From NCBI GenBank assembly GCA_963281255.1, contig OY725488.1, forward strand, positions 1,426,001 through 1,490,000: 64,000 bases of DNA, in the 5' to 3' direction. Position numbers and translations under genes: made by a program. This DNA is from Aphrocallistes beatrix. Taxonomy: Eukaryota; Porifera; Hexactinellida; Sceptrulophora; Aphrocallistidae. The notes under the pieces are model-generated. The model made no database searches. It saw nothing but the letters and a program-made list of their open reading frames with translations, and had not been told where the DNA came from. Below, piece by piece: positions 1 to 64,000 of this stretch; the stretch's first letter is position 1, and each line of letters opens with the position of its first letter.

Positions 1-562
1 CTTTAAATTTAGGTAATGAGAGATAGAGCTATGGAAACAATACTTTTCTGAAATAAATTCCAGGTTTTCTACAATCAAGTGCTCTTTTGATGTGCTTCCT
101 ATACAATTACGCATATGAGCTGCTTTTATCTCAGACCGCCCGTGATCACTCGCAAGACCAGAGTTTAATTAAGAGATGACTTGACTTCATATGGAATATG
201 GAGAGTATACGTATTTATGTTATGATTTGTGTGTGTACTCCTATATTATCACAATATAAAATATTTACAATCATATACACTACACTATCATTTTTCACAT
301 CTATGAAATTAATTCATATTTTACACAAGAAATGAGATAGTCACATCGGTTACTATGGGGTATTCTAGTCGATTTAAAATTTACACTCAGACAGCTGTAA
401 TATGAGTATTTCTCTATACGTATATTGACATATTTACTTTTTTGTAATCTTGGAATAATTTTTTTTTCACAATTTAATGGTACTTAAAAAATTGTTTGAA
501 TCAATCAATAATTGGCACTTCAGGTAATTGTAGTCATATCTCTGTAGTCAACTCAGATCATC

Positions 563-725
563 CAGGGGCGGTCTCAGGGGGGGCATCCGGGGCATTTGCC
601 CCTGGTATGATTCTGCGGCCCCGGATTTCATTCGACGACCTAAGCCAAAATCATAGTAAGGCCCCGGATATTTTTTCTTTGGCCCCGCCTCGCCCCGGTT
701 TGGAAAATTCCTATGACCGCCCCTG
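563..725. mobile_element. hAT-type MITE with perfect 8-bp target duplication
   Basis: A 163-bp non-autonomous element. Its ends are inverted (CAGGGGCGG on the left, CCGCCCCTG on the right) and it is flanked on both sides by the identical octamer AGATCATC (555-562 and 726-733). The 8-bp duplication and CAG...CTG ends are diagnostic of hAT transposition. The inside is G/C-rich (runs of GGCCCCGG) and encodes nothing recognisable. Confidence 0.88.
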
Positions 726-905
726 AGATCATCTGGAAGTTATTTTTTAGTTTAATTCAGATCAGTTCATAAGCTAACCTTTGATAACCTCAAAAGTGCC
801 CGAAAGCTTCCTTCCTCCTAGTTTGCTCCAAAAACAATGAATGGAATTTGTACTAAGCATTTTCAAATAAAGTAGAACGTTATCCGAACACTTTACTTAT
901 CAGAA

Positions 906-924
906 CCCCCCCCCCCCCCCCCCC
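906..924. repeat. Poly-C homopolymer (19 bases)
   Basis: An uninterrupted run of 19 C inside otherwise AT-rich sequence. It is a simple repeat and a likely source of sequencing or assembly length error. It lies at the edge of a stretch (about 925-1415) rich in GGTTAACC-type words, which ends in a hAT-like terminus (CCAACCCAGCCCTG, about 1402-1415). The same terminus recurs near 41,740-41,755. Confidence 0.9.
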
Positions 925-1108
925 GATTAACCAAACTAGTACCGAGCCTGGATTCGGTTAACTGACTAACCGCCGTCAATCTCGGTTAACGATTAAGAAA
1001 ATAATAGATCGATTAGCCGATCTGCTTGCTTTATTTTCTAAATATTTACACTAATTTCATTGTTTCTCGACGGAGATTCATGAATATTATTTCTAAAATT
1101 TGATAATA

Positions 1109-1274
1109 CAGTCGAAACCGGGTTTTTCTTACTTTCATTTACAGGTTCAAACAGTAAGAAAAAACTGATGGAAATTAATATAGATTGGAATTTTTTACAT
1201 AATTAAGATTCTGAAATATTAAGAAAAAAACGATAAGTAAGGATAAACCAAGTGAAAAAAACCCGGTTTCGACT
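1109..1274. mobile_element. Tc1/pogo-like MITE, family B
   Basis: A 166-bp element bounded by TA and inverted termini CAGTCGAAACCGGGTTTTT and its complement ending CCGGTTTCGACTG. A related copy is at 35,580-35,719. There is no coding capacity. TA target sites plus short CAGT-beginning termini fit the Tc1/mariner/pogo superfamily. Confidence 0.75.
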
Positions 1275-1704
1275 GTATAATATAATCTCTATTTTCACCA
1301 AATGATAAAATTTCGAGACACTGATAATTATCAATTTGTTCAATATCAGGTGAAACATTAGTCTAAAAATCCATTTTTCTACCTGACATCGGTTAACCGG
1401 TTAACCAACCCAGCCCTGCTAGTACATTAAAAAATTGGAAATTATCCTTGAGCCAAGAGAATTGAAAGCATTAAAAACACCAAATTTCTAACCACTCCGG
1501 ACAAGACATATCATAATATGCTATAAATAACCCAATATTTAATATATTCCATATAAATACCTATACAGTACATCACATTCCTGGTTCTGGTTCGTTTCTT
1601 CACTTTTGATTAAAATAGTGTTACTCAACCACATTAAATAAATTATTCTCAGATCAACATAAATAATGTGAATGCCTTGTTCAAAAAATCATTTGCAGAT
1701 ATTA

Positions 1705-2480
1705 TTACATACAAGCGCGCTTCGCTTGTTTGCGCAGCGCGGCTGGCAGACACAAAGTGTCCGCCAGAGGAGCCTAGGCTCAAATTGATTAATTATAAGG
1801 TAGATAGTAACATCTCTGAATACATCTGTTTTATTGTTATACTCAATATCATTAAAAAACACAAAAATTTGTCAATTTTTTTATGCGTAATGATAACGTC
1901 ATAACAGAGTGATGAGTAATCATTCTTTGATGAGTTGTATCATGTTTGAGATATATTAATATACACATTCTATTAAATTTTCAGCCTTTTATCACCTAAA
2001 ATGGTTGAGTCGTAGTCGAAAAACTGAAATTTCTTATGTTAAAAAAGGTGACAATAATATCATAATCCATGATGAGTCGACATTTTCGTTATCCTTACTA
2101 TTAAAACTCGATTAATTTTTATATAGATGTATATATATATATATATACATCTGTAACGAATTGATTGAAGAAACTGCCAGGTACAGAAAGCTGATATTTG
2201 GCATGTGGGGGTCTTTTGGCTATGGCTCGACTAAGTTCACACCTCAGACTAAAAAAAAATGATGACTCACCACTCTATTATGACGTCATCATAACGCATC
2301 GAAATTTGAAAATTTGACAAATTTTGTGATATCGATTATAATAGTAAGACAGACTTATTTAGATGTTATCTACCTTATAATTAATTTATCATTGCGAGCC
2401 TAGGCACCCAAAGGGCGCCTCTGGCGGACACAAAGTGTCCGTCAGCCGCGCAGCGCAAGCAAGCGAAGCGCGTATGTAAA
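1705..2480. mobile_element. Fold-back (long inverted repeat) element
   Basis: The left arm (about 1705-1925) and right arm (about 2258-2480) are inverted, imperfect copies of each other, separated by about 330 bp. Shared words in opposite orientation include the GC-rich core around CACAAAGTGTCCG (1711-1782 versus 2395-2474), the AATTATAAGGTAGAT segment (1792-1806 versus 2367-2382) and the ATGACGTCAT/CACTCTATTATGACG segment. The spacer holds a TATATATATATA run near 2129-2145. No ORF is convincing. The arms would fold into a cruciform or long hairpin RNA. Whether this is a fold-back transposon or two opposed copies of one repeat is not decided by the sequence alone. Confidence 0.7.
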
Positions 2481-2640
2481 CAAATAATACTAATCGAGTT
2501 TTAATATCATTACATATAAAGAAAGACTTTACCACTACATGAGAAATCATTCTAATATACGTATAAAAATAGTCGAATATGATACATACCTATGTACAAA
2601 GTCCCTGAATACGCATAGATATCCGAAAGTAGAAAACCAA

Positions 2641-3711
2641 TTAAATACAGTCATCCTCTCGTATGTGAGTGTAGTAGGCGGAAGGAGCGGCTGCAGACAT
2701 GGTGGTAGTGTAGGTGGTTTTCGAGTTGCAGACAGGCTTGCGATTCAATACACTGTACAAGGTATCCAGTGCGATAGCACGACCTAGCTTATTCATCATC
2801 TTAATAGCGGGATCTCTCCTGTTGTCAGAAGGAGGAGGGGTAGTCCAGGAGTCATAGTTTGTTTGTAGCACGAACCAGCGGCCGTTAGCTGGATCTAACA
2901 CCTGCAAACCGACCTCAGTTAACCTCCCACGGGTAATGACCACACCCTCTGAACCATTGACACCTCCCAGAACCAGATAACAGGGTGAGATAAACTTGGC
3001 CTCATATGCCAGGTGGTGGACAGCAGTAAGAAATGAAACATCAGGAGAATCGAGAAGTTCCCTAATAGCCAGACCAGCCAATGTAGAACCATTGAGCAGC
3101 AATTCTAGAATGTTTTCAAGAGGGTTGCCTTCGTTGCGCTGATTCAGGGTGACTGTCACTGTGTTGGGCTTCTGTGCTGTTAACAAACCGATATAGCCGG
3201 CGAATGTAGTCCCAGTGTACACAGTGTTGCCGTTTCTTTTGAAGTCGACGTCTATAACGAGTTTCTTCAGGTCATCTGCAAGTTCGTAATCCAGGTTTCT
3301 CCCGTGTATGATACTGCCTGTGTTGTTCACAGCGACTATACTGGTGCAGAAGGCTGTCAGCTCGTACACCAGGTTAGCTAGCACCAGCTCTGGTAGAGGA
3401 ATGCCGCTGTGAGCAGCTAGTCCTATCAGCTCATCACTGAATGGAGATGGAATGTAACTTTTCAAGTCTGCGCCTATTTTGTCTGCGATCGTCACCAGCT
3501 CTGTTGGAATGTGGTAGTGCTTCATAATTCGCTCTTTCAAGCTTTTGAGGATGTCATGGTAATCCTCTCCCACCTGTTTCCATCGGTTCATAGCGCCTTC
3601 ATTTGGATCCAGAATAATGGAGTAGCGCGGAGTAGATTTAGCAGAAATGGAACCGTTGTGACCATTCAGAACAAACAACAAGCAGAAGGCAGTTAAAATC
3701 CAACGAATCAT
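2641..3711 (-). CDS. NAAA: N-acylethanolamine acid amidase / acid ceramidase family hydrolase
   Basis: A lysosomal-type N-terminal nucleophile hydrolase that cleaves fatty-acid amides (N-acylethanolamines or ceramide) to free fatty acid and amine. From the first ATG the protein is 356 residues, close to human NAAA (about 359). Residues 1-24 form a signal peptide (hydrophobic core ILTAFCLLFVLNG). The autoproteolysis nucleophile is Cys122 in the motif TAFCTSIVA, followed by HGRNLDY, which supplies the conserved Arg and Asp of the active site. Later conserved pieces are LNQRNEG, NYDSW and RRDPA. Several N-glycosylation sequons fit a secretory route. The frame extends six codons upstream only from a TTG, so I place the start at the ATG at 3711. 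I cannot separate NAAA from ASAH1 firmly; the length and motif order favour NAAA. It is a single exon, facing the same way as serine racemase upstream. Confidence 0.9.
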   Translation of the reverse strand: MIRWILTAFCLLFVLNGHNGSISAKSTPRYSIILDPNEGAMNRWKQVGEDYHDILKSLKERIMKHYHIPTELVTIADKIGADLKSYIPSPFSDELIGLAAHSGIPLPELVLANLVYELTAFCTSIVAVNNTGSIIHGRNLDYELADDLKKLVIDVDFKRNGNTVYTGTTFAGYIGLLTAQKPNTVTVTLNQRNEGNPLENILELLLNGSTLAGLAIRELLDSPDVSFLTAVHHLAYEAKFISPCYLVLGGVNGSEGVVITRGRLTEVGLQVLDPANGRWFVLQTNYDSWTTPPPSDNRRDPAIKMMNKLGRAIALDTLYSVLNRKPVCNSKTTYTTTMSAAAPSAYYTHIREDDCI

Positions 3712-4029
3712 TATTTTGCTATGTAACAATTAAACATAAGTAAATGATGAACAGAGGTGATAAATTACAATACAGGACTGTAGATTGGTCATAATAGAAC
3801 AATGATTTAAAAAAGTGCGGTCACCATTAATACTACCACTCTGATACTGCATAGTGCATACATACGAGATGGAAGTGGATCTTCACATGCGAATTAGTGA
3901 ACGTTAATTGGTATAGCCCAAACTACGACATATCCTACTCTAGAACTCGGCAACAATTACACTGTAAGTAAAACATTATAACAAATTGAAATTTAGTAAG
4001 TGAAATATCCCGGGTATAAATATTACATA
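3712..4029. other. Intergenic, NAAA/serine racemase spacer
   Basis: About 320 bp of AT-rich sequence. It must carry the NAAA promoter/5' UTR and the serine racemase 3' UTR. I see no repeat or RNA gene in it. Confidence 0.5.
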
Positions 4030-5031
4030 CTAAGGTTTATGAGGAATTGAAGAGAAGTCAACATTGCCGCCACACACAATCACACACACGTGTTCAGGTG
4101 CAACGCCGGAGTCTGAAGAGAATTCCTTCAGTTTCAAAGCTGCAGCTACTGCTACTGCTGCTGACGGTTCTACCAAAATCTTCAATCTCTCCCAACTCAG
4201 GTACATAGCGGACACAATCTCCTCCTCAGAGACGGTGATCACACCAGACAGATGTTCCTGGAGGACTGGCCAAGTTTGAGTCCCTACTGATGTTCTTAGG
4301 CCGTCAGCAATCGTTTTTGGCGGGGATTTCAAAGGAATCCTCTTTTTGGCGGCAAAAGATTGAGCACAGTCGTCAGCTGCCTCTGGCTCCGCTGCGAATA
4401 TTCTCACGCTGGGTTTGATACTCTTAACAGCGATACAGATCCCAGCAGCCAATCCCCCGCCCGACACTGCCACCACTACTGTGTCCACCTGAGGAACCTG
4501 CTCCAACACCTCTAGCCCGACAGTGCCCTGTCCTGCCATTATGTCCGGGTGGTTGAAGGGAGGGATGAAGACGCTATCAGGTTCCATCTCACTCATCACC
4601 TGTTGCATTTTCTCGTGCCGTGCTTGCTCGGAGTCATCGCACAAGTGTATCTTCGCTCCGTAAGATTTCACTGCGGACAGCTTGCATTGGAGAGAATTGT
4701 GTGGCATCACAATGTGCGCCTGCAAGCCTCTGATCTGAGCGCACTTGGCAACAGCTTGAGCGTGGTTCCCACTGCTGTGCGTTACGAGGATGGGCGCACT
4801 ATCTCTTTCATTGCAAACGTTATGCACTGCAAACATGCAACCTCTCATTTTGAAAGATCCAGCCTTCTGAAAGTTCTCACATTTGAAGTACAATTTAATT
4901 CCGTGCAGAGCATCAAGAGATGATGACGTCATTACGGGCGTGTAGTGCAAAAACGGTTTAATAACTTTAGCTGCTTCACGTATTCGATTCATATCTGTTG
5001 GTGCTGGCAATGATTCTATTTCATTGGCCAT
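4030..5031 (-). CDS. SRR: Serine racemase / threonine dehydratase-type PLP enzyme
   Basis: A fold-type II pyridoxal-phosphate enzyme that racemises L-serine to D-serine and also eliminates water from serine or threonine. Its 333 residues match the usual SRR length (about 340). The PLP-binding lysine is Lys61 in FQKAGSFKMRG. THSSGNHAQA (84-93) carries the serine that acts as the re-face base in SRR. SGGGLAAG (190-197) is the phosphate-binding glycine loop. AAEPEAADD (213-221) supplies the Glu/Asp metal site. No C-terminal ACT regulatory domain is present, which argues for serine racemase over biosynthetic threonine deaminase. The ATG follows directly on TTTTTCCACCCAG, a strong splice-acceptor-like sequence. 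Single exon. Confidence 0.92.
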   Translation of the reverse strand: MANEIESLPAPTDMNRIREAAKVIKPFLHYTPVMTSSSLDALHGIKLYFKCENFQKAGSFKMRGCMFAVHNVCNERDSAPILVTHSSGNHAQAVAKCAQIRGLQAHIVMPHNSLQCKLSAVKSYGAKIHLCDDSEQARHEKMQQVMSEMEPDSVFIPPFNHPDIMAGQGTVGLEVLEQVPQVDTVVVAVSGGGLAAGICIAVKSIKPSVRIFAAEPEAADDCAQSFAAKKRIPLKSPPKTIADGLRTSVGTQTWPVLQEHLSGVITVSEEEIVSAMYLSWERLKILVEPSAAVAVAAALKLKEFSSDSGVAPEHVCVIVCGGNVDFSSIPHKP

Positions 5032-5082
5032 CTGGGTGGAAAAATACTTTAGTTGCTACTAGAAACATTTACACCCCAAGGA

Positions 5083-5283
5083 TTAAATGAACAGAGCCGA
5101 ATCGAAGACATTTTCCTCTTCTCGCACAGGAGAAAATACCTCATACTTCATCTCTTTACTGCTGTTGAGATCAATTAACCCACAAAAATAGATTACAATA
5201 ATAATAATAACAATACTAATAAGGAAAGTAAAAGCTGCCGAGAGTTTAAGGGATAAAAATAAGATATAATGGAATAGCGTCAT
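5083..5283 (-). CDS. Possible small single-pass membrane protein
   Basis: A 66-residue frame from the ATG at 5283. A long hydrophobic stretch (about residues 5-35, rich in Leu/Ile/Val/Phe) is followed by a charged tail ending with Asp, Ser, Ala. It sits between the end of the gene above it (5304) and serine racemase. I recognise no family. Hydrophobic frames arise easily in AT-rich DNA, so this may be the 3' UTR of the upstream gene. Confidence 0.25.
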   Translation of the reverse strand: MTLFHYILFLSLKLSAAFTFLISIVIIIIVIYFCGLIDLNSSKEMKYEVFSPVREEENVFDSALFI

Positions 5284-5303
5284 CAGGCCAGGACGCAGCC
5301 CAA

Positions 5304-5930
5304 TCACTTCCACGGACGGGAGTGTGTAGTGGCAGTGGAGGCCCAGGTGCCCCTGTACCGGGAATATAGGGTGGCTGGTATCGGCTTGGGATTACAAGTC
5401 TCGAAGTCGATCTCTGGCCCTTCTTTGAGCGAGAATTTCCAAGAGCTGGTGACGTCATAGGGTAGCATCCTAGGGACGTAGCCTCTCACCAGGAGAGGGG
5501 GCTCTTCCCCTTCTTGCCTTGTCACCAGCAGTCTCCAGTCCCTGCACGGTGGGATCTCGCTCTGAGAGGGGGGCAAGCTGTCCAGGTGCTTGCGTACCTG
5601 GATGAGAGGTAGCTCTTGAGGACAGGTGGCACACACCCGGAACTCTTCGGAGGTGGCGTGAGTCGTGTGTCTGCTGTGCTCGTCGGAGAGGCGGTGAATG
5701 GCCGTGTCCCTGTCCATCTGCCTCAGGGTGGGGAGGCGGGGGTGGTAGAGGGAGTGCTTCACAGCGACCAGCTGGCTGGACTGGGGGCGGTGGACAGGTT
5801 TCGAGGACTCCTGCTTGTTGAGGAAGATTTTGGCTGCCGCAGTCCGAGGTCTGATTCCGCGCTTGTCTGTGAAGAGACTGGAGCTCTGTCGCGACTTGAA
5901 GAGGATGGGGTGAGAGGTTTGGTCTGCCAT
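5304..5930 (-). CDS. Uncharacterised basic Arg/Pro/Ser-rich protein
   Basis: A 208-residue frame from the ATG at 5930; the frame extends further only from a GTG. It is rich in Arg, Pro, Ser, Thr and Gln, has no membrane segment or signal peptide, and contains short tracts such as SLYHPRLPTLRQMDRD and GYVPRMLPYDV. The surrounding DNA is clearly less AT-rich than the spacers, which supports real coding. Composition and its position beside a CCDC83-like gene are reminiscent of axonemal microtubule-inner or doublet-associated proteins, but I see no named motif. That suggestion is inference only. Confidence 0.55.
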   Translation of the reverse strand: MADQTSHPILFKSRQSSSLFTDKRGIRPRTAAAKIFLNKQESSKPVHRPQSSQLVAVKHSLYHPRLPTLRQMDRDTAIHRLSDEHSRHTTHATSEEFRVCATCPQELPLIQVRKHLDSLPPSQSEIPPCRDWRLLVTRQEGEEPPLLVRGYVPRMLPYDVTSSWKFSLKEGPEIDFETCNPKPIPATLYSRYRGTWASTATTHSRPWK

Positions 5931-6099
5931 CCTTCCCGCCAATGGAGCTAGTGGATTAATATTTAGTTGCACTAATTTAATACCGATGCAATTCCAGGAG
6001 ACACAGCCCTAATATAAAATTACGTATTTGTGATGTAGTATTTAATCAATGTCGAAGTCAGGAATAAATTAAATAATATTGGTTCGTTGGGTATATTGG

Positions 6100-7086
6100 C
6101 TATAGTAATTTAATGCTCTGCAACATGGAGAGGGTAACTGGCCACAGCTGGGGACCAGTGGGACTAGTTTTGTCATCGATATCAGGGAGTGAGGGGACAC
6201 TCGGGATGGAGGTGTGGGGCTTGGGAGACAGCTTCCTCCGGGGAGAAGCTGAGACCGCCAGATCCTGACTCTTGTAGGTGGAGTAAGCGCCGTAACTGAG
6301 ACCAGAAATTAGATCTAAATTTCTTGCCTCTAGCTCGCCATTGCTAGCCTGCAGTTCTGCAATCTGTCGCTGATACCACGCGATCTCTTGTTTAAACCAG
6401 GCATTCTCTTTCGTCTCTTTCACCAGCAGCTGGTTATCTGTCACGGCAGCTGTCAACACTTGGTCAGACACAACGTGCTTCTGGTCCCCAATCTGCTTTT
6501 CAGTCTGTTCCTCAATCGTACTCTTCATGACAAGGAACGCCTTCTCTAACTCCACACGAGTAGCTTCATATTCCTGGTCCATTCTCACAAATTCGTCATT
6601 CAGTTCTTCGATATATTCCTGATTCTCTCCCATCACCACCTCCTTGAAATGCCTCCCGGACAAAACCTTTTCGAATAACTCCTCCTTTTCGCGGCCCGTA
6701 TTACAGATTCTCTCCTCCAGTTCCTTTATCTCGGCCTTACTGTTGTGTATGAAATCGATATTGCTGTGAATAGCCGCGAGGACATTCTCGTGTCCCACCT
6801 GCTCCTCGCTCTCGTAGCGTTCCTTGTATCTCTGGAATTCACACATAAATTTTTCGAAAGCCGTCTGTCTGTCTACTTTAGCTTTGTCTAAGCACTTCCA
6901 AGTGTCATCTTTCGCGAGACGAGATTCTGTGTATTCTTGCTGTAAGGTGTCGAGTTGTTGTCTGCGATTGATCAGTTTGTAGGAGAGTAGGGCTTCACGT
7001 CCAGACGTGTACCCGCTCGCATCGAATTTCTTCTCTTTCTTTTCTTTCTTCTTGTCTTCTTTGTTTCCTCCCTTCTTTTTAGGCAT
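6100..7086 (-). CDS. CCDC83: CCDC83-like coiled-coil protein
   Basis: A 328-residue protein. It has a lysine-rich head (MPKKKGGNKEDKKKEKKEKK), then EALLSYK at about 32-38, then almost continuous coiled coil to about residue 262, then a Ser/Pro-rich tail. The segment NAWFKQEIAWYQRQ...ELEARNLDLISGL (about 229-262) matches the last helical block of CCDC83 (NDWLKKEVAIHRKE...ELEAENLVLIDQL in human), and EALLSYK matches EALLDYQ near the start. CCDC83 is a testis/cilium-associated coiled-coil protein of unknown activity. The ATG follows directly on TTATTTATTAGTGCTCATAG, which looks like a splice acceptor. Single exon here, whereas the vertebrate gene is split. Confidence 0.72.
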   Translation of the reverse strand: MPKKKGGNKEDKKKEKKEKKFDASGYTSGREALLSYKLINRRQQLDTLQQEYTESRLAKDDTWKCLDKAKVDRQTAFEKFMCEFQRYKERYESEEQVGHENVLAAIHSNIDFIHNSKAEIKELEERICNTGREKEELFEKVLSGRHFKEVVMGENQEYIEELNDEFVRMDQEYEATRVELEKAFLVMKSTIEEQTEKQIGDQKHVVSDQVLTAAVTDNQLLVKETKENAWFKQEIAWYQRQIAELQASNGELEARNLDLISGLSYGAYSTYKSQDLAVSASPRRKLSPKPHTSIPSVPSLPDIDDKTSPTGPQLWPVTLSMLQSIKLL

Positions 7087-8170
7087 CTATGAGCACTAAT
7101 AAATAAGGCAAATTCAACCTTAAAGCCCCTCTGGCCTCACAGATGGGATGGAGTGTGTTTCCAACTTTTGGGGTTGGTGACACAACCTAAATATTGTGTC
7201 GTAAACATTAAATTATATCGCCATTTATACTAAACATTTTATCAATCATAAGTTTGATATCTCTAAACGGTAAATTATGGGAAATGACCAACGTATGATA
7301 TCTGTGAATATGTCAGCAGAGCAATGTCTGATTGAATTGGGAGTGAATTAAATTTATGACATCACTATCTACCTTTGATATCTGCTTTACATTGAATATG
7401 TTTCTATATTTATAAGCAAACGAAGAAAATAACAAAATGCTACGTAATTATTCGATGAATTAGCATAATAATATATCGAAAATCGCTGGGCTATATGTGA
7501 ATGCAAATTTACACATAGAGTTACACCTTCACCTAACATTCCAAATCATTACCTTTTAAACTCTTACAAGGAGACTCAGAAGAATTACAGCCGGACACCA
7601 ACACTATGTTGATGTGCACAATCTATTTTTTCGCGAAACTATTAGTGAGTAAGAATGAATAGCCATTATAATACTTGTAGATTAATATCGTTACGTTAAA
7701 ATATAAACTATTGGTACAGTGAAACCTCCGATATTGAACGCTTGTTTAGTGAAAACCTTATTAACCTATATATCAATTTAAATGAACCTCTGGTTAATGA
7801 ACACCTCGATATAGTGAACAAAAACTCGGGTCCCGAAGGTGTTCAATATAGAGAGGTTTGACTGTATTATGAATTTAACAATGTAGTGTATACTACGTAA
7901 ATCTCACAATCATAAACATACAAAGAGTCCTTCTAAATAAGAGAAGAAACTGGCTGTGAAGAAAGCTTTCTTCCATTGACGAGTTTCCATCTTGTAGTCA
8001 GTTGCTGCTGTCTGCTGAAGGGAGAATTAAAAGGAAAGAAGAAGCTGCATCAGAAGTTTGCAAGATGAAGCACAAATAATTTAATAAAATGTAACATCGT
8101 GTCAGATGTGCAAATGAATTAGATTTGCTATGACGTCAGTGAAACATAGCTATGACCTACAAAGATACAA
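7087..8170. other. Intergenic with one MITE
   Basis: AT-rich spacer of about 1.1 kb between the CCDC83-like gene and the orphan membrane protein gene. Apart from the MITE at 7717-7864 I see no gene, RNA or repeat that I can name. Confidence 0.5.
7717..7864. mobile_element. Tc1/pogo-like MITE, family C
   Basis: A 148-bp element flanked by TA. The inverted ends are CAGTGAAACCTCCGATATTG on the left and ...CAATATAGAGAGGTTTGACTG on the right. It is almost entirely palindromic, with no coding capacity. Confidence 0.75.
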
Positions 8171-10267
8171 CTAAATTTTGTGAATGCAGATCAGCATCAG
8201 AACGAGGATAAACATTGTAACTCCAAATATACCAAACGCGAGCAGAATAGAGAAGATAGGATTTCTGTAACAATGAATCTTCAGTAGGCAGATGTCGTTT
8301 AGAAAATCATAAGCATTCCTAGTGGTCTCGAATGTGACCATATCAATATCCGTAATGCTTGTACCTCGACTAAAATTATGATAGGAAATCCCGTCAGTTG
8401 TTTGATAACTCATTTTACTGATATTATACGAATCCCCCTTCAGGTTGAACATCCCTGACTGTAGGGTGACACATCTTCCATCGGAGCAGTTCACACCGCG
8501 ATTTGGAGTAACATTTAAATGTTGGTAGTAGAAACAAGGCGTGTCAGCATCATAATCGATGGAGTAATGGTAGTAGCAACTTAAGTTAAGGTAGGAGGGA
8601 GACTGAGAATAGAATAGTTGGTCTATTTCTACTTCCCTAGCGAAACTAACACTTGAATTCCGAGGTAACCACCATGCCCTCGTATACAAACTATGGAAGT
8701 TGACCCTCTTAAATGCAAACTTACTTTTCTCATAGTTAATACCTCGCATAACTTCGGAACAGCTTATACTCTCATCCTCCGTGTTCGAACAATAAACTGG
8801 GATTCTGTCGTTAACCTGGTTACTGAGAGAATAGCCGATGGAAGCACAAGATTCAAATTCACTCTTCAACCCAAGATCGAACTCATAATAGTCACCAGGT
8901 CCCAACGAGATCTTAGTTAGAGATTTTTGGACTAAGAGAGGTGTGACAGTTAATGAGAATACCAGACTAACAACGGCAATGATAATTCCATATGAAAAGA
9001 AAAGAATTTTGTTTTTCGGTCTGTAAAATACGTGATGAAGATGGTCTTGGTTCGTAAAAAGGTTTTCTCTTCTGTTTATTTCCGTGAGAAGTGGGACGTC
9101 CAGGCTGCTATAACCTGACAACTTTACTTTTGAACGGTAACGAAAGTATAACCATAATATTATTAAAAAGAGTGAGTAGAGAACGCTTGGAAGAATTGAA
9201 ACCAGGAAGCTTAGTATTAGCAAACCATTAAGAGTTATTATCGAGAAATATGCTCGAAACTTAACACTGGTAAGTAAATCCAGTTGGAATACAGAGGACA
9301 GGCTGACGCTAAATCCCACAGTCAACGCGTCTACGAAAAAACAGATATTTAGGAAATAAGTTCCCCAAGCAGCTATTCTTAGGAGCTTTCCTGCGATGAG
9401 TTTATCTCTGTACCGAGTTCTCGCAAGAAACCTTGAACCAATATCATTAATAAACTCTCTAAGATACCTTTTAACTCTCCTTAGACTCATCCAAACATAA
9501 CTGTAGACAAAAAAGATACGAGCCGAAGCATCCGATAGATATAAAAGGCTTAGTAAAAAAGGAAATGAATAGAGTGAATCTGCTAAATTATCCTGAGGTA
9601 TAAATTTTGGTAGCACCGTTCCTACTACAAACTCTAGATTCAGTAAGTATATCACCCTTAATACGATCGCTATTAAGAATCTTTTAAATTCAAATTTCTC
9701 ATCCTTGAAGTAATAATCAAACTGAAGCACCAGTGTAAGACCAAAGAGCATAATCGCCTCCTGAAATACCTGAGCTATAACACCTGTATAGTATCCTATC
9801 TCATATTCTCTATCCCATTCATCCTTTGCCACTGAAACAGAGAGGTAAAGCTGAAATATAAAATTGAAGACATTGAATCCTAAGATACAAAAGACGATAG
9901 CTAAGGCCACTTGGAAATGCTGATAATAAGCGGTCATCACTTTATTCTCATCTGGATCCGTTGCATGGTGTCTCACTATGAATCTGTATTTGAAAACCTG
10001 CATGACAAGCTGCCCTGCCAGTCTAATGTTGACAGGGAGCATCAGAAGAGAAATCAAGTTGTACACCATGGATGTCGATATCAGAGTAATTTTATTGTAC
10101 TCTTTGACGGCGCATAAACCGTAAGCATGGCGGATTATCAAAATTACAAACCTTGAATACATAACGAAACTTTTTGAATATATGTAGCTAAGGTACATTA
10201 TATATGTAATGGCGTTATCCCTATAAACGATTGAATCAGTGCAAAGTATCATTTTACCAGTATACAT
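8171..10267 (-). CDS. Orphan multi-pass membrane protein
   Basis: A 698-residue intronless gene that I do not recognise. I count about ten hydrophobic segments, at roughly 60-85, 118-142, 158-183, 196-218, 232-255, 300-325, 338-358, 360-378, 420-446 and 670-695. Between the ninth and tenth lies a Cys-rich region of about 220 residues with several N-glycosylation sequons (N-x-S/T, for example near NSSVSF, NLS, NVT, NCS, NIS), so it is probably extracellular or luminal. The protein ends with a short tail after the last helix. The first 50 residues contain several Met codons and may not be translated. The layout suggests a receptor, channel or transporter with a ligand-facing ectodomain, but no family motif is visible. 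Confidence 0.75.
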   Translation of the reverse strand: MYTGKMILCTDSIVYRDNAITYIMYLSYIYSKSFVMYSRFVILIIRHAYGLCAVKEYNKITLISTSMVYNLISLLMLPVNIRLAGQLVMQVFKYRFIVRHHATDPDENKVMTAYYQHFQVALAIVFCILGFNVFNFIFQLYLSVSVAKDEWDREYEIGYYTGVIAQVFQEAIMLFGLTLVLQFDYYFKDEKFEFKRFLIAIVLRVIYLLNLEFVVGTVLPKFIPQDNLADSLYSFPFLLSLLYLSDASARIFFVYSYVWMSLRRVKRYLREFINDIGSRFLARTRYRDKLIAGKLLRIAAWGTYFLNICFFVDALTVGFSVSLSSVFQLDLLTSVKFRAYFSIITLNGLLILSFLVSILPSVLYSLFLIILWLYFRYRSKVKLSGYSSLDVPLLTEINRRENLFTNQDHLHHVFYRPKNKILFFSYGIIIAVVSLVFSLTVTPLLVQKSLTKISLGPGDYYEFDLGLKSEFESCASIGYSLSNQVNDRIPVYCSNTEDESISCSEVMRGINYEKSKFAFKRVNFHSLYTRAWWLPRNSSVSFAREVEIDQLFYSQSPSYLNLSCYYHYSIDYDADTPCFYYQHLNVTPNRGVNCSDGRCVTLQSGMFNLKGDSYNISKMSYQTTDGISYHNFSRGTSITDIDMVTFETTRNAYDFLNDICLLKIHCYRNPIFSILLAFGIFGVTMFILVLMLICIHKI

Positions 10268-11106
10268 AATAAGAAGAGTGATTCGAGGTTAAAATATAGC
10301 AACAAAGCATAATTTGTAGACAGATTACTGCCTACTGAGAGAGTGAAGGAGGATCATGTTAAACGTAAAACGAAGAATGGCTATCTCTACGCAAGCAGTG
10401 TTATCGTGAAGGGAGGTGCAATAGTTAGTTAACTTTTTAGCTGAACTTACATACTATCGTATATACGGCATTTGATAATCATCTACCTTTGTAATACGAT
10501 TCATATAGATACTGTACTAATATAGATAATAAAAATATTATACACATGTATGAATCAATGTAGTGATATTTTCTAGGTTGTAACGCTGCTTAACCATATC
10601 CATATTATCACGGTTTATCACACCTATTGGATTCAGGGATTAGGCCAGGACGCCTATAAACTTCCATCAGGCGCAATAATATTTGTAGTAAATTCTGAGT
10701 TTCTCGAAATAATAAAAATTTGGGGGGAATACAGTCAACTCCGCTTAATTGGTACAAGTCTCCAGGAACGGAATTGTTCCCATACATAGAAGCTAATACT
10801 AAATTTCATCGGTTAATTGGGAACTCTGCTTAATCGGGACAAAATATCCGGGACCAAATTGTCCCGATTAAGCGGAGTCACCTGTAGTAGCAATTTTTAA
10901 ATCAACAAATTTCTCGAATCGATAGCCGATATCAATGTTACCTGAAGACATATACGTAACTATTATTCCATAAGGTTAACAAAATTTGTAAATCTTGAGT
11001 TAGAACACGTTAGGGAAATAAGGGTATCTACATACGTACGTATATAAGAACATCTATAGAGGAGAATTTCATCAGAAGCTAATCCAAGACAAATCGACGG
11101 TTTTAA
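10268..11106. other. Intergenic with one MITE
   Basis: AT-rich spacer of about 840 bp. It holds the family A MITE at 10,732-10,884 and nothing else I can support. Confidence 0.5.
10732..10884. mobile_element. Tc1/pogo-like MITE, family A
   Basis: A 153-bp TA-flanked element with inverted ends CAGTCAACTCCGCTTAAT and ATTAAGCGGAGTCACCTG. Related copies are at 21,269, 31,693 and 55,052, with a solo end at 54,739. Each repeats the word pair CGCTTAAT/ATTAAGCG internally. No coding capacity. Confidence 0.8.
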
Positions 11107-12018
11107 CTATTTGACACTCCTCTGCTTAGTATGTATCGTATAGAAGAGCTGCATTTGTCCGGGTGTCAGGGTATAGTCGAAATTTGGTTCTATTTCTTCA
11201 ATGTTATCCCAATCTTCAACCAGATAGGCCATTAGCAGTCCTTGCATGAGAAAGAACAGTTTATTATCAACCATAGTAATGGACGACCCTGACAACACGT
11301 CATCTGGATGGTAATCTGAAACCAACTCCTTCAGCTCTTTCTCATATCTTCCATCTTTAACCCTCCTTACTAATACCAATAACATGTAAGTGAGTTCGTT
11401 TTTACTGAAAAGCTCCGTGTAATTGTCAGGCATATGCTTAGCAGTCTCTCTGATAAACTTAGCGTGCTTCAACGCATCATCGTAATCCCTGGTTACAATT
11501 TCGATTCGAATTATTTCGTCACGAAGAATGAGTAAGTCCGTCGTGTTCTCGGGAAGGAGGTTCAGGGCAGACTTGAGCGTTCTGAGTGCATCTTGATAGT
11601 GACTGAGCTTCGAGAGAAGACGAGCAACCCTCAAACTCAGCCAAATGCAACAGTGATAATCTCTTAGCTCTATCTGCAGCTTGATGGCTTGATTGAAGCA
11701 GTAGACGCCATAATTGAGGTAGGTCTGTAGGGTAGCACAGCCGATGTCAGCTATTTCCTTTTCCGCCTCTAAAAACAACTCTCCAGCTTCCTTTAACACT
11801 TCGATTTCTTTTCTAAAATTCCGCATCTCGTGCTCACACTTGGCTTTGGAATGGAGCATCAAGCCAGCATAAGCAGGACACAGCTGGTTCTTCAGCGTCT
11901 GAGCTAAGTAACTCAGGTCCCCTGAAGCCTCTTCGTATTTGGGCTTTTTAAACAATTTCTTTTTGGTTTTTGAAAGGATGAATGCATACTCCTTCATAAT
12001 GTCGTGATTCATCTCCAT
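11107..12018 (-). CDS. F8A1: Huntingtin-associated protein 40 (HAP40/F8A) homologue
   Basis: A 303-residue all-helical TPR-like protein. It matches HAP40 in order: KTKKKLFKKPKYEEA (human SNKLKKRFLRKPNVAEA), LKNQLCPAYAG (LRAQECLPYAA), a middle block of helical pairs ending RVARLLSKLSHYQDALRTLKSAL, and the TRDYDDALKHAK block (human ARDYTGALAVF). The human protein is longer (about 371) because of an alanine- and proline-rich loop missing here. HAP40 binds and stabilises huntingtin and links it to Rab5 endosomes, so a huntingtin gene is expected elsewhere in this genome. HAP40 is intronless in humans too. The minus strand reads GTTGATTTCAG 12 nt before the ATG, an acceptor-like context. Confidence 0.88.
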   Translation of the reverse strand: MEMNHDIMKEYAFILSKTKKKLFKKPKYEEASGDLSYLAQTLKNQLCPAYAGLMLHSKAKCEHEMRNFRKEIEVLKEAGELFLEAEKEIADIGCATLQTYLNYGVYCFNQAIKLQIELRDYHCCIWLSLRVARLLSKLSHYQDALRTLKSALNLLPENTTDLLILRDEIIRIEIVTRDYDDALKHAKFIRETAKHMPDNYTELFSKNELTYMLLVLVRRVKDGRYEKELKELVSDYHPDDVLSGSSITMVDNKLFFLMQGLLMAYLVEDWDNIEEIEPNFDYTLTPGQMQLFYTIHTKQRSVK

Positions 12019-12461
12019 GATGCAATCTAGCTGAAATCAACGATCCCAAAAATGTAAAACATACGTACTTAAGTAGATAGGAAAGTTATACAAGTACAAT
12101 CCCTCAAGCGATAAGTTATTTCAGTCCCTCAGAGGGAAAACTTTGATAAAGAGATAAATATTAATATTTATTTATTGTGATGTTTAATGTATAATGTTTT
12201 CGCCTATTAGAATACAGGCAGTAGTGAACGTTAGGATGGTCAGGTCATTAAGGGAAGGTAGTAATAAATTGAAAAAATATTATGCGAAGGCAGCGAAGCA
12301 TTTGCACATGTAGATGTAGTTTGTTTCCCAGAAGAAATTTAACATTTCAACAGGTCAGGCTATTCGCAGCCTCAAATAGATTGCGCAATCAGCGCTGTTC
12401 CCTCTACAATCATTCGGCGTATTTTAAGTGATTAGTGATAAGAATCTATAAGTGAGAAAGA
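12019..12461. other. Intergenic
   Basis: AT-rich spacer between HAP40 and DNAAF6. I see no repeat, RNA gene or ORF worth naming. Confidence 0.5.
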
Positions 12462-13016
12462 TCAAAAGTTCAAGAAATCATACTCTCTTTTCAGCTTGAA
12501 TGTCAGCACTAAAGTATCTGTGTCGATGTCCCACTGAACATGCGTCATCTTATCGTCCACTGGGTTGGGTAGGCTCAGAGAGAGGTAGTATTTGGGTGTT
12601 GCTACAGTTAGCACACCAACCTTCAAATCTACTTGAATCTGACTGCTACTCTCGGTCCCGTTGAGTTTAACCCGTACGACAAGATTCTCACATGAAGCAG
12701 AGCTGAGGTTCTTATTCCCCATTCCAAGAAACACATCTTCTGAATGGACAGATTGAGAGAAATTCATTTCGTACTCCGGAGTAGGTCTGGGATCAGTGTA
12801 TGCAATCACGTCTCCAACTTCGTCTTCATTCCAGATGTTCTTTGTTTTCTCACCAGTAGGGTGTGGAATGTCCTCCTCTTCCTTAGAGGGAGGACCTATG
12901 CTTGCGGGAGTGAATGAGGAGTGTACTGTCTCTTCTGGTTCCTTGTCTAACTCTGAGTCTTGCAGAAGGGAAGCTAATTGTAAGAGTCCTTGTGTTTCCA
13001 TTTCTAACCAAACCAT
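12462..13016 (-). CDS. DNAAF6: DNAAF6 / PIH1D3 dynein-arm assembly factor
   Basis: A 184-residue protein with the DNAAF6 architecture. An acidic N-terminus is followed by NIWNEDEVGD (human DIWNSEEIPE) at about 60-69 and PTPEYEMNFSQSVHSEDVFLGMG at about 77-99 (human [21 protein letters not shown]). A CS/PIH1-type beta-sandwich then runs from about 105 to the end, closing with KLKREYDFLNF (human TMKRELDIANFF). DNAAF6 is a cytoplasmic R2TP/HSP90 co-chaperone needed to pre-assemble outer and inner dynein arms, so this organism builds motile cilia. Length is close to human (214). Single exon; the start is the first ATG. Confidence 0.92.
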   Translation of the reverse strand: MVWLEMETQGLLQLASLLQDSELDKEPEETVHSSFTPASIGPPSKEEEDIPHPTGEKTKNIWNEDEVGDVIAYTDPRPTPEYEMNFSQSVHSEDVFLGMGNKNLSSASCENLVVRVKLNGTESSSQIQVDLKVGVLTVATPKYYLSLSLPNPVDDKMTHVQWDIDTDTLVLTFKLKREYDFLNF

Positions 13017-14060
13017 TTTTTATCACAGTTAAAGTATACATCGGTTACAGAGTAAATTCTAAGGACTATTGTATGACGGGAAGAAGTGTCAAGATTGGAA
13101 ACGAAGTTGGTGGGGTGTGGGGCTCTTCGGATCCGAATTTTGAATATTTTTTTGAGATTCAAAATCCTAAAAAAAATTTGACCTTAGAATTTACTATGAT
13201 CGGTTAGGAAGACTGGTTTCTTTTCATGAATTCCTTATACACATAAGCAAAACTAGGGCCGGGCTCCGCAAACTGGGTTTTCAGGCCGCATGCGACCTGA
13301 AAGGACCCTTTGTGTGGCCTGATAAACCAATGTAAATTTGTATCACATGTAGTCTGACAGACAATTTATATGCTTGTTATATGTACCTCTATTAAGATAC
13401 ATAATTACAATAAACAAACTAGTCAATTGATACACAATAGATTTTCGAATAATTAATTAAAAATAAATAATGTTCACCTCAAAAATTCTATTTGAGTTCT
13501 TGATATCGGTTGCGGCCTGATCAGAAATAAAGTTTGCAGAACCCTGAACTAGGGCCATTTAAGGGGCACGTGTCCACCCAGATTTGATCAGCCATTCTAC
13601 AAAAGTATACTGCGTGCCCACCTGCTAAGCAATAGCGATCAGAACCTAGTTCAGTATATTGTATATTGAAATATCCTAAACATCAAAATCGCAGTTTCTA
13701 AGTGAGAGGATCGGGTAATTTTACCATCACATCTCTCCAGCCATTGATCGTCATGAAGTCGGGACCTCCTGATAAACTTGTCCATAACAGCGTTTGTTCT
13801 CACAGACCTACATGCGTGTTCAATGTGAACTAGAAAATGTTGGATAGCTAAATTATAAAAAAACAAAGCATTATAGAACCTACACTCTCCAGCTAATGCC
13901 TTGAACAAATGTTTGAAACTAAACCCAATCAAAGCAGTACCACACTGGGGTTAATATGATTAAATCGGAGTGATCGATTAGAAGTAAGAACAAGACAGAT
14001 GTTTCAAGATAGACAACTAACAATGGTATAATCAAATTAAAATCAAACCAGGCTATCGTG
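13017..14060. other. Intergenic with a hAT MITE
   Basis: A 1 kb spacer. The hAT MITE at 13,259-13,546 is the only supported feature. The frame at 13,651-13,932 starts from TTG and resembles no family. Confidence 0.5.
13259..13546. mobile_element. hAT-type MITE with perfect 8-bp target duplication
   Basis: A 288-bp element. The right end is the classical hAT terminus (complement CAGGGTTCTGCAAAC) and the left end is its diverged partner CCGGGCTCCGCAAAC. Both flanks are the identical octamer AACTAGGG (13,251-13,258 and 13,547-13,554). Sub-terminal CAGGCCGCA words are also inverted. No coding capacity. Confidence 0.85.
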
Positions 14061-14894
14061 CTAGTGAAAATGTGAGTTCATTCTTGTCGGCATTCCCATT
14101 TGAGGGAGGGCCGAGGGGCCCATCGTGTTAGTCGGGTAGCTAGGCAGAGAGGGGAGGGATGTGTTGGCGCCTGGAGTATTGTGTCTAGGTTGAGAGGTCA
14201 AAGGTTGGGCAGAGTTCGGGTAGCCCGCTGGACCGAATGAGCGGTACATGTTGGAATGCAACTGTCGCTGTTGCGCAGACATGTTGTCCATTGGACTGGT
14301 GTGCACTCCTCGCAGCTGGTTAGGGAACATGGGGCTTTCTTGTGGTGGCATGTAGGAAGGCGGTCGCGCTCTCTGTGAATACACGTCGGAATTGTTCCAT
14401 TGTGAGAAGTCGAACGGATTGTGTCCGGCTGGAATAGGCGAAGGACTGGTAGGTCTGTCCCAGGTACCCGAGGAGTGAATACCGCTTCCTGAGGACAGTG
14501 ATTGGGAGAGATGGGCCGTTTGTGAAGGGGTGAAGGAAACCGAGTTCTGGGACATTCCGGGCTGTGTGGGGATGGAGGTCTGAGGGGCAGGGATGGGACC
14601 TTGTGGGGGCGGGTGCATAGGGTGTGATTTGCTCATTCCGGGGTTCGGGGGGTAATGAGGTGTGGGAGGAGGGCCGTGGTCCATGTGATAATTCATCGAA
14701 GCTTGTTTTGTAAGCCACATGAGGTTGGAGTGGAGCTGCGCCATGTATTGCGGGAGATTCTCAGATTTCCCTTTCATTTGACAGTCAATTATCAGATGAA
14801 TAATGGAGGCATTATAGTCTAGCATCTTCTGAATTTCAATCGTATATGCGCTCTCCTTCGGGAAAGGAGGGTGAGGCTGCTGGGGATGGAACAT
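14061..14894 (-). CDS. SS18: SS18/SYT-like (SNH domain) BAF complex subunit
   Basis: A 277-residue protein. Residues about 12-66 are the SNH domain (IQKMLDYNASIIHLIIDCQMKG, then the YMAQLHSNLMWLTKQAS block), the signature of SS18/SS18L1 and plant GIF co-activators. The rest is low-complexity, rich in Pro, Met, Gln, Ser, Asn and Gly, like the QPGY transactivation region of SS18 but with less Tyr. SS18 is a subunit of the SWI/SNF (BAF) chromatin remodelling complex, and the SNH domain contacts the core ATPase module. Human SS18 is longer (about 418), so the tail is short here. The minus strand reads CCCTAAAATACAG two bases before the ATG, acceptor-like. Single exon. Confidence 0.88.
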   Translation of the reverse strand: MFHPQQPHPPFPKESAYTIEIQKMLDYNASIIHLIIDCQMKGKSENLPQYMAQLHSNLMWLTKQASMNYHMDHGPPPTPHYPPNPGMSKSHPMHPPPQGPIPAPQTSIPTQPGMSQNSVSFTPSQTAHLSQSLSSGSGIHSSGTWDRPTSPSPIPAGHNPFDFSQWNNSDVYSQRARPPSYMPPQESPMFPNQLRGVHTSPMDNMSAQQRQLHSNMYRSFGPAGYPNSAQPLTSQPRHNTPGANTSLPSLPSYPTNTMGPSALPQMGMPTRMNSHFH

Positions 14895-15257
14895 GACTGT
14901 ATTTTAGGGTTGTGAAATTTCAACCAGTGACCCTACTGTGAAGAGAGACCCGAATAGCTGAGACTAAGAAAGAAAGAGAGAACAGGTTTTGAAATTTTAT
15001 ACAAAAATAGCAAATTAATGTATGAAAGGATAACTTATTTACAAGCCATGATCTAGATGAGCGTCGAAGAAAGAAAATTGGATAACAAACTCGTAATATA
15101 AATAAAAGGATCAGAAATAATAAATCTAAAAAACAAATTCTAGCTGAATACATATATCAGTACATCAATATGAATGTACTAAAGTACGGCAATGGTGTTA
15201 ACACATGCAGGCAAGGGGAATTGTGAAGTTTGTAAATTACAGATGAAACAATATTAA
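14895..15257. other. Intergenic
   Basis: AT-rich spacer upstream of the SS18-like gene, presumably its promoter/5' UTR. Nothing else is seen. Confidence 0.5.
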
Positions 15258-15850
15258 CTAAATATGGCAATATGCAATAGCGTTAGGAGCTGCATCAAAT
15301 CTGATAACAATCTCCCCATCTTTCATTATTTCAATGTCAAAAGGTTCCCAGAAGTCGAATTCAGCGAAGAGATTGAGTGAATGAGATCTCTTTCTGGAGA
15401 TAGGATGAAGAGGGAGTCGTTATGATAATCTGTGATTAGAAAGTTCAGTTGAGAATTAAAGTTGAAATGACAAATATCACCAGAGAAGACTGGAAACTCT
15501 GGAAAAGTCCTCGAGAGTTGATCTTTCTCAGAGAATAGTTTAATAGCATCGTTACTCTCTACAATGTAGATTTCCTATTTCTCACTCGCAAAGAAGAATT
15601 ATCTATTGCGTTATTAGCCATAATTATTTTGAATTGAAGATTCAAATCAAACACAGAAATGCGTTAATAAATCCAATTCTCAACAACAAACAACAGATTG
15701 GACACAGCTAGCTCGTGTTGCTTGGAACTTCTTCTCATTGGTTCAGCTGTCTCAAGAGAACTTCTCTCCTCTCATTCACCTCCTTTATCAGAGAATCGAA
15801 TATCTCTTCTATTTGTCTCTCCAATTGCTTGAACACATTCTCTCTGTCAG
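15258..15850 (-). pseudogene. Broken TRIM-NHL-type gene (coiled coil + NHL remnant)
   Basis: The minus strand carries pieces of one protein in different frames. At about 15,733-15,850 lies a coiled coil (FKQLERQIEEIFDSLI, then KEVNERREVLLRQLNQ and a stop). At about 15,258-15,590 lies an NHL-propeller end with words such as IYIVESNDAIKLF, NFLITDYHNDSLFIL and FDIEIMKDGEIVIRF, then the stop TAG at 15,258. At least two frameshifts separate the pieces (near 15,570 and near 15,385), and most of the propeller between them is missing. A related but more open copy is at 55,513-56,142. I infer a decayed member of an intronless coiled-coil/NHL family; RING and B-box domains are not seen. Confidence 0.65.
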
Positions 15851-16309
15851 ATATTGGAATTTCTTCCTAACCATCAATAGTAATATTAAATTATCTACAA
15901 AAACTAAAACCTACGTTTTATGATCGCGCGACAGTCGAGATTAAATCCTCATACAGAGGAGATCGTACTGAGACACCCCACGAACAACTCTTCCTGCCTC
16001 CCTTACTCTGTTAATAATAGGCGCCTACAGGAAGGAAATATGAGAGGCTTTGATGCGTACATGTGGAACATGTCGGTTCTTTCTCTAGGATTGGGAAACC
16101 AGAATATGACCCACTAGCTAAGCTTAACACTCCTGGATAAGAGTCTGTGTGTGTAACCATTTTGAATTGCTAATTCTAGCACAAATACATTTTCTTTACT
16201 ACAGGCGGGTAGCACATTAATAAAAATCAATTGAGATATTTAAAAGTAAGAATTGTCTTTGGCATGGAAAATGTACATATAGTTGTATATACTAAAAATA
16301 AAAATAATC
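15851..16309. other. Intergenic
   Basis: Spacer between the TRIM-NHL remnant and the TRAF-like gene. A short frame at 15,920-16,117 on the plus strand resembles nothing I know. No other feature is seen. Confidence 0.45.
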
Positions 16310-17314
16310 TTAATTAATTTCGACAATCTGAAGGAATATTCTGATTGTCAGTTTATCATTCGAGGTGTAGCTATCAATCCTAATCTCTGAAAACGCATAA
16401 CCCATCGAGTCAATAGCAAGAATATCCTTGGGATATTTATCATACTCAAATAATACGTGATAATCCTCATTATGGACAAATTGGTAGACAAGAAAATAAA
16501 CCATAGCCTTCTCTAGCTCCTCGTCATACTCCCCTGGAATTCTCTGAATGTACATTCTCAAATGTGGATCAAATTTAAACAGAACCTGCAGCTTGTATCT
16601 CTTCGAATAAAACACAGGTCCGAGTTGGATTTCTTCGATCAGCATTTTGGCTTTAACATCTGCTATTATGAACTGGATGCCCTCGAGTTGTTTCTCTCCA
16701 GACGTCATTCGGAGATTAGCCACCAACGCAGAAGCTCCCTTATCACAATCACATTTCTGTCTTGAGATTTGATCTTTCAAAAATCCAACCTCTTTCTTCA
16801 ATAATTCGATGTCACGGAAAGCTCTCTTATTTTCTTCCTCTACTTTCATGATTCGCCCCAGAAGATGCTGGGCGCTGAACTCTTTCAGATGCAGCGGTAT
16901 CTCCAAGCGTCGAATCAGCCCTGTCTCACACCCGTAGTCTGCGAACGGGCAGGGGACTAGGTTGTACTCGCAGCTATCCAAGTGCGTCTCAATCTGATCA
17001 ATAGCCCCAGACCACACACAACCTTCTGAGTCGACAGGACAACGACAAGGCAGTTTCATTACTATCTCTCTGATTGAATCAACCGGAGCGGACTGCTCAT
17101 TCTTCGGACAGCAGTTCAGACAAGTGTTCCTTCCAGAACTGAAGCTGGCTTCTCTCATCACTCCCTTACAACAAGAACACACTACGAGCGTCTGCTCCAT
17201 TGGACTCAGGTTCTGCTTGAGAATCTCCAGCCTATACCCCCCGTATCCTCCGCCTGATAAGGGAACGTAGAGTAGGTCGTTTATAGTAGTCTCTACGGAA
17301 TGTTTGCCAGCCAT
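16310..17314 (-). CDS. TRAF-like protein (zinc fingers, coiled coil, MATH-like domain)
   Basis: 334 residues. An N-terminal Cys cluster (CSCCKGVM...CLNCC, about 46-76) is a degenerate RING-like site. TRAF-type zinc fingers follow (CRCPVDSEGCVWSGAIDQIETHLDSC and CPFADYGCETG, about 90-135). A coiled coil covers about 150-190. The C-terminal region (about 205-334) has MATH/TRAF-C features: GPVFYSKRYKLQVLF (compare the SPPFYTSRYGYK type in TRAFs), then RIPGEYDEEL (MRGEFD type), then a VYFLVYQFV strand. TRAFs are trimeric adaptors for immune and developmental receptors signalling to NF-kB/JNK. The RING spacing is poor, so E3 ligase activity is doubtful. Single exon; the ATG at 17,314 is the first in frame. 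Confidence 0.82.
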   Translation of the reverse strand: MAGKHSVETTINDLLYVPLSGGGYGGYRLEILKQNLSPMEQTLVVCSCCKGVMREASFSSGRNTCLNCCPKNEQSAPVDSIREIVMKLPCRCPVDSEGCVWSGAIDQIETHLDSCEYNLVPCPFADYGCETGLIRRLEIPLHLKEFSAQHLLGRIMKVEEENKRAFRDIELLKKEVGFLKDQISRQKCDCDKGASALVANLRMTSGEKQLEGIQFIIADVKAKMLIEEIQLGPVFYSKRYKLQVLFKFDPHLRMYIQRIPGEYDEELEKAMVYFLVYQFVHNEDYHVLFEYDKYPKDILAIDSMGYAFSEIRIDSYTSNDKLTIRIFLQIVEIN

Positions 17315-18292
17315 ATGGTCGGACTAACTTATATTATTCCTATCTAATATATAAAATCTACATTTGATTAAAAGAAATATTATCGATATTTAGAAAGATA
17401 CCTGAAACAGCCAGGTATTCATTTTTGCGTGATTCAAAGTATTAAGATACTTCATACACATGACCCCTGAGGACAATAAATGTGGTTATTATTTCCCAGT
17501 GACATTCCCTCCCAAACCACAATTTCATCTGCGACTAACGATCCAAATATGAGTTGGGCTATACATTCGGCAAAATTGCTAGGCATGCTAGGCAGTCGAG
17601 CAGGAAAATTTAAAAGCTGCCTTGAAAAGGTAAGACAAGAAGACACAATGCCTTCTTGGTAGAATAACTGGTAGTTTGTCAACCAATCAGTAAATGAAAT
17701 AATACCTGCCTCAGCATGAGTGATTCTAAATATTCTTAGGAAACAGGGTCTATTACAGATCCTACTCCGCTGATTCCTTTCCTGGACAAGGGAATGGGCG
17801 TAGTGAGATAATATTACGTATTATTCACCTAACTGAATTCATTCATTCACAATTCAAATTAGGAACATTTCAAAATAACCTAACCCAAAATAGCACTTTT
17901 TTTCACATCACAAAAAACTCTGATCCAACTGGTTCTCAAAATGCACTGATCTGAACATCCCATGTTCGAAGAAAATGTGTGAGCTAATCTTTCTTAAAAT
18001 TTGAAGACTCTGGAAAGTTACTTTTAAAAGCAGTGGACCCTGACTCTTTAATCTTTTAACATTACTGAAAATATTTGAATTACAATCTCTAAAGACCATA
18101 ATAACTAAGATTGTTTGAATATACGAAATTTTATACCTAATCAAGCTTGGGACAGAACTTATTGGTCACGGTTGTATATAATAATAAAAATATATGTAAA
18201 CTTATAAAGTAATTACAAACTCAAAAATATAGATATATACGTATAATAATATATAATATTATTCCTACAAGCACTTCGCCAATTCGACAAAA
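17315..18292. other. Intergenic
   Basis: Spacer of about 980 bp. It contains one copy of a short dispersed repeat (17,759-17,833) and the start of the duplicated block that carries HSD17B12 copy 1. A 76-residue frame at 17,452-17,682 resembles no family. Confidence 0.45.
17759..17833. repeat. Short dispersed repeat, copy 1
   Basis: This segment aligns with 19,879-19,957. Both share a CAGAT-CTACT-CC-GATTC-CTGGACAAG pattern and end in the identical run ATTACGTATTATTCACCTAA. It may be the 3' end of a retroposon (SINE or LINE), but no tRNA boxes or coding are seen. Confidence 0.45.
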
Positions 18293-19249
18293 TCAATCTG
18301 ATGAAGATTGCATCCTTTTCTTCGCATCCTTTATCAGACCCTTCTTTCGTGTTGAACTTAAAATATTCCTAAGATAACGTAGCACAAAGAACCGAGGCAG
18401 TGTCGTGAGTATAAAGGCGACTAGTTCATGCTGTATACATCCGTGAGTGGTGGAACACTTCAAAACTGTTTTCAGAGCTGATTGCACATAAGAAGTAGCA
18501 GAACGAATTATGAAGCTTGGAGGCTTACGGATCATATTGGACGATACGTAACTAGGCGATAAACGCTGGATCACTATTGACTTGTAATCTTTATATTCAT
18601 ATTGAAGACATTGAGTAAATGAATTGACAAATTGTTTTGTGGCACTATACTCAGCTAGGAATGGATATGGAAATAAAGAAGCTACTGAACCAACGTTGAT
18701 GATGACTCCTCTTTTACGATCTAACATCTTAGGTAGTACAATGTGTGTCATTCTGGCCATAGAGAGGATGTTCACTTGTACCATTGTATCTGCTACTTCA
18801 GACTCAAGTTCCAGGAAATATCGAGCATAATAGTACGTTATTCCTACATTATTAACCAGCACTCCTATCTCCAATCCATCCAGCTCTGAAGAGATGTGCT
18901 CATAGATGTCATTTCTTGAAAAATCAGCCTTTATAAGTTTCACATCGACATGGTACTTCTCTCTCAGTTCTCTCCCAACATTCTCTAGCTTTTCCATGGA
19001 ACGACTCACAAGTACAATATTCATTCCCTTCTGTGCCAGCTGTTCACAGAAAGCTTTCCCGATACCGTCAGTAGCTCCTGTCACAACTGCCCATTTGCCA
19101 TAATATTTCAGATCTACACTCTCTGTGAAAAAGAACACGTCGATGCATTTGAACAGCCATGTCCCGAGATTCCAGATGTATCTGAGTAGAAAGAAACTAC
19201 CCACCGTCAATAGGAAGGGTGTCCACACACTGTCTTGGTTTACCAGCAT
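18293..19249 (-). CDS. HSD17B12: HSD17B12-like very-long-chain 3-oxoacyl-CoA reductase, copy 1
   Basis: A 318-residue classical short-chain dehydrogenase of the 17beta-HSD type 12 / Let-767 group. These are ER enzymes that reduce 3-ketoacyl-CoA in fatty-acid elongation and can act on steroids. An N-terminal hydrophobic anchor lies at about 10-40. NADPH motif TGATDGIGKA is at 57-66, NNVG at 133-136, catalytic Ser188 in NVGSVAS, and YSATK at 201-205 (Tyr201, Lys205). The C-terminus is basic (RKKGLIKDAKKRMQ) but lacks the canonical KKxx ending. A second gene 3 kb away (21,557-22,513) encodes a protein I count as 296/318 identical. The duplication includes about 50 bp of 5' and about 60 bp of 3' flank. 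Confidence 0.93.
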   Translation of the reverse strand: MLVNQDSVWTPFLLTVGSFFLLRYIWNLGTWLFKCIDVFFFTESVDLKYYGKWAVVTGATDGIGKAFCEQLAQKGMNIVLVSRSMEKLENVGRELREKYHVDVKLIKADFSRNDIYEHISSELDGLEIGVLVNNVGITYYYARYFLELESEVADTMVQVNILSMARMTHIVLPKMLDRKRGVIINVGSVASLFPYPFLAEYSATKQFVNSFTQCLQYEYKDYKSIVIQRLSPSYVSSNMIRKPPSFIIRSATSYVQSALKTVLKCSTTHGCIQHELVAFILTTLPRFFVLRYLRNILSSTRKKGLIKDAKKRMQSSSD

Positions 19250-19878
19250 TGAGTAATGAAAGGTAATGTTATCGTATTCTAATTAAGTGTGAATATCATT
19301 AAAAAAATTAGATAAAACTAAACTAAAAAAATAATTTAATTTATCTAATTTTAAGTAAATTTGTGATATTATTGCGCTTTTTAAAAGGTCAAAGTGACAG
19401 GATAAATGTAGTTTATTAATATATGAAGGGAAAATGTGTCACTATCATAAAAAATGATCAAAATAGTTGTATGCACTAAAATGTAAAAATAATCGCTATT
19501 GTCGTCAAAATGCAGAGCGAGGAGGGGGAGAATTGCCCCGAAACCCGGATATCGTGAGGGCCCGGAAAAGTTGTTAGAGGGAGACTGTCACACCATAACT
19601 CCTCTGGCATAGGTCGTAACCCACGTCAATGGTAATGACCGGACGGCCCAGCGGAATATCGGGTTCTACCTGATGGTACCCAAGTGCCATGTTGCAAGTC
19701 TCCTACTCATTATAGCTTGTTCGTGACCTGGACGATAGGCAAGTTCTTGACAGCACGAACTACGGCCATCAACCTGCATTCCTACGCCTATGTCGCCCGG
19801 AATCGGACCAGTTATAGTAGACTGCCATAGCTAGTCCGGGCCTCATGACCATAGCTGGCCGTTGCTTCTGCCTGATAC

Positions 19879-19957
19879 CAGATGCTACTTCCCCGATTCT
19901 TCCATGGACAAGTGGAAATAGACAGAATCGTAACATTACGTATTATTCACCTAACCA
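19879..19957. repeat. Short dispersed repeat, copy 2
   Basis: Partner of 17,759-17,833, sharing ATTACGTATTATTCACCTAA and the upstream GATTC...TGGACAAG words. The preceding 360 bp (about 19,517-19,880) is distinctly GC-richer than its surroundings, with GGCCCGGA and CCGGGCC words. It may belong to the same element, but I cannot read a protein from it. Confidence 0.4.
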
Positions 19958-20032
19958 ATAGCAAGAATTAATATTCATGTCTCCTAATAGGAATAAACTA
20001 GACATTCCTCAAACAACAAGCAACTATCAGCA

Positions 20033-20308
20033 TTAAGCCCTACTATCTCGAATCCTCTTGATTGCACTGCGGACGTTGGCAGCAGCTGTCGTAGTGACCA
20101 CGTACGCACCGCCAGACATCAATTTACCGCAGTGCTTGCAACCCCAAATGCCGACACAGGTCCTTCGTAACGAAGTCTTCCCACAGAAGGGACATTGATA
20201 CTTGGCGTGTTGAGATATTTCGATCTTCTTTACCATCTTACGCAGTGAAGATCCATACCTAGTTCCGTACTTCCCAACAACTCCAACCTTCTTAGTGCGT
20301 TTCGCCAT
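20033..20308 (-). CDS. RPL37A: 60S ribosomal protein L37a (eL43)
   Basis: A 91-residue protein matching eL43 over its whole length: [20 protein letters not shown] at the start, a C4 zinc ribbon (Cys39, Cys42, Cys57, Cys60) and the tail [10 protein letters not shown]. It is a structural component of the large ribosomal subunit. Human RPL37A has 92 residues and its gene is interrupted by introns; here the whole protein is one exon. It lies between the two HSD17B12-like copies on the same strand. A processed retrocopy cannot be excluded, but no poly-A tail remnant or target duplication is evident and the frame is intact. Confidence 0.96.
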
Positions 20309-20397
20309 TACTTCTAACTTGAATCTAATTCAGAAGTAAGAATAATATTTTAACAACACGATATGCTTTATATCGAAAGAATTACTGTAATAGTATA

Positions 20398-20875
20398 CAG
20401 TGCCGGACAAAAGTATTCGACCACCACGAAAACCTCCATACAAATAGTATTAAAGTGTGTATATCCATGAAGGAATATGTATTCAAACTGGAGGAATTAC
20501 TCTATTTTTGATTTTAAATTCGAAATCTATGTACATCCTAATTACTCATAATTGAGAGCCTCAACTCAAATACTAACTCCCAACTTTTAAAATATCTACC
20601 TTTGATACCTGATACTACTTACCCCTAGTCAAGGCCAATATATATCTATGATGGCGATTAGTGACACAAAGTGGCACAGGTTTGATAATTTTCTACATGA
20701 GAATAAGTATTTGTTTTGAAAGTTTCAAAAATTAGTAATTTATTTGTGTAGTCTATGAATTTGAAATAAAAAATAGAATATTTCTTACAGTATGAGTACA
20801 TATTCCTTTATGCATAGATCCACTCTCCTATTTGTATGGAGGGTATCGAGGTGGCTAAATACTTTTGTCTGGGTA
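20398..20875. mobile_element. Tc1-like non-autonomous element, family D
   Basis: An element of about 478 bp. Inverted ends are CAGTGCCGGACAAAAGTATT on the left and, as complement, CCCAGACAAAAGTATTTAGC on the right. It is bounded by TATA on the left and TATA on the right. The CAGTG...CAAAAGTATT terminus is typical of Tc1-like elements. The inside has no transposase frame. Confidence 0.72.
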
Positions 20876-21268
20876 TATTAGGAAAGTAAAACGAATGCAG
20901 TCATTAGCATTAAATAACATTCCCAAGAGATGCTAAAAAATTGTTACTCCTAAGAATGATTGTTTATATCAAATTATTCTCTACCCATGTATCGAATCAC
21001 TCGCAGAATTATATTCAATTTAAAATTTATCTTAGTTAAAATAATGGTTTTTGTCAAATTAAAAATCCGATTAAAAATTAATAATCACCCTAGCGACTAT
21101 TTTCTAGGATATACGTACGTATTATAATGTGTACATTTAACATGGCAATCTGACAGATCCTGATGCAAGCCATTGGTCATGTTAAAACGCGGAAATGAGA
21201 ATCAGATTGTAACTGAAAAGATAAATCCATAACAAAGCCCATTTGCAAAAATAATGAAAATGTATATA

Positions 21269-21452
21269 CAGTCGACTCCGCTTAATAGGGTCACATCGAA
21301 GGATATTTTGCCCTGATTAAGCGGAGAACCCTAGTAACCGAAAATATTTTGTATTAGCTTCTATGTGTGAGAGCGATTGCGGTCCTGCCAAAAGTGGCCC
21401 GATTAAGCAGTTGACCCGATTAAACAGTGACCCTATTAAGCGGAGTCGACTG
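21269..21452. mobile_element. Tc1/pogo-like MITE, family A
   Basis: A 184-bp TA-flanked element with ends CAGTCGACTCCGCTTAAT and ATTAAGCGGAGTCGACTG, a near-perfect inverted repeat. It lies just outside the 3' border of the second HSD17B12 copy (about 21,467) and is absent beside the first copy, so it marks the border of the duplicated block. Confidence 0.85.
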
Positions 21453-21556
21453 TAATAACAAAAAGATATGTAAACTTATAAAGTAATTACAAACTCTAAA
21501 ATATAGATATATAATATTATATATATTCCTACAAGTACTTCGATAATTCGACAGAA

Positions 21557-22513
21557 TCAATCTGATGAAGATTGCATCTTTTTCTTCGCATCCCTTATCA
21601 GACCCTTCTTCCGTGTTGAACTTAAAAGATTCGTAAAGTGGCGTAGCACAAAGAACCGAGGCAGTGTCGTGGCTATAAATGCGAATATTTCATGCTGTAT
21701 ACATCCGTGAGTGGTGGAACACTTCAAAACTGTTTTCAGAGCTGATTGCACATAAGAAGTAGCAGAACGAATTATGAAACTTGGAGGCTTACGGATCATA
21801 TTGGTTGATACGTAATTAGGCGATAAATGTTGTATCACTATTGACTTGTAATCTTTATATTCATATTGAAGACATTGAGTAAATGATTTGACAAATTGTT
21901 TTGTGGCACTATACTCAGCGAGGAATGGATATGGAAATATATAAGTCACTGAACCAACGTTGATGATGACTCCTCTTTTACGATCTAACATCTTAGGTAG
22001 TACAATGTGTGTCATTCTGGCCATAGAGAGGATGTTCACTTGTACCATTGTATCTGCTACTTCAGACTCAAGTTCCAGGAAATATCGAGCATAATAGTAC
22101 GTTATTCCTACATTATTAACCAGCACTCCCATCTCCAATCCCTCCAGCTCTGAAGAGATGTGCTCATAGATGTCATTTCTTGAAAAATCAGCCTTTATAA
22201 GTTTCACATCGACATGGTACTTCTCTCTCAGTTCTCTCCCAACAGTATCTAGCTTTTCCATGGAACGACTCATAAGTACAATATTCATTCCCTTCTGTGC
22301 CAGCTGTTCGCAGAAAGCTTTCCCGATACCGTCAGTAGCTCCTGTCACAACTGCCCATTTGCCATAATATTTCAGATCTACACTCTCTGTGAAAAAGAAC
22401 ACGTCGATGCATTTGAACAGCCATGTCCCGAGATTCCAGATGTATCTGAGTAGAAAGAAACTACCCACCGCCAATAGGAAGGGTGTCCACACACTGTCTT
22501 GGTTTACCAGCAT
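21557..22513 (-). CDS. HSD17B12: HSD17B12-like very-long-chain 3-oxoacyl-CoA reductase, copy 2
   Basis: A 318-residue paralogue of the gene at 18,293-19,249. All catalytic motifs are kept: TGATDGIGKA, NNVG, catalytic Ser in NVGSVT, YSATK. The 22 replacements I count are clustered near the substrate-facing and C-terminal part (VTYIF for VASLF, QHLSPNYVST for QRLSPSYVSS, HEIFAFIAT for HELVAFILT, RHFTNLL for RYLRNIL), while the nucleotide-binding half is nearly unchanged. This hints at relaxed or shifting substrate choice after duplication. Same strand as copy 1, with RPL37A between. Confidence 0.93.
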   Translation of the reverse strand: MLVNQDSVWTPFLLAVGSFFLLRYIWNLGTWLFKCIDVFFFTESVDLKYYGKWAVVTGATDGIGKAFCEQLAQKGMNIVLMSRSMEKLDTVGRELREKYHVDVKLIKADFSRNDIYEHISSELEGLEMGVLVNNVGITYYYARYFLELESEVADTMVQVNILSMARMTHIVLPKMLDRKRGVIINVGSVTYIFPYPFLAEYSATKQFVKSFTQCLQYEYKDYKSIVIQHLSPNYVSTNMIRKPPSFIIRSATSYVQSALKTVLKCSTTHGCIQHEIFAFIATTLPRFFVLRHFTNLLSSTRKKGLIRDAKKKMQSSSD

Positions 22514-22748
22514 TGAGTAATGAAAGGTAATGTTATCGTATTCTAATTAAGTGTGAATATCATTAAAAAACATTATAAAACTACAATAATTTGCTATGCA
22601 ACGTTTGAACAGTCCAGTGATACCGGTCCGGTTAGTTTTAAAATTTGTTGTACATACTACGCTTTGGTATTAAGGGAATGGGACAATGAGTTGAACAGGT
22701 CTCAATCTGAACTTAATTAACTAAATCGAGTGATGGCATGTTGCAACC

Positions 22749-23069
22749 CATAGGCGCCAATTGTGGGGGCGTGTGGGGGGTGTGGTGCAGGGCAGTGGAG
22801 GAACTGTGGTATGGCAGGACAAACTTATAGGTTACAACTAAACCCCAAAATTATGTTAATTGAGTCTAGATATATATCCCAATTGCATTTTTATTTCACT
22901 ATAGTCAGAGATTTTCTTTTCCCTAGGTGACAACAATAGCTGTAGATCGATATTTGAGCGTCTAAGATTTAAAGAAATTTCTGGGAAGCAAGCCCCTAGA
23001 CCCCCCTTACCGTCGCTCACTCTTAGCCCCCCCAGGTTTTATTTTATTTTCCAAAACTTAGCGCCTATG
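22749..23069. mobile_element. Candidate hAT-like element with CATAGGCG ends
   Basis: Ends CATAGGCGCC and GCGCCTATG are inverted over about 320 bp. The same terminus, with a perfect target duplication, is seen in the element at 45,113-45,262. The flanks here (TTGCAACC / TAATGCTC) do not match, so the boundaries or the identity remain uncertain. Confidence 0.45.
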
Positions 23070-23483
23070 TAATGCTCGAAATTAAGGTGGGGGAGTGCCT
23101 GTAAAATAGTATTTTATGCCAAAATTACACACTTGTCGGCTCATCGAATTATGAGTCATGGAATGATTATTTTAAATATCGAAAATTATTTTTTAGAAAT
23201 GTTGCCCAGCTTATTTATAGGCTGTCCCGTCTGTGCCCCACCAGCGACACCGCGCTAGCGCCGCCCCTGCCCTGGATGCACACATACATTTGAATAAGGT
23301 ATTTCAAATGTGGTTCACCTTTAGGTATGTATATATATTTACAAGATTTTATGAGCATGCGCGCCATAGCCCAGATCCTGGCGTAGGGTATTTACTATAT
23401 ATAAATCTGGGGAGTACAATTAAAATATACTCGTTTCCTTAAAGTACAAGTTCCAACTGCCTATTTTTCAGAATACTGCGGAA

Positions 23484-23997
23484 CTGTGGAACCCCGTAAT
23501 TACGGTCACCCTTGGGACCGAGAAAAGTGGCCGTAATTATGAAACTTTTTGAAAAAAACATATTCCATGAACATTAGCCATACTTAAAAAACGCCTCTAA
23601 TTTTGATTGCTTCCGATTATCTGAAAATGTGTGGAAATTACATGCATACTGGTGCTAGTAGTGTATTGTCGTGTCAAGAAATTGTGGGCATGCCTACTTT
23701 CCGGGACCGTCCCGAAAAATCTAGATACCTAATTTCCGGGACGGGATCCGTCCCGGGAATTATCTTAACCCGTCCCGTCCCGGAGATTAGGCATCTTGAC
23801 TCGTCCCGTCCCGGAAATTAGGTACCTGATGGTTCCGTCCCGTCCCGGAAATTAAGCATGCCCGAAATTGTTTTCGTTTTCAAGCATGTAATAATGATTT
23901 CCTACTGTTAAAAATATGGTTTCGTTAAAAAACGACCGGAATTCGGAATATCGGGGTGGCTGCTATTCTGGGGTGACCGTTACGCAGGGTTCCACTG
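23484..23997. mobile_element. Tc1/pogo-like element (family E) carrying a nested GTCCCG repeat
   Basis: The left end reads CTGTGGAACCCCGTAATTAC and the right end, as complement, CAGTGGAACCCTGCGTAACG. Both are followed by GGTCACCC. Inside, 23,687-23,863 is a second palindromic repeat bounded by GGGCATGC-type words. It is built of repeated CCGTCCCG and CCGGAAATTA units, and a shorter relative is at 51,185-51,243. This is a nested insertion of one MITE in another. No coding capacity. Confidence 0.6.
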
Positions 23998-24002
23998 TAC
24001 AT

Positions 24003-24093
24003 GTTGCAGTGTATTAGAGAACTTTGTGGGTACGCGTACACTGTGAGTTTCTGTGAGTACATATAAACATAAAGTTCTCTAATACAATGCAAC
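24003..24093. repeat. Strong stem-loop upstream of the OGT-like gene
   Basis: 23-bp arms at 24,003-24,025 (GTTGCAGTGTATTAGAGAAC start) and 24,071-24,093 pair with a single mismatch around a 45-base loop. The stem ends 77 bp before the OGT-like ATG, so it could lie in the promoter or 5' UTR. It may also be a tiny palindromic MITE. Confidence 0.75.
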
Positions 24094-24170
24094 ATATATA
24101 CCAGAACCACATTATTTATTGTTGTTGCTCACAATTTTCAAATTTATCCGAACGATATAGCATATTATAA

Positions 24171-26315
24171 ATGTATCATAAAATTTTAATATTCATTCTA
24201 TTCTGTAGTTTTTCTTCCCTTACTAAACAAACAAAGTGTCCGGCTGCAATAAACAAACAATATACAAAAGCAGGCATCTATCTCTACAACCAGAAGCGTG
24301 CATTGGAATCAGTAGAATGTTTTGAAATGGCATTACAAACTACACAATCCGATACGACCTTAAACAATTTAGCAATCATATTCACTCGACTCCAAGATTG
24401 GAATGCAGCTGACAAAACATTGCAAAGAGGTTTAACATTATACCCAAAATCGAACGAGATTTTCAAATCATATATTCAATTATTTTTCGTACAAAAACGA
24501 TATTTTGACGCACTAAGTATAGCCAGGAAATGGGAGTCAATGGTACCAGATGGCCTCGAATCTAACACTTATTTGGCGAGCACACTTTATGAGATTGGAA
24601 ACAAAATTGAATCACTTTTTTATTATAAAAAATCCCTCGCTATTTACCCCAATCACGTTCCATCACTAATAAATGCAGCTGTCATTCATAACAGCATTGG
24701 TGAACACTCTGCAGCTATCTCCCTTGCTACAGCTGCTCTAAGAATCGACAGCAATGTTCTAGAAGGATATGTGACCTTGGGTGCGGCTTATATTTCCATT
24801 GGAAAATACAAAGAAGCCACTGTCTCGTTGGAAAATGCTCTCAAAATTAATCCAAATCACTCCCAATCAAAGTGCAAGCTCATTAATGCGAGGCGCCATT
24901 TGTGTAATTGGACGCAATATGACGAGGATGTCACGGAGTTGAGACGAATTCTTAGGATTGAAGCGAGTCAAAAGGATTTGATGACATTGGAAAATAGACA
25001 GCAGTGCAATTCCCCGGGAAATCTTCTATTCTTCGAATTACCACTGGAATTGTTGAAGAAAACCGCTTTTATATCTGCGCGAAAACTAGTGCTATCTTTG
25101 GCTCAGCAACGCACGTTCACCAAAAATCATTTAATTGATAAGCAATCAAACCCAAGTATATTACCCAGTCTGAAGATAGGATTTGTTAGTTTCAACTTCA
25201 ACAATCACCCAGCAAGTCATATTCTCGCCCCTTTGTTCGATTACCTCAGCGACCGAGATGACACTCAGGTATTTGCGTATTCCTTAAACCCATATAACGA
25301 TACCTGGAGTGAAAAGATCAGGAGATCAGTTAACCGCTTTCAAAACATTTCCCATCTCGATACCCCTGCAATTTCCGAAATCATCCTGCATGATGAAATA
25401 GACATTTTAGTGGACCTAATGGGGTATACGGTAGGAGGCAGGATGGAGATATTTGCATCACATCCTAGCCCATTGCAAATAAGTTACCTTGGTTATCCAG
25501 GGTCTATTGGAGATACGTCTGTATTGGAATACATTATTTGTGACGTCATTGCTTGTGATGTTTCTAATGCTGAGAAAGAATTTGCCGAAAAACTGATTTA
25601 TCTGCCAACCCCTTATTTTCCTGCTCCAAGCTTTGATTTTATTGAACCAAAAACTCGCGAAATTTTTACCATGAAACAAAAACTGAAGATCCCGAAAGGA
25701 AAGTTCGTTTACTGTTGTTTATCTAAACTGAGTAAACTCACACCTCAAATTTATCGAATTTGGGGTCAAATACTTTTAGAGTCTAAAAATGCTATATTGT
25801 GGCTAGTTTCTTGGCCCATCGAAAGTGTGGAAAATCTGAAGTCATTTTCTCGACAACTGGGAGTAGCGGATCAGATTCTCTTCACACCTCCACTGCCCAG
25901 GCCTGAATACCTAAAATACGCACCTTATCTCTGCGATTTATTTTTAGACACAGTCCCCTACAGTGCACATACTGTTGCAGCTGAGATGTTGTCAAGAGGA
26001 TTGCCCCTATTATCGAAATTAGGATTCTCATTCGCTGGAAGAGTAGGGGCCAGCCTTTTAACTTCCATAAATCTGCCAAAGTTGGTTGCGAAAGATATGT
26101 TCGAATACAAAAATATGGCAATTAATTTGTATCAGAATCGAACAAAATTGTCAGAAATCAGAAGATTAATTTTAGATGAAATGCGTACAAAAAATTCAAA
26201 CGCGTTTAACTTTAGAAAATTTGGAGAATCATTTTACTCAGGAATAAAAATGGCATGGGACAATTTTCTGGAAGGAAATTCGCCACATCATATTTTTGTA
26301 GATAAAAAACATTAA
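24171..26315 (+). CDS. O-GlcNAc-transferase-like GT41 glycosyltransferase with signal peptide
   Basis: 714 residues. An N-terminal hydrophobic signal (KILIFILFCSFSSL, residues 4-17) comes first. TPR repeats follow at about 33-235, the last reading YVTLGAAYISIGKYKEATVS. A GT41 catalytic region then covers about 334-690. Conserved pieces are FNFNNHPASH (His346; OGT DFGNHPTSH, catalytic His), LVDLMGYTVGGR, SYLGYPGSIG (OGT WLGYPGTSG), VYCCLSKLSKLTPQIYRIW (OGT VYCNFNQLYKIDPSTLQMW, UDP-binding Lys) and FLDTVPYSAHTVAAEML (OGT CLDTPLCNGHTTGMDVL). Cytosolic OGT has no signal peptide and about 11-13 TPRs; this protein has fewer TPRs and appears targeted to the secretory pathway. It may be a lumenal GT41 enzyme, functionally analogous to EOGT but unrelated to it in fold. 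Single exon. A MITE and a strong hairpin lie just upstream. Confidence 0.85.
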   Translation: MYHKILIFILFCSFSSLTKQTKCPAAINKQYTKAGIYLYNQKRALESVECFEMALQTTQSDTTLNNLAIIFTRLQDWNAADKTLQRGLTLYPKSNEIFKSYIQLFFVQKRYFDALSIARKWESMVPDGLESNTYLASTLYEIGNKIESLFYYKKSLAIYPNHVPSLINAAVIHNSIGEHSAAISLATAALRIDSNVLEGYVTLGAAYISIGKYKEATVSLENALKINPNHSQSKCKLINARRHLCNWTQYDEDVTELRRILRIEASQKDLMTLENRQQCNSPGNLLFFELPLELLKKTAFISARKLVLSLAQQRTFTKNHLIDKQSNPSILPSLKIGFVSFNFNNHPASHILAPLFDYLSDRDDTQVFAYSLNPYNDTWSEKIRRSVNRFQNISHLDTPAISEIILHDEIDILVDLMGYTVGGRMEIFASHPSPLQISYLGYPGSIGDTSVLEYIICDVIACDVSNAEKEFAEKLIYLPTPYFPAPSFDFIEPKTREIFTMKQKLKIPKGKFVYCCLSKLSKLTPQIYRIWGQILLESKNAILWLVSWPIESVENLKSFSRQLGVADQILFTPPLPRPEYLKYAPYLCDLFLDTVPYSAHTVAAEMLSRGLPLLSKLGFSFAGRVGASLLTSINLPKLVAKDMFEYKNMAINLYQNRTKLSEIRRLILDEMRTKNSNAFNFRKFGESFYSGIKMAWDNFLEGNSPHHIFVDKKH

Positions 26316-26393
26316 ACACTTCATTACTATTTCAAATATTGATTTTCAGGGGTGGAGGAATGTAGTATAGGATTTAGTGACAATAGTTACTCC

Positions 26394-26774
26394 CAGGGGC
26401 CAGGCCCGGCCCTAGCCATAATGGCGCCCCGGACAAGGTCAACGTTCGGCGCCCCCTCTTATAGTCTAGTCCTACAGTCCCAATATATATAATACTAATA
26501 TAGTATGTGAAAGCGGTTTAGACAAAAATAGAAACAAAAATCAGAAGATTAGCCCCTCTTTCAAGTGTTTGTTTTATTCTTCACCCACTTCTTTTTCGGT
26601 TTTGAGCACCTAAAAGCTTTTTTTCGTGCAGTTTAGTTTTGAAAAAATAGAACAGAAATACAATCAATAGACAGAAATACGTAAGCTTAGTTGTAGTATA
26701 TTTTTGTGCCCTAGGAAAACGCCTTTAGCGCCCCGGGGGATCGCCCAGGTCGCCTCCTCCAAAGTCCGGCTCTG
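26394..26774. mobile_element. Candidate hAT-like element (GGCCGG ends)
   Basis: The left end is CAGGGGCCAGGCCCGGCCC and the right end, as complement, CAGAGCCGGACTTT. Flanking octamers GTTACTCC and GTAACTAC agree at 6 of 8 positions. CAGGGCCGG-type termini are common in hAT elements. GC-rich ends contrast with an AT-rich inside that holds no ORF. It lies 79 bp downstream of the OGT-like stop and may contribute its polyadenylation region. Confidence 0.55.
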
Positions 26775-27293
26775 GTAACTACAGGGCCTTATTGCCAAGA
26801 TTTTAAATCTAGGGGGGATACAAACTAGAAATGTTGCTAACAGGGCCATTGTCGTATTTTCTATTTATAGGATATACCCAACACTTTTAGGGTTGTTGTG
26901 AGGCCACTGTGTCCACGTCCTTTCGTCATCTGTCACTAGACGGTCCCTGAAAATACGAACGCCTCATGTGTCCAAATCCTGACCAGACCGCCCAGAGAGA
27001 GGGTTCCAAGTGATCTCAAGTAATATTTAATATTTGGTTTGGTTTGTTTACAATAGATAAATAAAGTAAACAAATTCTAAAAATAAGCTAGAGCTAACTT
27101 CAATATTTGACCTGGGTTTTTTTGGGGTGTAGATTCCAAATATCGTATTTCGATCTTATATTGATAATTTTTTTGTTTACAATACAATCATGAAGTAAAC
27201 AAATTTGAAATGGATTTGTGAAAGTATCAATATTTAGCACCCGTAGGGGCTTCTGAATTTGTTTACATTCCCAGGGACTTGTAGGGTGTTTCT

Positions 27294-27348
27294 GCGAACA
27301 CAAAGTGTTCGCTAGCCGCGCTACGCAAGTGCGCGGAGCGCGCTTGTA
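27294..27348. repeat. GC-rich hairpin-core dispersed repeat
   Basis: A copy of the CACAAAGTGT...CCGCGCTACGCAAG...GCGCGCTTGT core. About 250 bp before it also matches the sequence before the copy at 43,238-43,292 (shared words such as GGGGTGTAGATT and TTTGTTTACAATA), so the full repeat unit is about 300 bp in an AT-rich body. Confidence 0.6.
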
Positions 27349-27373
27349 CTATTAATAAGAAAGGTAATTTAAG

Positions 27374-28145
27374 CTAGGATCGATAGGCGTAATTCCAAAG
27401 TAAAGTCAATTGATAATCATTAGTATATATAAAGGCTTTGTCAGTATGTTGGAACTGGTTCGCTATAGAAGCGCACGTGAGACAGCTAATGGAAGTCTCG
27501 AGGCTGCGAGACGTGTTTTGGCATGAGGGACCCGATGACGTACGTTGATGCACTGAGTCTATGAAACAGAAGTCTACTACTTCTCCCTCCTTGGAAGAGA
27601 CGCCCAATATATACTTCTCGTCCTCACTCAGAATGATGAAGGAGATTCCTGCAAACATCCCCAGTACCTTCTGGGTCTTAGCCAGGTGGTCGGCTAACCT
27701 CGCCAGCTGTCCCTCCACCTCTGGGATGTTGAGCACTTCCTCACAAGGCTAGCCTTCACCTTGCACATGAGAACGAGGAACCGGTGGAGATGGTCTGGAA
27801 TTGATGCGTCTCGGTTGGTATTCGATGAGAGCTGAGCCCCCGAATATCCCGTCCAGGGACACCCATTGTCTCTGCATATCGATCAACACGTCGAGCAGCG
27901 CATGTAGTTTGTTCAGCTTGTCCTCCCACAAGAAGGCTTCGTCCTCGAACACGCAGAAGTAAGGGGACAGTTTCATAGCGGACAGGGAGTTCAGGTGTTC
28001 TCTGCACTTGTTGGTCGTCTCAGCCGCGTATCAGAGAAGTCCACCACATCTCCTTCCTTGGATGAGATGCCCAGTATGAACATCTCTCCTCGGTCAACAC
28101 GATGGAAGAGATGCCAGCAAACATTTTCTTTAAGTGCTGAGGATA
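27374..28145 (-). pseudogene. DYNC1H1: Scrambled cytoplasmic dynein heavy chain (DYNC1H1-like) fragment
   Basis: Pieces of the dynein-1 heavy chain linker/stalk-proximal region appear on the minus strand in broken frames. From 28,145 downward come KKMFAGISSIVLTEE and ILGISSKEGDVVDF (human MFAGVSSIIL and LGISSREGEEV). Then [22 protein letters not shown] and [12 protein letters not shown] (human DALSWEDKL, RRWVYLEGIFTGSADI). Then VLNIPEVEGQLARLADHLAKT (human DVLNIQGVQRSLERLAD), running straight into a second MFAGISFIILSEDEKY. Several frameshifts occur, the residues between the AKTQKVLG segment and the second MFAG are deleted, and the MFAG module is present twice, once out of order. This is a rearranged, partly duplicated pseudogene. 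An intact copy must exist elsewhere. Confidence 0.82.
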
Positions 28146-28214
28146 CCTAGATAAACAAGTTTATTAACTACATTATTTATATTGGAATTGCATTGTTGTT
28201 TATTAAAGGAGAAA

Positions 28215-28558
28215 CGGAACTTTCGTCGCCGGAACTTTCGTCGCCCAGAACTTTCGTCGCTCAACATTTAGTTATTATTATTATTAACGATGTAATTGAT
28301 TATCGTTAACGGATATAATTTCCCCTCATTAGTGACTAAAATAAACGGGTACTAATGTGTAAGGAACGGAAGTTGAGGCTTTTTGAGTGGAGTATGTTTG
28401 AAAGTATGGTTGAGGGCTTTTGATTGAGAAATAAGTAAGTGCGAAAGGGGTATCGTGATGAAAATTCCAGGGGAAAAAGTTCCGCTACCTGTTGTCCGGT
28501 ATCTAATGTTCAGAGGACGAAATGTCCGCGATGAAATGCCCGGGCGACGAAAGTTCCG
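28215..28558. mobile_element. TIR element with ACTTTCGTCG-repeat ends
   Basis: About 344 bp bounded by CGGAACTTTCGTCGCC and its complement GGCGACGAAAGTTCCG. The left end repeats the unit GGAACTTTCGTCGCC about three times; the right end has related GACGAAATGTCCGCG units. The inside is AT-rich and non-coding. Superfamily unknown. Confidence 0.68.
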
Positions 28559-29634
28559 CCATTCTTATTAAAGACATGTTTTAATATATCTCCTTTATAT
28601 TAAGTTTATGATAAATTTCCAATTATAAGTCATGTTTTCGTGTTTCGAATTGATTTAATATAAGTCAACATGCCCCTCTTCCAATATGTACGCATTACAT
28701 AATCCTTCTTCCAACCTAAAATTACACTCATTTTCTTTCACTTCCCACCCCTTTAGCATTGATCTTCTTTCGTTCTAGCATCATGGCATTAGCGAGTTCT
28801 TTCTATGTGATGCTTCCCGAATGTATGGTACGTATTGATTGTCTGGGCAAATTTGAAATTATTTTTCAGCACAGAGTGCAAAGATATTTGGCTCTTGTTG
28901 GTATAGTTTTATTCAGAAATAAATTAAAATAAACAAATAAAAGAAATTGGTAACTATTGGCTGAATATTTATGGATCTTTCACAAGCACCAGTCAACATC
29001 AATCGATGAAATTGATATTGATTTGGTTTACCTACGACACGAGGCATCATTAAGTTAACTCACATTAATTCAAACAAGCAAGCTTGCTTGCTCTCTTTAA
29101 TTCGGAATAAAACTCGTCAATCAATTTTATAGAATCTTGCAAAAAGTGAAATGGCAAAGAAGGAAATAATACAATTGCACTTTGTGCTCCAAAAAATACA
29201 AATTTGCCAAGACATTTGAAGAGCATGCATTCAAATAAATGCCCAAGAAGGAGCTCGATATTCTGATATTGGAAACAACAAATATAAAAATTTGACCATA
29301 TATAGGCCGATAACTAGTGGACCACCAATACTTTGTCAATGGGGACCACTTTTAGCAAGATTTATAATCGATGGTAGACCACTCAATAATTCAATTAAAT
29401 CAACGATCATTTTTTTGCATTTTCACGTCAAGCAAATTGTTCGTGGGCTGTATCCTTAAGAAAGTATTACCAGCATATATAAACATGGTATATATCCTTC
29501 ATGGTCGACGATTTTAGGCCAACCCTGTATTTACTTAATGGATTTCGGTCTTAACACTGGTCCAAAGTTTTTAATCAGTGAGTTGGGCTTATATAACGAA
29601 GGTCACGGATAAAGTTAAAATTTAAGAGGCAAAC
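28559..29634. other. Gene-free spacer
   Basis: AT-rich sequence with scattered stops in all frames. I see no recognisable gene, RNA or bounded repeat. Confidence 0.45.
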
Positions 29635-29814
29635 TCACTCTGTGCCTTTCCATACTCGAAGAATTTTCGCTACCGTTATGGAGACAGAGTCCTTCGCTTC
29701 TAAGAGAATGAACTCTCCCACCTTGCAGTCCCGTATCTTCATAGCTGCTTTCCCTTCTGACGAAATCTTGCCTGATTTCGAGTTTCGTTTTGTAGTTTGA
29801 ATCCAGTGAAGAAT
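29635..29814 (-). pseudogene. Possible isolated exon or fragment, BAH-like
   Basis: An open stretch of about 59 codons without a plausible start contains IRDCKVGEFILLEAKDSV and VAKILRVWKGTE. This resembles the first strands of a BAH domain (pattern: V-G-(D/E)-(F/C)-(V/I)-L-(V/L)...VA(K/R)I-(D/E)-(K/R)-(M/I)W). A near-consensus donor GTGAGT overlaps its end (29,635-29,640 region on the minus strand). It could be a coding exon of a split gene, which would be unusual in this window, or a degenerate fragment. Low confidence. Confidence 0.3.
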
Positions 29815-29951
29815 TCATCTAAATTCATCTACCTTAGAAAGAGGAGAGAGAAGTGTAATGGTGCAGGCAAGAAAAACATTAGCTAAACAACATAATAGAA
29901 AACCAAAATTATGCACAAATGAGAGTCCACCATCTATACTATAGTGTAACG

Positions 29952-30374
29952 CAGTGGTTCTCAACGGGAGCGATATCGCCCCCCGGTGGGCGTTCAGATA
30001 ATTTAGGGGGGCGCTAGGGGAAAAGGGGGCGCTAGGAAAATATTTCTTTCATAATAAATTATTTGTATAACTTTGGATTGAAGAATAATTTGATTGAGAG
30101 GATAACATAGAGGAGAGTATTATCATAAATTACTGAACCTAATGTGGCAAAACTTGTAGGCGAGCACCAATGTCAGGGATTCCATTAATCAGGAACCTCA
30201 TTAATAATAAAATTTTGGATATTTCTACTATGCATTTATAATTCGATACATAACAAATTAATACATGTGTGATCTAAATTTGTAGCCTGTTTATTCAGTA
30301 ATACGAGAAGGGGGGCACTGGAAAATTTTTAAATACATAAGGGGGCGATAAGTGAAAAAGGTTGAGAAACACTG
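29952..30374. mobile_element. hAT-type MITE with perfect 8-bp target duplication
   Basis: A 423-bp element with classical hAT termini CAGTGGTTCTCAAC and GTTGAGAAACACTG. It is flanked by identical octamers GTGTAACG (29,944-29,951 and 30,375-30,382). Sub-terminal GGGGGCG-type words recur near both ends. No coding capacity. Confidence 0.92.
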
Positions 30375-30527
30375 GTGTAACGGAATAGTCGCGCATCATT
30401 ACGCGCCTGGCGTCAGACCATCTATCTACAGTGGAGTCTCCCAAAACGGACGAGAAGCAGACAACCCCCTACAACGGACAAACCTCGTGGTACGGTTTGA
30501 AGAAAATTTACATCATAACATGAGTAG

Positions 30528-30830
30528 CTATACAAGTCCACTGTCTCTCTCAAGTCTTTCAACATTTTCTTTCATCTTGTCAATGTAAACTTTGGGTCCA
30601 TAAAGGCGGTACACACATGGGATTTCTAGTCCGTAACCTGCTTCTCTGTTTTCTTTCTCTCCCGTAACCTCAACAAATGCTTTATTTACTTTAGGCGTGG
30701 TGCTAGATTATAGGTACGTGTCCTACAATCACATCTTCTTTCAGAACTGCAACTGCATGTTTGTCTTTGTAGTTACTTTGCTCTGGCTTCAATAAAAGTT
30801 TTGACCTAGCGCTGGATTCCAGGTGTCCAT
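30528..30830 (-). pseudogene. Frameshifted HIRAN-like protein fragment
   Basis: Two minus-strand frames give contiguous pieces of one domain. The first is SKLLLKPEQSNYKDKHAVAV, then VLKEDVIVGHVPII. After a stop/frameshift comes FVEVTGEKENREAGYGLEIP, then CVYRLYG and KMKENVERLERDSGLV with stop TAG at 30,528. The order E-x-x-N-x-x-D-x-x-A-V-A-V, V-G-H-V-P, then G-L-E-(I/V)-P-C is typical of HIRAN-like proteins that are abundant beside transposons in many invertebrates. No intact frame remains. Confidence 0.5.
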
Positions 30831-31189
30831 GTAAGCATGGTAACCCCGTACATATGAATTGATCACAAAACACTACATAATTATGTAATCATGTCTCCAC
30901 AATTCCCACGAGACACACTAATAATATCTCGGATTTCACAAAAAATCAGACTTTGTGCAATTACTAAACCACTTCCACACAGGGCCGGCGAGAGGGGGAG
31001 CAGGGGGCAAAATACCCAGGCCCGCGTCGCCCGTCGCGACGTCAGTTTCTGGTGACTGGTAAATTAGTGCCGAATTTTGAAATGTGGGGGGTCTATGCAT
31101 TCGTCACACATAAGAGTACACCCAATTTTGTCAGTTAATATTTTTTATGTAAGTGGTGCTGTTTCAGTGCTGCCAGATGGACTGCTTAG

Positions 31190-31375
31190 TATGTTCATGC
31201 CACATACCTTCAAATGTCCATGCCAAGTTCTTGCCATACAGCACTAAATGTTCATGCCAAATCAAAGAAGTATTTTGCCATGTCCATGCCAAAAGTAAAA
31301 AGTTCTTGCCATGTACATGCCAAAGTTCATGGTTCATGCCATGTTCATGCCACAACTCAAAGGTTCATGATAATG
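31190..31375. repeat. Degenerate tandem repeat of TTCATGCCA-type units
   Basis: Over about 185 bp the word (T/G)(T/C)(C/T)ATGCCA recurs about a dozen times at irregular spacing, with GTTCATGCCA, GTCCATGCCAA and GTTCTTGCCA variants. Frames through it are only low-complexity His/Ala/Met/Ser strings. It is a simple minisatellite, not a gene. Confidence 0.7.
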
Positions 31376-32820
31376 ATCAAATCTATGAACTTTGTCCATG
31401 ATATGGCAACATTGTTACTTGTTCGCCCATGACAGTATCAAAATGAATGAAGTGATGCTTACATTAACAGTTGAGTGATCGGAATTCGAATGAACATATC
31501 AGTAAAATATTGGCAAGTCAGGATTAGAATTTAAGAACTAATGAGTAGTATTTACACATTCTTTTATGACTTCTCCATTTTCTAAGTTGAATTGTGTTGG
31601 TTAATTAAATCGAGTTTACAGGGGAAATATGTGTATCTTTAAAAATGCTCAGTAGAAACAATGCGAAGGACTCAACCTGAGAGTTCGGAATACACTCGAC
31701 TCTGCAAGTTAATAGGGTCAACCGCTTAATCGGGCCTTTTGGCGGACCAGAATAGTTCTCACACATAGAAGCTAACAAAATATTTTCGGTTAATAGGGTT
31801 CTCCGCTTAATCGAGGCAAAATGTCCTCTGACCGATGTGACCCTATTAAGCGGAGTCGACAGTATTATGCACTGTCCGTTTTTCATCGCGTTACTTTATC
31901 TATAAGAGGAAGAGACTAGAGTTGATAATAGCTTGAAATCTAAATGTACATTTCCAGACAAAACTATTTGCACACTACACTATTTCAAATTCAAATTGTA
32001 CCGAAATGGGTCTATTCCTCAATATTCAAATCTTTTGATTTAAAATTAGTATTCTACACATCAGTTATCAATTATTGAAATTATCAATTCATTCATTTGA
32101 TGAATTAAAGTATTGAGCAGTGCCACTGTGCCACTTACTACCATCTGTAGATTGGTTAAAGCAAGACAAAGTTGCAGAATGTGGAGCATATAGATTATTT
32201 TAAACTTTGAAATGGGTATTTGATTTAAAATCTTCTAAATTAGTAATTATCTTAGTATCTTACAATTGGGATAATTCTGTATCTTGACTTGCTTCGGGCC
32301 TGTCATTTCGATGTCAGGAGCTTCATTCCAACAAGTTGGGTACAAGTTCAACCTCAATTTACTGGTTTCCGGTGCTAATGACACATTAGTAGAGAAGAAG
32401 TACGTTACCTTCCATTGTATCCTGGCTGTGGTTATCAGGTTTTAGCATTTCTGTCTTAGATTTGATGTGTGAAACCCTTCGATATAAACAGTTATCGATG
32501 TCATCTGAAGGTAGATTTGATCTTGCCATCAACGGGGTCACACTCCAAGTTGGAAATGATAAGATCCTACTAACTATGCAACGGTGGAGAAAGTGTCCTA
32601 TGAGATTTCCAGCCTTAGCAGCATGAGCGATCTCAGTAGGCACTCGTACGTGCGAGAGGAGCGACACATAAATTGTGAGTGAAGAATGTCATATTGTGCA
32701 TATTTGTTCATTCTTAGAATTAATCCTAGCGACCTTTTGTCATTTTGTAAACTGTACTATTAGCAATGATTAAGGAGAGCTAAGCAGAGTGGACAGAGAA
32801 AACTCGGGTTTGCTCCTAAA
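31376..32820. other. Gene-poor spacer with one MITE
   Basis: Contains the family A MITE at 31,693-31,863. A 93-residue minus frame at 32,386-32,667 has an ATG but no recognisable motif, and I do not call it. The rest is AT-rich and featureless to me. Confidence 0.45.
31693..31863. mobile_element. Tc1/pogo-like MITE, family A (diverged)
   Basis: The left end CACTCGACTCTGCAAG and right end ATTAAGCGGAGTCGACAG are eroded relatives of the termini at 21,269-21,452. The internal words TTAATAGGGTTCTCCGCTTA match that copy and the one at 55,052. Confidence 0.75.
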
Positions 32821-33806
32821 GCGACATTTGAAGAGCTGGTTATTCTATGTCCAGATAGTCACCTTTCGTATTCGAGGGTTTGTGAGTGGGCAGCTCGCTT
32901 CCGAGGAGGAAGACTATCTATTGAAGATGACCTTCGACCCAGGCCCCGAATTTAAGGTTCGGACGGACGAGAATATTGCTCGCATTAAGGCCATTGTTGA
33001 TGAGGACCCACACTGCAGCATCAAAGAGATTGCTCATGAATCTGGAATATCAACGGGAAGTGTTGAGAGGATTCTGACCATTGATCTTCAAATGCGAAAG
33101 CTTTGTGCACGTTGGATTCCCCATAAACACCGATTCTCTGCGATTGACACGTCTAAAAATGTCCAAAGAACTCTTAAAAGAATATAGCAATGCAGACCCT
33201 AGGCGTCTTTACGAAATCTTTACTGGGAATGAAACATGGATAAGCTATCATGAACCTGAAAGAAAATCGGCTACATGTACCTGGGTAGGAAAAAATGACG
33301 ACGGATCAAGAAAACACCTCCAAAAAAGGCAGGCCCGATAAGTTTGCACGGAAGGTATTGTACACCATTTTATTTGACGCACATGAATCAGTGGCTCAAA
33401 TATGCTTACCTAAATGCCAAAGAGTAGCAGGGGAGTATCATGCCACTACCTGCCTTGCTGCAGTAGATCAGCACTATAAAGAGAGGCGCCACGTACCACC
33501 TGTAAAGGCCTGCGAATTCTTCACAATAATGCTGGGGCCCATAAAACTCGGCTTGTGAAGGATACGTTGGAGTCTTTGGGGGTTGTGAAGCTTCAGCATC
33601 CACCTTAAAGCCCAGCTGCAGATCTCTCTCCATGTGACTTCTGGTTCTGGCTGTTTAACAACCTTAAATCGCATCTGTCTGGTAGAGATTTTGAGACCAA
33701 CCACCAGCTTGGAAGTGCTATTTTCCAGTATCTCAAAGCCATCCCCAAAGAAGAGTACAAAAAAACTTTTCATAAGTGGTTGGAGCGGTTTGAACTCTGT
33801 ATTTAG
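32821..33806 (+). pseudogene. Dead mariner-family transposase
   Basis: Translated pieces in alternating frames follow the mariner order. First comes an N-terminal helix-turn-helix (ATFEELV...YSRVCEWAARFRGGRL). Then an HTH2 region DEDPHCSIKEIAHESGISTG. Then the start of the catalytic domain, TGNETWISYHEPERK. Last come C-terminal blocks HPPYSPAA, LSPCDFWFWLFNNLKSHL and IPKEEYKKTFHKWLERFELC before the stop at 33,804-33,806. At least four frameshifts or small deletions break it (near 32,945, 33,185, 33,300 and 33,520). It has no intact catalytic domain. I could not find its terminal inverted repeats. Confidence 0.88.
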
Positions 33807-34142
33807 AATAAGGGGAATTTTGAACATTTAATGTAGTTTTGTCTTTTAATTGTTGCTTAATTAATGTTTGTGTCCTAATCCTGGAACTCATGGGTTGCCC
33901 TTAGTAGTTAGGACAGCAATGATTGGACTGATCCCGGATTAGTTATGTCAAATGTGGGCAGTTATATCCGGTGTCAGAGTACCAGCAATCCCTCCGGACG
34001 GCTAACCTTGTCAGATTTCCAGGCTCCAAACTAAGAGAGATAACCATAATTTAAAACATGTGCTTTTAATACCTCCTCGAGATAACTGAGTCCAGTTTAC
34101 GTTATTATCTACTACAATTTGATTCACTCTTAGTTCATCCTC
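33807..34142. other. Spacer upstream of the SLC35C2-like gene
   Basis: Presumed promoter and 5' UTR. A TTTGATTCACTCTTAG acceptor-like sequence ends nine bases before the ATG at 34,143. Confidence 0.45.
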
Positions 34143-35255
34143 ATGTACTATTACCACAGACTCTCAAAACAGACCCGTTACTATCTACCTCTCCTCCTCC
34201 TATCGACACGAGTCCTCGGATACATACTCTTGTACTACCTATTCTCTATCTCTCTCACATTCTACAACAAATGGATACTCACAGACTTTCCTTTTCCTCT
34301 CTCAGCTACTCTCTTCCAGAGTTTCCTAACATTCATTGTCACTTGTATCATACGGGAGTGTCTGTCTCTCTACACTCGCAAGCCAGCAGTGAGAGTGGGG
34401 GGGCTTTCCTACGTTAGGAATGTGCTTCCCACGAGCATAACCGCTGCTTTTGACATCGGACTCTCCAACTGGAGCTTCCAGTTCATCACGGTATCCCTCT
34501 ACACCATGTGTAAGACCAGTGCGGTTATTTTTATTCTCTTTTTCGCGATCGTATTCAGATTAGAGAAGTTCCGTTTGAGGTTGGTTGGTATCGTACTTCT
34601 GATTTCTTTAGGCCTATTTTTGTTTACTTTTGATTACACCTTTTTCAACCTGACTGGGTTCGCCCTTGTCATGACCGCCTCTCTGCTGAGCGGCCTCAGA
34701 TGGAACACAGCCCAGTTCCTAGTGCAGAAGTCTCAGCTGGGATTGGAGAACCCTATAGACATCCTCTACCACGTGACTCCTGTCATGTCATTCTGTCTCT
34801 TCCCGCTGGCTTTCATCTTTGAAGGAGTCGGCCTTGCTACATCCCTGGTAGCTTTCCGTGCGCAGTCCCCCTCCGCTGCTCTCCTCTCATTCGGTCTCAT
34901 CCTCTGCTCAGCCCTACTCGCGCTCGGAATCGGATTCGCAGAGTACCTCCTCGTTCAGCGAACCTCCTCTCTCACCCTCTCCATCTCCAGCATATTCAAG
35001 GAAGTCCTCGTACTCTACATAGCCATCGCCTGGTTCCATCCCAACGAGCATCTCAAACCTATCAACATAGTCGGCATGATACTCTGCCTACTCGGCATTG
35101 CACTACACATCTGGAGCAAGGCTGTGATTTACAGAGCAAAGCTGAAGCGAGATCGGACCCAGGAGACGCAAGTACAGATGGAATTGTTGATTCGAGAAGA
35201 TGAGCTGCTGAGAGAGGATCTCGGATATCTGCTCTCTGAGAGTGACTCAAATTAA
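34143..35255 (+). CDS. SLC35C2: SLC35C2-like nucleotide-sugar/triose-phosphate transporter family protein
   Basis: A 370-residue polytopic protein with about ten hydrophobic helices (human SLC35C2 has 365). Family motifs are TFYNKWILTDFPFPL in the first helices, TFVTCIIRE region, the LPTSITAAFDIGLSNWSFQF segment, SLYTMCKTSAVIF, GLRWNTAQFLVQKS and SISSIFKEVLVLYIA. SLC35C2 is a Golgi/ERGIC protein of the drug/metabolite transporter superfamily linked to GDP-fucose supply for Notch O-fucosylation. The acidic C-terminal tail (REDELLREDLGYLLSESDSN) is cytosolic. Single exon; the start is the ATG behind an acceptor-like TAG. Confidence 0.9.
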   Translation: MYYYHRLSKQTRYYLPLLLLSTRVLGYILLYYLFSISLTFYNKWILTDFPFPLSATLFQSFLTFIVTCIIRECLSLYTRKPAVRVGGLSYVRNVLPTSITAAFDIGLSNWSFQFITVSLYTMCKTSAVIFILFFAIVFRLEKFRLRLVGIVLLISLGLFLFTFDYTFFNLTGFALVMTASLLSGLRWNTAQFLVQKSQLGLENPIDILYHVTPVMSFCLFPLAFIFEGVGLATSLVAFRAQSPSAALLSFGLILCSALLALGIGFAEYLLVQRTSSLTLSISSIFKEVLVLYIAIAWFHPNEHLKPINIVGMILCLLGIALHIWSKAVIYRAKLKRDRTQETQVQMELLIREDELLREDLGYLLSESDSN

Positions 35256-35900
35256 CTGTAGCCTGTCTATTTTGATTATTTAATGAGCACTACCTCACTC
35301 ACTGGGTTCATTTGCCAGCTGCACATTGTATATGCTGAATAGTTGAATCTTATTTCTGGCTAAAGGAGTTTATGTACATGTTCTACTCATGTTCTACACA
35401 TTTGTTTTGTAGTAAGTATTAATTAATTGAAATGGATTCAAAAGAATTCACCTGTTTTGCTCGCTCCTTGCCTTCCTCTTTAAATAATACTAAGTATATG
35501 TTTCATACTACTTTTTGCAATTTTTATTTAGCTCTTACAGTTGATTTTTCAGGCTAGCTGCTAAAGAGAAGTATACATACAGTCAAAACCGTCTTTTTTT
35601 ACAGGTTCAAACTGTAAGAAAAACCCCGATGGAAATTAATATAGATTTTGAATTTTTACACCATAAACAGCATGAAATAGTGAGAAAAACTGAGAAGTAA
35701 GAAAAACCGGTTTTGACTGTACATACTTAGGCAGGTGTTTCGGAAGTTGACTACCATAAGTTTGGAGGCCAAATGCTGTTACACCGGGACAGGATAAAAT
35801 TGATTGTTCTAATAGCCCAATAGTGCATCCTACTGCCGTTATGTGGCCTAACTAGTAACAACCTTTTGTTTGTTTATTTACAGATATACATGTATTTTAA
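35256..35900. other. Spacer with one MITE
   Basis: The 3' UTR of the SLC35C2-like gene and the family B MITE at 35,580-35,719. Nothing else is seen. Confidence 0.45.
35580..35719. mobile_element. Tc1/pogo-like MITE, family B
   Basis: A 140-bp TA-flanked relative of 1109-1274, with ends CAGTCAAAACCG and CCGGTTTTGACTG and the same internal words AGGTTCAAACTGTAAGAAAA. No coding capacity. Confidence 0.8.
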
Positions 35901-36103
35901 CAGGGATATTCAGAGTCATTCGATTGACTCAATGACTCGAGTCATCAAAATTTCCAACGAGTCAGATGACTTGATGACTCGACAAAGTCCTGAGTGACTC
36001 ACGAATCATCGAGTCATGACTTGCGAGTCATCAAAATTTCATCAACGAGTCAGATGATTCGATGACTCGCGTCATTAGAATTGATGACTTGTGTTGAGCC
36101 CTG
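35901..36103. mobile_element. hAT-like MITE built of GAGTCATC repeats, in the 5' leader of the SAXO-like gene
   Basis: A 203-bp element with ends CAGGGATATTCAGAGTCAT and, as complement, CAGGGCTCAACACAAGTCAT. The flanks TATTTTAA and CATTTTAG agree at 6 of 8 positions. The inside is a dense array of GAGTCATC/GATGACTC units, each containing a TGACTC half of an AP-1-type site. It ends nine bases before the ATG at 36,113. Confidence 0.65.
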
Positions 36104-36112
36104 CATTTTAGA

Positions 36113-37417
36113 ATGTCAACAGTCCGAGTAGCCACGGCTCTCTCTCCCTTCAAACCAAACCAAGAGAGCATCCACTGGGCCAGATGGGAGAAGGACTCTT
36201 CTGAGTTCTCCTCTTCTTACTCCACGCACCCCATCCTCCCAAAATCCACCCCACAGCACTCGTCCATGGTGCGTAACCTGCGCAGGCACGACCCAGACCC
36301 AAAGTCTCGAGTCGGCACCTCCACTCACAGAGACTTCCAGCCGCACCCCCACCAGCTCTCCCACGCCCGCGTTCTCGCCAACACGCGCGACTCGACCATG
36401 AGCCATCTCGATCCTTCCAAAACCTTCACTAACGTCACCAATCCTGACGAAGTGTATCGGTCAGAGAAAGAGACCAAGTTCACGCCGACAAGTGTCTCCC
36501 CCATCCGATCCATCAACCTCCCGCCCTCGCGTATGGTCCCCACCCAGGAGTTCCATGACCGCACCACAAGCAGGGACTACCAGGCCTACGACCTCTCCGC
36601 CTCCTCTCCAGGACAGGCGCTCACTCGTGGCAGAGAGGGGTCCACTCGGATCGGGGGCGATTTCGAGGGAGTGTCTAGTTCTCAGCGAGACTATCCTCCT
36701 CACGCCATTCAGCCAGTGAGGAGACAGGCGGCACAACCAGGTCCTAACCGCATTGCTTCCGGTCCTCTCTCTGACTCAACTCTCCACAGACAGTTCTTCA
36801 TCCCGCACACCCCGAACCCCCCCACTGCACAGGTGCCCCCCTCCTACAGGAAGGAGTCCCTCTCGTTCGAGGAGGACACTTCCTACAACACATTCTTTCC
36901 CGGACACAAAGAGGTCCCGAGGACTTCTCGCTATGAACCAATCAACGGCAAGCTCTTCTCCACGCTGAAGCCTGACATGCGCACTCAGACAGCACTGCAT
37001 TTCCCTCCGAAGAGTGCTGCCCCTTACTTCGCCCCTGTGCCTGTCACCTACCGAGCTCCGGAAGGTCCACTTGACGGTCCCACCTCCCAGAGGATAGACT
37101 ACCCCGGCTATTCGCACTCTCGCCCCGCTGCCAGCGCCAAGCCGCCGCATAGACCGCTAACCGGAGACTTCCACTCTTCCCGTACCAACACGGAAGCGTT
37201 CCAACCTATTCTCCTCGCCAGAAGGCCTCCCCCTTCGGTGGACAAGCACGGGATATACCTACCGCAGGACAGGTTCATGGGTGAGACGACTACCAAGTCT
37301 GCTTTCATCGGGGCTCCGTCCCAGCCACCTAATCCCATCCGTCCCATCCCTGCAAAGCATGGAGACAAGTCCTCTCTCGAGCACGCTACCATCTACAAGT
37401 CCTCTTACAATTCCTAG
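36113..37417 (+). CDS. SAXO-like axonemal microtubule-stabilising protein
   Basis: A 434-residue protein rich in Pro, Ser, Arg, Thr and His, without membrane or globular domains. It carries repeated motifs of the type (S/T)xx(R/H)(R/K)D(F/Y)x(P/A)(H/Y): STHRDFQPH (70-78), TTSRDYQAYD (151-160), SSSQRDYPPHAI (188-199) and PTSQRIDYPGYS (about 322-333), plus HFPPK and YRAPEGP. These resemble Mn/STOP-type microtubule-binding modules of the SAXO/MAP6 family and related ciliary doublet proteins. I infer a stabiliser or inner protein of axonemal microtubules; the exact orthologue is not clear. Local GC content is much higher than the spacers. The last codons and stop lie in a 36-bp tandem repeat. Confidence 0.7.
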   Translation: MSTVRVATALSPFKPNQESIHWARWEKDSSEFSSSYSTHPILPKSTPQHSSMVRNLRRHDPDPKSRVGTSTHRDFQPHPHQLSHARVLANTRDSTMSHLDPSKTFTNVTNPDEVYRSEKETKFTPTSVSPIRSINLPPSRMVPTQEFHDRTTSRDYQAYDLSASSPGQALTRGREGSTRIGGDFEGVSSSQRDYPPHAIQPVRRQAAQPGPNRIASGPLSDSTLHRQFFIPHTPNPPTAQVPPSYRKESLSFEEDTSYNTFFPGHKEVPRTSRYEPINGKLFSTLKPDMRTQTALHFPPKSAAPYFAPVPVTYRAPEGPLDGPTSQRIDYPGYSHSRPAASAKPPHRPLTGDFHSSRTNTEAFQPILLARRPPPSVDKHGIYLPQDRFMGETTTKSAFIGAPSQPPNPIRPIPAKHGDKSSLEHATIYKSSYNS

Positions 37418-37488
37418 CACGCTACCATCTACAAGTCCTCTTACAATTCCTAGCACGCTACCATCTACAAGTCCTCTTACAATTCCTA
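37381..37488. repeat. Three perfect 36-bp tandem copies covering the SAXO-like C-terminus and stop
   Basis: Identical 36-bp units at 37,381-37,416, 37,417-37,452 and 37,453-37,488 are followed by a 5-bp partial copy. Unit one encodes the terminal HATIYKSSYNS and the first two bases of the TAG stop. Units two and three could encode the same peptide after readthrough, because 36 is a multiple of three and each repeats the stop in frame. Confidence 0.95.
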
Positions 37489-37493
37489 GCACG

Positions 37494-40400
37494 AAGTCTT
37501 TGAAAATCTCTTATCTCTGCTTACCTAGATCACTCGGGTATCTATCTGCTGGTACTTTATTAACACTCCCTTATTATCTTTCAGCTCGATTAATTAAGCT
37601 GTTTTTGTTTGTATTCTAATATCACTGAATTGTAACAAATATTTCCCAAAAGCATTCCAATATTCACTGAATAATTCATACAGTTAGTCAAAAATTGAAT
37701 TGGGACATAAATATGTTTTGGTCCTTTTGAATCAGGTCACTATCTACCTTCAATATGGATATGGACTTTCTATGTTGAATAGCTTTCTAGTTATAAGCGA
37801 AGAATGAAATCACAAAATGCTGCATAATCATGCAGAGTTGGCATAGATTGAAAAATCGTAGGGTGGTGCAAATCTACATATATAATCGCACCTAATCACA
37901 CCAGGGGAGTAACCACGGCCATATCAGAACGTTTCCTGCAGGAACGTTAAGCGCGCTTGTTAACGCGCTTAGCTTGTCAAATAACGTGCTTTTTTGTTGT
38001 TCAATTAATAATGCAATACGTGTATACTCGAATAAACCGCACAAAAATTGCAGAATTAACGCGCTTTCCAATAATCCGAAACACTGCCGGATTATCAGTA
38101 CTCATTTCAATAATGGGCATCTGGTATTCAGTTAATATTGTAACTTCGTATACAATACTAATTGTGTAGGAAGCACGCTTCCAAAACCTGGACAATAAGT
38201 GGACACCTTATAAATTGACTTAGATTCGCAAGTTATTTTTAGCCTGGACAAGCACAAAAAACTGGAGTCCAGGGAAAAATTCCATCCGGTCACCCTATCC
38301 TACAACGCTACATCAATAAAATCTCGAAGCAATCTGACATCGAATTCCTCAGTGTCAGTATTCTCTAGATTCCCTGGTAAGATACGTTAGAATTACCATG
38401 CCAGCTTCCAATCTGAATTTACACAAAAGCTGAACTATTTGCCTGTTTGATGGATAAGCACCAGAATATGATTCAGCCTAGGTTTCTCTATTATTTGATA
38501 TTGGTACCTTTGACCTCCTCGAAGCCGTGTGGTACAAACTGCAATGTCGATTTCTGTTGTCAGTTTAAATAAATTTTAGTTAATCGATTCGAAATGATAG
38601 CATTCCACCTTAACTAATTCGAAATACTGATAATTTTCAAACAATGACTGTATCACATTAACCTGCGGAATACGATAATTTACATTTCTGCTAATACTTA
38701 TGATTATCTGCATTCTATTAAGTTTTCTTACTATCTGCGTAGAAGCGCTCTTCGCGAGCTTGCGCTGCTCAGCCGGAGTACACTTCATGTCCGCTTCAGT
38801 CTCTCCCATTCCACAATTTTGTTATAGATAAGCCAGTCTCGATAGAGCTTTGAAATACGATATTCGTAATTTATACCCTCGAAAACCTTCGGTCAATCGT
38901 TGGAACCTAGTTTCTGCTTATTTTTTATGTATCTATGGTGTAAAAAATTTCATTCGAGATTCGACCATGGGTGTATATTGGATCCAACAAGTGTGCTTTT
39001 TTACGAAGATTTACTCCTGTGATAGTGAACCAAATATCCAGCCTGAAAATCTAGCAGAACTTGAAACTCCACTTTTTGGAATACAATAAAACACACGCTA
39101 AAATGTTTTAGTTAGCCAACTGCTTAGCTCAGATCTGGTTAGAGACTGGTACCTTTTAAATTTTCAATAACAAAGAGATTCTATTGTGTTTGAACTCTTG
39201 TCTTATTATCCTATGCAGGGCCAGGGTTTCCATGGGAACAGAGTTTTCAATCCCATTCCCACTTCCCACTCGAATTGTCGGTATATTTTTAAGTAGTGCC
39301 CCATCATAAGCTTCCTAACCAAGATGAACTAACTACAGGGAAGTTTACTGTCATTTATGGTAATTAGCATAGGCGCCGAGCCCAGGGGGGGACTGGAGGG
39401 AGTTCAAGCCGCCCCTGGATTCGAAGATGGCCCATGACACAATACAAACTTTAGGACTGAGCCCCCCAGAGCCTCCAAGATTCGCCATTGATTCCCAAAG
39501 TTCAGCGCCCCTGGTAATAGCACTGGTTGCTTATAATTACGTGCTGCCACACAAAGTGTTCTCACACAGCACAAGCAAGCATTTGATAAAAGCTAGCAAA
39601 TAATTTATATTTCATGACTTATTTTATGTTTTTGTTTGATCTTTTATTTACACCAACTGTGTTTTTTTAATTTTCTAAGTAATACAAACAGCATGTGTGT
39701 TACGCGATATACGTATTTAGATAATGTACACGCTTACAGTTAACTCGGTGATTACAATTCTTAAGACGTCCCACTTGGTTGATATGTACTTTCTCCAATT
39801 TTATTTTCTTCCATCTAATTAATTCTAGACTTTTTAAAATTTCCCCTGCGCTACGTTTTATCCGAGTTCTACTGAATATGTATGTTAATGAATTATTGTA
39901 GATTTTAAGAGCTCTTATAATTCTTTAAAACTTGTGAACACTATACGAGGTTGTACTATCTACTTTCACCTCATTCGGAGGGACATCACCCAATGGAAAG
40001 TGCCACTCTGCATACTCGTGCAGGAAGATTATCGCAACCTATCTACTCCTAACTTTCTCCATAATCGAGCTCTGATATTAGACAATCTTGTAACATGACT
40101 GAGTAGGCGTTACTACATTCTATTGCATAATAACTAAATTCACAAATTGCTTACTGTAGTAGATTCTTATTTTCTTATTTTTTCTAATCAGACTACATTC
40201 TTCAGAAAACCTAGGCTGAGGTATGCATTCAATAATTGTGCCATTGTGCCATGCTCACTTTACACTACTATGTAGTTTCGAAGGTGGTGTAGGATCTAGT
40301 AAAAGTCATTTGAAAAAGTTTTTGAATAGTGCACTTCAAAAGGACATTAATAAAGTAAATTCATAGAGAGAAACACCCTCATGGAATGGTCTCTCCTTCC

Positions 40401-41893
40401 TTGTGGATGCACATTCTCTGATATCAAATTTAATTACATTCTTACCATAGTTTACGGGTTCTTCTATGATAAAAATTGTAATGTAAAATTTATCTTTCTC
40501 AAAATAATTGTTTCAGGTAGAGCAGTATACTATATACATTTTTAAATGTTTAGAGGAATATATATTATCTACCTATGACAGTATTGAAACGTGTCGCGTT
40601 CAAACACATTTCGCCTGCAATATATATGTACATACTTACGTATATATATGTAGATGATATCTTGCTATACTATTAAAATACAATTGTTGTTTGTTCGTTT
40701 GTTTGTTGATCCATAATTGATAGAAAAGACCATACTCAGTAGAAAACCTGAAAATTTGTATACAGGGGTAATTTTACACACTGGCAACGATCAATTGGTT
40801 TTTGAAGCGAAAAGGGCTTATTTTTAGACCACACAAATAGATGACATCATTTGAGTTTGGATTTTCAATAAGGTTTTACGTAGTGTTCAAGAAATGTAAT
40901 AATGACTTGCATTTTAATACATGAATGAGTCATAAATAGAATACTCGAATCGCAAATAGAGTATTACAGTGTCTGAAATGCACCCATGTGCTATGAACGA
41001 GGCCGTTAAGCGGGCCGGATGCGAATGAATTCCCTTCGCGAAGCGAACGAGCACGAAATTGCTCGTCTTTAATAAAATGGACTCAACTGATACGAATGTC
41101 TCGGCGGCACACATCATCGGTAGGCCGAAATTGTGAAAATAATAAAGTTTATAAAGCATTATATGAAGGAGCCTACTCTCTTCAACTCCGTTATAATCAC
41201 TGATAAAAGGAAAATTTGCCATTCGTTGAACCATCATATTCTACATACTAAGCCTGTAAGTACACGTCTGTTGTCTATAAGTATCTATCAATAGACAAAA
41301 GGAGTCGAGAAAATAGATATTCAAATTTCTAAAAAAATTGTTTCATTATTATTGCAGCTCTTATAGGAAATTCCCTTAAGGCGTGTACTACGTTTGACCG
41401 TATGTCCGTAGCGAAATCTTCAAATCTAGCAGAATTCCTATCAATTTTTATTGTGTAGATGTGCAAATTATTTTCGCGAAATTTTCTGACTTGTGTTTTT
41501 GATAAGCTTCCCATGCTTATCTTGTGTTGTTGACAAACATTTAGAAAGGCACAAAAATAAATTTCATGAGATAAAATCTTTACACTTTACGCAAACAAGT
41601 GTTTAAAGTGCGTTTTTGATATTATCTCTAAAGTAGCCTGATCTTGAAGAGATAGACTAACGTAAACATGTTAATTAAATCAAGTTATGGATTTGTCAAA
41701 AAATATCGTATTTTTACAAATTCATATCGGCATCGGTTAACCAACCCAGCCCTGACGCCAGAAACAAATAATTCACTCATAATAATAATTAGGAATTATT
41801 ATACTAGCCTACAAATATTTTTTAACTTTCTAAACTAATATCAATCGTATGGAATTCGTTTAAGCGAGGTCAGATCTTCACTCCTAGAGTTGA
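37494..41893. other. Long gene-free region
   Basis: About 4.4 kb of AT-rich DNA. Contents: a stretch near 37,940-37,990 rich in GCGCTT/AACGTT words, a possible hAT-like element at 39,368-39,513, and a repeat-like word TACTATTAAAATACAATTG near 40,669. A GGTTAACCAACCCAGCCCTG terminus near 41,735-41,755 is shared with 1,402-1,415. Several frames of 60-107 codons exist but none shows a motif, and some start from non-ATG codons. Confidence 0.45.
39368..39513. mobile_element. Candidate hAT-like MITE
   Basis: About 146 bp bounded by CATAGGCGCCGAG and TTCAGCGCCCCTG (9 of 13 complementary). Flanks are GTAATTAG and GTAATAGC, nearly a direct repeat. It is related by its left end to the element at 45,113-45,262. 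Confidence 0.45.
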
Positions 41894-42346
41894 TTATTTC
41901 GGTTTACAAGCATCCATAATCCAACTTTCAGCTTCCTGAAATTGAGGTATTCCATCACTAATCACTTCCCAGTTCAGTTTATCCTTCACAAAGACATGGC
42001 TTGCCTTGGTTTGGTCCAGCTTGTCAGGGTTGTAGTTGGTGAGAACTCCTAAGTTGATCCATACAGTGTATTCCTCGCAATCATAAGACATATTTATGCT
42101 GCAACCGCATCGGTTACAGAAATAGCGCTCAGCAAAGGTTGAAGAACGAAATTTTGTTAATGTTTCTTCCGTAATAAACTTCATATCTTTTCTCGGGAAT
42201 GAACCGAAAGGAACACCTGGACTGCCTATTGATCTTCTACACATTTCGCCATGACATATCAATACCTGTACCGGATGTAAAGTGTTAAGTATAAATTTGA
42301 CACCCCCACACAAACACTCCCCGACCAAAGATTCAATTTCAGCCAT
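41894..42346 (-). CDS. GFA/CENP-V-domain protein, copy A (zinc ligand lost)
   Basis: A 150-residue protein from the ATG at 42,346, consisting of a single GFA (glutathione-dependent formaldehyde-activating, CENP-V) zinc domain. The family ligands are CxC (Cys11, Cys13), CxCxxC (31, 33, 36) and CxxC (77, 80). Here the middle motif reads CHGEMC, so residue 33 is Gly instead of Cys. The paralogue at 50,185 keeps CHCGMC. I count 137/150 identical residues between the two. Substrate is unknown; GFA proteins in animals are mostly uncharacterised apart from CENP-V. The gene points away from its paralogue. Loss of a metal ligand suggests relaxed constraint or altered function, though the frame is intact. 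Confidence 0.85.
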   Translation of the reverse strand: MAEIESLVGECLCGGVKFILNTLHPVQVLICHGEMCRRSIGSPGVPFGSFPRKDMKFITEETLTKFRSSTFAERYFCNRCGCSINMSYDCEEYTVWINLGVLTNYNPDKLDQTKASHVFVKDKLNWEVISDGIPQFQEAESWIMDACKPK

Positions 42347-43237
42347 TTTAAATATAATATTTAGATTAGTGAAATACAAACTTTAACTCACTTTTTAAAA
42401 AGCCTTCATTAAGGAATAGATGCCTATTTTAGGAAAGACTTGTAGATCTTATCATGTGACTATTTATTTATTAAAATATAGTGTAAGATTATTGGGAATT
42501 GTTAAGTTACCCACTCAAGTAGTATAAACGTAAATTCATATTGGACTGTATGAACTGAGTGATTCTGTTCTGTTGAACGATGATATTCATAACTTCATAT
42601 CGTCACTTTAGTTATAATAATATGGGTCAGCGATATCGAAATATTTCTGTATAGAAAATGGAAATTATATTATATTTTTGAACTTTTTATAAGTAATATT
42701 CATGAATCTCTTTCAAAAACAATGGAAGTAATATATATATTGAGAAAATAATACAGATCTGCTATCCAATCAAACATTTTCTTAACCGTTAAGCTACAGT
42801 GGCGGCTGTTAGCTGGTTAAACGAATCCAGCTTAGCTAGTTGCGTTTAGTCGTTACCAACCGCTTATCATGGCATCCCTGTTTCATAAGTCATTATTAAA
42901 GGCGTGTTCCTTCATTCCTAATAAAATTTAATCCAGACAATTGGTTCATTGGTACAGAGCTGTTCGGATTAGCGAGGGTGTACTGTACTTCAAAGCAATA
43001 ACTTATTGCTTTCAACGGTTGACATGGGATTTTAGGGGTGTAGATTTCGAAAATCATATTTTCGAATCTATTTGATAAATAATTGTTTACTTTTGTTTAC
43101 AATAGATATATAAAGCAAACAAATCTCAAAATGTTAGAAACTAGCTTTCTACTTTGACCTGTAGTTTTCGGGGCGTTGATTCTTAATCTTTCATTTTCGA
43201 ATCTATCGATTCTGAATTTGATATTCCCAGCAATTCT

Positions 43238-43292
43238 GCAAACACAAAGTGTTCGCTATAGCGGCGCTACGCAAGTGCGCAAAGCGCGCTTG
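43238..43292. repeat. GC-rich hairpin-core dispersed repeat
   Basis: Copy of the CACAAAGTGTTCGCTA...GCGCTACGCAAG...GCGCGCTTGT core, closest to 27,294-27,348. The preceding 220 bp are also shared with that locus. Confidence 0.6.
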
Positions 43293-43425
43293 TCTTGTAT
43301 ATTAAACGCTAGGATTTTTTGTTTGTTGACTTGGTTCGAATTGATCGAAGAACTGGCAAGTCGTAGGGCTTTGAAAATTTGCATGCGGGCATCAAATGGC
43401 GAGTCTATAAACAAGTACATATACA

Positions 43426-43530
43426 GGCAGCCCTCGCCATTCGCGGTTTCGACTATTCGCGAAAAATATTATGTGCCTAGTTTTTCGGTTCGCGGCATAG
43501 TCCTTCGACTATTCGCGGGATATTATATCA
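43426..43530. mobile_element. Tigger/pogo-like terminus
   Basis: CAGGCAGCCCTCGCCATTCG, continuing with GCGGTTTCGACTATTCGCG and a second CGACTATTCGCGGGATA block, closely resembles the termini of Tigger-like pogo elements. I see no opposite end or transposase, so this is a solo end or decayed fragment. Confidence 0.6.
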
Positions 43531-43802
43531 CATTTTAGGCTTTATTCATCATTATTTAAGCCACAAATTCATTTGAAAATTGATTAATCCTCCTTTATTC
43601 CAAGCTACAGACATAGAAATGTAAAAATCGTTACTGAGTTTTATCAAAATTTTGAAAATATCTGGTTACAGTAAATAGTGAATTAAGTGACCTTGCTACC
43701 TCTCTTAATTTTTTCTTAGAATTGGTTATAATCTTCAATCTTTATTCTTAGAATTTAGACTAATTATTAGAATTAGGCTTAAGAATTTTAGTGGATACCA
43801 CC

Positions 43803-43840
43803 ATGGCCTACTTAATACACGGCCGTGTTAAGTAGGCCAT
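43803..43840. repeat. Near-perfect 38-bp palindrome
   Basis: ATGGCCTACTTAATACACGG is followed by its inverted copy, with only a two-base insertion in the left arm. Outer sequences (AGTGG...CCACT, then AAGAATT words) continue the inversion to about 43,770-43,880. The surrounding 200 bp repeat the word TTCTTAGAATT. Confidence 0.75.
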
Positions 43841-45112
43841 GATACCACTTAAATAAATTCTTAGAATTCAGATATATAGAATTTGGGCAAATTCTAAGAA
43901 AAATTATTGGAATCTGACTTAAGAATGTTAGTGAATAAATGGCTTATATGATCTTCCAAAGACTAACGGTTTGCGTTGGATTCTTTGTGGTGGTTTGATC
44001 ATTTTGTCCGCGTCGGATCTTTGTTAGTTAGATTCCAACCTTGTAAAAATAATATACAGATATACAGTCTACTATATAGTCCCCTCTTTCAGATCTAATT
44101 TGGAATTTAGATTTTTATATTATAATGATGACCCATTATACTTGTATGTTATTCGTTTTAAAATATTTCTTCACAGACAACAGACACGCAACCTTTCAGA
44201 TACAAACCAATTTCATGTCTATAAGTACGATTTTTCTATTTTTGTCTATGGCACAATGTCCTAGTTTAGTGATACTATGTTGCCGTATCATTCACTTATG
44301 TTCACTGGTTAGCAACAATTTTCTAGTTCATTTTGACTACTTGTAGAGATGAACAATCAGCCTACGATTCACCTGCCCTAATCAGTTAACCAAGATAATC
44401 TAACTAGCAAGTCATCGAAATTTGATTCTTCACAATATGCATTGTTTCTTAATTAATTAAAACCTCATGAACATTTTATCATGAGAATGATAGTGATCAC
44501 ACGAATTTGAATTAACCAACACTACAATACATTTCGGTTTAAAATGGAAACAATGGTCGACTTAATCCCGCCCAGAATGCATAATGTTTAGATGGCATAA
44601 TTTAATTAATTGATTTAATTAAAAGAGAGGTTGGGGACAGCCTAATAAGTCGATTTGTGTCGTTTTGTTCCACTATTTAAAATGGCCTAACTCTAGTCTG
44701 GAATATTATCTAATGGCTTTAATTTCTCAGTATCACGTAAAAGGATATTCTAGTTGAATTAGGTTAAAATCATATCTTGCATCTGCACCCACTCCTACTT
44801 GCATAACGTCTGGTTGGGTTTACTTCATCCTTCTACATTAAATACATTAAATACTCAGCAAATCTGATTTTGTGATACAGCTGTATGCGTTCATCCTTCA
44901 CCAATAGCATCCCAATTCAATTTACATATTTTATCTTGATTAGCCATGATTAACCATTATTTAGTAGACAATAAAAGTATACATACGTACTTATGTTAAA
45001 TATTTTTTTAACGAATTTCTAGGGACCCAAAATGTGTCAATCGACTGGTAAAAATCCTGACTGAATTTGTTTTATATAGTACTTACAAGTACCAACAGCA
45101 ATGACCACCCTT

Positions 45113-45262
45113 CATAGGCGTAACTCCAGGGGTGGCAGGGGTATCGTGCCACCACAGACCTAAATGTTATATTGACTTGGGGTGGCATGCCACATTAGTT
45201 TGATATGTTTACAAATCTCCACCCCAGCTAACCATGAAGAAATCAAAATAGTTACGCCTATG
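45113..45262. mobile_element. hAT-type MITE with perfect 8-bp target duplication
   Basis: A 150-bp element with ends CATAGGCGTAACT and AGTTACGCCTATG, flanked by identical octamers CCACCCTT (45,105-45,112 and 45,263-45,270). The inside repeats GGTGGCA words. No coding capacity. Confidence 0.88.
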
Positions 45263-45904
45263 CCACCCTTATTCTGTTGTAGCTACACGTAGGTAGCATG
45301 TGATGAATTGAACTCCTCGCTAACTGTGAGGTTGTATCAATTACGAACTTGCGATAACGATGACTTAGTTTGAGCTGAATTTGCTTATATTACTTCCTTG
45401 AATTGAGAACTTCTTCAAGCAATTTTGTAGTTATAATTGTTGCATGGTAATTAGTTCTATTTAAAAGAGAACTGCAGATCGACATCATCTTTATTCCTAG
45501 TTTCCTCATGACCTATTGATTTTGGTCAAGTAATCAACTTCAATTAAAATGCTAAATTCTTATTCTGGAATTAATCTAACTTTTATTTATTTCGATTAGT
45601 AGAGCTTTGTTTATTATGCAGCTGTAACATGTCAAATATTTCTTGATCGAATCATCTTCACTTTAGGAATGCTCTAGATCAATTACGTCTATAGAAACTT
45701 CTCTTGATTGATCTGAAATAGCTACTGAATACGTACTAATGAAATTTCTACACTACTGCATTTCACTATAAAAAGGACTAGATCAAGCTCGGACTGATAT
45801 TGGCTGAAAATTTGTGTTTTGCCTACCACTGCACCGTTTGAATAGATTTGCTGATAATCATCTCTATTGTGGCCCATTCATCGGATATAAATACCTTGGC
45901 AAGA

Positions 45905-45963
45905 GTAAGTCCTAAACTATTATTGGACGTGTACAGATTATTTCAATATTTACTGATTTACAG
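45905..45963 (+). other. Candidate 59-bp 5'-UTR intron of the Fem-1-like gene
   Basis: A perfect donor GTAAGT (45,905-45,910) is followed by a pyrimidine-containing stretch, a branch-like TACTGAT and the acceptor TTTACAG (45,957-45,963). It ends five bases before the ATG at 45,969. No transcript is available to confirm it. Confidence 0.5.
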
Positions 45964-45968
45964 AGAGA

Positions 45969-48125
45969 ATGACTGGGCGAACTGCTTCTGCATTGAGAAT
46001 GAGTTTATTTTTCAAACGTGAGGGGCATACGGAATTCAAGGATACGCTTTACAAACTAATCGATGATGATGATGAATCCCGTTTCTTTGAATACATAAGA
46101 TTCCATCTAACCAATACGTCGAGGGCCTACTATAAACTTATTTTTTTTTATGGTCTGGGCTCGTCCTCTGTAGACCAATCTTTGTGGATCAAATTAATCA
46201 ATAGCAAGCGCTTTTCGTGGATGAAATCTTGCGTACAGAATTTCTATATGCATGACTTACAGCCTATAATGACTTGTCTCTCTCACAATGTTCCAATCTC
46301 TACTCTGAATTATGCGATTGAACAGAAGAATGTTGAGGCCGTGGAGTGCATGCTTGAATTGCAAACATCGAAAAACAGCAAGAAAATCGAACTACCCAAC
46401 CTCTGTCATCCGATGATAAAATGTATGAATAACTGGAATGTTGGAATCGCGGAGCTTTTAACACGGTTTGGGATTGATGTCAACTATGCGAACAAAACTG
46501 GAAACTCTGCCTTACACATTGCATGTAAGAATTCCAATTTGGAGGCTGTCGAGTTTCTTTTAGAAAAGAGAGCAAACGTCAATGCTCGAAACTGTAAAGG
46601 CAAAACTCCCCTACACATAGCAGTGGATGCACGGAATGAACAGATCGTGAAAAAGCTCCTCGCACACGGATCCTTATTGAAGAAGGACAACTTCAACCAT
46701 ACTCCTCTCTTCTACGCAGTTCTAAACGATAACAAGAAAACTGAGAGACCTCCTGTATACGGACACCGTTTATCTAAACGTAATCTCATCGATACAACGC
46801 AGACAGCTAGCATTGCGAAAGAACTGAGTCAACGCGCAGATCTCATCATTTCTGACGTCGTCTCAACACTTTCAATCAACCTTGTTCCTCTCCATGATAG
46901 TGACCGCTACTGCGACGTTATACGATGTTCAATGGCCGCACATGTGAAGCACGGCATCAAGCCTATCATGCATTCGCAGGCAGTGAGGTATCCTGAGGCT
47001 AGAACTGTTGCACAAGTAGTGCGAATCTACGACAGTCCGATTCTCCAGGTGCTCTACTCCTCAGTGGTTTGGACCTCCATGCACCGTACTAGCATTAACA
47101 ACAATACGATGCGCTCTCGCCTGCTCCTCTACATTACGATTCTTCTGAACAGCTCAAGCTTAGAGCAATGCTACTTACGACACATCAAAGCGCTTTTATC
47201 TTTTGCTTTTCAATGCTTCATCCGGCCTTTCCCTCCCCAAACGAACCAATCTACCAACGCATACCTCACCAGGATACTCCATCAGGCCTGGAAAGAGTTC
47301 ACCTGCCTTATCTTACTGACCCAACACTCCCAGATGCCGATCAAACAGCCATACCTGGAACAGTTGGAAGGATATTTGAATACAAACATTATGCCTATAT
47401 TTAGGACGATCGAACATCGAGATCAGGTCATCGAATCCCTCAGTCTCCCTCTCGAGTTAGTTTGCATTCCTATCCACCTATTTCTCTACCTGTTTTGGCA
47501 GACAGCACATCAACCTTCTGAGTATTACTACTTCACATGCAAGAGGATAAAGGAGTACATCGATTACTTCTACCCCTACTACCTTTCGAAACACGATATG
47601 CTCACCGCCATTATCCCCATTACTTGCTATGATTGGCACAAATTAGAACTTAACAAACCACTACGCGATTTTGCTGGATTTGACCTTGGCAATTTTTCTA
47701 TGATCGAGAATAACAATTTCGACGTGAAGATTACAGACATCATTGACTTCCTACTGGACATGCAAATTGACACCAATTTCCGCTCTCCCATCACTGGAGA
47801 TTCAAGCCTGCATATCGCCGCGAATGAAGTAATGGCAAATGAGTTGCTACATCTCCTCGACGTTGGCACCTATCCTCTGACACTGGACAGTACAGGCAAC
47901 ACTTTCTATCAGTCCATTCACGATAAAAAATCTTTCATGGAAGATGAAAAGAGCATGATTCTCTCGCATCCATCAATCGAAGGTCTCGCTCCCCCGAAGC
48001 TTGAAACTCTCTGCGCACTTGCAATCGCTAGGAATCCCGAATTGTGCCGTCACGCTATTTTTGATTTATTTCCCAACTCAAGATTTTCAAAATTAATTAA
48101 TCTCCATCTTCCTTTCCCTATTTAA
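45969..48125 (+). CDS. Fem-1-like ankyrin repeat protein
   Basis: 718 residues. Ankyrin repeats at about 177-255 (GNSALHIACKNSNLEAVEFL and GKTPLHIAVDARNEQIVKKL) follow a helical N-terminus. A long helical middle (about 370-560) comes next, then another ankyrin unit at about 617-660 (GDSSLHIAANEVMANELLHL, then DSTGNTFYQSI). The C-terminus, LETLCALAIAR...FSKLINLH, matches the end of Fem-1 proteins (type LQCLAARAL...LEAFIELH). Fem-1 proteins are substrate receptors of CUL2 ubiquitin ligases; the C-terminal segment includes the VHL/SOCS-like box. Fem-1 usually has seven or more N-terminal ankyrins; only two or three are convincing here, so this is a diverged member. Single coding exon, possibly with a 5'-UTR intron. 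Confidence 0.72.
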   Translation: MTGRTASALRMSLFFKREGHTEFKDTLYKLIDDDDESRFFEYIRFHLTNTSRAYYKLIFFYGLGSSSVDQSLWIKLINSKRFSWMKSCVQNFYMHDLQPIMTCLSHNVPISTLNYAIEQKNVEAVECMLELQTSKNSKKIELPNLCHPMIKCMNNWNVGIAELLTRFGIDVNYANKTGNSALHIACKNSNLEAVEFLLEKRANVNARNCKGKTPLHIAVDARNEQIVKKLLAHGSLLKKDNFNHTPLFYAVLNDNKKTERPPVYGHRLSKRNLIDTTQTASIAKELSQRADLIISDVVSTLSINLVPLHDSDRYCDVIRCSMAAHVKHGIKPIMHSQAVRYPEARTVAQVVRIYDSPILQVLYSSVVWTSMHRTSINNNTMRSRLLLYITILLNSSSLEQCYLRHIKALLSFAFQCFIRPFPPQTNQSTNAYLTRILHQAWKEFTCLILLTQHSQMPIKQPYLEQLEGYLNTNIMPIFRTIEHRDQVIESLSLPLELVCIPIHLFLYLFWQTAHQPSEYYYFTCKRIKEYIDYFYPYYLSKHDMLTAIIPITCYDWHKLELNKPLRDFAGFDLGNFSMIENNNFDVKITDIIDFLLDMQIDTNFRSPITGDSSLHIAANEVMANELLHLLDVGTYPLTLDSTGNTFYQSIHDKKSFMEDEKSMILSHPSIEGLAPPKLETLCALAIARNPELCRHAIFDLFPNSRFSKLINLHLPFPI

Positions 48126-50184
48126 TCCGCTTTCCTTCTTTTCAAATCAGCGCTAACCGAATGAAGTTGTACATGACTCTAGTCGATAAAGGTCCCAGCA
48201 TTTAGAGTATCACTTTCATGCGGACTCCTACTGCACATCAAGATTGGGGACAGGAAATAATATATTGTGACATATGCTGTACTCATTTAATGGCGATTTT
48301 ATTTTCCATTTTATCATTTCAAAGCTCAAATCATTAATTTTTATTGTTATTATCTGATGAATTGATCTAGATTCTAAAATTACATTTTTAAAAATTGTAA
48401 TCACTTTAAGGTGTGCCCTGATCAATTGGATTGACCGATACATTAATTGTGCAATGACTAGTCATGATTTATTACCCATATCTTCTGGTAATGGTTTTAC
48501 AATAAGATTATACTGGTACTTTGATCTTGCAGAGAGTTGATCATTTCTTCTCTTATCGCTACACATTTGGTCTAATAATATTTGCTAAAACATGCAGGTA
48601 TTATCAGGTATTAAAGTTCATAATGATTAAAGTTGATTTGGTTTCATTAGAGTACATCATCATCAATCCATCCCTCAGTCGAGTTGTCAAGGTAAGCCAC
48701 TAGCTAATTTATTATAAGCCACGAGTTGAATTATTCTATATTCAGTAACTTAAACTGTAATATTATGAAAGCAGGTATGTATTACATTACGTATCACCTA
48801 GCAACGTGTGTAATGTATACATAGTATATTTCAATTTGTAAACACAAATTGGATTTTTTTACTTATCTCTCACCAAAATTAAAGATGAAGGAAATATATT
48901 TTTTATATGAAATAAGGGAAATATAAATCTGATTTAGTTATTTAAATTTCTATATACTATCCTTGCGCCATCAGTAATGTCCCCATATACATATTATTTG
49001 TAAGATTTAGTATAATTAAATTTGCACCCGTAATAGCAGTATAATATTACATAACTCATATATATTATTCAGAATTTTTTGTATTTTTCATTTGATCGGT
49101 TAATTTACATATCATCAAATTCGGAACATCTGTAATCACTGCACCTGTCTCAATGTCGTAGCCATATTTTGCAACGAAACCGTTTTCCTCAAATTTTCTC
49201 CATGCTTCTCAGGATATGGTAATATACGGAGTTATAAATTGCGGGACGTTTTGAATTAGTTTTGGTGAAAAAACTCTTAGGACTTATCATTTACTGATTA
49301 ATTTACTTATGTCTGCGCAAACTGCTGAAAATGGGATTAAGTCATCCAGGAATTGCGCAGTCAAATTTATAGACTTTAGAACATTTGTAGCAGACTGGTC
49401 TCAACCGTGAAATGTTATTAAAGCTTACTTCAATCAAACATCATGCACAAGTGAGGATATTAATTTCAATTTAGGAAGGATAATCTATCAATGTCGTGAA
49501 CAGAGATAATTTTATATGGGACGTTTTACTTCTAGATATGAATAATGCTAATGCATAAATGACCAACTGCTGCATGTAGACATTATTTTGACTAAAGTAC
49601 CCACTGATCACCATAATAAGCAGTTGGCAGTTACTTTAAATTAAAATTAATAGTTCCATATCGTGGATATTTTTAATTTTCAAAAGCTGAATAGGAGTAC
49701 GTGTCCAGTTTAGACTTGATTGTAATGTAATACAGGATACACTGACTGATACTACCCTACCAAGGGTATTCTACACCCTAATATATTCCAGACAAATGAC
49801 TACGTGTAGAAATTAAATATAATACAGATGCACAATTTTAGGTTTAAATTTTGTTTTCTACACTCGAATTACTCAAATATTTCAACCAACTTAACCTCAA
49901 AGTTAAATGTTTCCAGCATATCCCACATTGTGTCACTAAGTACCATCATATCTATTGGTAAAGACGAGTCACATGTTGTAAAAGGTAGAATAATTTGGAA
50001 CAGTTTAGCCTTGTAAATTGGTTTCAGGTTGAAAGCTTCTATAATTAAGATTTCGAATAAAATTATCAATCTTTTCGTTCAAATACCGAAATATTCTCGG
50101 CAATACTGAATTTTAATTAAAAAAGTTTGAAACTGATAGTAATCAGCAAAACTATTTTTTATTTTTTTAGAATTGTAGTATATA
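48126..50184. other. Gene-free spacer
   Basis: About 2 kb of AT-rich sequence without a supported feature. A pyrimidine-rich acceptor-like run (TTTTTTATTTTTTTAG) ends 14 bases before the GFA copy B ATG. Confidence 0.45.
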
Positions 50185-50637
50185 ATGGCTGAAATTGATT
50201 CTTTGGTTGGTGAGTGTCTGTGTGTGGGTGCTAAATTCACACTGAACACCTTACATCCGGTACAGACGTTGATATGTCACTGTGGGATGTGTAGAAGATC
50301 AATAGGTAGTCCAGGTGTTCCTTTCGGCTCATTTCCTAGGAAAGATATGAAGTTTATTACGGAAGAAACATTAACAAAATTTCGTTCTTCAACTATTGCT
50401 GATCGCTATTTCTGTAACCGATGCGGTTGCAGCATAAATATGTCTTATGATTGCGAGGAATACACTGTATGGATCAACTTAGGAGTTCTCACCAACTACA
50501 ACCCTGACAAGCTGGACCAAACCAAGGCGGGTCATATCCATGTTAAGAATAAACTGAACTGGGAAGTGATTAGTGATGGAATACCTCAATTTCAGGAAGC
50601 TGAAAGTTGGATTATGGATGCTTGTAAACCGAAATAG
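50185..50637 (+). CDS. GFA/CENP-V-domain protein, copy B
   Basis: A 150-residue single-domain GFA protein with all seven zinc-site cysteines: CxC at 11/13, CHCGMC at 31/33/36, CNRC at 77/80. It is about 91 percent identical to copy A at 41,894-42,346, on the opposite strand about 8 kb away. The classic CLCG of the first motif is CLCV here, whereas copy A keeps CLCG. Probably a zinc-dependent thiol-carbon-sulfur lyase-like fold; substrate unknown. Confidence 0.9.
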   Translation: MAEIDSLVGECLCVGAKFTLNTLHPVQTLICHCGMCRRSIGSPGVPFGSFPRKDMKFITEETLTKFRSSTIADRYFCNRCGCSINMSYDCEEYTVWINLGVLTNYNPDKLDQTKAGHIHVKNKLNWEVISDGIPQFQEAESWIMDACKPK

Positions 50638-51454
50638 CTTTATTATAGGGGCTAAATCTTTTTTATAGAAATATATACATCTCTTTTACAATAACATGTT
50701 ATCTGATAAACTTACTATATAAACTTGGATTCGGGGCTCGGATGAAATAAAACTCGCCTTTTTGACAGGCAAGGTTTATATAAGCTAATGGGATAAAAAC
50801 TGACCTTTTAAAAAAGGTGGCCTACATACAGTGTTTGTTTTTTAAGTTAAATTAGAGGGCCCAAAAGGACCTCTAATTTCTCTTCAGGGACCTCTAATTT
50901 CTTAACATTCGTAATGTACTGAATATCATAAAATGTAGTATTCCAGGTAAGGGACCTCTAATCTTTTGCAGAGCCCTCTGAGCAAATCCTTAAAAAAATC
51001 CTGCCTACATATAAGTAAACTCTCGAGCCATTACCGGATATACCGTACTAGCTTCATCTTCTTTACTGGAACAGTATTCCAGCAATATTTTGTACGTCAA
51101 ATAACGAGCTTCTCGATAGCAGCATACATATATCCGAACTAGATAGATGATGGGTCAAGAAGATACCTAAATTAGATATTTTATCTGTCCTGTCCCGGAA
51201 ATTAGTTTTTGGGACGGTCCAGTCCCGGAAATTATGCATGCCCACATTGATGGGCGATAATAGTACCTCCCCAATTTACATACTACAATAAAAAAGCTAA
51301 TTCTATATACTCTCACTCTTTTTTCTTGTTCTTCATGTTTTATTACTCATTAAATTTATATTATCCATCCATTTTCTAAATCATATATGATAGTTTAGTT
51401 ACGGATAACAGACAAATTCGACGATTTTGAAGAAATTTCTGTTTACCAAAACTA
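50638..51454. other. Spacer with short repeats
   Basis: Contains three GACCTCTAATTTC-type words near 50,869-50,965, likely from a degraded element, and the CCCGGAAATTA repeat at 51,185-51,243. Confidence 0.45.
51185..51243. repeat. Short GTCCCGGAAATTA repeat
   Basis: Two CCCGGAAATTA units ending ATGCATGCCCAC. It matches the outer units of the repeat nested at 23,687-23,863, so it is a minimal copy of that family. Confidence 0.6.
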
Positions 51455-52258
51455 ATGACTAGTTCGAATACAGAAACTAATATTGGTAAAGAATGGGTCG
51501 GAAAAGTAGCAATAGTAACAGGTGCATCTGCTGGAATGGGTCTCAACTTGATCCGAGTATTGGCATCCAGCGGCATTAAGACCATCGGTTGTGCGAGGAA
51601 TATCTCTAAAATTGAAGAATTGTGGTCGAGTTTGGAAGGAAAAGTGAGTGGAGAGATCACAAGTTTCAAGTGTGATGTGAGCAGAGAAGAGGATGTAAGG
51701 TCAATGTTTGAAATGGCCCATAGCAAGTACGGAGGCGTAGATATTCTGGTGAATAACGCAGGATTGGCACATGAAGCTCCTCTTCTATCTGGTGCAACGG
51801 AAGAGTGGAAGTCTATGCTGGATGTGAATGTACTCGGTCCTTCTCTTTGCACTAGAGAGTATTTTCAAAGGCATCAGGCGAGAAAAGCCGACCTTGGCTA
51901 TGTAATCAACATATCTAGTATCGCGGGACATGTGATACCACACTCTCCCATCCTTCACTTTTATGCTGCCTCTAAATTTGCCCTAGCAGCACTCACCGAA
52001 GCTACAAGACAGGAATTAAGAGACTTTAAATCGAATATTAAAATCAGTCAAGTCTCTCCGGGACTTGTAAGCACTGAATTTTCGGGACGGTTTCGCAAAG
52101 ATAAGTCTAAAGCCAGTGAATTTTATAGTAAGAGCTTGCAAGAAAATAGCTGCATGGAAGTGGGGGATATTGCTGACTCAATTATGTACCTGCTGAGCAC
52201 TCCTCCACACGTTTGTGTACATGATATTATTATCCGCCCTTTACAACAACGCCTGTAG
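51455..52258 (+). CDS. DHRS11: DHRS11-like short-chain dehydrogenase/reductase
   Basis: A 267-residue classical SDR. NADP(H) motif TGASAGMG is at 22-29, CAR at 46-48, NNAG at 100-103, catalytic Ser154/155 in NISSIAG, and YAASK with Tyr170 and Lys174. It follows human DHRS11 along its length (GCARTVGNIEEL, LLSGSTSGWKDMFNVNVL, HFYSATK, the LRQELRE segment, and the ending IQMRPTEQ; here IIIRPLQQ). DHRS11 is a cytosolic NADPH-dependent 3(17)-ketosteroid and dicarbonyl reductase. Single exon; the start is the first ATG. Confidence 0.92.
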   Translation: MTSSNTETNIGKEWVGKVAIVTGASAGMGLNLIRVLASSGIKTIGCARNISKIEELWSSLEGKVSGEITSFKCDVSREEDVRSMFEMAHSKYGGVDILVNNAGLAHEAPLLSGATEEWKSMLDVNVLGPSLCTREYFQRHQARKADLGYVINISSIAGHVIPHSPILHFYAASKFALAALTEATRQELRDFKSNIKISQVSPGLVSTEFSGRFRKDKSKASEFYSKSLQENSCMEVGDIADSIMYLLSTPPHVCVHDIIIRPLQQRL

Positions 52259-53649
52259 TGATTTTAGCTTTTATTTATTATATTCTAGTATTTTAGGTTG
52301 AACAATCGAACAATTCTGAATTTTGTTAGAATTTCATAAAAAGTGATAAGTATTGACCTTTCTATCTAATCTGAAATTTCAAATTAAAAAATATAGGGAG
52401 GCTTTTTATTTAATAATCGCCTATTGAAATTGAGTAATGATAGGCGCCCTTTTGTCATTAATAACATTGCATATGTAAAATCAAGATATTTAAAAGTGAC
52501 GTCATCATCTACTACGACTAACCGATTAGATTATACAGAAGAAGAATAATAACTTAGAGGATGTTATATCTGTGCTTCGGTTAATGATTGCATCATTTGT
52601 ATCACGCAATTATGTGTTTTATTCGAGACTTAAATTGCCCATGCCACTCCTAAATACTGTACAGTCCTCCCTCGCTGTTAGGAACAGCTCTGTACACCAA
52701 TTATCTATAATTCCATATAATGAATAATATACATGTACATAATGTTAGAATATTAAGGTTGTTGTTTTGTTATGAATGCTTTTTAACGAGTTTCTGAATC
52801 TTATTGAATGAAAGATAGAATATTATAAACGTCGATTCTGAACGTAGAGGTGAATAAGATTATATTTTTGGTGTTCGGATTAGCGATGGTGTGCCAACAT
52901 CAGTTGTTGTAATTGTACGTATAGCGTAGAGATACTTTTAAATGTCCCAGGTTTAATATAATTCAGGTAGCAATTACTTCAAACCATCTGCAGAGACTAT
53001 GTATATCTCATGAATTTGTTATAAATAATAATGGACAATTTCAAGAGTGGGATAATATCAAGTTGCTGTATAGTTTTTACGTAAATAGTATTCTGAAATA
53101 TCGTACCTGAGTATTTTAAATAGTTGTGTTATGGTTATGACCATTGACCAATGACTCGAAACTGGTGATGAACTGACCTGAATTGACCTAAGTTACTGAT
53201 CTTTCGACAAACTTCCATCATCATATGACAGCCACATGTACTACATATGTATCAGGGTTTCCTTCTATGCATATGATATCTCTTCAATGTCATCACATAC
53301 CGCCTGAGATTTTGATAAATAGTTAAATGCAAACCACTGCTTTCTGTGAAGTACATACTTACATAAAATATTAAACTGTTGGTAAACCGATCCATTGTCG
53401 ATTCAGCGAATTTAATTTAATCATGTTACCTTAACATAAAACCCGCACAATTGGATGTGATTTGTGGCTCTTTAACCGCATCTATGAGTTTACGTGGGTT
53501 TTAATTACACTGGTACCAATTAAATTGTAAGCTTGCTCATACTACCTAGAACATTACTAATCCAAGATGATCATCACAGATTTACAATCATGCTCTAAAA
53601 AACAAATAATGTGATGGTGGGATGTTAGCCAGAACGCCAACTGTGAGTG
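52259..53649. other. Gene-free spacer
   Basis: About 1.4 kb of AT-rich DNA. I see no frame with a motif, no RNA gene and no bounded repeat. Confidence 0.45.
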
Positions 53650-53880
53650 GTTTCATTTTAAGTGCAGCTCTAGTACAGAGCAAGAATTATGTAATTTACA
53701 GGCCAGTGGAGGGTAATAAGAAGAGGAGACGATGGAGTGATCCTTGATACATTCTGAATAAGCCTGGCTGCACTGTTTTGAACACGCTGGAGTCGAGACA
53801 GGAACAACGAGGGAGAACCATGTAGTATAAGACTGTTGCAATATCCTAGGGTTACAATTTTCGGACAAATCCATTATATT
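53650..53880 (-). mobile_element. Non-LTR retrotransposon (LINE) reverse-transcriptase C-terminal fragment
   Basis: The minus strand reads LGYCNSLILHGSP, then LSRLQRVQNSAARLIQNVSR, then LHWPVNYIILALY. This is the hallmark post-palm segment of CR1/L2/Jockey-group reverse transcriptases (type DYCNSLLYGLP, LQRVQNAAARL, LHWLPV). Only about 70 codons remain, with no endonuclease or catalytic core. Confidence 0.8.
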
Positions 53881-54097
53881 TATACAGCTTCATACTAAAG
53901 TACGTATGCATTATTTAAATAAATATTTCGCCATTACGTGCTTAATATTCAAACGTTATTTTAATAATTTCCATTTTAATGTCACCGAAAAGGTTATATG
54001 GTTGCAAACGTACACAATCATTTAAGACTGAAGCTGATCGGAAACGTTTTAAACGAGATAACGAATCTCATGAAGAAACAGCATTGCGTCTTAAAAC

Positions 54098-54418
54098 CAG
54101 AGTTGCACGCGGGCCAAAATTTGTAACCGCGGCCCGCAATTTTAAGTCAACCCGGCCCGCAAGAAGCCCGCATAAATATTTTTGGCCCGCTTTGTAAGTT
54201 ACTAACTATAGAGAGACACTTAGGGAATCCTTTTTATGGGAGTGAGTTTCTGCAAACACAAATAAGTGGAAACTAACAATTCCATTTACCGAAGTATCCC
54301 TTAATTGGTACCTCGTGACAATTAAAAACATCGTCTCGGTTGCCATCGCGGGGAGTCCTGCTAAGATTTCTGGCCGTGGAGCCCGCAAACTATTATATTC
54401 GGGCCGCGTGCAACTCTG
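54098..54418. mobile_element. hAT-type MITE with perfect 8-bp target duplication, inside an older ORF
   Basis: A 321-bp element with ends CAGAGTTGCACGCGGGCC and GGGCCGCGTGCAACTCTG, flanked by identical octamers CTTAAAAC (54,090-54,097 and 54,419-54,426). It interrupts a basic frame beginning at the ATG at 53,979 (RKRFKRDNESHEETALRLKT before the insertion). That frame looks like a transposon-encoded RRANETPEER-type basic segment. GGCCCGC words recur inside the MITE. Confidence 0.9.
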
Positions 54419-54738
54419 CTTAAAACAAAAATGGCATAGGTTAGTGAAAGGCATTGGCTACCATAAGCTCTAAGGCTTTTAGACTTTCAGGTCTTTGCAA
54501 GATACTATAGGTATAGACGTGACTTACGTTATAATAAGGTCTGTTAACCTACTTAAAAATCTGGACCAATTTAGTGACTGCTGACCTGTTAGCAGCACAC
54601 AATTTTCCGAGAAATTCAAGGTTGGGAATTGAAATAATTCTTCTCCATTTTGACCATTTTATGCTATATTTTGAATAAGGTAATAGACTAATAGCCTACT
54701 TTCTATTAGCCGATAATATATTTTGTAAAATTGAAATA

Positions 54739-54756
54739 CAGTCGACTCCGCTTAAA
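54739..54756. mobile_element. Solo terminus of MITE family A
   Basis: A single CAGTCGACTCCGCTTAA end preceded by TA, with no matching right end nearby. A remnant, 296 bp before the copy at 55,052. Confidence 0.6.
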
Positions 54757-55051
54757 GCATACATTTTCATTCATAAATGATTTCACAGAGAATCAAGCTA
54801 GGAAATGGTTGATTCGAAAAAGTTTGATTTTAAAAAATATGGACTATCGATACATTCTTGGATAGGCGCCGGGGACCAATGTTACGCCAAATTACTTCAT
54901 AGTCACATTGTGCTTACTATCGAAGCGTTGTTAGGATTTAATGTACGAAATTTTACATGTATTTTGAAGGCTAAATTCAAATATTTTAGAGATATAGGAC
55001 GATTGTTAAATATGACCAATAAATATTGCCCATATTTCGAAAATCATAATA

Positions 55052-55233
55052 CAGTTGACTCCGCTTAATAGGGCCACTGTTTAATCGGGTCAGCCGCTTA
55101 ATCGGGCCACTTTTGGTAGGACCAGATAGCTCTCACACATAGAAGCTAATACAAAATATTTTCGGTTAATAGGGTTCTCCGCTTAATCGGGTCAAAATGT
55201 CCTCTGACCGATGTGGCCCTATTAAACAGGCCA
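55052..55233. mobile_element. Tc1/pogo-like MITE, family A (eroded right end)
   Basis: The left end is CAGTTGACTCCGCTTAATAG. Internal words GGGTTCTCCGCTTAATCGGG and CACACATAGAAGCTAATAC match other copies. The right end has decayed to CCCTATTAAACAGGCC. Confidence 0.72.
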
Positions 55234-55512
55234 GATTCTAACGTAGGTTACGGTATAGGTAGTTCTGGTCATGTCTAGGCATCGACCCCAGGGTTGCTCG
55301 AGCCCCCTGACGTTATAAGCGTACTGCAAAATTTAAGTCTGGTCTGTCCCTAGTACCCCCCTCAATTTGGAAATGATTCCCTAAGCTCGGCGTCACTTTG
55401 TTCAGGTCATTTGAGTTCATACAAAAACAGGTTTAGGTCCCTGAGGATCCGTTCAGTTCATACTTTTCAGAATAAAGTATTTATTATTTTAAATAATTCT
55501 AAACATTACTAG

Positions 55513-56142
55513 ATGACTTCAACAGAAAAAACTGAGGATTTGTTAGATGTAGAGAGACGTCAGTTGGAGATCCAAAGTCTTCGTCAGCAGGTAGAAGAAG
55601 AGAAAGAAAGAGTAAGACAGAATTTTCTAAAACTCCAAATGTTTCTAAAAGATAGAGAGCGTTGTTTGCTATTCGAGCTTGAAGAAATTGCGGAAAAAGT
55701 GAGGGCAGAATTGGAGGAAAATATTGATGGGGTACGGGAGTTAAAAGCAAGTAGGGAAAGTTTGGAACAGCATTTGACTAAAAACATATTGACTGATGTC
55801 CGCGAGCAGACGCAACGCATCCTTGAGGATCAGATCGGAGAGGTGGTAGACAGAGGGTTGAGTGTTGGGTGGGTTCGCGTTGAATGGAACGAGCAAGCGA
55901 TTTCTAACATTTGTAAGATTATAACTCTGAAGGAGAAACCGAGTAAGTCAATAAAGTATGACTTCAACGTTCCTCCGTGGTGGTCAGCTACTCAGGAGTC
56001 TGAAACCGAATACATTTCGCCGTCTCTGCAGATCGCCATTGGAAGCAGTTCAAATCGAGTCTTCATCAAGGATACGGACTCTAACGAAATCCAGGTGTTC
56101 AACCGCGAAGGAGAGTACATCGAAAACCACCCATGGACCTGA
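55513..56142 (+). CDS. TRIM-NHL-like truncated protein (coiled coil plus first NHL blade)
   Basis: 209 residues. About 10-125 is a long coiled coil (VERRQLEIQSLRQQVEEEKE, then further heptads). A linker follows (about 130-165), then LQIAIGSSSNRVFIKDTDSN and EIQVFNREGEYI (about 172-205). That last part reads like the first blade of an NHL propeller (pattern IAVxxxNRVYVxDTxNxRIQVFxxxGEF). The frame then stops, so five or so expected blades are missing. A pseudogene with complementary parts is at 15,258-15,850. It may be a truncated gene or a genuine short adaptor. The ATG follows directly on AACATTACTAG. RING and B-box domains are absent. Confidence 0.62.
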   Translation: MTSTEKTEDLLDVERRQLEIQSLRQQVEEEKERVRQNFLKLQMFLKDRERCLLFELEEIAEKVRAELEENIDGVRELKASRESLEQHLTKNILTDVREQTQRILEDQIGEVVDRGLSVGWVRVEWNEQAISNICKIITLKEKPSKSIKYDFNVPPWWSATQESETEYISPSLQIAIGSSSNRVFIKDTDSNEIQVFNREGEYIENHPWT

Positions 56143-56259
56143 CCATTTATTTAAAACAAAGAACATTTTATTATTTGAAGTTTGAACCTTCTAAATAATG
56201 TCGATATTGATCCTCATTAACTGAATTTAGGATCGGATCAAGGGTCGAAATGTGACAAC

Positions 56260-56357
56260 CAGTGGCAGCGCGAGGGTGAGGCCTCAGGAGAATTTATTTG
56301 TGCCTCAGCTGGCCTCACCTGTGCCTCACCAGTGGTGAGCTGCTAGAGCCGCCACTG
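56260..56357. mobile_element. hAT-type MITE (98 bp) with perfect 8-bp target duplication
   Basis: Ends CAGTGGCAGCGCGAGG and CTAGAGCCGCCACTG, flanked by identical octamers GTGACAAC (56,252-56,259 and 56,358-56,365). The inside is palindromic around GCCTCA words. It is the smallest hAT MITE in the window. Confidence 0.88.
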
Positions 56358-56387
56358 GTGACAACTTGTCTACCTTATAATTAATTA

Positions 56388-56474
56388 ATGTGAGCCTAGG
56401 CGTCCAAAGGGCGCCTCTGGCGGACACAAGTGCCCGCCAGCCGCGCAGCGGAAGCAAGCGAAGCGTGCTTGTAT
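56388..56474. repeat. GC-rich hairpin-core dispersed repeat
   Basis: Copy of the GAGCCTAGG...GGGCGCCTCTGGCGGACAC...GCCAGCCGCGCAGCG...GCGAAGCG core. It is preceded by CTACCTTATAATTAATTAA as in the fold-back element at 1,705-2,480, so the family extends well beyond the core. Confidence 0.65.
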
Positions 56475-57280
56475 CTGATAAATCTGGTAGGACGATCAAA
56501 GCCGATAATTTGATGAATGGTCGCTACAAACTTAAAATTAACGCTTTTGAGGTAAAAAAAAGATGGTACAAGCGTGAAGGCAATCTGTGGCTCTTATTGC
56601 TACCGACCGGTCGGTGTCAATAGCCACTTCGACATTATAATGCCAGCTATTTCCGGTTGTATAAAGTAATCAAGGCCTGACCTGAAATAGAATGTGATGC
56701 TGAAGCAATCATGGCAACATAGCTGAATATTGGTTCAGGCGGTGGAGCTGAAGTTTACAAACAGCAGCCTTAGTAAATTATATTTGTATATAAACTAGAC
56801 TTGATAGTAGCATAAATAGGTCAAATCCTTATAATTTTAGACAACATTTTCTTTTTTAAGGGTCTTGAAATATGATCTGATTTTGGGTACATAATTTAGT
56901 TCAATGCTTATGTCAACGAACGAATATTTGAATATTCGTTCTGTACGATTTCGTAATTCTAAGTAATTCAGCAAAATATCGAACAACAAACCCTACCACT
57001 TGCTTTGGCGCCGAAAGAGGAGTGTCACACACGACCTAGTAATCAAGCCCGTCCAGATGAACTATGTAGAACCATCTCAGTCAAGATAAGCTGAGTACAT
57101 TGCTGCAAATTACTCTGTGATAGTTCGAAATCCACAGCTGTTCCGTGGGTTGAGTGGCGACAAATTTGATCCTTTACAAAATGTAAGATACTCTCCCATG
57201 AACTTACTCTAGCATCTTTTATTTATTTATTTATTTAATTTATCTCAGTTTTATTTATGTGATTACAAACAGGAAGTTAG
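56475..57280. other. Spacer upstream of the RdRP-helicase gene
   Basis: About 800 bp, presumably promoter and 5' UTR. A TTTATTTATTTATTTAATTT run and the acceptor-like GATTACAAACAG (ending 57,272) lie just before the ATG at 57,281. Confidence 0.5.
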
Positions 57281-60200
57281 ATGTCTAAAATAATTATTTG
57301 CGGAGCGAGCTCCATCGGTAAGACAACACTGGTAGATGACTGGTGTTCTAAGAATAAGCAGTATCGTTATATTAGAAATACTGCGAAGGATGTACTGAGG
57401 AGACAAAAGTTGACTCAGAACGACCTGCTCCGCTCTCTCAGCTCACGCGGGAAGGCAGACTACTTCAAATATCAAAGAATGGTTTCAGAAGAACAGAACA
57501 AGAGGGAAGCTGAGTTAGGTAACCGCCTCTTCATCTCAGACGGTGGTCCCGAGCCACTTGTTCACACCTTCCTCGTGGATGAGGAGAAGGCTATTAATCT
57601 GTCTGAATCGAAAGGATTGAGTGAGTGTTTGGCTCGCTACAGGGAGAGTTTGGTTGTGTTGGTGTCTCCTCTGGAGCCGAGAACGGATGAGGAAGAGGAG
57701 CAGAATCGGTTCACAGATGGGCTACATAGAGTTCTCCGCTTCTTCGGGATTCCATACATGTACTTAGGAGAGAAGGATCGAGAACTGCGATTAGAAATCC
57801 TTAAAAAGGCAGTGCATGGAGAGCTTCCCGTCGATGCAGAGCAGTTTATGGACCAGCTGTGTCTCTCTTTCTATTTGGACAGAGAGACTGCAAGGAAGGC
57901 CACGCTTCCTCCTCCATTCCTTCCAATGCCGAAGCAGGGGAAGGAAGCGAGAGTGCGGACGTTTGACATTAACCCTGGAGAAATCCTGTTGACTTACCCC
58001 CCAATGGACAGTTTCCAGACGAACAGGATGGTTGACCGCTACGGCGAGGAGAACTTCGTACTGATTCAGTTCCACCAGAAGCTCCCAAACAGCTGCATAA
58101 GAGAGGCACTGAAGCGAGGCGTCAGCGTGAATGGAGAGAGGTACCACTTCCTCGGCTGCAGTTCCTCCGGAATGAAGAGCAGGAAGTGCTACCTGCTGAG
58201 GGGGAGTGTGGAGAATGTGGAGTTCGTACTTTCTAGGTGCGGCAACTTTTCTAAGATTAAAATGGTGTCAAAGCGGCTGAAGAGGATCAGCCAGCTGTTC
58301 TCTGTGGCGAAAGACTCAGGAGTTGCGGTCCCGGATGAGAAGGTCAAGTTGATTGAGGATATAGAGACCTCCGGGGGGAATTTCACGGACGGTTGTGGAT
58401 TTGTGGGATTAAAACTCGCGAAACAAATCGCGAAGGGAGCCATAGAACAGGAGATAGAGTCTCCAGGAGATGGAGTTCCAAGCGTATTTCAGATCCGATT
58501 TCAAGGGTGCAAGGGAATTATAATTAAGGATCCGAACGTTGGGAGTGACACGATACATGTCAGGAAATCTATGCAGAAGTTCCAACCAGGGGAAGAACCC
58601 TTCCCGAACGTGTGGGTGTGCGAGCATTCTCGCCCCAACTCTTACGGACATCTCAACAAGCAGTACATCATGCTGCTATCAGGACTAGGGATAAAAGACG
58701 AAGTGTTTCTCCAAAAACAGCGTTCCTTCCTCACCGCTCTGGAGAACATGTTAGTCAATCCCGGCTACGCTATCAAAATGCTCCACTGGCGGAATTTCCC
58801 TACCATCGCATCCATGGTCGCTGGCTGCAAGTCTCCCGAGGATATGAAGCGGGATGAAGTGCAGCTGCCTCTCAGGTACGTGCGGAACAAGCTCATCCTT
58901 AAGCTGGAGAAGCTGAGTCTGCTCATTGTCTATTCGCGGACTCTGTTCGGAGTCTGCGACCCACTCAGTCTGATGAACTATGGGGAATGTTTCGTCCGCA
59001 TTAGTGTAAATGGTTTGCCAAAAACTCTCGCTAAGGGCACAAGAGTGACTGTTGGAAAGAACCCTTGCTACCTCCTGGGAGATGTCCGGGTGCTGACGGC
59101 GGTCGATCACCCGGAGCTGAACCACCTGGTGGACTGCATCGTGTTTCCCGTCAAAGGGAAGAGCCCGCACTCCGCTGAGATAGCTGGCTCGGATCTGGAC
59201 GGGGACAACTACTTCGTTTGTTGGGATAAAGATCTGATTCCTCCGCACATAGCTGAGCCGTACGACTACCCTTCTGTCGAGGCCCCTCCGTCTGACGGGG
59301 TGACACGTGACATGCTGATAGACTACTTCTCCTCCCAGAAGAACATGATGGGGAAGATCAACAACTACTTCGAGTATTGGGCTGATCGGGACGGGCCTGG
59401 CTGTTCCAAGTGCGAGCAGCTCGGCGCTTGGTTCTCGCGGAGTGTGGACTCCTCTAAGACAGGGGACGTAGTGCGCATCCCGCGCTACCTCATGCCCCCC
59501 AGACCTGACCCCACCAATCCTCCCAAGGACAAACCGAACAAAGTGTGGAACCGGATGGTGGAAATAGCTGTGGAGTGTAAGGAGAGGCTTTCTCATGAGA
59601 CGGCTGTGGAAGCTCTGAGTAGTGAGCGCTCTGTCTTCGCTATCAGTGAAGAGTTCATACAGGCCCTCCTGGAAAATAAGGACCGCGGTGCATCCGAGTA
59701 CCATCTCTTCCGACTGGTCTGTAAATGGTGCCAAGTACAGAGTATCCCCGAGAGTGAGAAGGTGGAGAAACTGAGGGAGCTTTCTGATAGCATTAACTTC
59801 GGAGTGTTCACGATGTCGGAGAGGAGAGAAGCGATAGAGATGGGAGTGCCGGCTGAGAAGGTTATGAACGCTCTCAACAAGTCGAAGCTCCTCAGCAGAG
59901 AGATGCTGCAGCCCTTCTATCTCCACACCCCCGCCTGTGGGTGGAAATTCTACTTCCGAGCATCTTGTGCTGAGTTCGACTGGAAGCATCTGTTCCGTGC
60001 CTTGAAAGGGTTTCCCGAATCGCTGCTCATTCTACAGCTGCCAGAATCCCTGAGGTTGGCGTTCCATTTTTTCGGCCCCTTTGGAGAGGGCGAATCTAAA
60101 ATTTCCACCGGATCGCTCGTCTCTTATTTCTTTTCTCCCGAATTTGACTACAAACTGCGCTACGTAACAGAGTCTGAGTACAACCTTCTGCTCGGCGAGA

Positions 60201-63200
60201 CTGTCATTCAGTTCTATCGCGACGACAATCCAGGCAACACTTTCCTTTGGTTGGGAAGCCAAGTGCCTGGCAGGAAGAATCCAGACGAAATAGAATATTA
60301 CGACAGAGTCAGTATTGACCTGACTCGTTTCAGGAAGACAATTTTAAGAGTCAACAGGCATCCTCTCATAAACAAAAAGCCGTTCTACTCCGCAGAGGTA
60401 TTCGTGAAGAGTCAGATAGAAGATGTGGACTATTTCGATATTCACGAGTCAGAACAGACAGAAGAACTGGTCACAATAGATCTAGCTCTCTCTGAAAGTC
60501 TGGAAGAACTGCCCAGTGATGATGAGGAGGAGAAAGAAATAGATTTCATCTCCGCGACTGATACTAAGCCTTTACTGGATCCTAAATCGCCGTTGCAACA
60601 TGTGAAAGAGTTCGCTAAGAAAGGCTATTGTATCCTCTTCAGTAAGCTAATGTCTGTAGTCAAAGATAAGGTGCTAGATCCTGACACGCAGTCTGAAATA
60701 TCGAATGAGTTCCTTACTCTCCTGTCAAACCTCGTTGTTAGTGGCTCACACAGGAAACCGTCCATCCCCGATACGGCAGAATCCATGGAAACCATTTTAC
60801 AGTCACCTCATATTAACTATCCAGCCCCGAAGGATTTGCTAAGACTCTATTCGAGTTTAAATAAGCTACATCTTAATGAAGTTATCCTTCAGCACATTCC
60901 CAAGGCATTAGACTGTCTTGTGTTGAAGACAGCACTTCAATACTTTGAGTGCATTTACCATTGGGAATGGTGGTCCTTCCTACCACTGTCTGTCTCGTGT
61001 CAGTTATCTAACAAACTCTACCTCTTAGTCAGAGACATCCTCCCGCAGTCTGAGGAAAACGGTACACCAGACCCTGCTAGTCTAGCAATGCCAGACACGA
61101 TACAAGACCTAGCTCGTGTGTGTAATGCGCCCACTCCTGTGATTGAAAGGAGTGAGCTGGACAGCTACAAGTGCTACCTGGCACATCTGATGCTAAATCA
61201 CCTGTTGGCAGAGAGTCCAGGCCCTGAAGAGTACACTGCGGTTACAGACACGAAGGACAGTGTGTGCATGCTTCGGGCAGCTAATACCAATCCTGAGGAT
61301 ACCGCTGTTAACGAGGAGCTAGAGAGTAGCAGTGAGGACGAGGATGAGAATAAGGCAGAGCCGAGCAAAGATACAGTAGTAGTGGTAGAGAAAAAAGACA
61401 AGAAGAAGAAGAAGAAGAAGAAAGTTAAATATTTTAAAGTGTGTTTCACTCGAATTAACAAGATTGCATCAAGTAAATTCGCAGCTGGGTCATATGTTAA
61501 AATACGACTTTTGACAAAACCTCAATCTGAGCACTCTAGCGAGCCTATAGCACTCGGCTGTCTGTCCCGAGTGTCCCGGAGTCCGGGCGCCATTTCGGTG
61601 GCAATCCCAGAGCCAGTGCCCAGCTGCATCAAGAGGTCAGCACAGCTGCAAGTGGGATTCTGGTGTTTGACTCTAGTCGGAAATGTGACCAGCTTCAAAA
61701 GATCCAGTAAAGCTCTAGAGCGCCTCGAAAACTCACCAGACATCACCTCCATCCTGATTTCCCAAGATGCCTTCCCTCCTCAAGTTCAGAGAGAGGAGAT
61801 GGAATTGGAGTTTAATTTAGAATCGATAGATAGGGAATCTGGACCTAGCACAAATGGGCCTTTAGAAAATCCATACAAAAAAAGGAGACATTGCAATGCG
61901 TGCACTAACAGAGCTCACTTCAACAAGAGTCAAGAGGACGCTATATATTCAGCTCTAAACCAACGCCTCACACTTATACACGGACCTCCTGGCACGGGAA
62001 AGACATTCGTAGCTTCGGAGATTATCCATCAAATGTGCCACATACGAGGAAGAGATAGAGATGAGGAGGACAGGAAGAGTAAGATTTTGGTAGCAGCAGA
62101 GACGAATAACGCGGTGGACAATCTCACTCGCAAACTCGTAGCTCTGAATATTCTGGTGGTGCGAGTTGGTAAGTTAAGTCTGATTTCTAAAGATATCCAC
62201 GAGCATACATTGGACCGACAGGTTGAGATGAAACGGGTCGAGTTGGGTAAGGATCGGAAGGGGGAGTTCCAGTACCCCAAACTGAAGAAAGAGATTCTCC
62301 AATCTGCCGATGTGATAGCCACGACTTGTAGCGGAGCTGGTGACATGGATCTGAAGGATTTTACATTTCCATTCATCCTCGTTGACGAGGCCACGCAAGC
62401 CATAGAACCGGTCTCATTGATTTCCATTGCTAAATCATGCCGGCAGCTTGTACTGATTGGAGATCCGAAGCAATTGGCGCCAACACTGCCTAAAAACCAG
62501 AATTCGCCAGAAAACAATTCTGAAATTATTCCTCGATTTGATGCTCTACGAGTTACACTATTCCACAGACTTTACAGGAGACTGGAGCCTCTATTTCTGG
62601 AAGTGCAGCACCGCATGCACCCATACATTTCTTTTTTTCCATCCTGTGTATTCTATTCCGGGAAGTTGAAGAATGGTGTCACAAAAGATGAACGAGAGCC
62701 TCCCCAATTGAAATTTCTCCACAAAGATAGACCCATCGTGTTCATAGATGTTGAGTCGCAAGAATCCCGTGGTAGGTCGAAGAAGAATGTGAGTGAGGCT
62801 AAAGTTGTAGTTAAAATAATCGAGAAGCTGATGGCAACAACCACGGTTTCTCTTGACGACATCGCCATCCTGACCCCATATGATGAACAGGTCAGATGCA
62901 TCAAGGATGGCCTGGAATTCGTGGCTAAGGTGGAAGTGTGTTCCATCGATGGCTTCCAAGGGAAAGAGAAAGATATCATTGTGTTCAGTACCGTGAGGAG
63001 TAATAGGAACGAGAGCCTAGGGTTCACAGATGACCAATACAGGATTAATGTGCTGCTTACTCGGGCGAAGATAGCGCTTATTGGAGTTGGCAATAGTAGA
63101 ACTATTTCCACTTCTAAGATATGGAAAGAGTGGCTCGATTGGCACAAGTCCATACTTACTGAGGATGAATTCTATGACCTCGTTGAGAATAAAGAAACGA

Positions 63201-63412
63201 AAAGAAATGAGCCAAATAGTAGACCAACTCGTGGAGGTAGGAATCAAAGCGAGCATGAGAGAAATGGGAATTCGTACAAGAGTAGAAAACCTGATGGAGA
63301 TGGAACTCAATATTATCACACAGGCAAAAAGCAAACTCTTGGCAACTTAGTTACAGTTTCAAATAAAAAATCTCAGAGAGAGAGGAAGTATCACCGTGAC
63401 TCTGAAGTTTAG
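57281..63412 (+). CDS. P-loop kinase-like / RNA-dependent RNA polymerase / UPF1-type SF1 helicase fusion
   Basis: A 2,043-residue single-exon protein in three parts. (1) About 1-190: a P-loop domain with Walker A GASSIGKTT (8-16) and LFISDGGPEP (about 83-92), resembling NadR/AAA_28-type kinases. (2) About 225-800: a cellular RdRP (QDE-1/EGO-1 type), beginning LTYPPMDSFQTNRMVDRYGE. It contains FLGCSSSGMKSRKCYLLRG and the catalytic double-psi barrel motif AGSDLDGDNYFVCWD (Asp638, Asp640, Asp642). (3) About 1,540-1,960: an SF1 helicase of the UPF1/ZNFX1/SMUBP2 group, with motif I GPPGTGKT (1568-1575), motif II DEAT (1702-1705), motif III GDPKQLAP (1727-1734), HRMHP (1777-1781), GFQGKEKD (1891-1898) and LLTRAK (1925-1930). 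An acidic then poly-Lys linker lies at about 1,346-1,387, and a basic Arg/Asn/Ser tail closes it. All visible catalytic residues are intact. Probable role: unwinding a template and copying it to dsRNA for small-RNA amplification. Confidence 0.93.
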   Translation: MSKIIICGASSIGKTTLVDDWCSKNKQYRYIRNTAKDVLRRQKLTQNDLLRSLSSRGKADYFKYQRMVSEEQNKREAELGNRLFISDGGPEPLVHTFLVDEEKAINLSESKGLSECLARYRESLVVLVSPLEPRTDEEEEQNRFTDGLHRVLRFFGIPYMYLGEKDRELRLEILKKAVHGELPVDAEQFMDQLCLSFYLDRETARKATLPPPFLPMPKQGKEARVRTFDINPGEILLTYPPMDSFQTNRMVDRYGEENFVLIQFHQKLPNSCIREALKRGVSVNGERYHFLGCSSSGMKSRKCYLLRGSVENVEFVLSRCGNFSKIKMVSKRLKRISQLFSVAKDSGVAVPDEKVKLIEDIETSGGNFTDGCGFVGLKLAKQIAKGAIEQEIESPGDGVPSVFQIRFQGCKGIIIKDPNVGSDTIHVRKSMQKFQPGEEPFPNVWVCEHSRPNSYGHLNKQYIMLLSGLGIKDEVFLQKQRSFLTALENMLVNPGYAIKMLHWRNFPTIASMVAGCKSPEDMKRDEVQLPLRYVRNKLILKLEKLSLLIVYSRTLFGVCDPLSLMNYGECFVRISVNGLPKTLAKGTRVTVGKNPCYLLGDVRVLTAVDHPELNHLVDCIVFPVKGKSPHSAEIAGSDLDGDNYFVCWDKDLIPPHIAEPYDYPSVEAPPSDGVTRDMLIDYFSSQKNMMGKINNYFEYWADRDGPGCSKCEQLGAWFSRSVDSSKTGDVVRIPRYLMPPRPDPTNPPKDKPNKVWNRMVEIAVECKERLSHETAVEALSSERSVFAISEEFIQALLENKDRGASEYHLFRLVCKWCQVQSIPESEKVEKLRELSDSINFGVFTMSERREAIEMGVPAEKVMNALNKSKLLSREMLQPFYLHTPACGWKFYFRASCAEFDWKHLFRALKGFPESLLILQLPESLRLAFHFFGPFGEGESKISTGSLVSYFFSPEFDYKLRYVTESEYNLLLGETVIQFYRDDNPGNTFLWLGSQVPGRKNPDEIEYYDRVSIDLTRFRKTILRVNRHPLINKKPFYSAEVFVKSQIEDVDYFDIHESEQTEELVTIDLALSESLEELPSDDEEEKEIDFISATDTKPLLDPKSPLQHVKEFAKKGYCILFSKLMSVVKDKVLDPDTQSEISNEFLTLLSNLVVSGSHRKPSIPDTAESMETILQSPHINYPAPKDLLRLYSSLNKLHLNEVILQHIPKALDCLVLKTALQYFECIYHWEWWSFLPLSVSCQLSNKLYLLVRDILPQSEENGTPDPASLAMPDTIQDLARVCNAPTPVIERSELDSYKCYLAHLMLNHLLAESPGPEEYTAVTDTKDSVCMLRAANTNPEDTAVNEELESSSEDEDENKAEPSKDTVVVVEKKDKKKKKKKKVKYFKVCFTRINKIASSKFAAGSYVKIRLLTKPQSEHSSEPIALGCLSRVSRSPGAISVAIPEPVPSCIKRSAQLQVGFWCLTLVGNVTSFKRSSKALERLENSPDITSILISQDAFPPQVQREEMELEFNLESIDRESGPSTNGPLENPYKKRRHCNACTNRAHFNKSQEDAIYSALNQRLTLIHGPPGTGKTFVASEIIHQMCHIRGRDRDEEDRKSKILVAAETNNAVDNLTRKLVALNILVVRVGKLSLISKDIHEHTLDRQVEMKRVELGKDRKGEFQYPKLKKEILQSADVIATTCSGAGDMDLKDFTFPFILVDEATQAIEPVSLISIAKSCRQLVLIGDPKQLAPTLPKNQNSPENNSEIIPRFDALRVTLFHRLYRRLEPLFLEVQHRMHPYISFFPSCVFYSGKLKNGVTKDEREPPQLKFLHKDRPIVFIDVESQESRGRSKKNVSEAKVVVKIIEKLMATTTVSLDDIAILTPYDEQVRCIKDGLEFVAKVEVCSIDGFQGKEKDIIVFSTVRSNRNESLGFTDDQYRINVLLTRAKIALIGVGNSRTISTSKIWKEWLDWHKSILTEDEFYDLVENKETKRNEPNSRPTRGGRNQSEHERNGNSYKSRKPDGDGTQYYHTGKKQTLGNLVTVSNKKSQRERKYHRDSEV

Positions 63413-64000
63413 CCAAGACGGAGGATTGTGTGTCGCACTCGACGGGAAGAAAATCATCTGAAGGGCGGGACATGAACGGAAAGAAAGATTAGATTTTTTC
63501 CTGAGAAATTGGATTTCTACAGAAATAGAGTAAATATTTTGCCAAGTATTTAAGAACCTTTTAAGGCCACAATAGTAGCAGATATTCAGTTCAATATGCC
63601 ATTAATGTGTTTTTATACTGTATGTCTATTTTGATATTATTCTTATTTGTTACAACAGCTAGGATCCCCGATAAATTATCTGTGTTGGTCCGACCTGATA
63701 TGCTTTAAAGCCGCGTGGTTGGATATAAAGTTATAATTCAGCTGCTGCACAGAACCTATTTCCCGAACGAATGAAGACCAAGCCCGAAGCGAGTTCTCAG
63801 CGGCTAATATGGAGTATTTCAATGTGTAGATTTCGCACTTAGAATGCTCTAAAATGAATATACGATATTCACATTTCACGTTCCTTCGAGTAACTTACTG
63901 GAGCTGCACTCTCGGTCTGTTGATCGATATTTTTTTGAAGAACTGTCAAGTCGTAGAGATATGAAAATTAGGGGATACAGACAATTCGTGACATTACAAT
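63413..64000. other. 3' flank of the RdRP-helicase gene
   Basis: The 3' UTR and spacer. The last about 80 bp (GAAGAACTGTCAAGTCGTAG and neighbours) match a repeat body also seen near 43,340-43,365 (GAAGAACTGGCAAGTCGTAG), so a dispersed repeat begins here and runs out of the window. Confidence 0.5.

Follow-up and report, generated by a model that had tools for sequence, protein, structure and literature searches.

The window analysed here, a stretch of 64,000 nucleotides from Aphrocallistes beatrix, contains at 57281..63412 (+) what its sequence indicates to be an intact animal gene whose product has three parts, a kinase-like P-loop domain being followed by a cellular RdRP and a UPF1-type SF1 helicase. 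This protein is part of an old lineage of RdRP-helicase fusions, and we propose that it is probably a motor-coupled, RNA-templated RNA polymerase that would make dsRNA. The frame runs uninterrupted from ATG to stop (2043 aa), and its length and homology exclude chance: 231 proteins match at E<=1e-3, many of the best 120 of these align over 95–100% of the length, and P0001 from the protein database is the window protein apart from one residue (I12V). The features are as follows:

57281..63412, + strand: whole single-frame gene, kinase-like domain / RdRP / helical linker / UPF1-type helicase (Pfam, homologues)
57281..57850, + strand: NadR/Ttd14-type (AAA_28, PF13521) P-loop domain, residues 1-190 (Walker A GASSIGKT, 8-15)
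57983..60250, + strand: cellular RdRP module, residues 235-990 (Pfam RdRP 235-744)
59192..59206, + strand: RdRP catalytic motif DLDGD, residues 638-642 (conservation in fusion proteins)
60527..61240, + strand: predicted all-helical linker domain, approximately residues 1083-1320 (AF2 model)
61430..61720, + strand: beta-barrel (1B-like) insertion of UPF1-type helicases, approximately residues 1384-1480 (boundaries set by AF2 strands)
61898..63166, + strand: SF1 helicase core (AAA_11/AAA_12), residues 1540-1962 (Pfam; sequence, profile and fold comparison)
61982..62005, + strand: helicase motif I (Walker A) GPPGTGKT, residues 1568-1575 (K1574 in 81/81 fusion proteins)
63206..63409, + strand: basic C-terminal tail, presumably disordered, approximately residues 1976-2043 (low-confidence AF2 model)

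A Pfam domain search, proposed as a check in the initial annotation, found RdRP, AAA_11 and AAA_12 alike: PF05183 matches residues 235-744 (E 4.7e-109, 366.1 bits against a cut-off of 23.8), AAA_11 starts at residue 1546 and AAA_12 covers 1757-1939 (E 2.6e-52), while AAA_28 matches residues 3-167 (E 1.4e-8, 35.5 bits against a cut-off of 27). The motifs, when located again, lie where they had been placed from the letters alone (Walker A GASSIGKT at 8-15, DLDGD at 638-642; in the SF1 set, GPPGTGKT at 1568-1575, DEAT at 1702-1705 and, in motif VI, R1928). No second RdRP, kinase or helicase copy was detected in the six frames of the window (best other match 0.3 bits).

The original reading of one polypeptide with a P-loop domain, a cellular RdRP and an SF1 helicase in that order holds, and the arrangement recurs in several phyla. 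A search for the same fusion elsewhere, also suggested at the outset, revealed all modules in the same order in 80 of 278 sampled proteins, the window protein and its near-identical copy being among the 80; the sample consists of the best 120 of 231, all 39 and the best 120 of 304 (277 distinct) together with the window protein. Proteins with the three-part fusion come, among others, from glass sponges, demosponges, a sea anemone, bivalves, a rotifer and a diatom, and we conclude that it is old in animals. The same recurrence rules out an assembly chimera, and since NCBI-named proteins of several phyla also have this order, an artefact of any kind, be it a misjoined assembly or two or three genes read through as one, is extremely improbable. 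The module HMMs were built on 51-row alignments, in which about 47 of the 80 fusion proteins are rows. As a control, an HMM of the kinase domain was built from 21 sequences of the sponge side, of which two carry sponge names. With a threshold of E <= 1e-5 it recognized the domain in 58 of 59 complete fusions that had not been used for training (P0112 was missed; the weakest match was Seminavis, 18.9 bits) and in none of the 37 kinase-less fusions. Precomputed Pfam matches to PF13521 exist for Oopsacas P0009, Dysidea, Mercenaria, Mya, Actinostola and Adineta, and are not listed for Dreissena or Seminavis. In 32 of the 37 kinase-less fusions the RdRP match starts at residue 1-50; an upstream kinase exon may be missed in such proteins, and many database proteins look like unspliced frames. 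A viral or prokaryotic source found no support: scanning viral_contigs and genome_contigs with the alignment gave 354 and 595 pattern matches, respectively, and no relative, which says little on animals because these viral and prokaryotic collections are not animal genomes.

The catalytic aspartates of the RdRP are nearly invariant in the fusion proteins (D638 in 80/81, D640 in 79/81, D642 in 81/81), and the predicted fold matches RDR2/QDE-1. By Pfam match, DxDGD motif and modelled fold, the window protein is thus a cellular RdRP with putative RNA synthesis activity. The helicase has AAA_11/AAA_12 domains with SF1 motifs and is of the UPF1/IGHMBP2 type, which among solved SF1 helicases is the best match of the predicted model, and the span aligned with UPF1 and IGHMBP2 starts ahead of the RecA core. 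Its initial description as "UPF1/ZNFX1-type" stands for the UPF1 part and fails for ZNFX1, since comparisons of sequence, profile and fold all favor UPF1 and IGHMBP2 over ZNFX1 (Hrr1 was not in this comparison). The IGHMBP2 family TIGR00376 (NCBIfam) scores 289.6 bits, below its curated cut-off of 348.9. In UPF1 proper, the NMD factor, an N-terminal zinc-rich CH domain adjoins the helicase; the best 25 of the 28 Pfam families, which extend to E 0.07, do not include this domain. In the AF2 model most 10-residue blocks of the linker have pLDDT values of 78-96, with dips to 56, and values are below 50 from model residue 996 onward, i.e. in the C-terminal tail. The VIA-align list for the second model holds no match limited to the helical linker, an absence that is no evidence in itself.

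The N-terminal domain shares PF13521 and the fold with the ribosylnicotinamide kinase part of NadR and with Ttd14-like proteins, which include Fusarium P-loop proteins of approximately 215 aa; it differs from them in being fused to an RdRP and, in the window copy, in the change of DRG to DGG (residues 87-89). Most relatives have DRG here, with R at position 88 in 58/81 fusion proteins, and the Walker A K14 is kept in 75/81. Unlike the RdRP and helicase sites, the kinase motif is therefore not nearly invariant: the motifs of this domain are lost in several lineages and partly in that of the window protein. Searching the PDB by sequence with residues 1-200 yielded weak matches, mostly to Rab7 (E 0.019 and above), which were put aside in favor of the Pfam and fold matches. 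Foldseek with the predicted model places NadR first among the P-loop matches, at a weak E-value (6.2e-3) close to that of a shikimate kinase (7.2e-3), so the lead of NadR comes from VIA-align. In the window copy the domain would probably serve in nucleotide sensing or binding rather than act as a full kinase.

The initial annotation knew of no described protein with this order and a C-terminal SF1 helicase. This does not hold for the latter combination: in Fusarium graminearum Fgrdrp5 the RdRP is followed by DEXDc (1277-1478) and AAA (PF13087, 1475-1677), according to the description in PMC11237814, and a figure legend in PMC6396948 gives AAA_12 besides RdRP for amphioxus BL02069. As far as these sources describe them, an RdRP with a C-terminal SF1 helicase, two of the three parts, is already in print; no description of the three-part form was found in the literature searched. 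Fgrdrp5, compared by its published description, and its fungal relatives P0197, P0201-P0203 and P0213 share with the sponge form a cellular RdRP followed by an SF1 helicase, which in the fungal-group protein P0222 is likewise nearest to NAM7/UPF1. In contrast to the sponge form, no N-terminal AAA_28 domain is described for Fgrdrp5 in PMC11237814, and the RdRPs of the fungal fusions form a separate group in the careful tree. A single origin with the fungal fusions was not borne out, as the similarity of the fungal and sponge linkers is not significant (hhalign probability 9.6; 9.6, 13.4 and 12.1 for the fungal linker against three animal sets).

An RdRP followed by a UPF1-like helicase is also present in amphioxus BL02069 (as far as described in PMC6396948), in the amphioxus proteins P0117 and P0120, in octocoral P0118 and in crinoid P0204. 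The linkers of P0115 and P0117-P0120 are homologous to that of the sponge form, but P0117-P0120 have no AAA_28 match, and the amphioxus-type kinase-less fusions make up a tree group of their own (6 rows, 100/100). The homology of the linker between kinase-bearing and kinase-less animal fusions was recognized by profile-profile comparison (hhalign), while a plain HMM of the sponge linker finds the kinase-less linkers weakly (E 3e-6 to 0.53, five proteins). On the profile-profile result we base our reading of one single animal fusion, against which the weak HMM matches count. For the careful tree, 25 of the 65 rows of a quick tree were dropped by hand, including the kinase-bearing P0014, P0016, Oopsacas P0017, P0161, P0163, P0166 and Rotaria; the quick tree places these dropped kinase-bearing rows within the same group (33 rows, SH-aLRT 95). 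As the sample was collected by similarity to the window protein, the tree has no rows for EGO-1, QDE-1 and Rdp1.

RdRPs work together with SF1 helicases as separate proteins in the fission yeast RDRC (Rdp1-Hrr1-Cid12) and in the EGO-1/ZNFX-1 system of C. elegans, whereas the sponge protein unites both in one chain and its helicase is nearer to UPF1. With a helicase closer to UPF1/IGHMBP2 than to ZNFX1, a fused Rdp1-Hrr1 pair by descent is not likely. The suggestion that the protein replaces a multi-subunit RDRC finds no backing either, as no Cid12-like nucleotidyltransferase domain is seen among the 25 shown of 28 Pfam families; such an activity could reside in a separate protein. To our knowledge, plant RDR2 and QDE-1 have neither a fused helicase nor an AAA_28 domain.

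Our preferred explanation rests on the frame, the domains and their order, the conservation of catalytic residues, the fold matches of predicted models and the phylogenetic spread, from which we infer what the protein does, how its parts are coupled, what it acts on and what becomes of the dsRNA. The helicase motor would bind single-stranded RNA and clear it of structure and proteins, and the fused RdRP would copy it into dsRNA. Motors of the UPF1 family move in the 5' to 3' direction, hence the motor would head for the 3' end of the template, where an RdRP has to start, and the fusion may bring the polymerase there. Several observations count against this mechanism. Two glass-sponge-type relatives have a damaged DLDGD (SLGED in P0017 from Oopsacas, DLAGD in P0014) and also DD in place of the helicase DE, and in P0079 and P0084 only the helicase DE is changed; to these add the P-loop motif losses described above. 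Amphioxus, whose BL02069 has RdRP and AAA_12, is reported without an RNAi role or clear RdRP products in the text of PMC6396948.

The dsRNA might feed RNAi, the protein being a self-contained secondary-siRNA enzyme that supplies Dicer or makes short 5'-triphosphate siRNAs and so amplifies the response, a possibility that we regard as doubtful on balance. In Fusarium, Fgrdrp5 is described as contributing to ex-siRNAs, and when it is deleted, 5'-U reads of 21-25 nt fall by ~32% and the share of antisense-exon sRNAs drops from 27.3% to 18.91% (PMC11237814), but this protein is described without a kinase domain and the fungal fusions group apart from those of sponges. In Nematostella, poly(I:C) elicits a response of RdRP1-3 alongside Dicer1 and AGO2 (PMC8476169), and also alongside RLRs, OAS1, RNase L and viperin homologs. 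The latter set would agree with an enzyme that amplifies dsRNA for innate sensing by proteins (RIG-I-like receptors, OAS) outside RNAi and would turn viral single strands into dsRNA ligands; this too is a tentative option, given that Dicer1 and AGO2 respond as well and that Nematostella RdRP1-3 are known here by name and not by architecture. The amphioxus report finds no siRNA signature and speculates on a role outside RNAi (PMC6396948), and a sponge and an anemone with RdRPs are reported to have no abundant viral small RNAs, with 5'-triphosphate species included in the libraries (PMC6085071). A surveillance enzyme, whose UPF1-like part spots aberrant mRNA for the RdRP to tag by copying, would suit the UPF1-like helicase and an interaction network that, as presented in PMC11237814, ties Fgrdrp5 to NAM7 and an NMD factor; the best 25 of the 28 Pfam families contain no CH domain, which makes it unlikely that the protein joins the NMD machinery as UPF1 does, and we consider such a role decidedly improbable.

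A bolder form of the preferred mechanism, which we find rather unlikely, is a kinase-like/RdRP/UPF1-helicase machine in the ancestor of animals that would run to the RNA 3' end and copy back, the dsRNA being an immune alarm outside RNAi; the NadR-type domain would gate the machine in response to a nucleotide metabolite or act on the RNA 5' end, and many functionally unexplained animal RdRPs would be remnants of it. Animal RdRPs have been called an evolutionary enigma, as they were lost repeatedly and have no clear part in RNAi in amphioxus (PMC6396948). The three-part family, which occurs in several animal phyla and has kept its polymerase and motor sites, gives these unexplained enzymes a concrete object, with polymerase, motor and nucleotide-binding part in one polypeptide. 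The literature is contradictory on sponges: two papers report those they examined to be without RdRPs (PMC4752309, PMC6211395), and one states that Porifera have them (PMC6085071). The proteins named Dysidea, Ephydatia and Oopsacas among our RdRP-bearing matches support the presence of RdRPs in Porifera.

The gene under study occupies 57281-63412 on the forward strand as an unbroken frame of 2043 codons, and Pfam assigns to its product the following domains:

residues 3-167, AAA_28, the kinase-like P-loop domain
residues 235-744, RdRP
residues 1546 onward, AAA_11
residues 1757-1939, AAA_12

When rechecked in the protein, the motif positions of the initial annotation (Walker A, DLDGD, SF1 motifs) proved right. 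According to the available text of PMC10282587, single-exon genes abound in a glass-sponge genome, which makes one of 6.1 kb unremarkable in such an animal; the same text mentions leaders for a glass sponge. The stretch 57240-57281 (+), ending in ACAAACAG 8 bases upstream of the start codon, resembles a 3' splice acceptor and may mark a spliced-leader or 5'-UTR intron junction.

The three-part fusion is real and conserved. Database protein P0001 is one residue apart from the window protein; among the matches listed, the closest named relative is P0009 of Oopsacas minuta (Hexactinellida; 57% over 100%), and P0002-P0005 are closer (58-62%). We scanned 278 proteins, namely 277 from three similarity searches (two giving their best 120 rows each) and that of the window, for five modules: the kinase-like domain, RdRP, a helical linker, a beta-barrel and the UPF1-type helicase. 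All five occur in 80 proteins ("complete fusions"), including the window protein and P0001 (the same protein), in identical order in 80/80. The named carriers include Oopsacas, Dysidea, Mercenaria, Mya, Dreissena, Actinostola, Adineta and the diatom Seminavis; an Ephydatia protein has kinase, RdRP, linker and helicase with the barrel unrecognised. Another 37 proteins lack only the kinase. Within the sample, fungi as well as amphioxus, an octocoral and a crinoid have an RdRP joined to the helicase with no kinase. The RdRP stands alone in 100 rows, possibly unspliced frames, from which absence of the other modules cannot be read; 37 show the kinase alone and the remaining 24 are partial. A kinase HMM built as a control from 21 sponge-side sequences detected the domain in 58 of the 59 complete fusions on which it had not been trained, most weakly in Seminavis (18.9 bits), and in none of the 37 kinase-less fusions. 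The first Walker A lies at residue 8 or 9 in 46 of the 80 complete fusions, with which the start methionine is consistent; it lies elsewhere within the first 65 residues in 18, and the strict pattern is unmatched in 16.

Residue conservation was counted over the 81 proteins in which kinase, RdRP and helicase occur together. Judged by these residues, polymerase (D638 80/81, D640 79/81, D642 81/81) and motor (K1574 81/81, D1702 79/81, E1703 77/81, R1928 79/81) are retained across fusions, and the kinase-like domain (K14 75/81, D87 64/81, R88 58/81) appears to drift in the window protein (DGG), Oopsacas P0009, bivalves and Seminavis. The polymerase motif is damaged in two of the 81, Oopsacas P0017 (SLGED) and P0014 (DLAGD); both are full-length, lie near glass-sponge proteins, carry DD for the helicase DE, and are likely inactive paralogs.

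In a midpoint-rooted RdRP tree of 40 rows (25 of 65 having been removed by hand beforehand), kinase-bearing proteins form one group of 24 rows (support 95/89), which also holds the kinase-less P0083, P0096 and P0099. Its subgroups include sponges (12 rows, 100/99; three named as sponges) and an anemone with bivalves (8 rows, 98/97). Kinase-less animal proteins (6 rows, 100/100; P0196 RdRP only) and fungi (7 rows, 100/100; Mycena RdRP only) form separate groups. A quick 65-row tree recovered the same groups (33, 13 and 13 rows; SH-aLRT 95, 100 and 100). P0116 of the diatom Seminavis robusta, which has the same three-part order and a degenerate first Walker A (GPVGCGRS), adjoins the anemone and bivalve group (95/88) on a long branch, so its fusion may have been acquired by gene transfer or the protein may be misplaced. 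Profile comparison shows that kinase-bearing and kinase-less animal proteins share a homologous linker: sponge and mollusc-cnidarian sets matched five kinase-less animal proteins with probabilities of 96.7 and 97.4, against non-significant values of 9.6 to 13.4 for fungi and 0.1-0.2 for the control, plant RDR1 ends. Against a plain HMM built from the sponge linker, the five kinase-less proteins matched only weakly (E 3e-6 to 0.53). We therefore read the linker as suggesting that a single fusion would suffice for the animal forms, with a gain or loss of the kinase separating the two groups.

UPF1-type motors translocate 5' to 3', whereas the polymerase moves along its template 3' to 5', so a template-bound motor cannot drive forward in front of it. 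The motor would instead carry the fused polymerase to the template's 3' end, stripping proteins and structure en route, and the polymerase would then produce dsRNA. We regard such delivery, with dsRNA as product, as the likeliest role for the fused protein.

The initial annotation had taken the joining of RdRP and SF1 helicase as undescribed and the helicase as UPF1/ZNFX1-type; the ZNFX1 kinship was not upheld, and the novelty of joining RdRP and SF1 helicase was misjudged. In Fgrdrp5 of Fusarium graminearum an RdRP is combined with DEXDc and AAA parts, and losing this protein causes a moderate drop in ex-siRNA (available text of PMC11237814); according to the Fig 1 legend of PMC6396948, amphioxus BL02069 carries an AAA_12 domain, and that paper found no RNAi role. 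In the portions available, PMC6085071 reports RdRPs in Porifera, including one in its own sponge, and found viral small RNAs to be abundant in neither the sponge nor the anemone; PMC4752309 found no RdRPs in three sponges, and PMC6211395 describes Amphimedon as without RdRP. Similarly partial sources place RdRP1-3 among poly(I:C)-responsive Nematostella genes (PMC8476169) and report presence-absence variation for one of six amphioxus RdRP genes (PMC12373286); RNAi terms are absent from the available text of PMC10280926. A literature search, thin on subscription journals, found no description of the three-part form, which is weak evidence of novelty. The fusion is still notable for its third domain, its range across animal phyla and its occurrence in sponges.

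The frames adjoining the fusion gene contain SSXT, SPMIP8 and PIH1 domains, which we take to be animal families. Elsewhere in the window, 18293-19249 (-) and 21557-22513 (-) each encode a 318-aa short-chain dehydrogenase, with 296 residues identical between the two, and GFA (glutathione-dependent formaldehyde-activating) domains, of a presumably mainly bacterial family, occur in the frames 41894-42379 (-) and 50185-50637 (+).
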